DNA of 64,000 nt from NCBI RefSeq assembly GCF_965363235.1, contig NC_134838.1, positions 14,478,441 through 14,542,440 of the forward strand, in the 5' to 3' direction. The notes below the pieces were generated by a model. It made no database searches. It was not told the DNA's origin and saw only the letters and a list, made by a program, of their open reading frames with translations. The DNA comes from Mytilus galloprovincialis. Its lineage: Eukaryota > Mollusca > Bivalvia > Mytilida > Mytilidae. Positions 1 through 64,000 of the stretch are shown piece by piece (position 1 is the stretch's first letter; every line of letters starts with the position of its first letter). The translations under genes were made by a program, and so were the position numbers.

Positions 1-324
1 CAGGTATACTACCCTCCTTTCGAAGTAGCATAGTCCAACAGACAGGACGATTGGTTTTCTGTCGGACTAGTCTATTCTTAAAGTAGGATAGTTAACCTAA
101 CTTAACAATGACTTCACGGATATTACCTTTGGCTACACACTCAATGGAATCCGCTGTAACGTACCTGTAGAAAAAAGTTTGCAGCAATATATCTTTGTAT
201 AACAGATTAAATGATGTTTGTGTTGGGTAAAACTAGACAATATAGTAGTTTGGGGTTTTATTAACAAAGAAAGCAGTTTGAGGAACGAATGCAAACGATA
301 AATTTATTTTGTATATATAAGAAA
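1..324. other. No feature seen
   Basis: AT-rich sequence; no convincing ORF, exon or repeat. Confidence 0.5.
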
Positions 325-625
325 CTAATTTATTGAAGATTTTCAATTCAGTTAAAACTCTAAAAATTGCTCGCACTATTTACTTTGAAGTTAAAAGTTA
401 CTATAAGGAAAATTGTCCGAAAACAAATACCTGTTGAATTGAAAATCTCTGAAAATAGTGCGAGCAATTTTTAGAGTTTTAACTGAATTGAAAATCTAAT
501 TTATTGAAGATTTTCAATTCAGTTAAAACTCTAAAAATTGCTCGCACTATTTACTTTGAAGTTAAAAGTTACTATAAGGAAAATTGTCCGAAAACAAATA
601 CCTGTTGAATTGAAAATCTCTGAAA
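325..625. repeat. 130-bp direct repeat pair with an inverted segment between
   Basis: Segments 325-454 and 496-625 are near-identical at a spacing of 171 bp. The ~40 bp between them (456-495) is the reverse complement of the start of each copy (TGCTCGCACTATTT pairs with AAATAGTGCGAGCA). The layout is arm, inverted arm, arm. Confidence 0.85.
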
Positions 626-2047
626 CCAGGTGCGCTTTGTATGTTAATCAACTGGTCATTAAGAAGATGTTAATTATCCTGCTGGTTATTAACCTCACTG
701 CCACAGAATGGTTTACCAGGTTATCTTGCTTACACAATTATATCAGTGTTGACTTTTGGACATTACATTGGTCAGTTTATCAACAAATAAGGCCATGTGT
801 ACCCGATATTCAACAAATTCTGTACAATTATGACACCCTGAAGCAAATCAAATCAAATCAAATATATTTTATTGTCAATTAAAGACGCCCATTACAGGCA
901 GAATAATCACAAGTTAAATTCAGTGGTACAAATGATTACAATGATTTGAATGCAATCAAATCTTTGATTGCAATGTAGAGAAAAGAATAGACACAAATTA
1001 ATGTATATTTATAAAACAATGTATCATGTTTCAACTTTAACCAATACAGTGATCCTAAAAATATAGGAAACTGAATTTAAATATTCAGGTTTTACCCCTG
1101 GTGTTTTTATAAGCTTACAATAACCGAACTTCTAAAATTACAAATATCTGAATTATGCCTGTCTTTTTGACAGTAAAATATATAACTTTACTAAGTTTCT
1201 AATATTTGTTTTTGAACAACATTTAAATTATAAATTAAATTGCTCACTTGATTAAAAATGTGACTATAATGTGCGAAGCAGGCCCTGTGTAAAGTCAAAA
1301 GCTAAAATATAGAGTACTGTACAACAATGAACAGAAGAAAAACCAGTTGTCATTTTGTAATCGCATTTCTCTTTCGCTTTTTCATACTTTCTAATTCCTT
1401 GATAACACAAAAAGATCATCTTCATGATTTTGAATCGTGCATCAAAATAAAATCTAAATGAAAACAGATTGGTTCATATCTTAGATCTAGCAGTGTAACT
1501 ATACACTATAAACGGTATCGTATGCAGCTTGTGAAACCACAGAATGCAATTTTATAAACTGACTAGAGTTTCAATACGGCACATATCTTTACCCTTTTTT
1601 ATCTAGATTTTAACTTAGATCGTACTTTGTTTTCATATTTTATCATTTTATTATTACGTTTTCTTCTATTATACTTTCAAACTTCAAATGCGTGTTGTGT
1701 ATGCAATAATGTTACTTCCATTGATCGTTACTGGACTTTAAATAAACCTTTGCATCTTTGGTTATGTTTTATTATTGTTCCTTAGTGTCTCTCCCCCTTT
1801 CATGAGCAAAACTTAAGTTATTGCGCACTTTTGAGTTGTTAGTGATACTAGAATCAAAGTGAGAATGCGAAAATGCAAAAAGTAATGGAAGCAGAAGTAA
1901 GAAACAACACCATGACCAGCACAATGAAAAACCTTTATGAACATTTATTCGTTAGAGCGGTTACATTTTGTTCAAGGGTATTGTATAAAAGATAGATATA
2001 ACAAGTGCTAACTACAAATGACATGCTATGTTGATAAACAAACCACT
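626..2047. other. No gene seen
   Basis: AT-rich, short ORFs only, with a CAAAT microrepeat near 843-862. Nothing else is supportable. Confidence 0.5.
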
Positions 2048-2185
2048 GTCAAACCATAGATATAATAGTCATGGTCAAACCATAGATATGATAGCCATGG
2101 TCAAACCATAGATATAATAGCCATGGTCAAACCATAGATATAATAGCCATGGTCAAACCATAGATATAATAGCCATGGTCAAACA
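2048..2185 (+). repeat. 26-bp tandem repeat, about 5 copies
   Basis: The unit CATAGATATAATAGCCATGG plus TCAAAC is repeated head to tail with few mismatches. Confidence 0.9.
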
Positions 2186-3084
2186 CACAGCTAACATTTA
2201 TAGTTATCATTGTTATCATTGTTCGATACTTGTGTTAAATTGGTTCATGTTATCCTGTAGACGTTCTGACACTTTCAATGATTCTTGTCCTGGCTTTGTA
2301 TGGTAATCTTGGTCTTATTTGTTGTTTTTTTAAAACACGATATATTTCTTGTTATTTTGAGCCACATCAGGATTGCAGCATGCTGGCAACGAACCTCAAG
2401 TTGAAGGATAATTTAGGATTCTGATTTTTTTCGAGCCAAATGTAAAACATTCTCCATTTCCATTCTGAATTCTATATATATAAGGTGACCCTTATTTATA
2501 GCAAACAAGAAACACAGTTGGGTTCCATTGGAATGTCAACTGTCAAAATTACACATATAACAAATACTTAATAGTATGTTCTCAATCATCTATCAATTTT
2601 TTTTAGCTCTCTCATTATGAATATATCAGAGTAAAATTTTATATCACATAATTCAACAAGAAAAATTAACTTGGACAAAAACAAACTCCAAGATTATCTT
2701 TATTTGCATTATTGTGAACGCTTTTATGTATGATGAGTTGATTTAACGAATTTTTGGTTCGTTTATATCTTGTTCACCTTGGTGTAGCCTACAGTTTTTG
2801 TTTATGGATTTTGTAGAGATCGTGCATTCCTTCATAACTTGTATCTATTAACCTTTTTATCTATATTATTGTTGTTTTGAATTCTATTTTTATATTCTTT
2901 CTGATACTGGTAAATAAAACTGACCTAAATTGTTGTTGGGGGTAGGAAACATAAATCTGATTGGAGAAGGTGTCCACAATCAGTACCATTCTATGATGTT
3001 TGTTGAAATGTCCACGATCAGTGTCAATCTAATCTGAATGACATTGTACCCGATCAATACTAAATTGTGATCTTATCTGATTTA
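2186..3084. other. No gene seen
   Basis: AT-rich; no exon-like sequence recognised. Confidence 0.45.
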
Positions 3085-3527
3085 GAATGAAATTCAAAAC
3101 AGTGTGGCTGTGGCCATTGATTGACACATTAAATTCATCCATTGACTGGGACAATTTAGGTGAACGTTTGTATGTAACGTCCACTGCTCACTATGTACTT
3201 TTTAAAGACACTTAAACTATGGGGTCACCAAAGGTTCTCAACACCTTAATAAAGTAGTTCGAAAAATTAATGAGAAATAACACGATGTTTTGATTTATAT
3301 CAATTATATAAATCAAAACATAAAGGTTATTCCTGATTAATTTTTCGAATTATTTTATAATTAAAGGCGTTAAGAAATCTTTGGTGACCCCACAGTTTAA
3401 ATGTCTATCGTAGGTACGTCGTGAACAGTGGTCGTTACAGACAAACGTTCACGTAAATTGTCCCAGTCAATGGATGAATTTAATGTGTCAATCAATGGCC
3501 ACAGCCACACTGTTTTGAATTTCATTC
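3085..3527. mobile_element. 443-bp foldback MITE, TA target duplication
   Basis: Two arms of roughly 215 bp are reverse complements, with a tiny loop near 3300-3312. The ends read TA|GAATGAAATTC and GAATTTCATTC|TA, so a TA duplication of Tc1/mariner type is likely. There is no coding capacity. Arms differ by scattered substitutions, so the insertion is not recent. Confidence 0.85.
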
Positions 3528-4792
3528 TATAAATTGTGTTAATTGTAAGGTTATTTAGAAAGCTTACTTTAGAGTAACAACCATATTGTTGGTCTGTTAA
3601 GTTACCAGATCAAATATGTTTTATTAAGGCGAAGAGCATGAAACATGATATACAATGAATGGACTTGAATTTTCAGGATTTTTTTTTTATTATTAGCGGT
3701 TTGTTTGGTTGTCAATGATCTTTCATTTGAGGGAAATTGTGTCCTCTTTCTTGACACGGGATTTTCATCGAGACAGTAAAATGTTCTGTCATCTCAAACA
3801 TGTGGTAATCTTATGGGTCTATAAGGTCTTTAATTTTACTTTTTATATAGTGAGGAGATTGCTCATACATATGTGTACAAACAATCTAATTGAAATGTTT
3901 CAAAATGAAATCAATGTAGGAGTCTTGTACATTTATATTTTTCTTATACGCTGCAAAGTTGTAGACCTCAAAAAAATATGTAAAACGAAATAAAAGTACA
4001 AGTACATTATTCTATGTTTAGATGATGTTTCGTGATGGGACACGTGATTGGCTATACGTAGGGTCAATACGTGGATTTCTTGTTTTATCGCGAGTCCTTA
4101 AATATGAATGTTTACTCAAGTATTTTATCATTTTGTGAAATATTTTAAATATCTTTAATGCAATATCAAAATTATATGCTACGTTCGTGTTCACAGCGAA
4201 TTTATAAAATCATCAATACGTAATTTCAGCCGGACCTCTAGCGTCCGAAAGTTGTCATATATGTTTTGCAGATCTACCACAACAGTTTTACTACCCTAAT
4301 AGCTAGCTTCCTGTAGTTGCGATTATATTTGAACCCTGCTTTCAAAATTTTATGTCGTGTTTTTTTCTTTTTGAATTTAGTGGTTGTCCTGCTGGTAGCT
4401 GCACTGTGCAGGTATCTCATTTTGTGTTTTTGTTTTATAACATATGGTCTAGATAGACAAAACGGTATGGCGTTTTGGGGTTTGGTTGTTGTTGTTTTGT
4501 TGTGTTTTTTTTGGGGGGGGGAGGGGGTGCACGTCAAATTTACTTTATTAACCCAACCACATTGTGTGTCTGTACCCAGTCAGTCTATCTTGGCCAGGTG
4601 TTGCTCGTTGCTAATTATGTCTGTACGTCTGTTTTTCGGAGGAGACAGTTGTTCGTGTTGAAGTGGTCTATTGTACAATGTGTACTGTCCAGTATTTAAG
4701 GTGATTTCTATTATCATTAAAAAAAAATATCTAACGGGTTTTAAATATCCAGAATTCTTAATGCCGTACTATGAAATGCAGTTGTTACATCA
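3528..4792. other. No gene seen
   Basis: ORFs here are short and AT-driven. A T8G9AG5 tract lies near 4503-4526. Confidence 0.45.
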
Positions 4793-4920
4793 TTTTCCTC
4801 TGGTCTCTGGTGAAGGATGGTCTCATTGACAATTATACATTTAGTGGCCATTGGTGGCCTTTGTGTGTTTTTTGCCCTTTGGTCGGGTTGTTGTCTCTTT
4901 GACATATGCCCCATTTTGAC
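4793..4920 (-). repeat. Family A interspersed repeat, fragment
   Basis: GGTCGGGTTGTTGTCTCTTT followed by GACATATGCCCCATTT is the reverse complement of the family A start seen at 13531. Confidence 0.6.
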
Positions 4921-5169
4921 ATCTAATCTATAATATTACATAACGCAGAATCTTACATTCAATCAATATCATTGATCGTGTGGTTTTGAGGAGAGATATT
5001 TCCAATTTAGTTCCAAAAGTATCCTTTAGTCGCTAGCTGGTGTCTCACTATAAAATGGACAATCAGCATTTTAGTAACTGTTCTCATTAAGTTCTTTATG
5101 GAGGTATTTCCAAGACACGATGCAGTTACGTGATGGATGTATAATATTTATATATATATATATATATCG

Positions 5170-5433
5170 ACATCTGTTGTATCTGGGTTTGTCATGGATT
5201 TCATAAGCAAAAATCGATATCGTGTCGATATCAACGATATCAAAATCTGGGTATGTCTTGTCGTGTCATTGGTGTTTGAAGCAAACATTAATGTCAGTTC
5301 GATATATTGTAACGATATTGACGATATCGACATCTAGGTATGTATTGATGTGTCATAGATGTTTTAAGCAAAAAACCAATATCGAGTTGATATCATGTCG
5401 ACATTGCCGATATCGAGTTGATATCATGTCGAC
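5170..5433. repeat. GATATCGACATC-rich degenerate tandem region
   Basis: Repeated ATATCGACATCTGGGTATGT-like units are interspersed with GATATCGA palindromes, preceded by a (TA)n run at 5149-5166. The same sequence resumes at 6683 after the element inserted in it. Confidence 0.6.
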
Positions 5434-6682
5434 TAGTGTTGGATAATCGGTTGAAATTACCAACCGATTATCTATTACAATCGGTTGACAGCAACCAACC
5501 GACTATCGGTTATAATCGCATCATAATACCTTGCCCTTTTTTTAAAATGAAATCATGCATTTAGTCTCATTGTACATGTCTAACGTGTATATTCCATATT
5601 ATTGCAGAGTTTATATATTCATATTTGATCTTTTGTTTCCTTTTCATATTCTGGCATACTAAATTATAATCCTGGTACCTTTGATAATTATTTATTTAGC
5701 AGTTAAAACAATGAATTAATAAGAATCAAGATTCATATTGAAGATATTTTATCTCATAATTACAACATTAATTACCAACAGTGACACTAACATTTCTAAA
5801 TTTCAATGGTGTAATTAACTCACAATACAATTTCAATAACATAGCTGTATAAACATTTGAATGCTTCTAATTAAGAAAAGATAGATAAAGTTTTTAATTT
5901 TAAGAAATCTAAAATTAACAGAAAAAAATAAAACAATGCATTTGCATTATAATATATACAGTAAACAAAGGGGATTACTAAAGCCAATGTCTGTTAATTC
6001 CGGTGTAGTATGCTTTTTTTTCACTTTTGTGATCAGTATTTTTTCTGTCAATTGTGTCATTCGTGCGTCTGAACTGATAATTGCAACAATGCGGAATTAT
6101 TACATAGTTGAACCGTATCCGTTTCGTGATTCTTATATTTACAAATGGCGGACAAATTTCAGAAAATTTACAAAAATAAGCTATGTTTGGCAAGCAATTG
6201 GAAAGGAATATGACGTTTTTTTATGCTACAAATGGATAAAACATTAATAAAAGCAATTTGCAACACGTTCTAATGAAGCAAAGAAATTATTTTGTCTAAA
6301 ATCAGAATGATTTGTACGCTCTCAAGTAGCAAGTACCGGTATTTAAAGAAAGTATTTCATTCAAAGTTATTAATCTTAAATATCATTCCATCAATCTGCA
6401 AATATGTATAGTCAATGCTTTTGTCACGTTTATAAAGAAGGAAATATGTTATGTATTTAATTATAGGTTGTTTGACATTGTTATTGTCATCGACTGGTAT
6501 TTTTTGTTATTATTTGTTTGACTGCGCATATAAAATGCAAACCGTAAACAGACCGGAAGTTGACAAGTTAAAAGTCCGGAAACTTTAACGACAATCGATT
6601 GAACAATATCCCAATCGATTATCGACATCGCCAGGCCCAACCAACTGATTTCCGACTTATTCCGATCATCGGAACAACACTA
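5434..6682. mobile_element. hAT-like non-autonomous DNA transposon with 8-bp TSD
   Basis: Ends read TAGTGTTGGATAATCGG and CCGATCATCGGAACAACACTA. A perfect 8-bp direct repeat ATGTCGAC flanks the element (5426-5433 and 6683-6690), the length typical of hAT. Subterminal ATCGGTTG-like words recur. No transposase is recognisable. A short stretch at 5652-5690 resembles sequence downstream of the hammerhead at 21637. Confidence 0.85.
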
Positions 6683-7125
6683 ATGTCGACATTACCGATA
6701 TCGACATCCGGGTAAATCTTGGACATGGTAATTAAAAAAAGTAATTGGATAATTATGAGTGTTCGTATAATAATTTCTTGTATTGCACTGTACAATACAA
6801 TGGATCATTTGTCCAATATTATGTTTTACATGAAACGAATTATATAACAAACTATCCATTTACTATAATCAAATACAATTTCATTGTCTTACTGCCACTT
6901 AATACAATTGCATATAAAATATATCCTTGTCTTCATTAGGTTGAGCCATATTCAACTTTCAGAATATCTTAAAAGAAAAATGAAGAATAGATTCATCTCA
7001 CGAATCAGTTTGTTTCCTTGAAATCATTTTTTTTAATTGCCTATTCACGTGCGGGTTTTTTTGTACATTTATAATGATTTAATAATGAAAGTTGTCCATG
7101 GCATACCTTTAATAGTTTCTTTAAT

Positions 7126-8064
7126 TAGGTCTTTCTACTTTTCGTGGAAAGACCTTTTGTTTTTCTTCTGATTTTTTTTTCTTCTGCCGTCTGAGATGCT
7201 TTTTTGTCTTACAACATATCGAATGGATTTTTGGCCAATGATGTTGTACAGTAATGGGGGTTCCAAAACTCACCCTGTGGGACCGAACACTTATTCTTAT
7301 AGGAGTTATCTCCCCGCGTCCCCTTTTTCTTGTTATCGCTATATTTCTAAAACCGTAAAAGATTTTAGCAAACTGTTTTCATCAAATTGTTCGTCTACTC
7401 TTAAGAATGATTTGGTTTATTTTGACTTGAGTGATCGGAAGACATCTTATGGGAGTTATTTCCCTTTGAAAATTTAAGATAGGCGATTTGTTGGATAAAT
7501 TCATACATTATAAGTCGTAGAGGCCTACAGTCTTTTGATATGAAGTCCTTGGTCCATTTGAAGGAAATTGAGGTCAAGGTCAAAGGTCAAGGTCATGTTC
7601 TAAATTTTGAATTTTGCTTGTTATCGTTATTCCAAAGAAACTGTGACAGTAAATGCTATGATGTGTTTGCCAAATAACTGTTTACAAAAAGGCGCAACTT
7701 CAACCTATTTAAGTCGAAGAGTTTTGGTTAACCCTTATAGGAGTTTTCTCCCCTGTTGTATTTGAAATCAGTATTTCTCCACAACCATACAAGTGATTGA
7801 CCTGGGGTCTTTTTATTTGAGAGTACTGACCTATGACCACAAAATTGAGGTCAAGGTCAAAGGTCAATTTGACGTTCTAGATTTTGACCTTTGCTAAAAC
7901 TCCTTTCTGGTTCATTATAAAACAATTAAGTCTTCTGCATAAACCTATTAATCTTTATTTTTTTTTTATATCAGTTTGATTTACCACATTACATCAACAC
8001 GGAGTGACATTTTGTAACATCGTTTTTTAAATTTCATTCTTATTATCGAGGTGGAAAGACCTTC
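7126..8064 (-). mobile_element. Core-repeat element, family G
   Basis: At the left, AGGTCTTTCTAC pairs with GTGGAAAGACCT as a hairpin (7126-7154). The right end has a third copy, GGTGGAAAGACCTT. Between them about three divergent units carry GGAGTTATCTCCCC and GAGGTCAAGGTCAAAGGTCA. Read on the minus strand, it has the plan shared with families D, E and F. No coding capacity. Confidence 0.65.
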
Positions 8065-8349
8065 AATTGTTCTCTGAAGAATTGGTTTTTAATTATTCTT
8101 ATTTTGTTCAAAAGTTTTCGTCTTTAGGTAGTTTAATCTACATCTCTTTTTCAATTTACATATATTCTCCGAAAGTTAAGGTTTTTTTTCAATAATTTTT
8201 TAAGAATGAGACAATAAATCTCCTTTGGATTATTTATAACAGTGGTAATTTTTTTCAGATTGAGATAAAACTCAATAAATCAAATAATTGAAAGGTCAAG
8301 TAATCGCCATACCGTTTCTGGGCTAAGCAAATGTTCCTGTCATAATGTT

Positions 8350-8539
8350 GAGGGGGTTTGGAGGGGTCCTGATCCCGAAATCCCGATGTCCAGAATTAAA
8401 AAAAAAAAAATCCCGACAACCCGAAATTCGAAAAAAGAAATAGCAGATCCCAAAAGGGTCAATATCTAAATCCCGAGCTTAAAAATACCCGATCCTGGCG
8501 TCCCGAAAAAAAGTTCATACCCCCTCCCACCCCACCCCC
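8350..8539. mobile_element. 190-bp G-rich-TIR element, TSD AATGTT
   Basis: Ends GAGGGGGTTTGGAGGGG and CCCCTCCCACCCCACCCCC are inverted. A perfect 6-bp repeat AATGTT flanks it (8344-8349, 8540-8545). The interior is repeated TCCCGA words. Confidence 0.8.
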
Positions 8540-8637
8540 AATGTTCTTGAAGTGATGTACATATTGGTATCAAAAAAGTTTCTGTAAAACAAAAGAAAGT
8601 AATAATCGTAAAATTTTTATGAGAATGCATGTACTTT

Positions 8638-8657
8638 TTTATTTGAAACAATTTATT
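8638..8657 (-). terminator. CLN8: CLN8 poly(A) signals
   Basis: Two minus-strand AATAAA hexamers lie at 8652-8657 and 8638-8643, about 80-95 bp after the CLN8 stop codon, giving a compact 3'UTR. Confidence 0.6.
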
Positions 8658-8734
8658 AAAACAAAACAAAATGATAACAAAATTATTTGTATATAGTGTC
8701 AACTTCCTGAGTATTTGTCACTTACAAATCAAGT

Positions 8735-9574
8735 TTATGCCGTTTTCTTTTCAACAGCACCGTTCGTCATACGAGTTTTGTTTGACTCTTCAAAGTTCCA
8801 ATCGACGGGCACGATCATTTGTTGCGTTTTTTTGTATGTCCAGTATGGTGTCATGACGAACGTGACCAACGTCAGCTGAGTATAGAGCATAATAAACAAT
8901 GCCAGTGGCATTGCCTCCCATATTCTGTCCCAATGTTTAAATGTTATATACCACAGAAAGCATTCAACCACCGACCGTAAATGGAAAGTGTGAACCAATA
9001 GGAACTGATTTGCTTTCCATAACAAAGTGTCTGCCTTTCCAACTTTTAACACTGTCCAGCATATTGCAGAAAATGGCGTGCTCATTTCTAATATAAGTCC
9101 CTTTGTTCCGAAGCAGTGACTACTTTCAACGATCATCAAAACACTGTATCCAACCAGAGAAAGCCAATGGTGCAGGTTTAACAGAAAACTGAACTTCCGG
9201 TATATTATGTCCGAAATAATAATTGCGGAGCATTCGAAAATAAAAAATCCTACCGTAACTGTCAAGGCAAAATAACTTGTCGGAGTTGTAGCGAAAACAA
9301 CATCTTTCTCCAACTCTTCGTCCACAAATATAGCCCAGATTCCAACGATAGTACAGAAAATACCATATATTGCACGGACAACAGCTAGATTCCAAAAGAC
9401 TTTTTCCTTTTTAGTAAGATTGTTATAAGTACGTGTACCACTTCCAAATATGTGAGAAAAAATGTAAAGAAGTGAGTAGAAAATGAACGATGAAAATATG
9501 AAAGTTAGTTTAACAGACGTCTTTCTGTAGTCCGCCTCTGCTAAATAAGGATGTATATACTCCACCAAACCCAT
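8735..9574 (-). CDS. CLN8: CLN8 orthologue, TLC-domain ER membrane protein (279 aa)
   Basis: The 279-residue frame is complete and close in length to vertebrate CLN8 (about 286). It carries hallmark segments of the family: EKVFWNLA near residue 57, a central LLNLHHWLS, LEMSTPFSAICW, and PYWTYKKTQQ followed by VPVDWNF near the C-terminus. Several hydrophobic segments fit the multi-pass TLC fold. It ends in KKTA, a dilysine ER-retrieval signal (KKXX); human CLN8 also ends in a dilysine signal. In vertebrates CLN8 is an ER-to-Golgi cargo receptor for newly made lysosomal enzymes, and its loss causes neuronal ceroid lipofuscinosis. The coding sequence is uninterrupted. A splice acceptor 14 bp before the ATG suggests a non-coding 5' exon elsewhere. 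The start is the first in-frame ATG after that acceptor. TLC relatives such as TRAM or ceramide synthases are excluded by the CLN8-specific C-terminal block. Confidence 0.95.
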   Translation of the reverse strand: MGLVEYIHPYLAEADYRKTSVKLTFIFSSFIFYSLLYIFSHIFGSGTRTYNNLTKKEKVFWNLAVVRAIYGIFCTIVGIWAIFVDEELEKDVVFATTPTSYFALTVTVGFFIFECSAIIISDIIYRKFSFLLNLHHWLSLVGYSVLMIVESSHCFGTKGLILEMSTPFSAICWTVLKVGKADTLLWKANQFLLVHTFHLRSVVECFLWYITFKHWDRIWEAMPLALFIMLYTQLTLVTFVMTPYWTYKKTQQMIVPVDWNFEESNKTRMTNGAVEKKTA

Positions 9575-9588
9575 GGCTGACGTAATAT
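9575..9588 (-). other. CLN8: CLN8 5'UTR end just after a splice acceptor
   Basis: On the minus strand a pyrimidine-rich stretch ending in TTTCAG stops at 9589, leaving 14 untranslated bases before the CLN8 ATG. This predicts at least one upstream non-coding exon, which I could not place. Confidence 0.5.
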
Positions 9589-10003
9589 CTGAAATTAATT
9601 AAAAATAGCTTGCTTAAAATTATGTACAAAATTCTCCGAAGTTTGGATATTTTTTTTAAGCCTTCCTGTATTCATTTAAGATGTTGGATGACTGCCAAGT
9701 TCATGTCTGTAGACATGATGTAGCAATTGCTGTATACATATAAGTTTAGCGTGATCGACCGCTTGATATTGCATTGTGTCCTTTAACATGTCGCTTATCT
9801 GTAAAGTTGTGTTGTTTGTTTCCTGTCTCATTCAATTATACTCTTATCTTCCCTCCATAAGAATGTATGTAGAGAATACATTACTCTCAATAAATAAACA
9901 CAAACACATAAAACAAACCTTAAGAACGAATAAGTATCTATTTCATATCGTAACACAATTTGAGAGAGACCAATATACAATGACGTATTCCACTATAACA
10001 TAG
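9589..10003. other. No gene seen; upstream of CLN8
   Basis: Probably a CLN8 5' intron or promoter region; no motif stands out. Confidence 0.3.
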
Positions 10004-10105
10004 TTGATACAAGCACATGTACCTTACAGACACTTAATAACAACATGTACCTTACAGACACTTAATAACAACATGTACCCTACAGACACTAAATAACAAC
10101 ATGCA
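10004..10105 (+). repeat. 29-bp tandem repeat, about 3 copies
   Basis: The unit ACATGTACCTTACAGACACT plus TAATAACA is repeated with minor changes. Confidence 0.85.
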
Positions 10106-10539
10106 CAACTATCATAATACATGTATGTCAATCAATATGTGACACAATAATAAAATAGATTTATGTTTATGTATACTGCAGAAATTAATTACAATGTTAT
10201 TCTATAAATCTTTATTCTCAATAAACCATATACATAGTTATAGAGAAGACAATACTGTACAATGTTTACAACAAGACAGAACAAACAAACAGTTTCTAAG
10301 ACAATATATGAAGTCCATTTTAGCCAGGAGCACCTGTGTTAATAATCTAGATGAATTAGCATGGTTTAATCAATTCTGAATTGTTTTTTGAAGATATAAT
10401 CTGCGTGTATTTGACAAAATTTGCATTTTTTAAATTACAATGTGACATACAATGTTTCCTGTTTTCTTCAAAGTCTAAATTTACATTCTAATATATAATG
10501 CAATTCATCGCCAATATCATTCTTGTTCCATAGAAGACA

Positions 10540-10800
10540 AAGTCTTTTGTTTCTTACCATACTATTCCATCTACCCTGTTCAAAAGGGAGCTTGTGATTT
10601 GTGTCCGGTCAGAATGGGAACGTTAAATACGATGCCTCATGACGTGAAGAGAGGCGGGCTGTTGCAAGGCAACATTTCTGTCCCTGTCCATTATACCCTC
10701 ATTTCTCTCATTGCTCTCGTCCTGAACATGCAGGCAATATTTACCACTGGACGTTTGAGGGTTAAGCAACCAATAATCAATCAATGATCAATCTCATCAG
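10540..10800 (+). mobile_element. SINE/LINE-type 3' end with AATC tail
   Basis: CCACTGGACGTTTGAGGGTT then AAGCAACCAATAATCAATCA resembles the 3' tail of short retroposons common in bivalves. I see no clear A/B box pair, so a LINE 3' end is equally possible. Confidence 0.4.
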
Positions 10801-11388
10801 GTTTTAATCGAATCTAATTTAAATTAATAACTGTATCCGTTTACTTGTTTACAGTTTGTTCCCAAGAACTTCAAAATAACCTTCTTTTCCAAAATAATCG
10901 TTAAAGAGTTTGTAATTTGGTGCTTTTAGCGAGTTATCAAGTAAAGAATGCCGGACTTGTACAAACTTATATTTAAGTCTGAGCAAGGAGGTTATCTCAT
11001 ATAACCTCCTTGGTTTGAATTTGATGAATGAAACTAACAATTTGCAATTTATAAAAGATTGCGTTTCCCACACATTTTGGATACCACAATCGTTTAGAAT
11101 AGTCTTTATTCTGTTTAGTAATAATACATTATGTTGCTGAAAACATGGTCTAAGTCCAATGAAAGGTAATTCGTGTAATGTGTTTTCGAAAATTCATTTG
11201 ACTTGTTTTTTTGTGCTGAAACTTTACTTGTGCATTGTATTTGCGAGTCTTTATTTCACTTTGTGTTTAACTGATATGTTTTCAATGTGTTTTCGGACGT
11301 TTAGTTATCTTGGTTTTTATTTTTTGGCTGAAATATTGTTCCTGCATTGTTTGCAAGAAGTTGTTTAAAACAAAAATATAAAAACAAA
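10801..11388. other. No gene seen
   Basis: AT-rich with only short ORFs. Confidence 0.4.
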
Positions 11389-11735
11389 AGGTGTGGTATG
11401 ATTGCCAATAAGAAAAGATACTAAGGGATATCTAAGTTAATAACTATAGGTCACCGTACGACCATCAACAATGAATAAAACCCATACCGCCTAGTCAGAT
11501 ATAAAAGGCCCCAAAATGATAAAAGTAAAACGAGAAAATAAACGGCCTAATGAATGTGGAGGCACCCAACAATCCCCTAACCGGGAACAGTGGTGTAACA
11601 GCACAATATATAAACAAACTATAAAAATCTGATGGAAAGAGCTAAACTCATCGAAGGAAAGGTATGAAATGGCTAAACTCATTACAAAGACTTTTCTGTA
11701 ATTCATCAAAATCAAAGCCTGTGCCATTCTAGTCT
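11389..11735 (+). repeat. Family B interspersed repeat
   Basis: Starts GGTGTGGTATGATTGCCAAT and runs through TAGGTCACCGTACGACCAT and TAAAAGGCCCCAAAATGA. The same blocks recur in this window at 16505, 20940, 22120 (-), 29625, 39480, 52375 (-) and 53105 (-). Confidence 0.75.
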
Positions 11736-12204
11736 AAATATATTTTCTATAACTCATGAAATCACCTATTTATTTCACGATTTTACATTTGTACTAGCAT
11801 TTTTCCTCTAACCTACATGTAATAATCATGACATTGTCTACACAGGAAGCGTACAAGTAAAGCAATCATGTTAAAACAACTAATAGAAGATAATACAATG
11901 ACATTAATAAAGTAATTTTTAAAAATAACAAAAGATAAAAGGTAAGGAAAATGCAGAAATTAAGATAATAAATAATATTTCTAAAATGGTTAAATGAATT
12001 TTGTTTGTGAAATCAAAGACTTACTGTGTTTGACGTTTCGCAGAATTTTTGAATCATTTACTTGTTGGTATTTTGATCACAAGGGCTGGGATGAAGATCA
12101 TGTGACAACTAAATACCTTTGAACCTGGAATTATCGAATGGCTATTTTAATCATCCCGTAATTCGTGATTAAATTCTGATAACAGCAGATATTCTTTTTA
12201 TTCG
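11736..12204. other. No gene seen
   Basis: AT-rich, featureless. Confidence 0.4.
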
Positions 12205-13341
12205 CAGGGCCGTAACTACCTATGAGGCAGGGGCCTCCCCTGAATTTTCTTCACCAATTTTTTTTTAAGTAATAAAATAAGATATTGACAATATGTACAC
12301 GAAAAAAAATGAATTTATATTATAAACAACACAAGTTTACAGTTTTAACAGTGTTATCATGATACGTGGTATGTCTGTCGTTTTTCAGATTTTTGATCGA
12401 AAGTGAACCGTTTCAGTTACTTTTTTTTGTTTTTTCGTGTGGCCGTCCGTCTGTTATTCAGTATTGTGGGGGTCAGTATTCGTACGAGAACACATATGAA
12501 ACTTTGCTTTCGATAATTTTGAATAAAAACTTACCTATTCACATTTCTTTGGGGGGCTCATTTAAACAGAGGAAGTTCCTTTTGTATTGTGAATCTTTTA
12601 AGATATCGGAAATACGTTACCGGCTGAATCAGCTGTTGGATCGTTTTTTAAAGTCTCCCGATCGTATGAGAACATAATTTATGATCAATGCCTTAGTAGG
12701 TAAACACTCCCATTCGTTGTAGCAGGGACTTTCTATACTAAGTATATACTAGACTAGTATAGAAGTCCCTGGTTGTAGTTATATACATGTCTGTTCAGCT
12801 TTCAACAATATTGAAATCCAGTCAAGATCCTCGATAAAAAAAAAATTATCTTGCGTTCTATTATCTTGCTTTATATGTTTTTTGAACTTACCAGTTTCTA
12901 AAAAAATATCTTTAAATACAGATAATAATTGTTTGCATGAAAATTGCTCCAAGGATCAAGCAAAACTGATCTTTCTTAAAGTAAGGAAATCGAAGGAAGA
13001 CGGGTAATTTTTAGCCAAATCATTTGAGAAAAACTGAATCCGCGGTCACAATATATTTCATGTTAACAATTATAGGTCAAAAGTACGGCCTTCACGACGG
13101 AGCCTTGGCTCACCCGAATAGCAATCTCAGCTTGTTTTTGCATAAGTTTGAGTTGCTTCCAGGTTCAAGCAATACTGATGTTTCTTAAAGTAAGGAAATC
13201 GAAGGGAAACGGGTAATTTTTAGCCAATGACTGAGGGGAAAAAATCGGCGGGGGCTGCGCCCAACCCCCTATATTGGAGGCCTCATTCGGCGGCCCCCAT
13301 ACCCCTGCCTCCCCTGAATTCGAACCCTAGTTACGGCCCTG
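12205..13341. mobile_element. 1.1-kb CAGGGCCG-TIR DNA element
   Basis: Ends CAGGGCCGTAACTA and TAGTTACGGCCCTG are inverted, with related GAGGCAGGGG/CCCCTGCCTC just inside. ATTCG flanks both sides as a direct repeat. The terminus is hAT-like, but 8 bp would be expected. Two ~95-bp direct repeats (12952-13045, 13160-13255) share AAAGTAAGGAAATCGAAGG. A family B fragment and a 49-bp palindrome are nested inside. No transposase. Confidence 0.75.
12723..12771. mobile_element. 49-bp palindromic micro-element, 7-bp TSD GTTGTAG
   Basis: CAGGGACTTTCTATACTA opens it and TAGTATAGAAGTCCCTG closes it. GTTGTAG is repeated directly at 12716-12722 and 12772-12778. It is closely related to the 37-bp copy at 32521. 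Confidence 0.8.
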
Positions 13342-13530
13342 ATTCGTTATCATAAGGACGATCGATAAAAAATGGGATTGTTATCATTAGTTTAAAACAT
13401 GTTTGTTTCAATATTGAAAATTTTATATTGCAGATAAAATTATTGTTATGCGTGAATTTTATGTTGAACTATCTGATTCTTATTTCTCATGGCAATTAGT
13501 TGTCGTTACCTGCTAAAATTCTATCATAAT

Positions 13531-13700
13531 AAAATTGAGAATGGAAATGGGGAATGTGCCAAAGAGACAACAACCCGACCATAGAAAAAAATAACAGCAG
13601 AAGGTCACCAACAGGTCTTCAATGTAGCGAGAAATTCCCGCACCCGGAGGCGTCCTTCAGCTGGCCCCTAAACAAATATATACTAGTTTACCTTCTGAAA
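13531..13700 (+). repeat. Family A interspersed repeat
   Basis: TAAAATTGAGAATGGAAATG then GGGAATGTGCCAAAGAGACA, followed by the TTCAGCTGGCCCCTAAACAA block; compare 62140-62408. Confidence 0.75.
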
Positions 13701-13764
13701 ATCCTGAATCCTACACTATGTTTTATGTTCCCCATAACTTTTTTTTTTCTTCATTAAAGACTCT

Positions 13765-13845
13765 TTGAATTTTATTTTTTACCCACATACTGTTATATTT
13801 TACCCACATGCTGTTGTTTTTTACCCACATGCTGTTATTTTTTTC
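13765..13845 (+). repeat. About 25-bp tandem repeat, 3 copies
   Basis: TTTACCCACATGCTGTTATT-type units, three in a row. Confidence 0.8.
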
Positions 13846-14949
13846 CCTTTTATCTATAGCTATTATATCTGTGAATATAATGCTTTCGTCACCGGGGAAA
13901 ATGGATGACTTTAAGGGTTTAGTAAGAAGAGTCTGATGACTGATGGTGATATTGTTCACTGTCAAGGATTATACTATTTTTAGAACTTGAAGAATAAAGA
14001 CCAATAAAGTAAAATGTCAATCAATGTACAAACTGAGAATTAAATTGCATATCAAATCATGCTGATTTAAATCCTTGGTATAATTCACATTTCAGGGATT
14101 TTTTTGAACACATTTTCAACTACCATGATGTCGAAAGACATTCAAAGAATTACGACACAATCAGCGACTACTTTTGTCTAGTCATAATGTCACATCATGC
14201 TATTTTACTCGCTTTGACACTACGTTCTGTCGTTCAAATATCATGCAAAACCATAACTTTTTATCACAATCAAAAGCACAATCTGGAAACATACAATTCC
14301 TACCTTTTCTTTGTACGTTGTGGTACCTAATGTCTATAACGCATTTTTTTTTTTTTTTTAAATAATTCCCAAATTGTAAGAAATTCTTTACTTCACTGAA
14401 ACTAACCCAAAAATTAAATGCAGAAAAATGAAGTCATGCAGTAAAAATGAACACATTCTATGCTTGTTACAGAATGATAATCCCGGATTTCCTCGCTAAC
14501 GCTCGTATACTTAATCAGGAAGAAAGGGATTAATATCATTCTCTTACACATACTTTGAATTCCAGTGACAAGTGACCATTTACCTTTTTCACATAATAGC
14601 ATGTTTTTAAATATCATAATCAGAAAAGTAATTTATCTTCCAGCTCTAAAAACAGTATAATATTTGACAGTGAACATTATCAATTAAATTGAGAGTTGTT
14701 TGTTAAGTTTATTCTGGTCTACTAATATTTAATTTTGTTGATAATTTTATGAAGAGGATTGGACTCAGAACCTCAAGTTCATGACTTCAGTCCACTGAAC
14801 ACAGTACATCGGGAATAAAAAATCTCCCATGCTGAATTATTGAACTATTCGTTTCAGATTTCCAGTCTCAAGAGTTAGTTTGCATCAGTTTCATATTCAG
14901 AGTTCCAGACAGCCGACTCAGTCGATCACTGTCAGGTGAATCTTATCGT
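13846..14949. other. No gene seen
   Basis: AT-rich with a T-tract at 14345-14359; short ORFs only. Confidence 0.4.
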
Positions 14950-15240
14950 TTCAGTAACAAGAGAATAACGAGTAAACAAAGACTCACAAAACCAAAGGAC
15001 ATTTACATCAACAGTAATAAATAATAAATAAGAAACAACACGAACTCCACTAAAAACCGGGAGTGAAATCAGGTGCTCCGGAAGGGTAAGCATTTCCTGC
15101 AACGTATACGGCACCCGTCGTGTTATTTCTTTGTACAGTTCGATAATGATGGAAGGTTATTATGACTGAGGAAGAATATCAGATGTGATTTCCGACATAC
15201 TTTTGTAAAACTCATAATGGGAAATCAGCTCATGATGGCG
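14950..15240 (+). repeat. Family C interspersed repeat
   Basis: Shares TCAGGTGCTCCGGAAGGGTA and following GGCACCCGTCGTGTT with the copy at 18487-18835. Confidence 0.65.
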
Positions 15241-16349
15241 ACCGTAAAATTTCTTGAGTGACCTTGATTTGATTGATTCATAGCCCTGTCTTAGCAACTT
15301 TTGAGAAAGCAGTATTCATCGTCCAAGAGGCCATTCAGTAAGGCTTTTGTTGCACAACCTAACAAATTGCCAATTTCCCCCGTGACCAAATAAATGAATA
15401 ACAGAATTGTAATTGCCTTTTAAAATGTGCAGTATCTCCTATTGTTTTTGTTTGTTTGTTCGTTTAAGTTGCTAAATGGAAATAATAAGAAATGATTGTT
15501 TATACTCACACGTACTGAAAACACTTGCTACATGTGTGAAATCACACCGTACTACCTGACAATAATGCGTTTATCAGGATTTTATGTTATCTCCTTAAAT
15601 TGAAAATCTACATTCTAATATTCTAATAATACAACAGTCTGATTGTAAACATGGTTATCATTTGTTCGGGACTAATCTATTGGTTATTTAGTCCAAAAAA
15701 GGTGCATGTGTACCTTAAACGATAACCTATTTACAAATAACAAAGAATATCAAATACCGGTATCAAAATTTGTTTTGACATTACATTTGAAAACTAAGAA
15801 CGTCTTGAATAATGAAAAAATTATATACAAACAAACATCAAATCATTTTGAGAACGTCTGATAATTAGAGAAAGGAAATATTGATGATAAAAAAAAACCA
15901 AAAAAAGAACATTGTCATCATTTTAAAAATGTAGATTTTGTGCTTTTGTCATCTGAAACCTATTTCACAGTGATAGTGGAGTAAAACATTAAGTCGAATT
16001 AGTTGTATTTCTGGTCTGACCTTTTGAACCTATATAAACAATTATCTTGTGTTTATCAGTGATAAATATATTTCGTCTGGGTAAATAAGACAACTATTTA
16101 ACTTGCTTACTCATCTTCAAATATTACATAATGGATAAAAATAGAATCATCGTTCTTTCTTTCTTGAAGAACCTACATTTACAGGTTGTTTCTGCAACAC
16201 GCTCGCTTTCTGTTCTCTTACTTCCGCAGTGTTGATTTTTTTTAGTAATTGTTATATAACTGTATATATATATATTAGATATATACTTGCATATATAAAA
16301 TTTGAGCATAAAAAAGTGAAATGAGTAAAAAAATAAATAACTTTACCAT
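15241..16349. other. No gene seen
   Basis: AT-rich; a (TA)n run near 16260-16275. Confidence 0.4.
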
Positions 16350-16640
16350 AGAGCGGAAAACAGACAAGGCAACCAATAAGTCTTCAACTCAGAGAATAAA
16401 TCCCACACCCGGGAGCGGCCTTTAGCTGGCCCCTAAACAAAAATGAATAATAGTTCAGTAGAAATGGACGTCACACTGAACTCAAAAACATATAAATGAA
16501 CCAAAATTAAAAACAAGATTAACCAAGGCTATATATGTCATATATAAAGGTTCCTAACTTGAGACAAATGCATAACTGCAGCGGGGTTAAACATGTTTTT
16601 TGAGATTTCAACCCTCCCCTTATACATCTAGCGAATAGGG
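16350..16640 (+). repeat. Family A/B mosaic fragment
   Basis: CTTTAGCTGGCCCCTAAACA (family A) is followed by the B-interior GCGGGGTTAAACATG block. Confidence 0.6.
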
Positions 16641-17102
16641 ATCAAACCAACACACAGCAATACGCACAGTTTTAAAGTAGTCCGATTAACACGTTCTCAT
16701 CTAAAATTAGAAATTCTCATATGCCACTTAACTTATTTTTGTGTGAAAAGGCTACAACATTTGTGATTATTGATATATTTCGCGTTAAAAACTCACTGTA
16801 TAGCATTAATGATATTTGTTTGTCATCTTTTGGCAAGATTTGTGATCTTTCTTTGTAAATGCGAACCAAAATTTCATTATTTTATCATAAACCTTTTTCA
16901 TAGGATGCTAGAATGAACTTTTTTAACACCAAGGAAATAGTTCAAGTAAATAAACCCTAAAAAGATACTCATTCTGCATTTTTGTTATACTTTTATGTCA
17001 TTTTTGAAATATATACATAACATAGCATTTACCCATCTTTATTTCAGATGTTTCAATGAAAAGTATGCTAAACTAAGTCTTTTTTCTCTTACTTGTATTT
17101 GT

Positions 17103-17690
17103 CAGGTCTGTATGCCTGCATACCACCCTGGTGTATGCTAAAACCTCACTGTATGCATATACAAGTATTTTTCAGGTCTGTATACTAGCATACCGACCTG
17201 GTTAATGCTAAACTCTCACTCTATGCATATACTAGCATTTTACAGGTCTGTATGCTAGCATACCGACCTGGTTAATGTTAAACTCTCACTCTATGCACAT
17301 CCTAGTATTTGTCAGGTCTGTATGCTAGCATACCGACCTGGTGTATGTTTAACTCTCACTCTATGCATATACTAGTATTTTGCAGGTTTGTATGCTAGCA
17401 TACCGACCTGGTTAATGCTTATTTCTCACTCAATGCATATACTAGCATTTTTCAGGTCTGTATGCTAGCATACCGACCTGGTGTATGTTAAACTCTCACT
17501 CTATGCATATATACTAGTATTTGTCAGGTCTGTATGCTAGCATACCGACCTGGTGTATGTTAAACTCTCACTTTCTGCGTATATAAGTATGTGTCAGGTC
17601 TGTATTCCTGCATACAAATCTGGTGTATTTAGAACCTTATATATATTTTTTTTGGTATACTTAAGGTCTGTATGCCTGTATACGAACATG
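17103..17690 (+). repeat. 70-bp tandem array, about 9 copies
   Basis: CAGGTCTGTATGCTAGCATA starts recur at 17103, 17173, 17243, 17313, 17383, 17453, 17525 and 17595, with a decayed copy near 17663. Each unit has a TATGCTAGCATA palindrome. Weaker echoes (GTATGCCTGGATG, TTGCATACAACACTGG) continue to about 18.3 kb. Confidence 0.9.
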
Positions 17691-18486
17691 TGATATGTAA
17701 ACCGATTTTTTTATAACTTTGGCTTTTTTTTCTGCTAGGTACTTGTCGAGGTACTTGTTTGCCTGCATGGATTCTAAAATTTTATTCTGGATTGTATTGG
17801 CAAGTCTGTATGCCTGGATGCTAAGTATTTTCTGAGTAGTAACATTTCTTATTACCTGTTTATGTTTGCATACCTCCCTTAGAAAATAAGGAGATGTGTA
17901 TGATTGTGAAATGAAAAGGTCGAATTCCATGGATGTAAGGAATTACTTATGTATAGCCTTCAACTTCATTTGGATTTGAATTTCAAAGAAAGCTCTTTTA
18001 AAATTCTTAACTGCAACAGTCGGGGGTTTATTCTCGTATACCAACCCTCTTTTCAATAAACCCTTGTAAAACAATGGAATTCATGAGTTTGATTGTCGGC
18101 ATAACAACATATAATCCTATACCCATTGGAACATAAAAGTTTGCATATTTGTTTGACATTTTCAGTTCACGTTATTCTTGCATACAACACTGGTATACGG
18201 GGAAAATTTATTTTATTTTTCTTGCATGGATACCAATCTATGTTTTATTGAATTGCAGTCTTACATACATTCTAGTATTGTCAAACCAAGCTGGTGTTCA
18301 GTAAGCTTGTGTTATTGTGTATGGTTTGCCCCCAGTCTTAAATGTCTGCATATTTGGTGGCACAGTTTATTAGATATTAAGCAAGCTGAATGGTTTGCAT
18401 TCTAACCAGCCTTTATATTGTATTCATATTTTGAATTGCAAAACTATCATTTTTCATCATTCTCAAAGTTATAGACTGCAAGAGGG

Positions 18487-18835
18487 GCGAAAGATACCAG
18501 AGGAACAGTCAAACTCATAAATCGAAAATAAACTGACAACACCATGACATGAAATATACAAATTAAAATACACAAAAAACAGCATAGAAAAACAAACAAA
18601 GTCTGAGCAAAACGAAACCCTAACCAAAAACTAGGGATTATCTCAGGTGCTCTAGAAGGGTAAGCAGATACTGCTCCACATGTCCAACAGTGGCACCGTC
18701 GGGTTGCTCATGTTTTTACAAACCCGATAACTAGCTTTACACAGTAAGTCAAATTCATGAAAAGGGAAGGGGATTGTAGTTATGACGTGAGAAACATATC
18801 CGATATCATCTGTGAAATGGTTGTTCCATAACGGT
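18487..18835 (+). repeat. Family C interspersed repeat
   Basis: AGGGGCGAAAGATACCAGAG start, TCAGGTGCTCTAGAAGGGTA middle; second copy at 14950. Confidence 0.65.
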
Positions 18836-20190
18836 CAACCAACTATATATACTATGGTAACAATTATGTATTATACTGGAGTTGTAAAAACAAATCCTTC
18901 AACCAGGAAAGCCAAAGAATTGATGCCTTTTCTAGTGAAGCCATGCATACATTATTAGCAGGAACAGCAAAAAGACTGGTGTTGTTCATTGGTGTCATAG
19001 TTTTCTAGGAAGGCATTGGTTTAACCTATCCAGTCACTAAGAAGTGTTACAATTAAATTCATAAGCAACACATAAATAGTTACATGAAAGGTATAGCCAA
19101 TGTTTGAAAAATGCTGAAACGAGAAATGGAAACTACATATTATATACATATATATATGCGAGTAAATATTTTACACTTCACAAATTTAACATTGATGTGG
19201 CGTGGTCAACTACATCAAAGATTTGATGGTCAATTATACTTAATTTGTTGAAGATCTTGCATCTTGATTATTAAATGTGACAGTTTGTACGGTACATGAG
19301 TTGCACAGTAGAAATGTAATAACATTTGGACGTTTATCAAACCAAGGTTTAATCTAATTTAAGGACAGCGGTTCATAGCACGATTTTGTAAGAAACTTTT
19401 TGTATTGATCACTTATATTGGTGTAGTAGCTTGAAGTAACAATTAAGTTGCGATATAGATTGTAATGAAGTAACATGTTGTTTTATAGAGTTGGAACTAA
19501 GTAACGTTTTGTATTGGAATTTATAACTGTGAACCTGGATTGTGAACCTTTTAAATATATCATATATACATGTACTTTTATATGATTAAACATGTGAACA
19601 GTCAGTATTTCCTTGTGTAAACGGGCAAGAAGGATTAGATCCCAGATACATATATCCAAAGTAATGACTGTCAAAAATACACAGAACAAAGACCCGTTTA
19701 GCGTTACATTTATATCACAATTACTGATTTTAAAGTTTATATGAACTAAGGGTTCTTTATAGTGGTTCTCTTGAAAAACAAATTGTCGCCATGCATGTGA
19801 TTGATTGAAGATCAATGAAATATGTAATTTCCTTAGTAACATTCATATTTCCAATTTGAATACTCTTGAAATGTGCTGTTCTAATCCTTTTGCAATAAAT
19901 TTATGTATAATTTGTTTGAATTACATCTTTTCTAAAAAAAAAACAACTAAAAAGCTAAACAAAAGACGGTCAAAGCTACGTTTTCTTTTTCATTGTATAC
20001 ATGCTAGTAGTCAGCTATTAAAATTGTAACTAACACGTAATAATATGTAGATTTATAAAAAGTTTGCCAATGAAATCTCCTTGTTTTATTGGTCATTAAC
20101 AATACAGGGATGAATCTTAGTGCTATTGTTGTAACATTAAGGGGCTTTATCACAACTATTAGTGAAATAAAGTATCTGAAGTATCTTAAA
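18836..20190. other. No gene supported
   Basis: A 119-codon minus-strand ORF (19483-19842) has no recognisable domain and is probably chance. Confidence 0.35.
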
Positions 20191-20656
20191 ACAAGAATGT
20201 GTCCATAGTTAATAGTACACAGATGCCCCACTCGCACTATCATATACTATGTTCAGTGGACCATGAAATTGGGGTCAAAACTTTAATTTGGAATTAAAAT
20301 TAGAAAGATCATATCATAGGGAACATGTGTACTAAGTTTCAAGTTGATGTAACTTTGACTTCATCAAAAACTACCTTGACCAAAAACTTTAACCTGAACT
20401 TTGCACTATCATTTTCTATGTTCAGTGAACCATGAAATTGGGGTCAAAAATATAATTTGGCATTAAAATTAGAAAGATCATATCATGGGGAACATGTGTA
20501 TCAAGTTTCAAGTTGATTGGACTTCAGCTTCATCAAAAACTACCTCGACCAAAAACTTTAACCTGAAGCGAACGGACGCACAGACGGACGGACGAACAAA
20601 CGGAGGCACAGACCAGAAAACATAATGCCCCTCTACTATCGTAGGTGGGGCATAAA
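20191..20656 (+). mobile_element. Core-repeat element family D, copy 1 (two cores)
   Basis: ACAAGAATGTGTCC opens it. Two ~165-bp cores (TTCAGTGGACCATGAAATTG...) are followed by a CGGACGCACAGACGGACGG tract. It closes with GGGGCATAAAAA, whose GGGGCAT pairs with an ATGCCCC just upstream. Confidence 0.75.
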
Positions 20657-20704
20657 AAGATGTTCATAAATTACCCTGTTACAGTATTGATTTAAACAGT
20701 CTAG

Positions 20705-20860
20705 TGGCGGATTAAGATATTTTCATAAAGGGGGAGGGGGTTCCAGCCAAGGTTCAGTGATTCCTATATAATCAACCAAATGTTTCCCACAAAAAGTGGG
20801 CGGGGGGGTGGGGGGGTGGGGGGGTGGGGGGCAGGTACCCTTTGTATCCGCCTATGGGAC
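20705..20860. mobile_element. Short GGCGGAT-ended element with G-quadruplex tract
   Basis: TAGTGGCGGATTAAG and ATCCGCCTATG are rough inverted ends. The interior ends in runs of seven G separated by single T (20802-20832), a strong G4 motif on the plus strand. Confidence 0.5.
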
Positions 20861-21636
20861 CCAACATGAAAAATAAGAAATGATAATGTATAGCAAAACA
20901 ATTTACGAAAAAGAAAAACGGAAAAATATGAACCAATGAAAACTTCAATAGTCAGGCTCCTGACTTGGGACAGGCATATAAAGACTATATAGTGTGGCCG
21001 GTTTTAACATGTGAGCGCTCAGCTTCCCCCTTTTTTTTTTTACCTGGGAAAGGGGGATGAGATAGGGAGGGCACTGCGTGACTTCTTTAGAGATGGACGC
21101 TTCAGTACTGTTTCCCTCAATAAATCAACTAAAGTTTTTCCACAAAGCACTGGCATAGCACCCCCTCAGATTCCACCTCTTGTATGTGTACGTACTACAT
21201 GTTCAAGCCGACCTCCAAAAAAGAGGGTGTTAATGAAATCGTGAAAAATGTACAAAAACAGCTAGGTTTACGTACCATAAATACATCCGACATTCTGTTT
21301 TGCTTCTGGTTTATTCAAATCAAGATAATAGAGCGTATTTTTGTCCATTTTCTTCTCCGTGAGGGGAACTCCTTCATGAGGGTTTGGATGGGGTTAAATG
21401 ATTAGAGAATAATGCCCTTAAAACATGAAGATTAGAGAATAACGGGCAAAAAAAATAAAGATTAGAGAAATGCCTGGTCTAAAAATATAATGAATATTGA
21501 ATAATTAATAAAAGAAAACGCTAAAAATTAAGTGTTTACAGAATTTTCCTTCTTAACATTTAAAGAAAATTATCATGGTAAAAACATAAAAGTGAAAACA
21601 AACTTGGTAAACCTTTTTTGGTTTCGTGATAACAGA

Positions 21637-21668
21637 CTGATGAGTCTTTTGTAGACGAAACGCGCGTC
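21637..21668 (+). ncRNA. Hammerhead ribozyme core (type I, minimal stem III)
   Basis: The strand reads CTGATGA, a GTCT/AGAC stem II with a short loop, GAAA, then C-GCGC-GTC. That leaves a two-base-pair stem III with a GCGC loop and cleavage expected after GTC (21668). Minimal hammerheads of this type are known from Penelope-like retroelements and small circular RNAs of bivalves. The 3' side of stem I (TGGCGT) is present, but the 5' side (AACAGA) pairs poorly, so activity is doubtful. Confidence 0.7.
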
Positions 21669-22119
21669 TGGCGTATATACTAAATTTAGTCCTGGTATGT
21701 ATGATGAGTTTAATAAAAGCTATTAATAACATGAATTATTTAAATAGATATTATAAAAACATATATGATCATCTATTGAGGATTTACATTTCATTTGGCA
21801 TTGAACAGCATATTATAAATTATAAACCTGACAGACAAAATAATTATTGTTCGTGATCACTAATAAGCAGTGCCGAAGGAAAGATTTATTACTGAGAGGG
21901 GACACAATGTAAATTGAAATATAAATAAATTCAAGGATTATTGCATGTATTTCTACGGGCCTGTCAAGTAGGCTAAGATCAAACAATGCTAGGTCAGGTC
22001 GTGTTAAAAGGGCCACTGTTAGATTAGACTTGTAAGAGACGTGTAAGGACATTTTATTGTTGTATAATTGTTCATATATGTTAACTCAAAAAAGGCACAA
22101 TGAAACTGTATTGTCATTT

Positions 22120-22262
22120 GGGAGCCTTTTATAGCTGACTATGCGGTATTGGCTTCGCTCATTGTTGAATGCCGTACAGTGACCCAAAGTTATTGATTTC
22201 TGTGTCATTTGGTCTCTTTTAAAGAGTTGTCTCATTGGCAATTACACCACATCTTCTTTTTT
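22120..22262 (-). repeat. Family B fragment
   Basis: GGCAATTACACCACATCTTC and TATAGCTGACTATGCGGTAT are the reverse complement of the family B start. Confidence 0.7.
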
Positions 22263-23150
22263 TATATGAAGTCAAAATCACTGGAAAGAACTGATGAGAA
22301 CTTGGACTTGTTACTTCAAGGAACTAGCACTTAAATCATGCAGAACAATACACATCAACACGTCATTGTTGAGAAACAAATGAAAACCTTGCTTTTGTTT
22401 GGAAATCACCGTTCTCATTCATTTAAAAGAATGTTTTTTACTCCTTTTTTTTTTTTAGAGATTAAAGAAAACTGGGGAAAAAAATCACTTTTAAAGAATA
22501 GACTTATTTTTTGAAGATTAGAGAAAAAAGGGGTGAAAATTAAATGTTTACAGAATAACAGACCCCCCCATCCAGACCCTCCTTCATTGATCTTTCAAAT
22601 TGTTTACATTTATAAATGACGTCATCTAGATGGAGTGCGTGACTCCGCAGATAAATAGTCCTTTTTCTTTGACTTTTTAGTAATTACCAATACCAAGTAT
22701 AAACAAAACAGGTTGTTTTGTAATCAATTGCTATTATTTTAATTAAGTGTACTGGTAAAGTAACTTGTGTAAGTCAAGGCTATCCGTCTATATCCCTCCG
22801 CCTTACGTCATGCAGAAGGTCCCTGACGTCATATAAATTTTTGTCAACAACTTCGAACCTTGTACAAATTATGATCGCCTCATTTTTCCGTAATTTTAAT
22901 TTGCAAACAAAACAGATAACTGTCAGGTCAATAAAGCGATCATAGTTATGGAACTTGAGAATTGGTTTTCATTTATAGATTTACAACAGTGAACGCTTTA
23001 CCGGTTTGCCTTGCAAATTAACGCTTTTCTGTTTACCAACGGGAGAAAATAAAAAGGTCAGTGGTAGGCTTTTAGTTTAAAAAAAAACTCGAAATCGGCA
23101 ATAAAGTAAAACCACAACTAGGTGACGCAAAGGATTTTTTTGAATACCCA

Positions 23151-23445
23151 GGTTCGTATGCTATCATACAGACCTGTGAAATACAACATCTGATTCAATA
23201 TTTGCTGTTCTGCATACACCAGGTGCGTATGCTAGCATACATACCTGAGAAATGCAATGTATTAATTAAATGTAGACATTAGCATACACCAGGTACGTAT
23301 GCTAGCATACAGGCCTGAGAAATGCAATGTATTAAATGTAGACATTAGCATACACCAGGTACGTATGCTAGCATACAGGCCTGAGAAATGCAAGTTAATT
23401 TATTACAATTCAGTTCAGCATACACCAGGTGTTAAATATGCCAGA
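23151..23445 (-). repeat. 70-bp tandem array, inverted partner (about 4-5 copies)
   Basis: GGTACGTATGCTAGCATACA-type units at 23151, 23222, 23292, 23358 and a partial at 23428. On the minus strand these match the 17.1-kb array units, with the same ~70-bp period. Confidence 0.85.
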
Positions 23446-23606
23446 TTCACGATTTCCAAGTGCTTGATAAAATAAAAATGTGTTTTTTCCTTTATTTTTC
23501 TCGTTTTTGCACAAGTTTGTCTTATGAGCAATAATTCGACTATTTGAGTACGAATTATGACAAATTACCGTTAGTGAGAATTTCTAATTTTAGATGAGAA
23601 CGTGTT

Positions 23607-24655
23607 GATTCCAAAGCAAAATGACAATGATTAATATAGGTTTACAAACAGTTCCTGACATGTCAGCCCGATTCACAGGACCATTTAAGTATCGAAAGAT
23701 TATGTTTTCATCATATGAAAATCAAGCATACTCCCTCCCTTTACAGTTTAGTATCATGACTTTGAGGTGTGCATGTTTGTCTGACAAGGTTCATGTGACC
23801 ATGAACTCATTTTCATGAACCAATGTCAATGTTAAGTTTATGTGATACCTGTTGCAGAACCTTTATCATAACTTTTTTTACATGAACTTAAATTATGATC
23901 AGAAAAGCAGGATTGAGATTTCAGCGCTTTAATCTTGCTTGGGAAAATCTTTTTTTTAATTGTGAAATGTGATAATTTTTATGCATTTATATCGTTAAAA
24001 ATGTCAAGATTTCCACATTATTTAATTTGAAGCATGGAAAAAAAAATATCATGATTTAAATTATTTAGTCAAATAAAGTTTGTGGACCTACACTTTGTAT
24101 TCTGGAACCGCTATATAACAATACAAATCAAATGTGTTTTAAGAATTTAATGTAAGTAAAATCCCAATGGCTCTTATGATTCTAGGTTGATTGTTTCTTC
24201 TGACAGTTTTTTCATTTCCTCTTCAATAAATTCTACAATGAAAGAATGATGGACTACTTGTATAATCATTTCCTTATAATGCACAATGTATGTGTGTTGT
24301 AGTCGTCAATATCATACCAGTTTGGAATATGGTTGGTAAACGGGTTTAAACCCCAGTATGTGTGTGTCTCTTGAACTTAGCAAAGACCGAATTCTAAAAC
24401 ATATACAATGGTCTGAAGTGAGGATTCTTTATTTTTTGGTGGTCAATATTTCTGTAGTATTAGGTTGTTATTCTCTGCTCTGTAAATACCAACAAGACTG
24501 TCATTTTATAGACAATAGTTGAAATAATGGCCTTTTGAAAAGGGTTTTTATTCGAAAGCGCCGATACTTTTGATTATCGATACTTTGCAGTCTAAAACTA
24601 TTTTTTAGAAGTGTTCGATATTATAAATAACGTCGTCATGGATACCAGAATTATA
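23607..24655. other. No gene seen
   Basis: AT-rich; short ORFs only. Confidence 0.4.
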
Positions 24656-24659
24656 AAAA

Positions 24660-24702
24660 ATGGCAGGCGTTTCGTATCAAAAATGTCTCATCAGTGGCGT
24701 TC
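24660..24702 (-). ncRNA. Decayed hammerhead ribozyme
   Basis: On the minus strand ACGCCA-CTGATGA is followed by a poor stem II, then GAAA-CGCCTGCC. The 5' arm of stem I (ACGCCA) is the part lost in the 21637 copy, while the cleavage triplet is degenerate here. Confidence 0.55.
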
Positions 24703-24880
24703 GAATAAAACAAGTAAAAAAAGGCCAAATAAAGTACGAAGTTGAAGACCAATCGAGGACACACAGTTCTGAAATGGTTTACCAAATACAAATAAAGTAA
24801 TCTATTCCTGGGGTCGAAAATCTTTAGTATTTCAAAAAAATGATGTTTTGTAAAATGCAATCAACGATTCCAGGGTTCAC

Positions 24881-24884
<4 letters not shown>

Positions 24885-24916
<32 letters not shown>
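24885..24916. repeat. 32-bp poly(T) tract
   Basis: Uninterrupted T run. Confidence 0.95.
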
Positions 24917-24918
<2 letters not shown>

Positions 24919-24929
24919 GATAACCTTAT

Positions 24930-24991
24930 TCAAGTACAGCCGTAAAGAACAGAAAGATGGACGGAAAAGTCTTTCGTGGTCTTGGTAACTA
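24930..24991 (-). CDS. Small Cys-cluster protein, tentative last exon
   Basis: A TCTTCTAG acceptor is followed by 62 bases that complete the split codon of the previous exon and stay open for 20 codons to TGA (ending SVLYGCT). The in-phase join is the main support. A run of 32 T on the plus strand follows at 24885-24916, so a genuine cleavage site near it cannot be told from an A-tract. It could be chance. Confidence 0.3.
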
Positions 24992-25358
24992 CTAGAAGAG
25001 ATGAGGCAAACATTATAATAATAATCCTTGTTTTTTCTGTTTAACAAATATAAAGCAAAATATTTCAAACTCTTTAGTTGCACTTGAAAAAGATTCATAT
25101 ATAGACCTTATAAAAACTAGATGATACTTTATGGATAAAGATTACTCCTATACAAAAAAGATGTGGTATAATTGTCAATACATAGTTTTCTTTTCATCAG
25201 AATTACAAATTTCGGATTTTACCTCCACATTCTCACGAGACTGCATGCGTACACATCACATCAGTCAAAGCGATTCATATTACTTAATTCAAAGACACGT
25301 TGAAATGCTTGATGGGAAAAATCCAGAGTATATTTCTACTGATATCAATTTTACATAC

Positions 25359-25473
25359 CGTTTACTTCTTGAGAAGTAAGAGATGCTTTGCCATCTTCTT
25401 TTTCAATGTTTTCGACTTTCTGTCCTGTCTTCTTCATACAACAACAGCAAATTGCAGCAAAACACCTTCGAAA
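25359..25473 (-). CDS. Small Cys-cluster protein, exon 2 (38 aa)
   Basis: An acceptor (TTTATAG) is followed in phase 0 by FRRCFAAICCCCMKKTG, then an acidic/basic tail ending QEVN. The four consecutive cysteines, flanked by basic residues, continue the KSCCS end of exon 1. The exon ends AACG|GTATGT, a good donor. If that donor is not used, the frame stops two codons later (G, M, stop) and the protein is 85 residues. A continuation exon is proposed at 24930-24991. Confidence 0.55.
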
Positions 25474-25530
25474 CTATAAATATAAAATAACAACCAGTGA
25501 GGTAGCCATATATTGTGGGTTTTTTTATTT

Positions 25531-25745
25531 CTAATTTTTGACTCATTTATGTGTTTAGTGTGTCGTCAATTCCGATGAACAAGTATATATTTTTGTTAAG
25601 GTCCAGTTGAAACCCTCCTCTAGTTCTCAACTGTATCTACATTTTGGCTCGTTTATATGTTTCGGGTTTTAGTGCTGCGTTAATTTCGATGAACTTATAT
25701 AGATAATTGTTTAGGAGCCAGTTGAAGCCCGTCTCTGGTTCTAAT
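25531..25745 (+). repeat. Diverged ~110-bp tandem duplication
   Basis: AGTTGAAACCCTCCTCTAGTT and AGTTGAAGCCCGTCTCTGGTT, with matching sequence before each (CATTTATGTGTTT/CGTTTATATGTTT). Confidence 0.65.
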
Positions 25746-26964
25746 TTCTATAAATGGAAGTGGATGTTCACCAAGATTAAATGTTACACATGACATTGGT
25801 AAAATCTCTTTGTTCTTACTGTGCTATAATCTGGATAATGCACAGCAAAGGTGTGTATTAACTACCTCAGATATACTGCACAGTTCAAATCTATTTTTAC
25901 CTTTAGGGGCGATTCCTTGATTTTGAAAGGGGCGTTATTCTATAAAAAAAAAATATATCACCGAGTGTAGCGAGACTAAAAACAATTTGACGACTTTAAG
26001 GCAAAACACGATACTTTGTCCAATCCTATGGTTAACGACATGTTCGTCCCCACCCCCGAATCCGCCATCTGCCTTAAAATTACGACAAAATTGAACTTTG
26101 TACAAACATCGTAGTTTCAAAACAGGAAAAAAGAATGGTTTCTTATTCCTTTTTTTTCATCTCAGCTTAAAATGTTTTACTATATTTTGCGTACAACATA
26201 AATCTTAAATCAGTGTTTTAAAGTCAGAAAGATAGTTAAAACAATTTTTGGTAATTTCCGGCAAAAAAGAAATGTATCTAAGAATATCCGAATAAAAGAA
26301 ATCTTATTTGGATTAGTTTTAGACTTAATTAATGGAATTTATAACGACTTTTTGAATATCTATTCCCCATATTTTTGGATCGAATTTAAAGGGGGTCATA
26401 TTTAATTATGTTTTAAAACAGGGAGATTAGCTGGAGATCAATCAGACTTCATTTAGATGGACGTGTCTTAAAAATTAATACAGTAGATACAAAGAAATTT
26501 GGGGGGAGGGGAGTAAAAGATTGGACAGAGAAACGTATTTTCTGTTTAATCAACATTTAAAATTTAGTATATTGACATCTTCCTCGGTTTATCTTTCTCT
26601 ATTAAAGCATATCATTGATGGAAAGAAATTCAAATGCAATTAATCCAAACTCAAAAACCCTTTCAGTTATGATTTTTTTTTTCATACAACGATTTGAAAG
26701 TACTCAATTTGTCAAAGTCTTAATCGTCACTTATTAAATAAAAAATGGAAATAGATTTAACAGAAACATTAAAAAAAGTCTACCATTAAATCGCAATTTT
26801 ACAATAAGTCTAAACCCAAACAAACTGAGTTATCAATTTAAAACTTACCAATGAAATCGTATTTCCCCTTTCTTTACCCTACAATAAAATTTCCTGGGTA
26901 CTGTGGATTGCGGAATATCGTCCACATCTTAAAAACGTTCACGCAAATTAATGACGTCATGTGT
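25746..26964. other. Intron 1 of the minus-strand gene; nothing recognised
   Basis: AT-rich sequence with short ORFs. Confidence 0.4.
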
Positions 26965-27135
26965 TAAAACAGTTATTGGCCAATCAAATCGGTATATAGA
27001 ATTTAATTTGCACGAGCTCAGGGTGACCCTTTAACCCGAACTCCTACGTCGTTCGGGTTAATAAGGGTCACCTGAGCTGTGCAGATTAAATTCTATATAC
27101 CGACTTGCTTTGTCAATAACTATAACATAGTATGA
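26965..27135. mobile_element. About 170-bp foldback element
   Basis: TCGGTATATAGAATTTAATT and its complement face each other around TTCGGGTTA/TAACCCGAA; weaker pairing extends outward (CAATAACTGT/AACTATAA). It is followed by a TTA microsatellite. Confidence 0.75.
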
Positions 27136-27431
27136 GGTGCAATAATGTATGATTTATGTTTATCTAATATGACAAATAAAGATTATTATTATTATATAAA
27201 GACAATCCAGAATATAATCGTAATACAAGATATTTTAAACATTTAGGCACAAGAATAAACACCATATTAAAAGTAACAAGTTAATTCATTACAAAATTTC
27301 CTTATAAAAAAAACCCGATACACGTACATTCATAATATCACCCCTAAGTTTGCAACATTGGTTAATTATATTTGTAAAAAGCAACACATATGATAAGCTT
27401 TTTCAATGTATTTTTTCGTTTTAAATCTTAC

Positions 27432-27566
27432 TGAACAGCAGCTTTTTCCTTTCTCCTTTTTTGATTTGACCAATGCCTGAGTTTCTGTCTCCTCTAATGC
27501 CTTAGTGTCTCCATCATTGTAAGTTTTGCTCGTGCTTTCCTTGGGTAAAGTGTTCTCGTCTTCCAT
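27432..27566 (-). CDS. Small Cys-cluster protein, exon 1 (45 aa)
   Basis: This exon starts at the only good ATG (MEDENTLPKE) and encodes an acidic, Thr/Glu-rich stretch that becomes lysine-rich (KSKKEKGKSCCS). It ends in phase 0 at a strong donor, TCA|GTAAGA. The frame joins cleanly to the exon at 25359-25473, producing a continuous basic and cysteine-rich region. I do not recognise the family. A polybasic stretch followed by clustered cysteines is the pattern of a palmitoylated peripheral membrane protein, but that is inference. The gene is divergent from the plus-strand membrane-protein gene that starts at 27885. Confidence 0.6.
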
Positions 27567-27884
27567 ACTTGCTTTAACGTTTTACATTACTTGCGACTTC
27601 ACCATAATTTGGCTCTTGAAACTGAATGAGCAATTTTGGTAACCAACCACGTGACTTTTTGTTACTATTTTTATGATGCCAAAAGTAGATATCTAATAAG
27701 TTTTTTAACGTTAGTATCTATCGAATCTCGTTTAAAAAAATACATATAAAAATCATCAAAAATATTTTTGGGAATTGAAATGTTTTGTTGAATACTTTTA
27801 GCGGAAAGTCACGTTTCTGCTGAATTCGATTTCCCCAAGAACGTTTATGACGTTAACGTTTTCAGTAAACAATTTGCACAACAC
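27567..27884. promoter_or_regulatory. Shared divergent promoter interval with CACGTG box
   Basis: Only 318 bp separate the start codons of two divergent genes, so this interval probably drives both. It contains CACGTG at 27648-27653, within GTCACGTGGT on the minus strand, which is close to the TFEB/USF-type E-box (CLEAR consensus GTCACGTGAC). A second GTCACGT lies about 160 bp to the right. I see no convincing TATA box at either start. Confidence 0.4.
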
Positions 27885-28167
27885 ATGAACATGGAACCAG
27901 AATACCGTATAGAACCTGAAAACTGTGAAAATGCTTTCGAAGTTCCAAATATCTTTCCCTGTAGAGGTGGATGTTGTGGACAGAAACCGGAAGAATATTG
28001 CTGTAATGAAAGTTTACAGCTAAATTTGGCAATTTTTTCCATGTGTTCAACGATTGTGTTTCTTTTGTTCGCTGTCTGGGCTTGGAAAAGATGTATATTG
28101 ATTTGGTGTGGGGATAAAAAAGGTTTCACTTCACAGAATATTGATTTGGTTTCAAGAAGAGAATGTG
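27885..28167 (+). CDS. Shisa/VOPP1-like single-pass membrane protein, exon 1
   Basis: Encodes residues 1-94 of a 161-residue protein. An N-terminal cysteine cluster (CRGGCCGQKPEEYCC, about residues 26-40) is followed by a hydrophobic segment (about 46-65, IFSMCSTIVFLLFAVWAW) and basic residues. The pattern Cys-rich ectodomain, CC pairs, one membrane span and a PPxY tail is that of the Shisa-like adaptor superfamily (Shisa, CYYR1, WBP1, VOPP1). There is no signal peptide after this ATG, which is unusual for that group. The frame is open for about 85 bp upstream without another ATG, so an upstream exon supplying one is possible. The exon ends TGTG|GTAAGT, phase 1. Confidence 0.7.
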
Positions 28168-28374
28168 GTAAGTTACTATAATAAATATAAGTACATAAAC
28201 TTGCTTATGTATTTTTGAATTATGTTTTTTTTCATCTTTTTTTATTTCAAGATTCGCATGTTTCGTTGTTTTTCGCTTAATATTTTTGGCTAAAACTTTC
28301 TATCAAAAACGCATTCAGTGGGATTTATGCTGGTTTTTTTTTAGTCATGTTAAAAACCCATGCGTGCAAGAAGT

Positions 28375-29230
28375 AAAATAATAAAATTATCGAACTCCAA
28401 AGAATTCAAATCCGAAAGTCTCTTATCAAACGAGAGTCAAAAGCTCAAACACATCAAACGAATGGAAAACAATTGTCATAGTTCAAGCATTTCGTGATGT
28501 AGAAAATGGTTGATTGAACCTGGTTTTGTAGCTGACGAAACATATCACTTGTATGACAGTCGCACAAAATACCATTATGTTGACAACAATTTGGAAACAA
28601 AATTTACAAAACAATCAGACATAATAGGTAACAGTCCACACTGTGTTATAATCTTGGTTACTGTTAAAACAAACAAATATGTCAACAAACATTAACAAAA
28701 CGGCATCTAGACAAAGCACATAATAAAAAATGAAAGACAAAAATACAAAAATAATTATCACAGCATAACACATTAGCGAGTAGCATAAGTACCGAGACAC
28801 GCCAAAAGTATATTATACCAAAAATGAACTGACAAATGGAGGACACATGTAATTGAGATGATTAACAACGTCAGTACCCAGAGTTTGTACTTCAAAACCA
28901 TCATGTAGGTATTATTTTTGAAGTTAGCACGGGATATTTATGAACAAGGTTTTGGTATCTTCCGATGGATTTTTTTAGGAACAAGACGAGTCGTTCTTTG
29001 ACCTAACCCTGGTTCATCAACTTTTTAATTAGATACCGGTGACGTTTTATAAAATCAGGGTTGCAGCTGTCAGCTCTCTTGAATACCGAATGAGTTGTGG
29101 GATGTATATCCCTTCGGGTGGAAATTGATAATTTCAAAATTGATTTCGTCTCGTTTGTCACAGATGTTGGTACTGAGATGATCGCTTATGTCAAATTCGG
29201 TGTATAGGTCTGAAAATAGGGCAATATATT
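28375..29230 (-). mobile_element. Retroelement 3' remnant with reverse-transcriptase C-terminal fragment
   Basis: On the minus strand, 28.9-29.2 kb reads ICDKRDEINFEIINFHPKG, then an interrupted stretch with LIKKLMNQG-like words. These resemble the C-terminal domain of reverse transcriptases (non-LTR or Penelope-like) common in bivalves. The sequence after it (to 28375) looks like its 3' non-coding end. It is badly degraded and sits in the intron of the PPSY gene, antisense to it. Confidence 0.55.
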
Positions 29231-29317
29231 ATTTAATTATATATCTCTGCTAGATTGAAAAAAAATGTAATCTTAATCAAAGAATTGTTTTTACTTCGTA
29301 TGTGAATCTGAAATATA

Positions 29318-30578
29318 CGGAAGCGTATTAGCGCCACACATTTTTTTTTTTTCTTCCTATGTTTGAGTTATAACGCAAACCTTTGCGTTACAACGCAAAC
29401 CTTTGCGTTAAACGCAAACCTTTGCGATATAACGCAAACCTTTGCGTTATAACGCAAACATTTGTTTTATCTTATTTCTTATTTAAGATTCAAAGGAAAC
29501 AGTAGTTATTAATGGAGGAGGCTGGATATAATAAAATTTATCACCTTTGTAGTAATTGCAAAGTAAACTGCTTGAATAATTAGATCATATCAATGACTAA
29601 TAATGAGCAGAATAATATAAGAAGATGTGGTATGAGTGCCAATAAGAAAACTCTCCATCTAAGTCACTATTCGTAAAAGTAAACCATCATAGGCCGAATT
29701 ACGGTCTTCAACACGGAGCATTGGTTCACACTAAACAACAAACTATAAAGGTCCCCAAAAACGATATCCAAGTTACTACTAGTATATATATTACAAAGAA
29801 AATTGAGTAAATTGAGGTTATACCTAAGAAAAAAATCAACCCTGCTAATATAGCTATAACCGAATATAAATATACTTCCAAAGTAAGCTCTCGTTTGAGA
29901 ACTGTGTAAAGTAGGTTACATTCAAACAAGCTACCCTTTGGCAATAAATGTATAGAATGATGATGTTTTATTAATAAAATTATGTTCTCTCTATTCAAAT
30001 TGCTACCCAAGCATCTTAAAAATACTTCAATATATTGAAATGAAAATTCAATGACTTTCTATCAAAGAATCTTGATCATATTCTGAGATTTAAAAAAAAA
30101 TGTTTCCTTATTAATAATTCATTTTAAAGCAGAAAGATCATTTTGTCTATTTGACTTGGAGGTTTCACAATTGTATGACATTATTTTTGATCTTTCAATT
30201 TTAATATGACTATATACTATATCTATTTTCTTGTTAAATTATATACTTTTCTGATGCACAAATCAGTCTTAATTTATGTATAATTGCACTTCAATTATTC
30301 CATTATTCCTATGCATATTTATTATGGCCTTGTATGTATGTTTCTTTTTTTATCTACTAGTAAATCACATCCGAAATGAATGACAGACGGACATATATAC
30401 AAAACTTAATGAATAATTGAAATAAAGATGTTTGCGTTATAACGCAAAGGTTTGCGTTGTATCGCAAATGTTTGCGTTATAACGCAAAGGTTTGCGTTAT
30501 TACGCAAAGGTTTGCGTTGTAACGCAAACATAAGAAGAAAAATAAAAAAAAAATGTGTGTGGCGCTAATACGCTTCCG
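29318..30578. mobile_element. 1.26-kb element with palindrome-array TIRs
   Basis: Ends CGGAAGCGTATTAGCGCCAC and its reverse complement are followed inward by a T-tract and four to five copies of an 18-bp palindrome, AACGCAAACCTTTGCGTT. TA borders both ends, and GAAATA also lies outside each end (29310-29315, 30581-30586), so the TSD is either TA or 6-8 bp. A family B fragment is nested at 29625. No transposase. Confidence 0.8.
29625..29750 (+). repeat. Family B fragment nested in the 29318 element
   Basis: GATGTGGTATGAGTGCCAAT and GGCCGAATTACGGTCTTCAA. Confidence 0.65.
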
Positions 30579-30618
30579 TAGAAATATAACTTGATGCTTT
30601 CCTTTTTTATTTTCCTAG

Positions 30619-30821
30619 GAACTGCAATACCATGCACTCACATTGGTTGTTCTAGTATAGTACCATCATCAGGTGTGCATTTTACCCGCACAAAGAGGAC
30701 AACAAATGGGGCATCCAACAAAATGAATAAGAAACTGTATGACCAGACAAAGAACTTTACAGAATGTCCACCAAGCTATGACGAAGCAATAAGATTTCAA
30801 TCAAACCAAATTTCTCAATAA
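30619..30821 (+). CDS. Shisa/VOPP1-like membrane protein, exon 2
   Basis: An acceptor (TTTTCCTAG) joins in phase to exon 1 to give RRECGTAIPC and runs 67 codons to TAA. The cytoplasmic tail is basic, then ends with ECPPSYDEAI. PPSY is a PPxY motif of the kind bound by WW domains of NEDD4-family ligases, and its place near the C-terminus matches WBP1, VOPP1 and Shisa relatives. The intron (28168-30618) holds two mobile elements. Family membership rests on architecture, not alignment. Confidence 0.7.
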
Positions 30822-30822
30822 A
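30817..30822 (+). terminator. AATAAA overlapping the stop codon
   Basis: The last codons read CAA TAA A, so an AATAAA hexamer overlaps the stop. If used, the 3'UTR would be only 10-30 nt; a later signal may be the real one. Confidence 0.3.
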
Positions 30823-30989
30823 CATATAACATATAAACATGCATTCGTTTAACTGATCTATTTTTTAGTTAGATGATGGCCTCTTATCAACCAGAGTCCA
30901 AATGAGAAGAAAAAAATAACTATGAGTCACCGTACGGCGGTAACAAGGTATTACGCCCACCCCGTATTATAGGGTTATTACATGAATAT

Positions 30990-31190
30990 TCCCCAATATT
31001 AATGAAATAACCCTTTTATTGTATAGCAATATTATATTTGAAAGTAAAAATTAGTTTAAACTAAGATTTTGTCGTTGATGACGTCATGAATTTTGAAGAT
31101 TTATTGCACAAGTGCAATATTCGAATTTATTGCACGCTAACTTTTGGTTACTTTCTTTGGGAAATATTATATTGCTATGCAATAAAGTCA
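30990..31190. repeat. Inverted repeat around AT-rich core
   Basis: TTATTGTATAGCAATATTATA and its near complement AATATTATATTGCTATGCAA face each other about 140 bp apart. Confidence 0.55.
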
Positions 31191-31497
31191 GTTATTAACC
31201 GCACTGACATAACAAAATGTGATACAAATCAAGCGAGAAAACATACAGCTTAATTTTTGAAAGTCTGTTAGAAAATCTGGTGTTATTGTGCAGTTTTTCT
31301 GCCCCGAAAAGAAACGATACTTTCAGGCACATTATTTCTGCACATAAAATTATGTACATGCATCCAAAAAAACATCTTATAATAATGCCTCTGATAAATA
31401 AATAATGCAGTTTTTCACTTGTAGAAAATACATCCCGGCATATTAAAGACTCTCTGGACCAGAGAGAAGTTTCGCCACAAAATGGTAAAATTCTTAC

Positions 31498-31614
31498 ATG
31501 GTTTGAATATTCTTGGTTGTAATTGGTCTGGTAGACTTTTTGTCTGGTTTGCAGGTACTATATTGTCATAGTTATACCCACCATCATGTGACCATGTCGA
31601 TTTTACTTTGATAT
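31498..31614 (-). CDS. Possible orphan coding exon, unknown protein
   Basis: Between a weak acceptor (TGAAG) and a strong donor (CCAT|GTAAG) the minus strand reads IKVKSTWSHDGGYNYDNIVP and then NQTKSLPDQLQPRIFKP. The composition looks like real protein rather than AT-rich noise. An in-frame stop lies just upstream, so it would have to be spliced. I found no partner exons and do not recognise the family. It may be a pseudogene fragment. Confidence 0.25.
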
Positions 31615-31699
31615 CTTCAGATGCAATACCGTGTAATGAATGGAATCATTGAATACAGATAGTTGAAATTGAAAGAAAACAAAGAACAATCATGATTTT

Positions 31700-32513
31700 G
31701 TAAGGGTTCAGAAATTTTTCTCCGGGCATTTGCTTGAAAACATGAGGCTGTCAGACTGACAGGAAACCGAATCAGTTTCCATGCATGGAAATAATATTTG
31801 CAAATCTGGATACCTCAAACAGGATCAAGTAAAACTAGACAAATTGATGCCCATCATACTCCATTCTGAAGTAACTGTATTATAACAAAGCATGCCATAA
31901 ATTACGTACGTATACTGCAAGGCAGTCGCTCGCTATACATTACCGAATTAATAACCGATATTTTTTTTTCCTCAGAAAGGTCAAGATCTTTGTTTTTCAA
32001 GTTTGTGAAGCCCAGTTTACACATCAAATACCGCAAGAATAGCATGATATTCTATATCATTAAAATAACGAACGGACAAATCATACACGGACATTCAAAA
32101 AGCCCGTGTATACTATTAATTTTGCAATTTCCTCATTTCGGAAAGTATTATTTATGAAAAGCCTTAACTTTCGAGGCCCAGGAAGACATGCAATTGGAGT
32201 CTGAAACAGATTCTGCAACTTTTGGCGCAGACGAGACAAAAACGATGCGTTCAACCAGCATATCCTCGCATGAATGTGTCCTTGACTTTTGATTCCAAGG
32301 TCAAATTTAAACAATCCATGTATGCAGGTCGTAACTTACTTATTCATCCATTAATACAGACCGTTTTTTGACAGCTAGTTTGTACATCAAATAAGACAAA
32401 GATTCAGTCCAGAACCTTAGGATTATTGAATTTGTTTGTTTTGGGCATTTTTTAATGTCCAACCTACACAAGGTGTGTTTATTTTTTGCTTTTCTTGTGC
32501 ATTTTAGTGTTTG
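31700..32513. other. No gene supported
   Basis: Short minus-strand ORFs without recognisable domains. Confidence 0.35.
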
Positions 32514-32520
32514 TTCCTAG

Positions 32521-32557
32521 CAGGGACTTTCTATACTAATAGTATAGAAAGTCCCTG
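32521..32557. mobile_element. 37-bp perfect palindromic micro-element, 7-bp TSD TTCCTAG
   Basis: CAGGGACTTTCTATACT, a 3-base centre AAT, then the exact complement AGTATAGAAAGTCCCTG. TTCCTAG is repeated directly at 32514-32520 and 32558-32564. Confidence 0.8.
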
Positions 32558-32564
32558 TTCCTAG

Positions 32565-34716
32565 GCCACAAATATTTTATTCATTATTACCATTGGTCTC
32601 TTTAGTGCACTATAGGTTGTATACCAGGCCAGGTCTCCTATAGATTGTTAAATATCTTACATGATATAGATCTCATCCCTTAACCATTTATACTATTAAT
32701 TGTCATGAGAGGACCTTCCACAGCACCACAGTGTATTGAAAGCCTTCAGATGTACAACCATTCACCCACATACATGTATATTATAAATACCATAAGCTTT
32801 TCAATACACTCTGGATGTCATACTCTAGCTTCCCTCTTTATGTTGTAAATGGTATAGTTTCAGAATCAAACCCCAAAACCGTTAAAGCCGTTCCACTGCT
32901 CTATTGTATTTATCACTTGGGATAAGACCCTGCCAAGATCAACCATTCCTGAACCAAATATATTCTTGATTGCCATGGCAAACTTTTAGTACAGTACAGG
33001 TTTTTTTACAAGGGTTCATATCTGCCCCCGAACCTAATATAAATTCTAAATTGAAAAGACCTTTCCAATGCAAAACAAATTTTGACCTTACTTTACCATT
33101 GCTAGTAAGTTCTAGAAATGAAGTGAGGCTTGTTTTAATTTTATCCTTACAGCCAGGTTTAACAAGTTAAATGTAAGCTTCTACTCATTGCCCTCTACAT
33201 ATGGGAAAGCCAATGTGATCAAACTCACTAACTCAGTCACATTTTAACCTGTACTGATTCAACATTTAAATTTTATTATCTTTCATGCCTAACCACTAAA
33301 GTTATATCAATGTCAAAAATACCAATAGATATTTAGTTTTTCACTTGTCTTTCCTTCTGAATGAAGTTTCATTCTAAAGATCCCCAAAATATTGATTAAA
33401 AAAAGTTGCATCAAAACAATTTGAGATTGAAGAAAACTGATGATTTATCTCCCCTTATTGTGTTCATTCAAAAAGAAAAATATTCAACGATACACAGAAC
33501 AATACATTAATTCACAAACAAGCATAGTGCATCAGTGTTGTCGGTCATTAATTTTTGGATTAGTTTTTTGTTACATTGACCTTTTTTGAAAATAATGTAG
33601 AGAATGCAAAGAACTATGTCTTTTTGTACCCATTCTCAATTTGTTTTGATGCAACTTAAGTTGTGACAAAGCATATAGATTTTCTACACATTGAAAATGT
33701 AAAATATCATCCCTGGGGCTACTATCTGAACCTTTTGGTGAGTGAGCACAGCAAATAAGCTAAAAAGCTTTCACAAATAGGTGATGTTTTACGATATCTA
33801 TACAAAGATTATCTGTTGATTTCTATTGCTGGTCTTTTCCTCCTCCATAAGACAGTTTTTCACTTGACAAAAGCCAGCTGTTAACATCGCTGATAACTTC
33901 TCTTAAGACATTGTGCAGAAGCTGATGATGCCTGCTCTCGTCTTAGAGCCATGAAACAAGAATTATGGAACAACAGAGCAAAGTGATATAGGTGTAAGGA
34001 AAGAAGATAAACATTGTTTCTTGACAGATGATTCAAGTTATCTATTTTTATTTCACTAGGGAATCGCAGTAATTCATTGTAACCAATGCAATAAATGTTT
34101 TTTTCAAGGTACTGAGATTGGCAGGTATGTGGAGCAATAACAAGAGAACAATAATGTAACAAAGTTGATAATAAAAGAAACTTTATTGACATATTATATA
34201 TATTAGCTTTATTAAATTAGTAAACAAAGACCAAAAGTAACAAAAAAGGAATGTAAAGGCGGAATGCTAAGTTAACCTACATCTTTTATACATAACCTAC
34301 ATGTGTAACACACAACCTACATGTGTAATAAGACAAACAATGTGTATTACATGTGTAATAGAGATTCTAATTATATTGCACTGATTAACTGAGTATGAGT
34401 GATGAGAAAGCTTACAGTGATTGAAACTCTACCCTGGTAAATTATAGATGTTAATATTTTACAATACATGTAGTACAAATAGACCAATTCAGAATTATAC
34501 ATGTTACCGTAATATTGTGTCCAAGAAATTTGATTCAGGTGAGTCATGCAATATGATATGAATACAGAAATATTTTCCAATTTCTAGCTTGGTTGTAACA
34601 ACATCATTAATTGTATTGTACATGATGTTTATGATGATGATGCACATTATGAAAGGACAAATTGCAATTTGGTCAGAACTTTATATGAACTGCAATAGGT
34701 GTAGAGCAACACTTAC
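32565..34716. other. No gene supported
   Basis: A 103-codon minus-strand ORF (33881-34192) starts with a signal-like hydrophobic run but has no convincing continuation. Confidence 0.35.
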
Positions 34717-34941
34717 GAGGCCCCTCATGGGGGGGTCCTAGTAATCACATAATCACCATTTTTTTGCCAATATAATCACATAATCATTAAATATTTGCTT
34801 ATCTTTAGTAATCAAATAATCATAAACTAAAAATACAGTCCTAGGTAATCAAATAATCATGAAATATTTGGCTTAATAATCAAATAATCATTAAAAAAAC
34901 GGCCAAGTAATCACATAATCAAAAACCCCATGAGGGCCCTC
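34717..34941. mobile_element. 225-bp G-rich-TIR element, TSD ACTTAC
   Basis: Ends GAGGCCCCTCATGGGG and CCCCATGAGGGCCCTC are inverted and flanked by ACTTAC (34711-34716, 34942-34947). The interior repeats TAATCACATAATCA/TAATCAAATAATCA. Confidence 0.85.
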
Positions 34942-34947
34942 ACTTAC

Positions 34948-37008
34948 AGTCATGTCACAATAACAAGTTCTAATACGACAGAACCTAACACAAAAATTAT
35001 AAAATAAAATAAAGAAGAGATAAATATATTGCAAACACTTTTCATTTTACCCTAAAAAGAAGCCATTTATAGCCATGATATTGATCAAGTAGTTAAGAAG
35101 AATGAACATTTCAGAATGTCAAAGGACAAAGGTCAATTTGATTGTTCTTATCACATACAACAAGAATAATATTAACCAATTAACTTAATTGGCAGATCAA
35201 AACATTTTAATGTAGCTATTTGAAAATATTACCCAGTATACCTTAGATTCTGAAACGACGAATTAAACAAAATTATGACAGATCTTAATCTTCAATGACA
35301 TATTTATAACAACATATATATAGGTAAGTTTTAAATCTATACAGATTGTCAGATCTAGAACAAAAAGATTTTGAGCATTTACAAAACTGATACAATATAG
35401 GCATAACAACTCAAATACAGAAAGACGGACACAAAATAAACAAACTTCTACATGATTATATACCTAAACAGAAGCTTAACTTATTAGTACAACATCAATT
35501 GTTTACAAAAAGAAAAACATAAAGTTCTTTTAATCATGTAAAATACAAAATTTGATTGCTTTAATAAAGTGAGGGAAAAAAAGAGAATATTACACACAAC
35601 CATTACCCCAAAATTATACATAAACAAAAAAACAATAAACTATGTAAAAAGAAAACATTTTAAACTCACAACCTATTGGTGTTTTAACAATGTTAAAAAA
35701 TATCCAACAAAATAATGACTAAAAGACCTGAAGAAATAAAACTAAACTGGTCAACTATGCATGTAAGCAAGCAGTGTTAAATAGAACTTTGTTAATAACT
35801 AAAATTATGAAACAAAAGTTTGGGGACAAAAATATTACCTTAAAGTGAAATTAAGCTCCTATTTACAAATACGCATTCTTTTGTTTTGGCTTTTCAAAGA
35901 AATTCTGACAAAAATATACTGAACATTTTAGTGGCATCAACAACAAGATCATTTTAAAGATTCTATATTACCCTAAAATATGGGCATGAATTTAAATGAA
36001 GAAACCATTAAAGACATTCGGTCACAAGTTGAAAAACAAGCATAATACTTAATGCCATTTCTAAATTTTTTAGTGTCCACAAACCCCCACTTTTCCTTAA
36101 AAAGAGGAAGAAGCTTCCTATCCTCTCTACCACAACAATAAGCGTTAACAGCACCATATATTGAATACATATCTACATGATAATACACATCTAATATTAT
36201 CAAAGAATTATAAAACAGATGTTAAAATGGATTTCCTTTCCCTCTCATAGAGATATTTAAACATACAAACAATCAAAACAATAACTGCACAACATATGCA
36301 TCACAACTCTTATAAAACATGATTGATAATGCAGGAAAAAACTAACATAACAAAGCACCTACGATTCTACTATCTCTGTCTTCAAGAAATAAGAAAAATA
36401 TATTATCTAACTAATTTATAGGTAAATAATTATAATAAGATTAAAGTAAAAAAAAATTTAAAACTTTTATGTTTTATGTTAACACTTAAAAAAAAAAGTT
36501 CTGGCTATTTTACAAAAATGTCATTTTAATGGCACTGTGAGTTAATATTAGATATGGCTTGATTTCATCCTTTTTTAATTATAATTTGATGTCTGCAAGT
36601 TATGAAAGGTTATACAGAAGGACTTTTTTTTATATATATACTTGTTAAATATATTTCATAGAGGTATAAACAGATTTACAAAATTTTTAGTGGCAAATAT
36701 TTTTCCATAAGTTAGTGCATGGCTCTATATAAAATACAACACAATATCTTGTAATGCCACAAAAATTGTTTTATCATAAAAGCAATCAATCTGTAAATTA
36801 TACAAGTAAATAATTTGTAAATAAATTCAATCAAATGTGTATATGCCATTTACCTAGAAAATAATCACAATAAAGGTGTGTAATGATACTTTGTATCTGT
36901 TCAGAGAATAATGAAATGGGTCCTTTCTACAATAAACATTGGAATAAAAAAAAAATATTGGTCCCAGTGTCAAGCATAATGTCAATAAACAGCTGCGCCA
37001 TGAGCGCA
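34948..37008. other. No gene seen
   Basis: Very AT-rich, many A-tracts; could include distal ELAPOR 3'UTR but nothing shows this. Confidence 0.35.
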
Positions 37009-38020
37009 TGATACGCCCGACGTCTTGTGTGGAAGTTTTATGCAATAATCATAAATAGTTTCTGAGAAAGTTTTAAGCAATTACCATTTATTGCTTTTGA
37101 GACACGGCAGGACATGTGAAACCCCCCACCCTGTTTTATTTTTTTTACAAATATCACTAAAATAAAATTTTGAATCAAACCAAAAAGTATACAGATCTTT
37201 AGATTAATATAACAAAGAAGTGTGTACAGTTTCAAGCAATAATCATAAATTGTTTTTGAGATACGGTGCGACATGTAAAAAAAAACCTCCCCTTTTTTAC
37301 AAAATACTCAATAACTCAAAAATAAAATTTTGAATAATCACCAAAAAGTATACAGATCTTTAGATTAATATAAAAAAGTGTGTAAAGTTTTAAGCAATAA
37401 TCATAAATCGTTTTTGAGATACGGCACAACATGTAAAAACCCCCTCCCCCTTTTTTACAAAATACTCAATAACTCAAAAATGAAATTTTGAATCATCACC
37501 AAAAAGTATACAGATCTTTAGATTAATAAAACAAAGAAGTGTGTAAAGTTTTAAGCAATAATCATAAATCGTTTTATAGATACGGCGCGACATGTAAAAA
37601 AACCCTCCCCCTTTTTTACAAAATACTCAATAACTCAAAAATGAAATTTTGAATCATCACCAAAAAGTATACAGATATTAAGATTAATATAACTAAGAAG
37701 TGTGTAAAGTTTTAAGCAATAATCAAGAATCGTTTTTGAGATACGGTGCGACATGTGAAAAAAAACACACCCCTGTTTTAGTTACAAAGTGCCGTAACTC
37801 AAAAAGTTTAAATCTTATTTTCACCAAAAAGTATACAGATCATTTGACCATCATAAAAAACAACTATATTAAGTTTCATGAAATTTAGATAAGTCGTTCT
37901 CAAGTTACGGTGCGACATGTTTACGCCGGACAGACAGACGGACGGACAGACGGACGGACGGACACCGGACATTTGTATACCATAATACGTCCCGTCAAAA
38001 TTTTGACGGGCGTATAAAAA
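37009..38020 (+). mobile_element. Core-repeat element family E (five cores)
   Basis: Opens with GATACGCCCGACG. About five units of ~165 bp contain TTTTAAGCAATAATCATAAA, GAGATACGG and CCAAAAAGTATACAGATC. Then comes a GACGGACGGACAGACGGACG tract, and finally CCCGTCAAAATTTTGACGGG, a perfect hairpin, and CGTATAAAAA. Tandem cores next to an ACGG-type microsatellite is the plan of bivalve pearl-type elements. Confidence 0.8.
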
Positions 38021-38117
38021 TCAACCTATCTTAATTGCCTTATATATTAATATTTCAACACATTAGTTGAACTGTTCTATATCAATTAAATCAATTATAT
38101 ATATTTCCTTTCTCAAT

Positions 38118-38509
38118 TTTATTCAATTCATAATAAAAAAAATTTGATAACCAACAATTAAACAAATACATGCACATGTGCAACATTTCATTTATCCATT
38201 TTGTATTAAAAACTCAAATTAAGAGAAACTTAACTTTACTTTAATAATATCAATCATTTAGAAAATCTGCAATTTTGCTGAAATATTTGATGAACTGAAA
38301 AATAAAAGATGGTTATATATTTTTCGCTCAAGGAAAGACCCTCTGTGACTTAATTATAAATGAATACATCAATGATCATTGAATATAATATTGAGACAAA
38401 TTGTAACTTGACAATAAAAGCAACACCACATGTTAACTACTGGATTTCATTTTTGTTGAAATGGACAGATACTTAAGGCCTTCTTGGAATAAAATCATAT
38501 CTGTCGTCT
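38118..38509 (-). other. ELAPOR: ELAPOR proximal 3'UTR with candidate poly(A) signal
   Basis: The first clear minus-strand AATAAA after the stop is at 38118-38123, giving a ~390-bp 3'UTR. A longer transcript would run into the core-repeat element at 37009-38020. Confidence 0.35.
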
Positions 38510-38563
38510 TTACGTCAGTGGTATCTTCTCAGAACGTCCGGTCTCAAATGGATTCTCATCGTC
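38510..38563 (-). CDS. ELAPOR: ELAPOR exon u (last coding exon)
   Basis: Eighteen codons, [17 protein letters not shown] then TAA, joined in phase 0. NPF is a ligand motif for EH-domain endocytic proteins. Confidence 0.88.
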   Translation of the reverse strand, partial: DDENPFETGRSEKIPLT

Positions 38564-41500
38564 CTGCAATGATTATTAAATTGGTTTTATGAAAGACAGC
38601 ATAAAGAACCTTATATTCCCATCACATGTTTTAACAGTATAATTTTCTTTTGCCAATTATAAGCAACAATTATTTTCTCTTGATATGCAAGGTTCTGGGC
38701 AAAGATGGTACATGAAACATTAATCTGAGAAAACTTTAATTTTATTTTGCCCACAGTATATATAACATCAGAATACATTTTTTTCAAAGCTATAATAAAG
38801 TTGTGACCTGCCAACTATGTTTAACTCTTAAAGTTCAGAAATAGAATCAAACAATCAGTTGAATATGCAAAATCTCAATCTTCAGTAAATTACAACTGAA
38901 CAAAAGTATCAGATTCTTCAATTTACATCAAAACACCACAAATCAAGTCTTTTTCCTGATGCTAGAAATTGATATGCTTAAATGTCTTTTAATTTTTAGA
39001 AAAACATTAAAACAAAAACAAAACTGAACAAAATTTTTAACTACGATATCCAAATAAATTAATAAAAAAGTTGAAAACAAAAACTAAATAAATACAATAT
39101 TGTTTGCCCAGGTAATGCAATGTTTATCTGCAGACAGTCTGGTAGTACTTACTGGATTATAAAGCTGATTTAATAAACAAAGAAGTATAACGAGGTTTTC
39201 AATATGACAGAAACAAAACAGAAAATCATTAAAAAATTCTCAATTTCTATGTAGACTTTGAAAAGTGTCTTGAAAAGCATGGGAATTATATAATCCTATT
39301 CTCATGCACATCTGTAACCTCACTTGACCTTCACCTCCTATACTTACTGATGAAAATAAGTCTAATGCACTCTAGAAAAGTTTTAAAAGCAAGTTGAACT
39401 GTGAGCTTCTGCTCACTAATGATACCATCACTGAATGAAATGATGACCTTACTCCTAAAGTTGGGGTATAATTATATATATTTTTAAAGGTATATGGAGA
39501 TGTGGGATTTCTGTCAATGAGACAGCAACCTGAACGACATAATAACCAAAAGACATCAAGAGGTGGATTTACAGTCTTCAACAATAGTCCTTTGGCTCTA
39601 CAATATGTTCAGCTTTGAATCACACTTTAACCCACTAAATTTACACAGAAATTAAATTGAATAAAAGAACTAAGAAGTTTAAGATGGCTTGAGCCAAGAT
39701 TATTGTTAAAGACTAAAATTTTCAAAATTTTTAAAGAAAATTTTCAAATTGATTCATTTCTACCTGATAACTAAATTACATATTTATTAAAAACTTTATA
39801 GATACAAATCTTACCTTATCTGTTCTTTTGCCTCTTATTTTATTGAGTATTTTTGATCCTCTGCTTGTTTTAAATTGTACAGAATCAAATTGATCTTCTT
39901 CTCCGTCGGACAAACCACAAGAATCTACTCCTGGTAACTCTCCATCATAGTTTGGTTCATTCTGGTGGGTTAATTTCATATACTTATACTCTAGACTGTA
40001 AAGTAGATCAACATGGATAATCATTTTATATCAATTAATTTTTTTAAAGCTATGATTTTATTTATCAATATCATTATTTGTCCTTGTTTCATACTCTTAT
40101 CTAAAATCTCCCAGCGTTTTCCCAAAAATGTCTGTTTATAAACTTCCTTTATCATCAATGGACCATGGCTGTGTCGGCAGAGTCAAATAAATTGGATGGA
40201 AATGACATCCGCAAATGCTAATACAATTGGATTCTAAATATCATTTACTAATAATAAGTTGTCCCCTACTAAACTGACTTTGCTGAGCCCTGACAAACAC
40301 TTCTTTCTTGTTGAAGTTAAAATTGCTCATTTTAGACGGTACAATCAAAGCGACTTTACCTAAAACTTACCTGACATGTACAACTAACTGAGACACACTA
40401 TGTCAAGGTACATTGCAGTATACTTACTGATTATTATTCTTTTATAAAGATGAAAAAACAATCACTTACTTTTTATTTCTCTGCCAACAGTATATGACGC
40501 ATATCAGTAAAATAAGTCCAAGGGCAACAACTGGTGGTACAACTACTTTCACCTAAATAAAACAGCAAGAAATAAAAATCTGATGCCATTACAAAATAGT
40601 TTGTTCCCCAAGCCTGTAATACATCTGGTGAAAGCAATGTTTTTTTTTCTCCTCCTTTCATCCACAAAACAGGTTTACTGAGTACAGGTTTTATTTAAAA
40701 AAACTTTTGGTTTCCACAATAGATCATTTATGAGACATTCATCTATGAATGTGGAAGTTTATTACCAGAATGAACATTAAACAAGAATGTGTCCATAGTA
40801 CAGGATGCCCCCTCCGCACTATCACTTTCAGTGGATCGCGAAAATTGGGTAAAATCTCTAATTTGGTATTAAAATAAGAAAACTTATATCATAGGGAACA
40901 TGTGTACTAAGTGTCAAGTTGATTGGACTTCAACTTCATCAAAAACTACCTAGACCAAAAACTTTAACCTATAGCGGGACAGAAGGACGAACAGACAAAC
41001 AAACGAACAGACGGAAAAACGGATGCACAGACCAGAAAACATAATGCCCATAAATGGGGCATAAAAACGAACATTGTTTCAGCTTTTATTGTTAATCAAA
41101 TAATGAGAAATAACTTCAACCTGACTTTTAACCTAGTTTCTTAGATTTTCAAGCATAAATAAAATGTAATTTTTAATGAAGAGGCAGGTTCTGAAAAATA
41201 AGTTTTGGAGTGGTCTTCGATATATTTTTCTGATTTTTTCTTAATCAAATGCAAATGAATTTCAGTAAATGTTTGATTACAGATTAGTTCCAACATTTGG
41301 GATTTTCTATTTCTCAATTTGAATGAAAAATAAATACCAAGAGACTATTGAATCGTTCATTAAAAGAATACAGAATGCTTTTCATATTTCAGAATATTTC
41401 TTCCTGTCTTGTTTGAATGTCTTTATTGGATACAGTGAACATGTGAAATTCAACTTTTTATAAAAATTGTAATTAAACAGTAAATCATCTTTTCATAACT

Positions 41501-44500
41501 TAATTCATTAAACTTTGATTTAGTTATCAACAAATAACAAGAAAAGGACAATTATTTGTACTTACAATGAAAGGAAGTTTAATCGCACATTTCTGTGTTT
41601 CAATTGCTGGTGGTTCTCCTATACAGTGACTGAAGTGAAAAAATGTAAAAGGTCAAATAAGGAAGGTGTTATTCAATGTATATTCTACATATAGATGTAA
41701 TGATGCTTATTATTTTTCAGAAGTAAGTTATTTCAGTTAATAAAAAAGAGAAACCTTTTAAACAATATCAGTTGCTGAAGGCAACTGCTAGTATCAATAT
41801 TTTTAGAAGTTACTGGTATAATTATCAAGACTATTTCCAGTCTAAAAGGCTGTCAAAACCATAGCAGCTACCCCTGTAGTTTTTACTGAAGAAATATTTC
41901 TACTAATTTTGATTCCTACTCAATAGAAAATCATGTTAATAAAACTCAATACTATATGTATTGTATAGACTCTTGTCTTAGTATTTAAGAAGTTTGTATG
42001 TTGACCTTTAGGTGTCTTTTTTTCACTGTTACATTGCTGTCTAATTGATGTATACCCAACACCACCTTATATGTGTACAAGACTAATAATTTTCCAACAT
42101 ATAAACAGTTATAACACTGATATTTACTCTGGTGTAGTATAATAAATATAAACAGTTCTACCACTGATATTTACTCTGGTTTTGTATAATAAATTAAACA
42201 GTTATAACACTGATAGTTACTCTGGTTTATAGTGTAATGAATATAAACAATTGTAACACTGATATTTACTCTGGTTTAGTATAATGAATATAAACAGTTA
42301 TAACACGGATATTTACTCTGGTTTAGTATAATGAATACTCTGTGATCCATCCACACATTCTGCTACAATTTTGACAAAATCTTCCTTAGCACACTTGGGA
42401 CAAGCATAAACAGTTTTCCACAGGAGATGGAAGTTACAGCCATCACATGTTCCATACACACATTTTGGCGGGAAAACTATTTCTCCATCATCTTCCATCT
42501 TTTGATCACATTTCAGGGAGATTATTGTATTACGTCCCTCTGGACAGGCATCTGTGGAACTAAATAGAAAATCAAAATATTATTTTACATTCATAAATGT
42601 ATTAACAATACAGTATGCATAGTATAAAACAAGAACAACTTCAATTTCTCAATTCAACTCTTGCTTGATTCTGCATTTGACATATTCAGTTGTAGAAATC
42701 TGGAGTCGATTTCACAAAAAAACTTACGACTAAGATTGGTCTCAAGTCATGAGCAAATCAGTATACTTACGATAAATCTTAGTCGTAAGTTTTTTTGTGA
42801 AATCGACTCCTGATTTTAAAGTTGTTAAGGAGGTAGATTTAGGTTAAGGGAAATAACTCTTAAAATCATCAGTGCGTTTGTGTCAGCCATTTTCATAAAT
42901 ATGTTCTAAGCTTCTTGGATACATAGAATATTTCCAATCTGTTTCAGGTAAATGCTTAAAATTCATTGACGAAACTTGACTTTTACAAACGCATAACTGA
43001 TTTAAAGAGTTATCTCCCTGAATCAAGGTCTACCCCTTAAATTACGTTGAATGCAGAATAAAATTGATAATGGAAATGAGGAATATGTCAAAGAGCAGAC
43101 AACAGCAGACCGATGGGTCTTCAAAGCAGCAAGAAAATCCTTACTTGACCTATTGAAGGTAAACAAATGTTTGGGTATGATTTGAATGCAGCCTTTCAGC
43201 AAAATGTGAGGGAATACAAAACTAATATATATACATTAGTAAGATGGTGGTGTAGTTTTTGAAGATTATCTCTTGTTAAATGTCTCACTTTTCCATGTAA
43301 CAGTTATACAGCTTCTACACAATATAAAATAAATCCTTTCCTCACAAAAATAATCAGGTAGTATGAGATACTTACTCTTCAGATTTAGAATAGAAATGTA
43401 TGTCTTTTTCTGATCCTAAAATAAAACAGGAAACAATTATTTTGATTGACATAACATATATGAAGGCAATTAGAATGTGTGTTATTAATTAATATTCCTA
43501 CTTTAATTTTTCTTTCAGCTAAAACTTTCAGCCAAATATCGGATCACAATATTTCATTTGGCTTTATGGAAACTTATTTTCCCCATATCAAACAATGGTC
43601 ATTGGCAATTAAAATTTTAAACATTCAGGAAATACAGTTTTAGTCAAGTTGATTTAGTAAACATTCAGCCATTAAATTCAACACAGAGTCATTTTAAATT
43701 CTAAATCTTTAAAAGATGGTATATAACAATCCAAAAGTTATTTCATCAAAAAAAAAAAATATTACAAGCCTACCACATGGAACAGATTTGTATAGACTCA
43801 TTGGTTCTCATAATCAGCATTTATGAAATAAAATGAAACAGCCAGCAGCTTTTTCATAAAAAAAAGTAGAATACTATTACATGTCTTTTGATAAAGTTTC
43901 AGCTCAGTTCTTATATTTACCCTCAGTTGGATATCCTTCTTTTTTGTACATCTCTACCAGGCTTTTGTTTGTTACTATCTTGTCAATGTAGTCACCAAGA
44001 CTGGAAAAAAATAAAAATCAATTAGACAAAGGCTTTTGTTGGTATCACTTTGAAGTTACTATTAATTCATAAATCCTTGTGATGTTCATATCATCGGTTA
44101 AAATGGTGACAGGTTTGACAAAAAATAAAAACTTTTTGTTTGGCAGTATTATTTGCTTGTTGCATTTTATATTGAATTTTGTACATTGTTCAAATATAAT
44201 AATAATTGCAAAAAACAATTCCAGTGACTAAAGCAGGACTGAGGGGTGGGACTCATAGCCAACACTGACTTCCAAATTATAAAATGTATACAACCACAAT
44301 TTTCTATCTTGCTTTGACAATGCCTGAAAAGTCCAGTATGCAGCAGGTTCATATTCATATCATAAATATATGTCCTTGTATAGAATGTAAGATTGGTCAC
44401 TATACTTTTAACACCAATACATATACATGATATAGATTATAACTGGTATTTTTCATATCAGACCACCTATCAGCCCGAGAGCTGATGGGCTCGAGGGATG

Positions 44501-47500
44501 ATTTTGACCATGGGCTGATAAGGGGTCTGATATGAAAAATGACATGTAACATATATACTTCAGCAGATGACATACAGACAAAAATTATTTCTAAAATTAC
44601 AAAAAAACAAGAATGTGTCCCCAGTACACGGATCCGCACTATCATTTTCTATGTTCAGTGGACCGTGAAATCTCTAATTTGGCATTAAAATCAAAAAGAT
44701 CATATCATAGGAAACATGTGTACTAAGTTTCAAGTTGATTGGACATCAACTTCATCAAAAACTTTAACCTGATGCGGGACAAACGGACGAACTGACAGAA
44801 GAACGGACAAACAAATGAACAGACGGACCCACAGACCAGAAAACATAATGCCCATAAATGGGGCATAAAAATGAATTTGTTGTAATATATTTTACAGATT
44901 CTTAATATGTTTTTTTTTATCCAACTTTGTTATGTTTAACACAAAAAAAAACCAAAACTACCATAGAGGTGTATTTTCTGGAATTTGCCATATGACGTCG
45001 AAATGTCAAGCGCCAATGTTACAGAAAAGCATGCAATAATAACTGAAAGCAGTTGATATAAAACAGAAGCAGTTGATATAAACCGGAAGCAGTTGATAAC
45101 AAAAGTCATTTAACACGGCTGAAGCAATTCTTCAAATTTAATGAATAAATATATGTACAAATTAGTTTTATCATGGGGTACAATTATACCATTATTTTCT
45201 ATAAGTATATGATTAATTCATTTGTCTTAGGCTGATCAACTGTACATACCTGGTAGGCTGAGTAGAGAGTGATTTGGAAGAATCAGTGGAAGGTATAATT
45301 GTAGATCTACAAACTACTCCTTTTACTACAGATGATTCTGAAAATTTACTCTGAAAGAAAAAAACAAATATTGTCTGTAAAATTAACATACATTGATGAT
45401 TAAACAACATATAAACTATCATAATGTGACTTTCAAGTTTTATTTGACAATTGCATTGCATTTTACATATTAAGTGTCCTCCTGAATCTCAAATGACAGG
45501 AATATGGCCATTTCAGAACTTTTATCAGATTTTGCATACTGAAGTTTGTTAAACTAAAACTAAAAAAATATCTCTCTAATTATCTGAAATATAATTGAAT
45601 TTCTACAAATAGATGCACATATATGTAAACAAAGCATGCTGAACCAATTAAAAATACTCTTCAAATTGTCTTTAAAATATCATCAAATTTTCAAAACTAG
45701 TAAAAGAACAGCATTCTGAAGTCCACTTTGTGGCACATAATATTTTAGCTATTAAAGATCAATAAATCAAAAAATAAATTGTTTGTGATCTTTAAAACTT
45801 GGTTATAAATATATTACAAGACTTGCAACAAAATAATATTTTTCATATAATTTCTATTTCAAAGAGGCAATTTCTACTGTAAAAATAGTTAGTTATGACT
45901 CTTCCAAGATCTTGCTGATATAAGTGGTTGCCAGTAACCAATCTTGCTATACTAGTAAAACAAAAGGAACCATTCTTACCTCTGATGTTGACTTTTCAGG
46001 TGATGAAACATTTTGTGTACATGTGACCATTTTGTCTCCTCCACATAAGCTGATGTTAAATCCATGGTAATATTTAGTTCCTGATCCAGTAAACAGATTA
46101 CTTCCCTTTACAAATGTTATCCTAAAAAGTAAACAGATTACTTCCTTTTTACAAATGTTATCCTAAAATGTAAACAGTTTACTTCCTTTTTACAAATGTT
46201 ATCCTAAACATCAAATGGATTACTTCTCTTTACAAATGTTATCCTAAAAGTAAATACATGTACAATACTTATTTTTTACAAATTTTTCCTACAAAGTTTA
46301 AATTACTTCCCTTTATAAATGTGATCCTAAAAAGTCCATAGAGAACTTCCCTTTACAAACTAGGGCCTTTGTGGCTCATAGTCTAAGTAGTTCATCTACA
46401 GTAACTAGCAGTCACAAGCCTGTCAACTCTGAGCTTGTGTGTTCCAACCTTTCTCTGGGCAGGTGCATTTGACTCCAATCTTAATTGACAAAGGTTGCCA
46501 GTTTTCCTGCAAAACTTCCAAAAGGTTGGGTGTTTTCTCAAGGAATTTGGGCTCCCTCCACCAATATGAATTATTGATATAGCCAATTGAAAAAAAATGG
46601 TGTTAAATATCAACAACCAATCAGTTCCTTTACAAATGTTATCCGAATAATTAAACTGATAAATTCCCTGTAACAGGAATAACCTGTCAAGAATAATAGA
46701 AAAATTACACTGAAACATCACGGTGTAATACAAATAACACCTATAATAACATACTTGTTTAACTTGGTGAAGTCATAAAGTTTGCCCTCCTTGTCAGTAA
46801 ATGTACAATCAGTGACACACTTATCTCCTGCAGCTGAAGCCTTAAGACCCTGTCCGCATTCCACACAATTATCTTTTCCCCAGGCATTAGTTGGTCTGAT
46901 GATTGTATTTGGAGGACAAGCCTGACAAGTTGTAGAGTTACTGTGTACATCAATGTAGTGACCAGCTGGACAGGGAACACACCTGGAAAATAGAAAATAA
47001 ATGTGCTTACACATAAAAAACAGAAAATAAATGTGCTTACACATAAAAAATAGAAAAATAACAAAATTTTCTGTCATATGAGTCAAAATAGTAATACCAA
47101 GGTAAAAAACTAATTGAGAGAAGTAACAGAATATTCTTTAAATGGTTCCCTGTGAGCATTTATGAGTTAAATACAAAAATACATACCGTATATTCCCAAT
47201 TTAAAGCGCATCGTTTTATAAGCCACACGGCCGTTTTTAGGGGGGAAGATTGTTTTTGTCCTTACATAAAACGCACCTGAATATTAAGCGCACCCTGAAG
47301 AAAACGTACATTTATTCTACTGACCTTATAGTGTCATGAATATTTCCTCCTTTTGCAACTCACACCGTAATTTGTTTCATTTCTATTTTCAGATTGGTGA
47401 GAAAGTTGAGAGTATTTTTGAATATATTTATTTGTGTCATATTAAAATAAAAAATCTTAATAAAATAATTAAACTTTTCTCATTGTTTTAATTATGCCAG

Positions 47501-50500
47501 TTTCGTTTGTTGTTTTTTGTCAACAATGGCCATGTGTTGACAGCTTGGGTGTCCATTGAACCTTGTTGTTTTGATTAAAATTAGTATGGTATTGATTGCT
47601 TCTTTATTGTTTGAATTGGCATTATGGATTTTAATTAATCTTAAAAATGTATGCATGAAAGGTCACCCAAGCCATAAAACTGCCATTGTTTACCTTGATT
47701 ATGACCTACTTACCTGTACCCACGTGTGAAAACTGTTCACCGATAAGTCAGAAAAAAATTAATTAAATCAATCTTAAGAATTTTATTGTTGTCTATAAAA
47801 TAAAAGTTGAAGTTCTGAAAGTAACAAACATTTTTCAATTTTAATTTGGATAAATACCACATACAAAACCATTTACTTTTTGCAAGTCATTGTCTATTTT
47901 TAAATGAAAGTGATATGAGCCATGAAAAGGGGAATTCAAAAAAGATGGCAATAAATAAATGTCTTAACAGATTAAATTATAAAAATTAGTATTCTTTTTT
48001 TTTTTATTTAAACATCCAATAATATTCCGTAAAGATATTTCATTTTGAAACACAATAAAACGACAAACAGTTACTCCTCAATATTATATCCTGTATGGTA
48101 CCTCTTTTCAAACACGATTATCTCTCTTTGTTTATGAAACACTTTAAAGTGTCGATTTAAGCACATGCATCGTCATTAAAAGAAACTTGGAATATTGTCA
48201 AGACACACAATCACTTTCTTTATTATTTCATTAGAAAATTTTATATTAAAACACATTAAATCAACTAACAACTACGTATTTATGATAAATACACAATTAA
48301 TATCCTGTATGGACACAGTTATCTTTCTTTGTTTATGAAATGAACACTAACACATGGTTATCAACTTCCTGTAAACCAACAATGATTGAATGAAATAAAA
48401 AACAAACGATAAAGTAAATATATTTATTTATTCATAACAAAATATGCCACATTAACAATTTATCAAGTCACTGCAAGCACTTGACAATCTGACTGTCTCC
48501 AGAAAACAAATCCAGATATTTTTTTTTCACGGTCGTCCTGAAAACAGAAAATAATACGTACATAACACGCACCCGAGTATAACACGCAGGGACAAAGACA
48601 GAGAAAAAAACCTGCGGCTTATTTAACGATTTTTACGGTACTGTGGATTCATTTTATTTTCATGGATTGAAGACCACCTGCATTTTCATGGATATTTGAT
48701 TTGGTGGTTTTGTCAATTTGTGCACACAACACCATAAAAAAATTGTTATTCGTTGAACATTTGAATTCATGGTTCACTTGTACCAACGAAACCCCGAAAA
48801 ATTGGTATCCAACGAATAATAATGAATCCACAGTAATGACACATTTTTAAATCATTTTTTTGTTGGGTCTCATGAAACAACTGTTGAATTATGTTCCCAC
48901 TACACAGCTTTAAAAGATATTTATAATTATTGCTATTTTATGCATTTTTCCTTTGATCTTTTTTTGTGATAATTTTTCATATCATGCTACTTGCTTGAGA
49001 TGGAAAATTATTGCTAGAAACTAAGGAGGCACGTGGCGTTGCTAATAAAATATACATGAAGATGTCAACATCGTCATAGGTAAAATAGTGATAAACAGAT
49101 TATCATTGGTCATCTCCAACTCAAATTGCTTTTCATGCTTTCGCCATACCGGCTCATGCAAGAAAATCAATCTCGTTGAGATGATCAATGATAATCTATA
49201 AATATATATCTACCTGTCTCTCTGGTAATCAGTTCCTTTAGAAAGCATACAACTATGTCAATTTATTTTCAGACAATTTCAAATTGTAGAATAATTCTTA
49301 ACGATTGTTCCAGAATTTAAGCATGAGAGAATGGGAGACCCATATTATATTGGTTATTCTCATCGGAAGTTGTCTAATGCTTAGTCCGTTGCTGTGTGTG
49401 TGTTACATTTTAATGTTGTGTCGTTGTTCTCCTCTAATATTTAATGCGTTTCCCTCAGTTTTAGTTTGTTACCCCGATTTTGTTTTTTGTCCATAGATTT
49501 ATGAGTTTTGAACAGTGGTATACTACTGTTGCCTTTATTTATTGAAGTTTTCATTTTAATGATAATTTTCTTCTGAGGAAATTGCTACCATCCACAATTA
49601 TTCAATTTGTGTGCCTACCATCCCTCTATTAAGATGAATAATGGAATAGCCCAAAGAATGTTTGATACAAATGTCAACAATCAGTACACATTCCTGAGAT
49701 ATTTAATATGGTGGATTCATTAATTTTTGTTGATTTAAAAGAGAATTGTATTTTTATTATTTCATTAAGTGGTTTTGCCAAAGTCTGTATACATACCAAT
49801 AGAAAATGTGTACTATGTTAATAATTTAAATTTCTGGTCTACCTATACAAAGGAAATCCAAAAAAATGGTATTTAATGAAAATAATGAATCCACATTATC
49901 AAAAAAAGGTCACACTAAAACTAAGAGTCAGATAATGATGATAACAACACAATACAAATCAGTCTAACAAAACTGTAATCAAACTTTAAACAATTTTGTA
50001 ACATAACAAAAACTAATTTATCAACAATATGTTTAACATTGTGGTAACTTTTAATACCGTGCTACAGGGGTCTTTCTGTGAAAAGACAAAAACATTCCAT
50101 CATTTGTTATACAGCAAGTTCTCAGCCATGAAACCAATATTAATCACAAACTTGGAAGCAATTTTTAAAATACTGGCATTATAGAATATAAGTGATCTGT
50201 GAAAAATTTGTTTAACAGTATTATCAATTAAACTACTCTGGGCATTTTTTCTCTCATATTTATATACAATTGTATACCTTTCATCAACATTAACCTTTGC
50301 ACAATTATCCTTACCTATTATCAACGACACCCTTTGGACATTTTTTACAGCCTACAGCACCACCATCTAGTGAATTTGTTATTTTGATACTGTACATTCT
50401 AGCAAGGTCATTTTCAGCCACATGTCCATTGGTAAGATGTCCAATATAGGAGCGTTGGAAAGCCCAGGAGAATGTCATGGGACCTGATTTAGATACATCA

Positions 50501-53500
50501 AACCTGCAATAAAGAATCTGCATTAAGTAACTTTTATCCATATATTTAGAAGTATTAATGAAAAAAAAAGTTAAAATTATCTATTAATTCTGAAGAATGT
50601 AGCTAAGAATAGAAATCTCCTTATTTTTTTTACAGTTAATCCTGTAAACATGAAAGATTTTTAAAATGTTGATAAGATGGATACAGCTGTGACATTATAA
50701 ATATACTTGCATGGATTTTTGAGAAATGGAAAAATTCCAAAACTCAATATATTCCTTGATGAATGTATACACATGACAAACCTATACAGTTCACATCTAA
50801 TAAATGCATAAAACAAAACAGAAATAAGACAAGTAGCCAAAACAGATAAATTTAAGCAAAACTGTAAAATACTTACGAAAAGTGTGTTTTTCCCTTAGTA
50901 CCTGACCACTCTTTTTTAACATCACTATGACCATCATATTCCTATAAAAAAATCAAAATTGTTTAAATTTACACAACTATATATGTTTCAAGCCACCACT
51001 TACTTACACATATTATGGGTTAGACACTGTTAGACAATGATGATGGCTGGCTTTTTAAGGTTAAGTGGCAGGTTAATTGCATAATCGGGATGAGAACATA
51101 TTAATGTGATATCAATATGAAATATGCTTCTACTAGACAACTGAATTGCTTGTAATCAAAGTCCACTGGAAGACATGTCATCTTACCCGGACACATTACT
51201 CAGACCAAGAACAGACCAGTGAAGTAACAAATATCAATAGTTAAAGAGTACTAGAACATTTCCCTTAATATTCTATGTAAAATATGTGTTCAAAATAAAA
51301 TATAATTATCTTTCCTATGAGCCCTATTTTTGTCTGCTAGGAGCAGGAAACAAATATGTAAATTTTTTTGGGATAGGACCGCCTAAGTAATAAAACAAGA
51401 ATGTGTCCATAGTACACAGATGCCCCCTCTCACTATCATTTTCTATGTTTAGTTGACCTTGAAATTGGGGTCAAAACTCTATTTTGACATTATAATTAGA
51501 AAGATCATATCTTAGGGAACATGTGTATTAAATTTCAAGGTGATTGGACGACAACTTCATTGAAAACTTCCTTGACCAAAACTTCAACATGAAGCAGGAC
51601 AGAGGGACGAACAAATGAACAGATGCACAGACCAGGAAACATGATGCCCATAAATGGGGCATAAAAATAATCTAACAATATAATAAGCTTACTACAAGAA
51701 AAACAAATTCACATCTTCCAGTGCACTGGGTAGAAAATTCAAATGAAATAGTTCCAACAATCTGTCTGTGGTCCTTTGATTCAGCAGTTCTAAATCCTGA
51801 GACTGTCTGCATCAGCAATAGATAAGCATCCTCACTGCGACCAAAATGTGTAACAAGGTGGTCTCCCATTGGCACCCAGCTGGAGTTGTACTTACATGTA
51901 TCATCTATAAAAAACAAACAGTCCTTTGTTATAGTAATACTATTAAAAACATATTTAACTCTTTTTTCAAATTAAATTTATTCACCTGCAGACATTACAG
52001 TTTAGAAATTATAATGTGCAGAAAAAACCAGAATGTACCCATTGTCATGCTTAGAATATATATTTCCCTTTCATCATCAAAAGTAAAAGAAAACAGAAAG
52101 TGAATGTCTGGCAGATCCAAAAAGTGCACAAACTTTAAAAAACGGTTGAGCTACTGATCAGATCTGTTCTTTCATATCTTTTATTTTTTTAAAGGGACAA
52201 CCTTTCTAATTTTTGCTCCACAATCTGATTATTTTCATAAAATGTCCCAAAATTGGGGTATCTTTCTACCACAAACAGAAACAAGTTTTACATGCAAAAC
52301 ACATTATGTGTATAAATAAACTAATTAGTTTTCTCATTTGAATAAATCACATTTTTAATGTAGGTGCCTCTTAGATGACTATACAGTATGGATTTTTCTC
52401 ATTGACAAATGCAGTACAGCGGCCCATAATTGCTTAAATCCACTACATTTTGTCTCTATTGGATAGTTACCACACTGGCAATCATACCACATCTCATTGT
52501 TTTTATATACATTGTAAATTTTTGGTAGTGACATTACAGCTTATTATAAAACCTTACCAGAAAAAAGTATACATTCAGATGACATGTTGTTTGGCATTGT
52601 ATTAAACCAATTCATTTCTAGGTTAAAGTCAGGTGAAGTAGAGGCAGGACATTTCTGACATGGTGTTTTTCCATCCGACATCTGATCATCTGGACAATAC
52701 TGACATCCAGCAGTCTTAGATAGAAACATTCCAGGGTTACAAGGTGGACAGTCTTCAGCATCAGTTTTACCAGGCAGTTGAATGGACTCTGGTACATCTT
52801 TACGACATATTTGTGGTTGTATCCACTCAAATGATTTCTGGGTCTGTCAACATTATATATTTTTTAAAAATTTGCACTTAATCTAAATTAATCATTTACT
52901 TTAATATTCAGATTTTAGTTTGATCTCACAGATTTACAATTAGTCAGTTAATCCAGTTTATCCAAATAAAATACACAGCTATGCATTTTACATTTTAACA
53001 GGAACACAACAATTAATTAGCTGGTGTCATGAAGACAGACAGGCTGACAGAAGGATAATGGTAAACGTTAATACTAACAGGATAATTATCGTAATTCATC
53101 TCAAAAAGAAGGCTGTACGGTGACCTATGACCTATAGCTGTTCATTTCTGTATTATTTGGTCTCTTACAGAGAGTTATCTCATTGGCAATCATACCACAT
53201 CTTCTTTTTTTATATATCAATAATTTATTTAATGATTACACATCACCTTTCCATTGACACATGGTAACTGGATCTGATAGTAGTCATCCTTAGTACATGG
53301 GGGTCTCTGGGTACAAACACCAGCGCCTTCATCTATAAATAGAAACATTCAGTATTTCTTCATTGAATACTTTTTAATTGAATGCAGGTTCCCTATTACA
53401 TAATATTTATCCTGCAATCTTCAATTTTGTATACATGTAATCTATATGCAATATTCCTCCTGGTAACAATCGGTCATTTGTTCATAATTTTTATATGATT

Positions 53501-56500
53501 TGCAAATCTATAAATACTTGAACAGGATTCGTCTATAACACTTTTTCCCTTGGTTTACACTTCAATAAACCATGTTTCCGAAACTACTTTCAATGTGATC
53601 TATTCATGCGCAATACAAATACATAAAGGGATCCCAGGATTTTCAGCAAATTGAGATTGAAAAATAATAGCAGACTTGTTTCTATTTCAATGCGTGTATA
53701 ACAGAAAAGAAATAATGCATTAAAGAATGGCAAATGCATCAAGTTTAGATTCGTATAAAATTCTGGGAAATTTCACGAATAATTTGGCGAATTTACGTCA
53801 TGACAAAACACGACGTCATACAATTGAAAAACCGAAAGATTATTTCGTTACTTGTACGCTTCAAATTCAGATTATATCTAATTAAAATGAAGTTTTTGAG
53901 GTAGGTGCCGTTTCATTTTAGATTATGTTGCATTTATCGGACACTTATGGTTTTTAGAAAGTCAAGATGGCGGCGTACTCCTCAGTAACATGCTATTCTG
54001 CTTTTGATGTTAAATATAGTAGCCATCAAACAAAAACTGTTAATTGATAATCGCGTATGTTTGGCTGAAGAATTATAAGGATTTAACACATTTTTTCTAC
54101 AGGTTAATATTGATGTGTAAACCAGGTCTCTAACTTACAAACTTGACATAAAAGTCGTTCGGACTTTGCATACATTAGGTGAAATAATTATATGGCTGCA
54201 AAAAGGGATTGTGCATTAGAAGCTAACACACACATCTTTAAAGTCCCACGACTTTCCTTTTCAGATTGAAAAATAGTAGTTATCTCTCACTATAATTAAA
54301 TGTATTGTGAACCATGGTAAAACAGTGGATTACAAATCAGAGAAGTATTATACACTAAAGATTGCTTTGATTTAAACCACTTTTTTCTTTTCTTTTTTAA
54401 CAGACCAAATTGGAGAAAGGATTAAATGTATTGAAATGGAGAGTAGTTGGAATTCAGACTTTTATTCAGTTTGTGAGTTAATCGCCCCAGTTTACACATC
54501 AATAACCTCTAGAATAAATCTGTTTAATCCTATAATATGGAGTCTCTTTCTCATATTAAGTGGTTTATTCACAATAACCTAAAGCACTGTTCATTTGTTT
54601 TGTGTGTGATTTTTGTTGATGTTGTACATTAACTGACTTTGTGTCCTGGATGGAGACTCCATATCCTATGTTTTTCTATTATATTTACTTTAACATCCAT
54701 AAGCAGCATCATAATATCTTATATACTTACATGAATATTCAGTAGCCGGGTTACATGGTTTACACATATCTGCTCCTGGTTTGGAAAAGGTGTCAGGTTT
54801 ACAAGGTGTACATATTTCAGAACCTTCACTGCTGTACGTCCCACTTTTACATGGTGCACATACTGAGGTAAAACCCACACCTACAATATCAAAAACAGTT
54901 ACTTATCCATTTTATATTTAAGAAATAATTCATCAGCGAAGGGTAAAATATCAGCATAAAGGGACAACCCGTGGTAAAATCACGATATATTCAAGCCCCC
55001 ATGAATTATTTTGATTCTAATAAGACAAATACGGCAATTCTTTTGGATCGAGGCGCCTGAGGTGGAGGTAAATATACACACTATTAAATTGGCGTAAAAG
55101 AACAGAACAAACTGAATTAGTGACATGCTTAAACTATTAACAATAACGTATCTAGATAGTTTTGAATGAATTTAAATGATAATTTACTTATATGTCTTAA
55201 ATGTTAAATATGGCTTATACCACATTTTAGCATCGTTTGTTTAAGTTTTCTTGTGATTATTTTCGTTTTACAAGCGTGTATTTTCCCGTAAAATGCTTAT
55301 ATTCCTACGTCATCTTTCTATGACATTGGGTATCTCATTCATAAACCAGGTGCTCCGCAGGGCGCAGCTTTATACGACCGCAGAGGTCGAACCCTGAACA
55401 GTTGGGGCAAGTATGGACAAAACATTCAAGCGTGATACAGCTCTGAATTTGGATTGTGATCAAATTTTGACATTACCGGTACATGGTTTTTTTTTACACA
55501 AAAGAAATGTCAAGATTTTACAAATCAATTAAAGATTTCTTCTTCAAACTTTTTAAATCTAAAATTAAATAGTTGACACAGCATAGGTTTCTGACACAGA
55601 ATGAATGTGGTCTAATGAACTTAAAAGGTTTTTTTTGCCTTTGAGCAATTCACTATGCTGTTGAATATTAATCCTCTCAAAAAAATGTTTGAAGAAATTT
55701 TCTTTTTATTTATGAAATCTGAAATGAGAAAAAATTTAACCCCCCCCCCCTTTTTTCACATCCCCGTTTCCCTTTTTCCAAAACTGATATCAATTCAAAT
55801 TTCTAATGGAGTTTGCAACAATAACTACTCTTTTAAATACATCATAAAATATTAAAATGTAAAATAAAGTGCTTGTTATCACTGAATGGTAAAGATTGGT
55901 TGGTAGTAAAAGTGAATATACATTCTTTATTGTATAAAACAATAAAAAAAAACTTCATCAGCAACATTTTATATTGGCAAATTTCCAATGAAGTTATTTA
56001 CATAAAGTTATTGGCAAATAAAAATAGAAAATGACATCATAGTCATGTCTGGCAAATGTCCAACATACATTATCTAAAAACATTTTAGATAAGATAAGGA
56101 AAAAAAGCTTCATCAGCAACATTTTATATTGGCAAATTTCCAATGAAGTTATTTACATAAAGTTATTGGCAAATAAAAATAGAAAATGACATCATAGTCA
56201 TGTCTGGCAAATTTCCAACATATATTATCAACTACTATTCTATACAAAGAAAGATAACTCCAATTGAAAATTAATTGCTATTGCACAATATTGTGCAATT
56301 AGATATTTCTTGCTATTGTGCAATACTGTGCAATTGAAAATGTCTTGCTATTGCACAATACTTAATATGGAATCCTGATTTGGACCAACTTGAAAACTGG
56401 GCCCATAATCAAAAATCAAAGTACATATTTAGATAAAGCATATCAAATAAGCCCAAGAATTTAATTTTTGTTAAAATCAAACTTAGTTTAATTTTGGACC

Positions 56501-59500
56501 CTTTGGACCTTAATGTAGACCAATTTGAAAACTGGACCAAAAATTAAGAATCTACATACACAGTTAGATTTGGCATATCAAAGAACCCATTTATTCAATT
56601 TTTGATGAAATCAAACAAAGTTTAATTTTGGACCCCCATTTGGACCAACTTGAAAACTAGGCCAATAATTAAAAATCTAAGTACAATTTTAAATTCAGCA
56701 TATCAAAGAACCCCAAGGATTCAATTTTTGTTAAAATCAAACTAAGTTTAATTTTGGACCCTTTGGACCTTAATGTAGACCAATTTGAAAACTGGACCAA
56801 AAATTAAGAATCTACATACATAGTTAGATTCGGCATATCAAAGAACCCCAATTATTCAATTTTTGATGAAATCACACAAAGTTCAATTTTGGACCCTTTG
56901 GGCCCCTTATTCCTAAACTGTTAATAATGCTTATTTGGGCCCCTTTTTGGCCCCTAATTCATAAACTGTTGTGACCTCAACTCCAAAAATCAATCCGAAC
57001 CTTCCTTTTGTGGTCATAAACCTTGTGTTAAAATTTCATTGATTTCTATTTACTTATACTAAAGTTATTGTGCGAAAACCAAGAATAATGCTTATTTGGG
57101 CCCTTTTTTGGCCCTTAATTCCTAAACTGTTGGAACCAAAACTACCAAAATCAATCCCAACCTTCCTTTTGTGGTCATAGACCTTGTGTCAAAATTTCAT
57201 AGATTTCTATTCACTTAAACTAAAGTTATAGTGCGAAAACCAAGAAAATGCTTATTTGGGCCCATTTTGGCCCCTAATTCCTAAAATGTTGGGACCAAAA
57301 CTCCCAAAATCAATCCCAACCTTCCTTTTGTGGTCATAAACCTTGTGTTAAAATTTCATTGATTTCTATTCACTTTTACTAAAGTTAGAGTGCGAAAACT
57401 AAAAGTATTCGGACGACGACGACGACGACGCCAACGTGATAGCAATATACGACCAAAAAATTAAAATTTTTGCGGTCGTATAAAAAGCATATGACGTGGG
57501 AGTAGGATCGAAACAGCCCAGGAAATATATTCATATTTTACCACGGGTATGTTCTCAAAGCGTTTGAAGGACGTCATGTTAGAATTTGTATTATCTATAT
57601 TAGTTCAATATATTCTATATACTGTGGATTCATTATTATTTGTTACATACCAACCTTTGTGGATTTCGTGGATACAGTTGAACTGCAAAATTAAATGTTT
57701 ATCAAAAACTATTTTTCTATTTTCACTAATTTTTTTATCTGAATGCAGACTCCGGCAAAACCACAAAATTCAATATCCATGAACATGCAAATTTTCGTTA
57801 AAGTAATCCACAAAAATAAATGAATCCACAGTAACTAGAAACAAAGAAGATGTCACAATAATAAACATTCACATTTCAATATGGAAGTAAAATATGAACA
57901 AAAGGAGCTAGACATATAACTATGACACTTAAAATGTATACTAAATGTGGAACATAATCAGCAATCTATGTCTGTCATAACCTTGATCAATATCCTGGAA
58001 TGGTCTTAAAAACGATAATTTAATTACATTTTCTATACAAATAATCTTTCCACCATTATAATGCACAATATAGCTGTAACTATCACAACCTTCCTGAAAT
58101 GGTGTGAGTATATTGACTCACCTACAAATGACACATGCTCAGACGGACAAATGGATGACCAGACAATAACTTAATTCTATTTCCTGGTCTCCTACATCAT
58201 GTTAGTTTACCTGTAACTTCAATTTTTCTAATCAGTACAGGTGCAACTGTTTTTTTACTTCTGTCTGAACCTATACCCACTACTCTCCATTTCAATACAT
58301 TTAAGCCTTTCTCCAATTTGGTCTGTTAAAAAAGAAATAAAAGTAGATTAAATCAAGGCAATCCTGAGTCTATAATACTTGTCAAATCTACTGTAATACC
58401 AAAGTTATTAATACTTATAAGCAAAAGCATAGATGACTTCTAATTCTTAACTAAAAACGAAAAGTCATGTGACTTTAAAGATGTGTGTGTTAGCTTCTAA
58501 TGCACAATCCCTTTTTGCTGCAATATATATCAAACTGTTTCGCCTAATGTATGCATAGCTACATGGCATGTCCATTTAATCACCAAAGTTTCATGAAATT
58601 CTATTGCATGGATTCAGAGGAGTTGGATTGACAAGAACAGGACTGACAGACAGGTAAAAAAACATTATACCCTTTTAATTAATGTTCAAAGCTTTTCATG
58701 TTAATAAATGGACACAGTTTGACAGCTGCCGGCTGGCATACATCCCAAAACCACTTACCAATTTTTATTTCAAAAATCAGGTTAATAAACTTTTTTGCTG
58801 TTACTTACACCAATGTGTCCCCAAGCTCCACTTTTAGTTTTTGATGGCCACTGATTCTTGTGTGAATGATCTAAATCAGATTCACATTGGTCGTTTTGAA
58901 TCTAAAAAAAGAAGCAATTAATTCATACAGATTTTTAAATGCAATAGAATTTTAAGTGTAAAAACTGTTCCAAGAGTGGATGATATGCCTTTTCCTGGCA
59001 ATCATTATAAAAAGGTTTGGTGAGTGAAAATTGTCAACCAAAAGTACAGACAATCAAACAAATATTTTCAATAACATGGAAAAAATGAATAAATTGCTAA
59101 AAGCAAACTTTGAGTCATGTCATGTGATTGACTTCTGCTGTTTTAATTATCTTACTAAATTTCATACTGCTTACAAATAAGAATGTGGCAGCTGAAATTG
59201 TTTAATGATTTTGCTTATTCATATTGCAATACACATTTCAGGCACACTTAAGCAGAAAACCTAACATTGAAAATTGGTAATTAATTGAAAGTCATTGGAC
59301 CATGATCTGAGGGGCAGGTCCCTGAATTAGTCTTCAAACTGATACATTTGTATGTACTGATAGTAATGCAACTTTCTAGAAAATATCATTGATCTTTTAC
59401 AAATAGTACCTATCAAACTGACTTAAACAGAATTTGTTTTTGTTGTGGCCACTACTTGTGAAGCAGATTTCAAAGCAGAAACTGCATACTCCATGTGGGA

Positions 59501-61932
59501 GAATCAAAGTTCATCCTCAGTTTTCAGTGGAGTTTAAGTTATTAGATTTCTTGTGTAGTGTTATGTGGAATGGTGTTTGTCTTTTTTATTTGAAACAAAT
59601 TAAATAATTGCACTTTTAGTTCATAAAATAATAACAGAAAGATTTATTTATATATCATGTATCATGAATATAATTTCCTTAAAAAACTAAGGTAATTATT
59701 ACTGAATATATCTAATATTCTTATTTTTTCTAAACACACTTTATAAACTTACTGTAAAATGGAACAAAGCAGACCCTTCTGATTCCTCGGGATATTGAAA
59801 CTCAAACAGAACTGAGCCTGTCTTGACTAGATTTACAGAGTATGTCAACTGAGCATTGCAATCACCTGGCGTTACAGATAGATAACTTCCTTTGGCAGTA
59901 AATGCATTGCTGTAAAAGTGATTATATACCTACTACAAAAGTATTCAATTAAATACATGTATATATACTAAATTATCAACAGTACTTGTTGATAATGACT
60001 TAAATAAACAATGTAGTACAGATATTCTGTTGGGATGTGCCTGAGAGATATTCAAAACCTAATCATTATATATATTTAAGATGTAAGTTCAAACTGTTAT
60101 TTCATTTTTTGTCAAAACTGATGCCGATATTGCACTATGTTCTATGTGAGTTTATTTAATATAATAAATTTACATCTACATATCAAGATTATATACTATG
60201 TACTGAGTTATTAGTTATAGTACAGTTTTTGATTGATAAGGAAATTATTGTTTTCACTTCAACCAGTATTACTGTTATAAAAAGACGATTTTTTCCTTAT
60301 AAATTATTGTATATATATCTAATATTGTTATGAGATTCTATATAGGCTTCAAAGGCATACTCAAATAGAATGATTTGATAAAGTTATTAACCTTGAGCAG
60401 TTCACCGTGTCCTCATCCTCTCCCTCTCCCATTTCAAAATGGCGGAATCTGAATGATTCTGCTGTAGATGTAAATCCTTCTGGAATTTTCTCCCAATTTT
60501 CAAATCTGATGCCATCACCAAGTGAGAATGTACCAGATTGACAATGTTTACATTCCTGGTCTCCTGATATATCTAAATACTGCCCTTTATCACATGTAAA
60601 ATCTACAAGAAACATACATAATCTACAATTCAATATACTTTGTTTTCACTGCTACATTTATCAATCCTAATTTTTCATTTACAATATTTCATTTTCAAAC
60701 TATATTACACCATTTGTACACATAGTTTTCATGCCAGACATAGTATAGTACAAACTGGCATGGTATTAATCATAATTTTTTCCCGCAAAATTTTATAAAC
60801 ATTTCAAAAAGGAAACTCATATTCCCCTTTTTGGTTGATATTTCTGAAACAAAAGAATAGTAATCTAACAAGAATTTGCCTCAAAGGACACAATGTTCAG
60901 ATCACAATTATTCCATGTACAACTGTAAGCTAAAGGTGAATTTTGAAATCAGGGTCAAAAGCATAATTTGAAATATATATTGATCAGGTTGATAATAACT
61001 TAATAAACAATGCAGTACAGATATTCTAGTGTTTTTGCTGTTACCACTTTCCCCCAGAAACTATGTTCATGATGTTACACTATAATCATGACAAGAGAAA
61101 GATTTTTTTGTTGCAGATTGTTCTTGCCAATGGCCAATGGGTTATTTTCAACTGCTAATAACCAAAATTCAGAGAGGGTTACATTTTAATATTTTTTTTA
61201 TCTTCTGAGCCATGTGTTTGAAAAGAATGTCTCCTAGGGAGTGCAATCATTAACCAACAAAAAAATGTCATTTTAGCAGGAAGTATAACAACAAGCATAA
61301 CTCACTTACACTCAGTCTCATAGTAATGATTTGCTACATGTCATGCATGTATAGATCAGTGGGGAATGATACTTATCTAATGCATTCAAACAAGTATATC
61401 CTACATGTATAGATCAGTGGGGAATGATACTCATCTAATTCATTTAAACAAGTATATCCAAGACTTTTCCCAGTATCTATAACTTACCACAACTTTTACC
61501 CCTGATAGCAAGATGTGGTGCTCCACAGTAAGTACAGGAGTTTGTAATTACTCAGTATTAATAACTTACCACAACTTTTGCCCCTGACAGCAGGATGTGG
61601 TGCTCCACAGTACAGGAGTTTGTAATTACTCAGTATTAATAACTTACCACAACTTTTGCCCCTGATAGCAGGATGTGGTGCTCCATCAGTGCAGGAGTTT
61701 ATTATAACTCAGTAATAATAACTTACCACAACTTTTGCCCCTGACAGCAGGATGTGGTGCTCCATCAGTACAGGAGTTTATTATAACTCAGTATTAATAA
61801 CTTACCACAACTTTTGCCCCTGACAGCAGGATGTGGTGCTCCACCCGTACAGGAGTTTGGTTTCTTTGGTACTTGGACTCTCCATCTGCCACCATTACTA
61901 TCACATTCTGTATATTCAAAATGGTAATCTCC
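38510..61932 (-). CDS. ELAPOR: ELAPOR1/2 orthologue, 21 coding exons (967 aa, N-terminus outside window)
   Basis: Twenty-one exons with consensus splice sites join in phase to 2904 bases: 967 codons plus the stop. The product aligns along its whole length with vertebrate ELAPOR1/2 (KIAA1324/EIG121, about 1010-1030 aa); only the signal peptide and first residues are missing. Landmarks: [23 protein letters not shown], a run of CxxC growth-factor-receptor-like cysteine repeats ([15 protein letters not shown]), [21 protein letters not shown], one membrane span near residues 865-886, then LEYKYMKL. The tail has YMKL (YxxPhi sorting motif, at the place of human YSKL) and NPF (EH-domain ligand). ELAPOR proteins are type I membrane proteins of the secretory and endolysosomal system with a mannose-6-phosphate-receptor-homology-type region, linked to autophagy and granule maturation. 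One gene stands for the two vertebrate paralogues here. Introns carry many repeats, including amplified exon edges. Confidence 0.95.
39480..39600 (+). repeat. Family B fragment (ELAPOR intron)
   Basis: GGAGATGTGGGATTTCTGTC then AATGAGACAGCAACCTGAAC; degraded. Confidence 0.45.
39815..39995 (-). CDS. ELAPOR: ELAPOR exon t (cytosolic tail)
   Basis: Encodes [28 protein letters not shown] and [13 protein letters not shown], matching human LEYKYSKL, ADSCAIMEGED and KIKSFTSKRT. YMKL fits the YxxPhi endosomal sorting consensus. Confidence 0.94.
40470..40552 (-). CDS. ELAPOR: ELAPOR exon s (transmembrane)
   Basis: Encodes [20 protein letters not shown] then YCWQRNK: the single membrane span and first cytosolic residues (human CYFWKKNQ). 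Confidence 0.93.
40780..41067 (+). mobile_element. Core-repeat element family D, copy 2 (one core)
   Basis: ACAAGAATGTGTCCATAGTA to TAAATGGGGCATAAAAA, with a CGAACAGACGGAAAAACGGA tract. ELAPOR intron, antisense. Confidence 0.75.
41566..41629 (-). CDS. ELAPOR: ELAPOR exon r
   Basis: Encodes [20 protein letters not shown], the juxtamembrane ectodomain (human [20 protein letters not shown]). Ends in phase 0. Confidence 0.9.
42103..42332 (-). repeat. 47-bp array containing the ELAPOR exon q donor, 5 copies
   Basis: Units centred on ATTTACTCTGGTTTAGTATA recur at 46-49-bp spacing (42124, 42171, 42217, 42266, 42313). The last unit is the exon edge itself: on the minus strand TACTAAACCAGA|GTAAATATC. 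The other copies carry diverged versions of the same exon end and donor. Confidence 0.9.
42317..42559 (-). CDS. ELAPOR: ELAPOR exon q
   Basis: Encodes [32 protein letters not shown] and CPKCAKEDF, almost identical in pattern to human [14 protein letters not shown] and CPLCSVADY. Donor CCAGA|GTAAAT. Its 3' edge and donor are repeated in the adjoining intron (42103-42332). Confidence 0.95.
42702..42810. mobile_element. 109-bp foldback MITE
   Basis: GGAGTCGATTTCACAAAAAA and CTTACGACTAAGATT face their complements across a short loop. Confidence 0.8.
43052..43160 (+). repeat. Family A fragment, degraded
   Basis: AAAATTGATAATGGAAATGA then GGAATATGTCAAAGAG. Confidence 0.55.
43376..43415 (-). CDS. 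ELAPOR: ELAPOR exon p (40-bp micro-exon)
   Basis: A 40-bp exon encoding [12 protein letters not shown], matching human DVIFFYRSND. Both splice sites are consensus and its length keeps the frame, so it is constitutive if the protein is to stay intact. Confidence 0.88.
43921..44000 (-). CDS. ELAPOR: ELAPOR exon o
   Basis: Encodes [18 protein letters not shown] to YPTEG, at the place of human LADRLIGVTTDMTLDGI. Donor GAGG|GTAAAT. Confidence 0.88.
44449..44543. mobile_element. 95-bp foldback MITE
   Basis: ATTTTTCATATCAGACC and GGTCTGATATGAAAAAT are exact complements; inner CTATCAGCCC pairs with GGGCTGATA. Confidence 0.8.
44607..44871 (+). mobile_element. Core-repeat element family D, copy 3
   Basis: ACAAGAATGTGTCC to GGGGCATAAAAA, one core. 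ELAPOR intron, antisense. Confidence 0.75.
45250..45350 (-). CDS. ELAPOR: ELAPOR exon n
   Basis: Encodes [20 protein letters not shown] to LSTQPT, matching human GFSKSITAYVCQAVIIP and VSSQPV. Phase 2 donor CCAG|GTATG. Confidence 0.92.
45980..46121 (-). CDS. ELAPOR: ELAPOR exon m
   Basis: Encodes [20 protein letters not shown] and [20 protein letters not shown], matching human [21 protein letters not shown]. The first ~40 bp and the acceptor are repeated in the upstream intron (46084-46345). Confidence 0.93.
46084..46345 (-). repeat. 41-bp array containing the ELAPOR exon m acceptor, about 6 copies
   Basis: Units with TTTACAAATGTTATCCTAAA recur at 38-45-bp spacing (TCCT at 46120, 46161, 46202, 46242, 46287, 46325). 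The first is the exon boundary: on the minus strand TTTTTAG|GATAACATTTG. The others are intronic copies of acceptor plus exon start. Confidence 0.9.
46375..46620 (+). mobile_element. tRNA-derived SINE
   Basis: TGGCTCATAGTCTAAG fits an A box and GTGTTCCAACC a B box about 50 bp later. They are followed by GGTTGCCAGTTTTCCTGC and CTCCCTCCACCAATA, a conserved central domain of bivalve SINEs (Meta/V type), and a CAACAACC-type tail. Confidence 0.65.
46755..46982 (-). CDS. ELAPOR: ELAPOR exon l
   Basis: Encodes [36 protein letters not shown] and DCTF, matching human CTSCPAGYYIDRDSGTC and following. Ends ACAA|GTATGT, phase 2. Confidence 0.94.
46988..47060. repeat. 32-bp tandem duplication at the ELAPOR exon l acceptor tract
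   Basis: AAATAAATGTGCTTACACAT occurs twice right upstream of the acceptor at 46983-46984, duplicating its pyrimidine tract region. Confidence 0.75.
47186..48638. mobile_element. 1.45-kb CCGTA-TIR element, TA target duplication
   Basis: Ends TA|CCGTATATTCCCAATTTAAA and its rough complement ending TTTTTACGG|TA. The type of terminus and TA duplication point to the Tc1/mariner-pogo group. No transposase ORF. Confidence 0.65.
48641..48833. mobile_element. CTGTGGATTC MITE, copy 1 (193 bp)
   Basis: TA|CTGTGGATTCATTTTATTTT ... AATAATGAATCCACAG|TA. Its left TA is also the right TA of the preceding element. Confidence 0.85.
49098..49190. repeat. Short inverted repeat (MITE-like)
   Basis: AGATTATCATTGGTCATCTC and GAGATGATCAATGATAATCT face each other about 70 bp apart. 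Confidence 0.7.
49709..49896. mobile_element. CTGTGGATTC MITE, copy 2 (degraded)
   Basis: TGGTGGATTCATTAATTTTT ... AATAATGAATCCACA. Confidence 0.75.
50315..50503 (-). CDS. ELAPOR: ELAPOR exon k
   Basis: Encodes [13 protein letters not shown] and [19 protein letters not shown], matching human TSFTWAFQRTT and AKIYSINVTNVMNGVASYC. Donor AATAG|GTAAGG, phase 2. Confidence 0.94.
50877..50941 (-). CDS. ELAPOR: ELAPOR exon j
   Basis: A 65-bp exon encoding [18 protein letters not shown], matching human ETWKGSKGK. Donor TTTTC|GTAAG. Confidence 0.9.
51395..51667 (+). mobile_element. Core-repeat element family D, copy 4
   Basis: ACAAGAATGTGTCC to GGGGCATAAAAA, one core. ELAPOR intron, antisense. Confidence 0.75.
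51693..51904 (-). CDS. ELAPOR: ELAPOR exon i
   Basis: Encodes [33 protein letters not shown] and the CTGRCEFVF block (human CSVNCELYF). Ends in phase 0 at GTA|GTAAGC. Confidence 0.93.
52375..52500 (-). repeat. Family B fragment
   Basis: GGCAATCATACCACATCTCA end, reverse complement of the family B start. Confidence 0.65.
52558..52843 (-). CDS. ELAPOR: ELAPOR exon h
   Basis: The longest exon. Encodes [35 protein letters not shown] and [10 protein letters not shown], matching human CPPCNPGFFK and KWWNTLPTNM. Phase 1 at the donor TCTG|GTAAGG. Confidence 0.95.
53105..53215 (-). repeat. Family B fragment
   Basis: GGCTGTACGGTGACCTATGA then ATTGGCAATCATACCACATC. Confidence 0.7.
53247..53332 (-). 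CDS. ELAPOR: ELAPOR exon g
   Basis: Encodes [18 protein letters not shown] to CVNGK, matching human SCNVRPACTDKDYFY. Donor AAAG|GTGATG. Confidence 0.92.
54168..54452 (+). pseudogene. Inverted copy of ELAPOR exon e with its upstream intron
   Basis: GGGATTGTGCATTAGAAGCT and following, through TTTTTTAACAG and ACCAAATTGGAGAAAGG, match the reverse complement of 58275-58556. The copied exon start (54404) translates [17 protein letters not shown] and then diverges to a stop. The copy is antisense to the gene. Confidence 0.85.
54731..54880 (-). CDS. ELAPOR: ELAPOR exon f
   Basis: Encodes [16 protein letters not shown] and two further CxxC repeats ([20 protein letters not shown]), the growth-factor-receptor-like cysteine-rich region. 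Phase 1 at both ends. Confidence 0.94.
55348..57487 (+). mobile_element. Core-repeat element family F
   Basis: Opens GCTTTATACGACCGCAGAGG. It contains a ~125-bp near-identical duplication (55944 and 56105), four ~130-bp units (GGACCAACTTGAAAACT...) and three ~165-bp units (GCTTATTTGGGCCC...). Then comes GGACGACGACGACGACGACG, and a terminal hairpin ATACGACC/GGTCGTAT ending ATAAAAAG. No coding capacity. Confidence 0.8.
57622..57831. mobile_element. CTGTGGATTC MITE, copy 3 (210 bp)
   Basis: TA|CTGTGGATTCATTATTATTT ... AAATGAATCCACAG|TA. Confidence 0.85.
58211..58322 (-). CDS. ELAPOR: ELAPOR exon e
   Basis: Encodes [16 protein letters not shown] to RKIEVTG, matching human NRGNNVLYWR and RNIAITG. 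Its first ~48 bp and upstream intron exist as an inverted copy at 54168-54452. Confidence 0.93.
58809..58901 (-). CDS. ELAPOR: ELAPOR exon d
   Basis: Encodes [10 protein letters not shown] to AWGHIG, matching human VQNDQCQPNA. Phase 0 at both ends, donor GGT|GTAAGT. Confidence 0.92.
59753..59909 (-). CDS. ELAPOR: ELAPOR exon c
   Basis: Encodes [20 protein letters not shown] (human [20 protein letters not shown]) and ends FHFT in phase 0 at ACA|GTAAG. Confidence 0.93.
60392..60602 (-). CDS. ELAPOR: ELAPOR exon b
   Basis: Encodes [10 protein letters not shown] and [21 protein letters not shown], matching human [21 protein letters not shown]. It ends TCAAG|GTTAAT. The donor is a weak GTTAAT, but phase 2 joining restores NCSSNAF against human NCTSSKW. 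Confidence 0.92.
61349..61460. repeat. About 60-bp tandem duplication
   Basis: TGTATAGATCAGTGGGGAAT occurs twice with the following sequence to CAAGTATATCC. Confidence 0.85.
61493..61860 (-). repeat. 79-bp array containing the ELAPOR exon a donor, 5 copies
   Basis: CTTACCACAACTTTTGCCCC begins units at 61493, 61564, 61643, 61722 and 61801 (spacing 71, 79, 79, 79). The 61801 unit is the genuine exon end and donor (GGGCAAAAGTTGTG|GTAAG). The others copy about 55 bp of exon plus donor into the intron. Confidence 0.93.
61806..61932 (-). CDS. ELAPOR: ELAPOR exon a (residues 1-42 of the visible part)
   Basis: Starts in phase 0 with [19 protein letters not shown], equivalent to human EYHYEYTACDSTGSRWRV, and ends RGKSC plus one base at TGTG|GTAAG. 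The signal-peptide exon is further right, beyond 64000. The last ~55 bp and the donor are repeated in the adjoining array (61493-61860). Confidence 0.93.
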
Positions 61933-64000
61933 CTACAACAAAACAATACCATTATACCATGTAGTTATTACTTTGTGTAATATTTTTTAGTTTAATTATC
62001 ATTTCTGAGTTCTTTTTTTCTTTTAATATGAAAATGGGTAAAATTTATTATGACACTTTTTATTTGTAGATTAAATACAACATGAATAGATGTTATACCT
62101 TCCTCCACATATATATAGTTTATTTAAAGTCATATATTTTAAAATTGAGAATGAAAATTATGAATTTATCAAGGGGACAACAACCTGACTAAAGAGCATA
62201 AAACAGCCAATGGTCACTAATGGGTCTTTAACACAGCGGGAAATTGGGAAATCCATCACCCAGAGGTGGGCCTCAGCTGACCCCTAAATAATAAATTGTA
62301 CTAGTTCAGTGAAAATGGATGTCATCTTTGGTGACCGTCTGCTGTTGTCTGTTCTATGGTTGGTTTGGTGTTTCTTTGACACATTCCCCATTTCCATTCT
62401 CAATTTTATACTAAACTCTTAAACATATGCTAACTTTGAACATCAAAACAATAAAACCTTAATGTCTCTTCATAACTCTATAAAATTGACTATCAAATTA
62501 GGGTGTATCAGAAGTTTTACAGACTAATAATCTATATGTATATCAAGCTCAATAATCTTATTTACACCTATGTGTAGGAATTATTTTCATTTAAATGTGT
62601 ATGATACATGCATGCTTTTTTTTACTGGGCCTGATTTTGTTTATCTGAATTATTTTTGCAAAAAATTTCTCACAAAAATGTCTAACTGTTTTAAAATACT
62701 TTAACAATGACATCATCAATATTTTCAAATCATATACATGAAATACACTAAATTCTTGCACAATGCACAATTTGAAACTGAGTAACTTTGTTTGGTTTTC
62801 TTGCAAATGTTCATGGATAGTAACTGTATACTTTAGAATGTTGTGCTCAATAGACCATGTTGTTTTTTAATATCAAAAAAGTTGTGATAAAATCTGTAAA
62901 ATATGAATGTAATCTTTACCCCTTAAAAAACTATAATAAATGAGAGTCAATGAGCTTATTCAGAAAATTAAGGTTCCAATACATGCATGTTCCACTATTG
63001 CTGGTAATATTTTGAAGCATACATGTATGTACATGTATATGTTCTGTTTTTATAAATTGTGTACATGTTGAAGGTCATTAACATTAGTCTGATTTAGAAA
63101 CTAGCCCCTATATATAAATCATGATTTTGTACTTATTAGTTAAATTTATTTGAAGGAAAATATTCTTTATAGGTTACCAGACCAACAATGCACCGAACAT
63201 GAGGACAATTAGTTACAAGGACCTTCAGGCAAGGTGATGTGATCTACATTTCTGTAAATGTCAACTCCACAGGCATTTTAACAAACTTTCACTTATTTAA
63301 CAAACTTAATGATAAAACATTCTATAAACATGGTAATTTCCTTTTAAAGAATACATGTTTTCTAAAAATAAATCTATACATGGTTTTCTTAAAAGCTTTT
63401 AACTAGTAGGAAATCTAAGATTCAGTATATATTTAAAACCTGATTTTATTCATGTAAATTCATGGCTGACACTGAAAATTATTGATTTGAATTATAAAAA
63501 GTTTCATCTCCATGACTCCATGTACATTATTTAAAACACAGTCAGTCCAATCTTTAAATGGATATTAGTTTTTCTATGCATGTGTGTTCCAAATTCCAAA
63601 TACTGTTTTTAAAAACACTAGGCAATGATATAAATGGAGTTTTTTTTTAAACTAATTCCAATTCATTCTAATATAAAACAGATTATATTTCATAATTCAT
63701 GTATATTATCATGATCATACATGTCAAAAGTATTACTCATAAATCATGAATATTGCATAGCTAAAAGCTGAATAAAAAATTATCTGATAAATTTCTTGAA
63801 AAAATCAATATGTAAACAGACAGAAATTGGAATGAACTTTGTATAAATGCCAGTATTACTTCTGATATGACCATCAGACTATAGATAAGAATGAAATGAA
63901 ATATTACATTGTATAGTATCACATTCTCCCATAGAAGGTAACTAATACAAGTATCCAATCCTAATTGATAAAGTAACATAAAACTCTCTTGCGGAACATA
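61933..64000. other. ELAPOR: ELAPOR 5' intron; no upstream exon found
   Basis: Apart from the family A element at 62140-62408, nothing exon-like that would precede GDYHFEY was found, so the first exon(s) should lie beyond the window. Confidence 0.5.
62140..62408. mobile_element. Family A element with both ends (foldback)
   Basis: TAAAATTGAGAATGAAAATT at the left and CATTTCCATTCTCAATTTTA at the right are complements, showing that family A is a TIR element of about 270 bp. Other copies in the window are one-ended fragments. Confidence 0.75.

Follow-up and report, generated by a model that had tools for sequence, protein, structure and literature searches.

A 37-bp palindrome in the Mytilus galloprovincialis genome, read as a probable excision scar of a larger P-type DNA transposon

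We analyzed a 64,000-nucleotide stretch of DNA, hereafter the window, from Mytilus galloprovincialis (assembly GCF_965363235.1, contig NC_134838.1, positions 14,478,441 to 14,542,440 of the forward strand). The 37-bp palindrome at window positions 32521–32557 is real and transposon-derived, and it is very likely the scar left where a larger P-type DNA transposon was excised and the chromosome was rejoined by end joining. The P-type excision scar is itself a known kind, and the window palindrome is best read as a further example. If right, this would make the mussel genome a natural archive of germline end-joining junctions from one type of break in a non-model animal, and would suggest that a distant lineage has the wide stagger of the fly P transposase in common with it, readable from sequence alone. 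It also carries a caution, in that a palindrome flanked by target duplications may be taken wrongly for an ultra-short transposon.

Structure of the window palindrome

In the window sequence, the tract CAGGGACTTTCTATACTAATAGTATAGAAAGTCCCTG forms a perfect inverted repeat around one central base and is directly flanked on both sides by TTCCTAG, at 32514–32520 and 32558–32564 (both on the + strand). The left arm (32521–32537, + strand) is the 17-nt sequence CAGGGACTTTCTATACT, a terminus common to the elements of 536–1949 bp described below and putatively what remains of the departed element's left end; the right arm (32541–32557, − strand) is the terminus in inverted orientation, also 17 nt. Between the arms lies AAT (32538–32540, + strand), a candidate 3-nt repair-junction filler that recurs, on either strand, at three further sites (L075, L141 and L157). 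Judging from the letters, the outer bases of this filler could equally belong to a terminus, as its base 18 or 19.

With a 361-bp query spanning the palindrome, the genome search returned, besides the locus itself, 70 matches that cover the palindrome and reach at most 21 bases beyond (40 of 60 candidates scored); the flanks are therefore without any other match among those scored. These unmatched flanks, the sequence and the excess over chance reported below bear out a preliminary description of the locus as a perfect 37-bp palindrome between TTCCTAG duplications.

Short palindromes across the genome

Sixty-six micro-palindrome sites were judged independent: six of 27–33 bp, 58 of 34–45 bp, one of 55 bp and one entered as 47 bp (L057, for which 39 bp is also a possible reading). 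At the 58 sites of 34–45 bp, about 17 nt of each terminus surround a variable filler of 0–11 nt. The flanking duplications are exact at 41 of the 66 sites, carry one mismatch at 22 and more at three, and 40 of the 41 exact ones differ. Both arms match at 15 or more of 17 positions at 50 sites and are letter-perfect together at only 16 of the 66. Among the 49 sites of at least 34 bp with both arms at this level, we count 25 distinct fillers (0–11 nt); the recurring ones are AACT (seven sites), no filler, A and AACTT (five each) and AAT (four).

Since the first 41 of the 66 sites were selected for carrying a duplication, the duplication rate among them is no estimate. Thirty loci chosen without regard to duplication gave 15 exact duplications, 11 with one mismatch and four with two, the boundaries being fitted to favor a match. 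Five of these (L144, L156, L160, L167 and L169) were dropped after inspection by eye, since they belong to repeats counted before, and the independence of the other 25 was judged by eye, without computer clustering. Before counting, we excluded a false five-copy cluster that lies within long elements and, for L039 and L042, a second, shifted reading of each locus; the flank-linked pairs L045/L070 and L066/L101, whose duplications differ, were counted apart.

Most loci were located by the exact 18-mer terminus, which biases the set toward long arms, and for this reason we also ran a search with 11-bp arms only, allowing 22–35 bp. Among the 50 places listed of 185, none was of 22–31 bp, three were of 32, one of 33, 42 of 34 and four of 35 bp; most of the listed 34-bp places look like the ACAGAAT repeat described below, so that about eleven independent classes are distinguished by eye. 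On chromosome 1, 87 loci, hitchhikers included, were scored: 49 of 34–46 bp, 15 of 47–64 bp (one of which, L026, was scored as 62 bp and is really 598 bp), three shorter, ten longer and ten without a partner in the sequence retrieved around them. None was scored at 65–250 bp, and four (L090, L103, L113 and L137) carry no assigned length; two chromosome-1 loci, long or partly long, lie outside the 87. The ten entered as partnerless include L080–L082, which belong to a 281-bp group described below, L131, which starts like a long element, and the short forms L109 and L115, the latter of 27 bp with an exact duplication. The arms may be 17 or 18 nt long, the two lengths being indistinguishable in some forms; the 34-bp form can alternatively be read as two 18-nt arms sharing two bases.

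At 38 sites with exact duplications, the symmetrized target motif favors a T at the third base ahead of the duplication and an A at the third base past it (0.76), and TT and AA are favored inside the duplication (about 0.6); the symmetry of the motif is by construction. No extra palindrome was found within single target sites (1.00 pairs within versus 1.05 between sites).

Longer elements with the same terminus

The preliminary description had suggested looking for a longer relative with this terminus, and such elements were found. They share the 18-bp terminus, extended as CAGGGACTTTCTATACTAACRGGACT, are non-autonomous, measure 536–1949 bp (536–819 bp; about 600 bp, with 40 of 139 candidates scored; and 1949 bp) and carry 7-bp duplications, in agreement with the earlier view that the repeats flanking the palindrome are a target duplication. 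Duplications with at most one mismatch flank 13 of the 16 long-element rows examined, among which L026 and L029 are one element, L036–L038 have common flanks, and the sequence retrieved for L131 is too short for a judgment. The parents of 536–614 bp resemble MITEs in general: their termini are inverted, their duplications are of constant length and no transposase was seen in them. The 34–45 bp units differ from MITEs in being devoid of an interior and in having centers that vary. The arm variant CAGGGACAGTC occurs with no filler at L111, with AGTT at L085 and L120, and also as the terminus of a long element at C1:124504252, a pattern such as the excision of variant parents would produce.

Two elements of about 1.95 kb, L099 (C13:32766316-32768304) and L100 (C13:34048784-34050767), are 97% identical, carry the family termini and contain internal repeats of about 100 bp; their flanks look shared. 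For the 1.95-kb element, a Pfam search with the two longest reading frames gave no match. A sister terminus, CAGGGACTTGCTATTCTAACGGGACT, is present in three identical copies (C1:50940972, C2:8638140 and C4:58089378) and perhaps marks a second subfamily; its predicted scars were not found by a genome search with exact arms, a result that speaks against the excision reading.

Proposed excision and end joining

The sequences themselves show the duplications, the termini of the parents, arms of roughly 17 nt and fillers that vary; from these features we infer an excision event, a 17-nt stagger and an enzyme of the P superfamily. In the proposed series of events, a DNA transposon of the family would have inserted at the window site and duplicated TTCCTAG. 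A P-type transposase would later have excised it, making one cut at the element edge and the cut in the opposite strand about 17 nt within the element, and each broken chromosome end would have retained a 17-nt 3′ tail of the terminus. End joining of the two tails with a 3-nt filler would then yield duplication, 17 nt, AAT, 17 nt and duplication.

The P transposase of Drosophila is described as making its second-strand cut 17 nt inside the element (PMC7776569), and P-element donor ends as retaining 17-nt 3′ tails (PMC2895639). Table 1 of the latter paper gives repaired P{wa} sites as a duplication, up to 17 nt of terminus, an insert of 0–15 nt, up to 17 nt of terminus and a duplication. The mussel tracts have the same layout, with both duplication copies kept (exact), about 17 nt of each terminus and a variable short filler; they differ from the tabulated fly footprints in a 7-bp rather than an 8-bp duplication (8 bp in the P element, PMC7776569), in another terminus and in few short microhomology joins, whereas 20 of the 66 isolates in the fly table are long-microhomology joins that lost most of the tails (PMC2895639). 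Short forms of the microhomology type are rare among the tracts found, although many of them would escape a search that requires both arms. By analogy with the fly, apparent arms of 18–21 nt, such as those with fillers beginning AACG, could reflect either slight variation in the position of the cut or the copying of a few bases ahead of joining, the latter being described for P breaks (PMC2895639).

The 7-bp length of the duplication fits the 7 or 8 bp expected of the P superfamily. Galileo, a member of this superfamily in Drosophila, is reported with 7-bp target duplications and non-autonomous copies, and the likeness to the mussel family is drawn from these two features; it differs in that its inverted repeats are long and its preference for a target (GTATTAC) is stronger (PMC4168063). 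No intact and excised pair of one site was seen, either for the window palindrome, where the flanks are unmatched (40 of 60 candidates scored), or for the GTTGTAG repeat described below, where the 40 scored of 537 candidates held neither an empty site nor a full element. No title or abstract opening in the literature covered (P-element footprints, mussel P elements, MITEs and 7-bp duplications), outside which most subscription journals lie, reports the family, and a literature query with the first 11 letters of the terminus gave nothing on transposons by title.

Alternative origins of the palindromes

We consider it unlikely that the 34–45 bp palindromes are themselves mobile, as micro-MITEs of roughly two termini moved by a transposase acting on CAGGG ends. 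Such movement would accord with the different 7-bp duplications at many sites and with the recurrence of the AACT and AACTT forms and of one 32-bp form at two sites. However, few of the 25 fillers are repeated, arm variants common to the long elements are paired with different fillers, and the constant part is what excision would leave; the pairing of ends by a transposase in so short a unit is, moreover, doubtful. Viewed against amplification of one or a few master copies, the fillers are diverse, yet AACT, AACTT, A, none and AAT recur (4–7 sites each) and L162 and L163 share one form. Because the short forms have differing fillers, lie at unrelated sites and retain about 17 nt per terminus, the reading of the palindrome as an ultra-short transposon is not supported and is probably wrong. 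Of the ultra-short transposon family first proposed, the real DNA-transposon family, now with longer relatives, is retained, and the ultra-short unit moving as such is not; the proposal had been set against excision footprints, and footprint anatomy is what the 34–45 bp sites display.

Given the recurrent fillers and the two sites that share a 32-bp form, some short forms may have moved. L162 (C1:54867582) and L163 (C2:76028268) carry the same unusual 32-bp palindrome within different 7-bp duplications and are, as far as the letters tell, the strongest candidate for movement of a short form. It seems improbable that the forms recurring at 32 and 38 bp are genuine transposons (32–38 bp) remobilized after forming as scars; if true, they would be among the shortest mobile DNA units known.

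A second possibility keeps excision and changes the enzyme: the element would have been cut out by a transposase from outside the P superfamily, which likewise left each donor end with some 17 nt of terminus. We rate this as quite improbable, since P-type transposase domains are present in the genome (51 matches to PF21787 and 17 to PF21788 in a search with these two domain families) and 7-bp duplications are reported in the P superfamily (PMC4168063). What speaks for it is that, among the places listed, no P-type gene is linked to the terminus. None of the 55 P-type places listed lies within 80 kb of the 102 intact termini listed, the nearest listed pair being 84 kb apart (the intact-terminus pattern search listed 100 of 178 places), and no TNP-like transposase was found inside an element with the family terminus among the places listed; we therefore infer P membership of the family and do not claim it as established. 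On the other side, we know of no cut-and-paste superfamily besides P with so wide a stagger. An autonomous partner was not found among the places listed for the two domain families and the intact-terminus patterns, nor at the L139 locus. At L139 (C11:21215500-21219900), an open frame some 917 codons long encodes three TNP-like, that is P-type transposase, domains; the family terminus is absent from the locus, and no inverted termini were recognized within 4.4 kb. Similar frames are found at C4:40717541 and C5:8634294.

Assembly errors can arise from palindromes, but a chance or artefactual origin is rejected with near certainty, given the shuffled windows, the genome-wide repetition of the terminus and the many unrelated sites with exact duplications. 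The 18-mer terminus matches three times in the window (once at 12723 and twice in the palindrome), against a shuffle mean of 0.02 and none of 100 shuffles with three matches. The genome search that the preliminary description had suggested gave 422 + 409 = 831 exact termini in 1.385 Gb, against 0 for the reversed control.

Copies carried within other repeats

Many of the 831 termini are hitchhikers, as indicated by a sample of 93 paired rows in which 32 belong to the GTTGTAG repeat group and 10 to a second repeat with ACAGAAT duplications. The related 49-bp tract at 12723–12771 of the window (+ strand), with GTTGTAG duplications, lies inside a repeat of about 1.1 kb (window about 12205–13341) and occupies the identical position in the four other loci compared (L004, L014, L015 and L019). 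A 501-bp query at 12723 gave 537 first-look genome candidates, and all 40 scored match near end to end (481–514 bases). The scar is thus carried in the repeat as a fixed passenger of 45–59 bp, and the earlier count of two insertions with different targets does not hold, the tract at 12723 being a hitchhiker within a high-copy repeat and not an independent insertion in the window.

A shortened form of about 281 bp, with the same flanks and an ATTTAAC duplication, occurs at nine places on chromosome 1 (C1:28.3-29.6 Mb; L021–L025, L028 and L080–L082). Its shared flanks within about 1.3 Mb indicate that a local repeat carries it, and the group represents one shared site.
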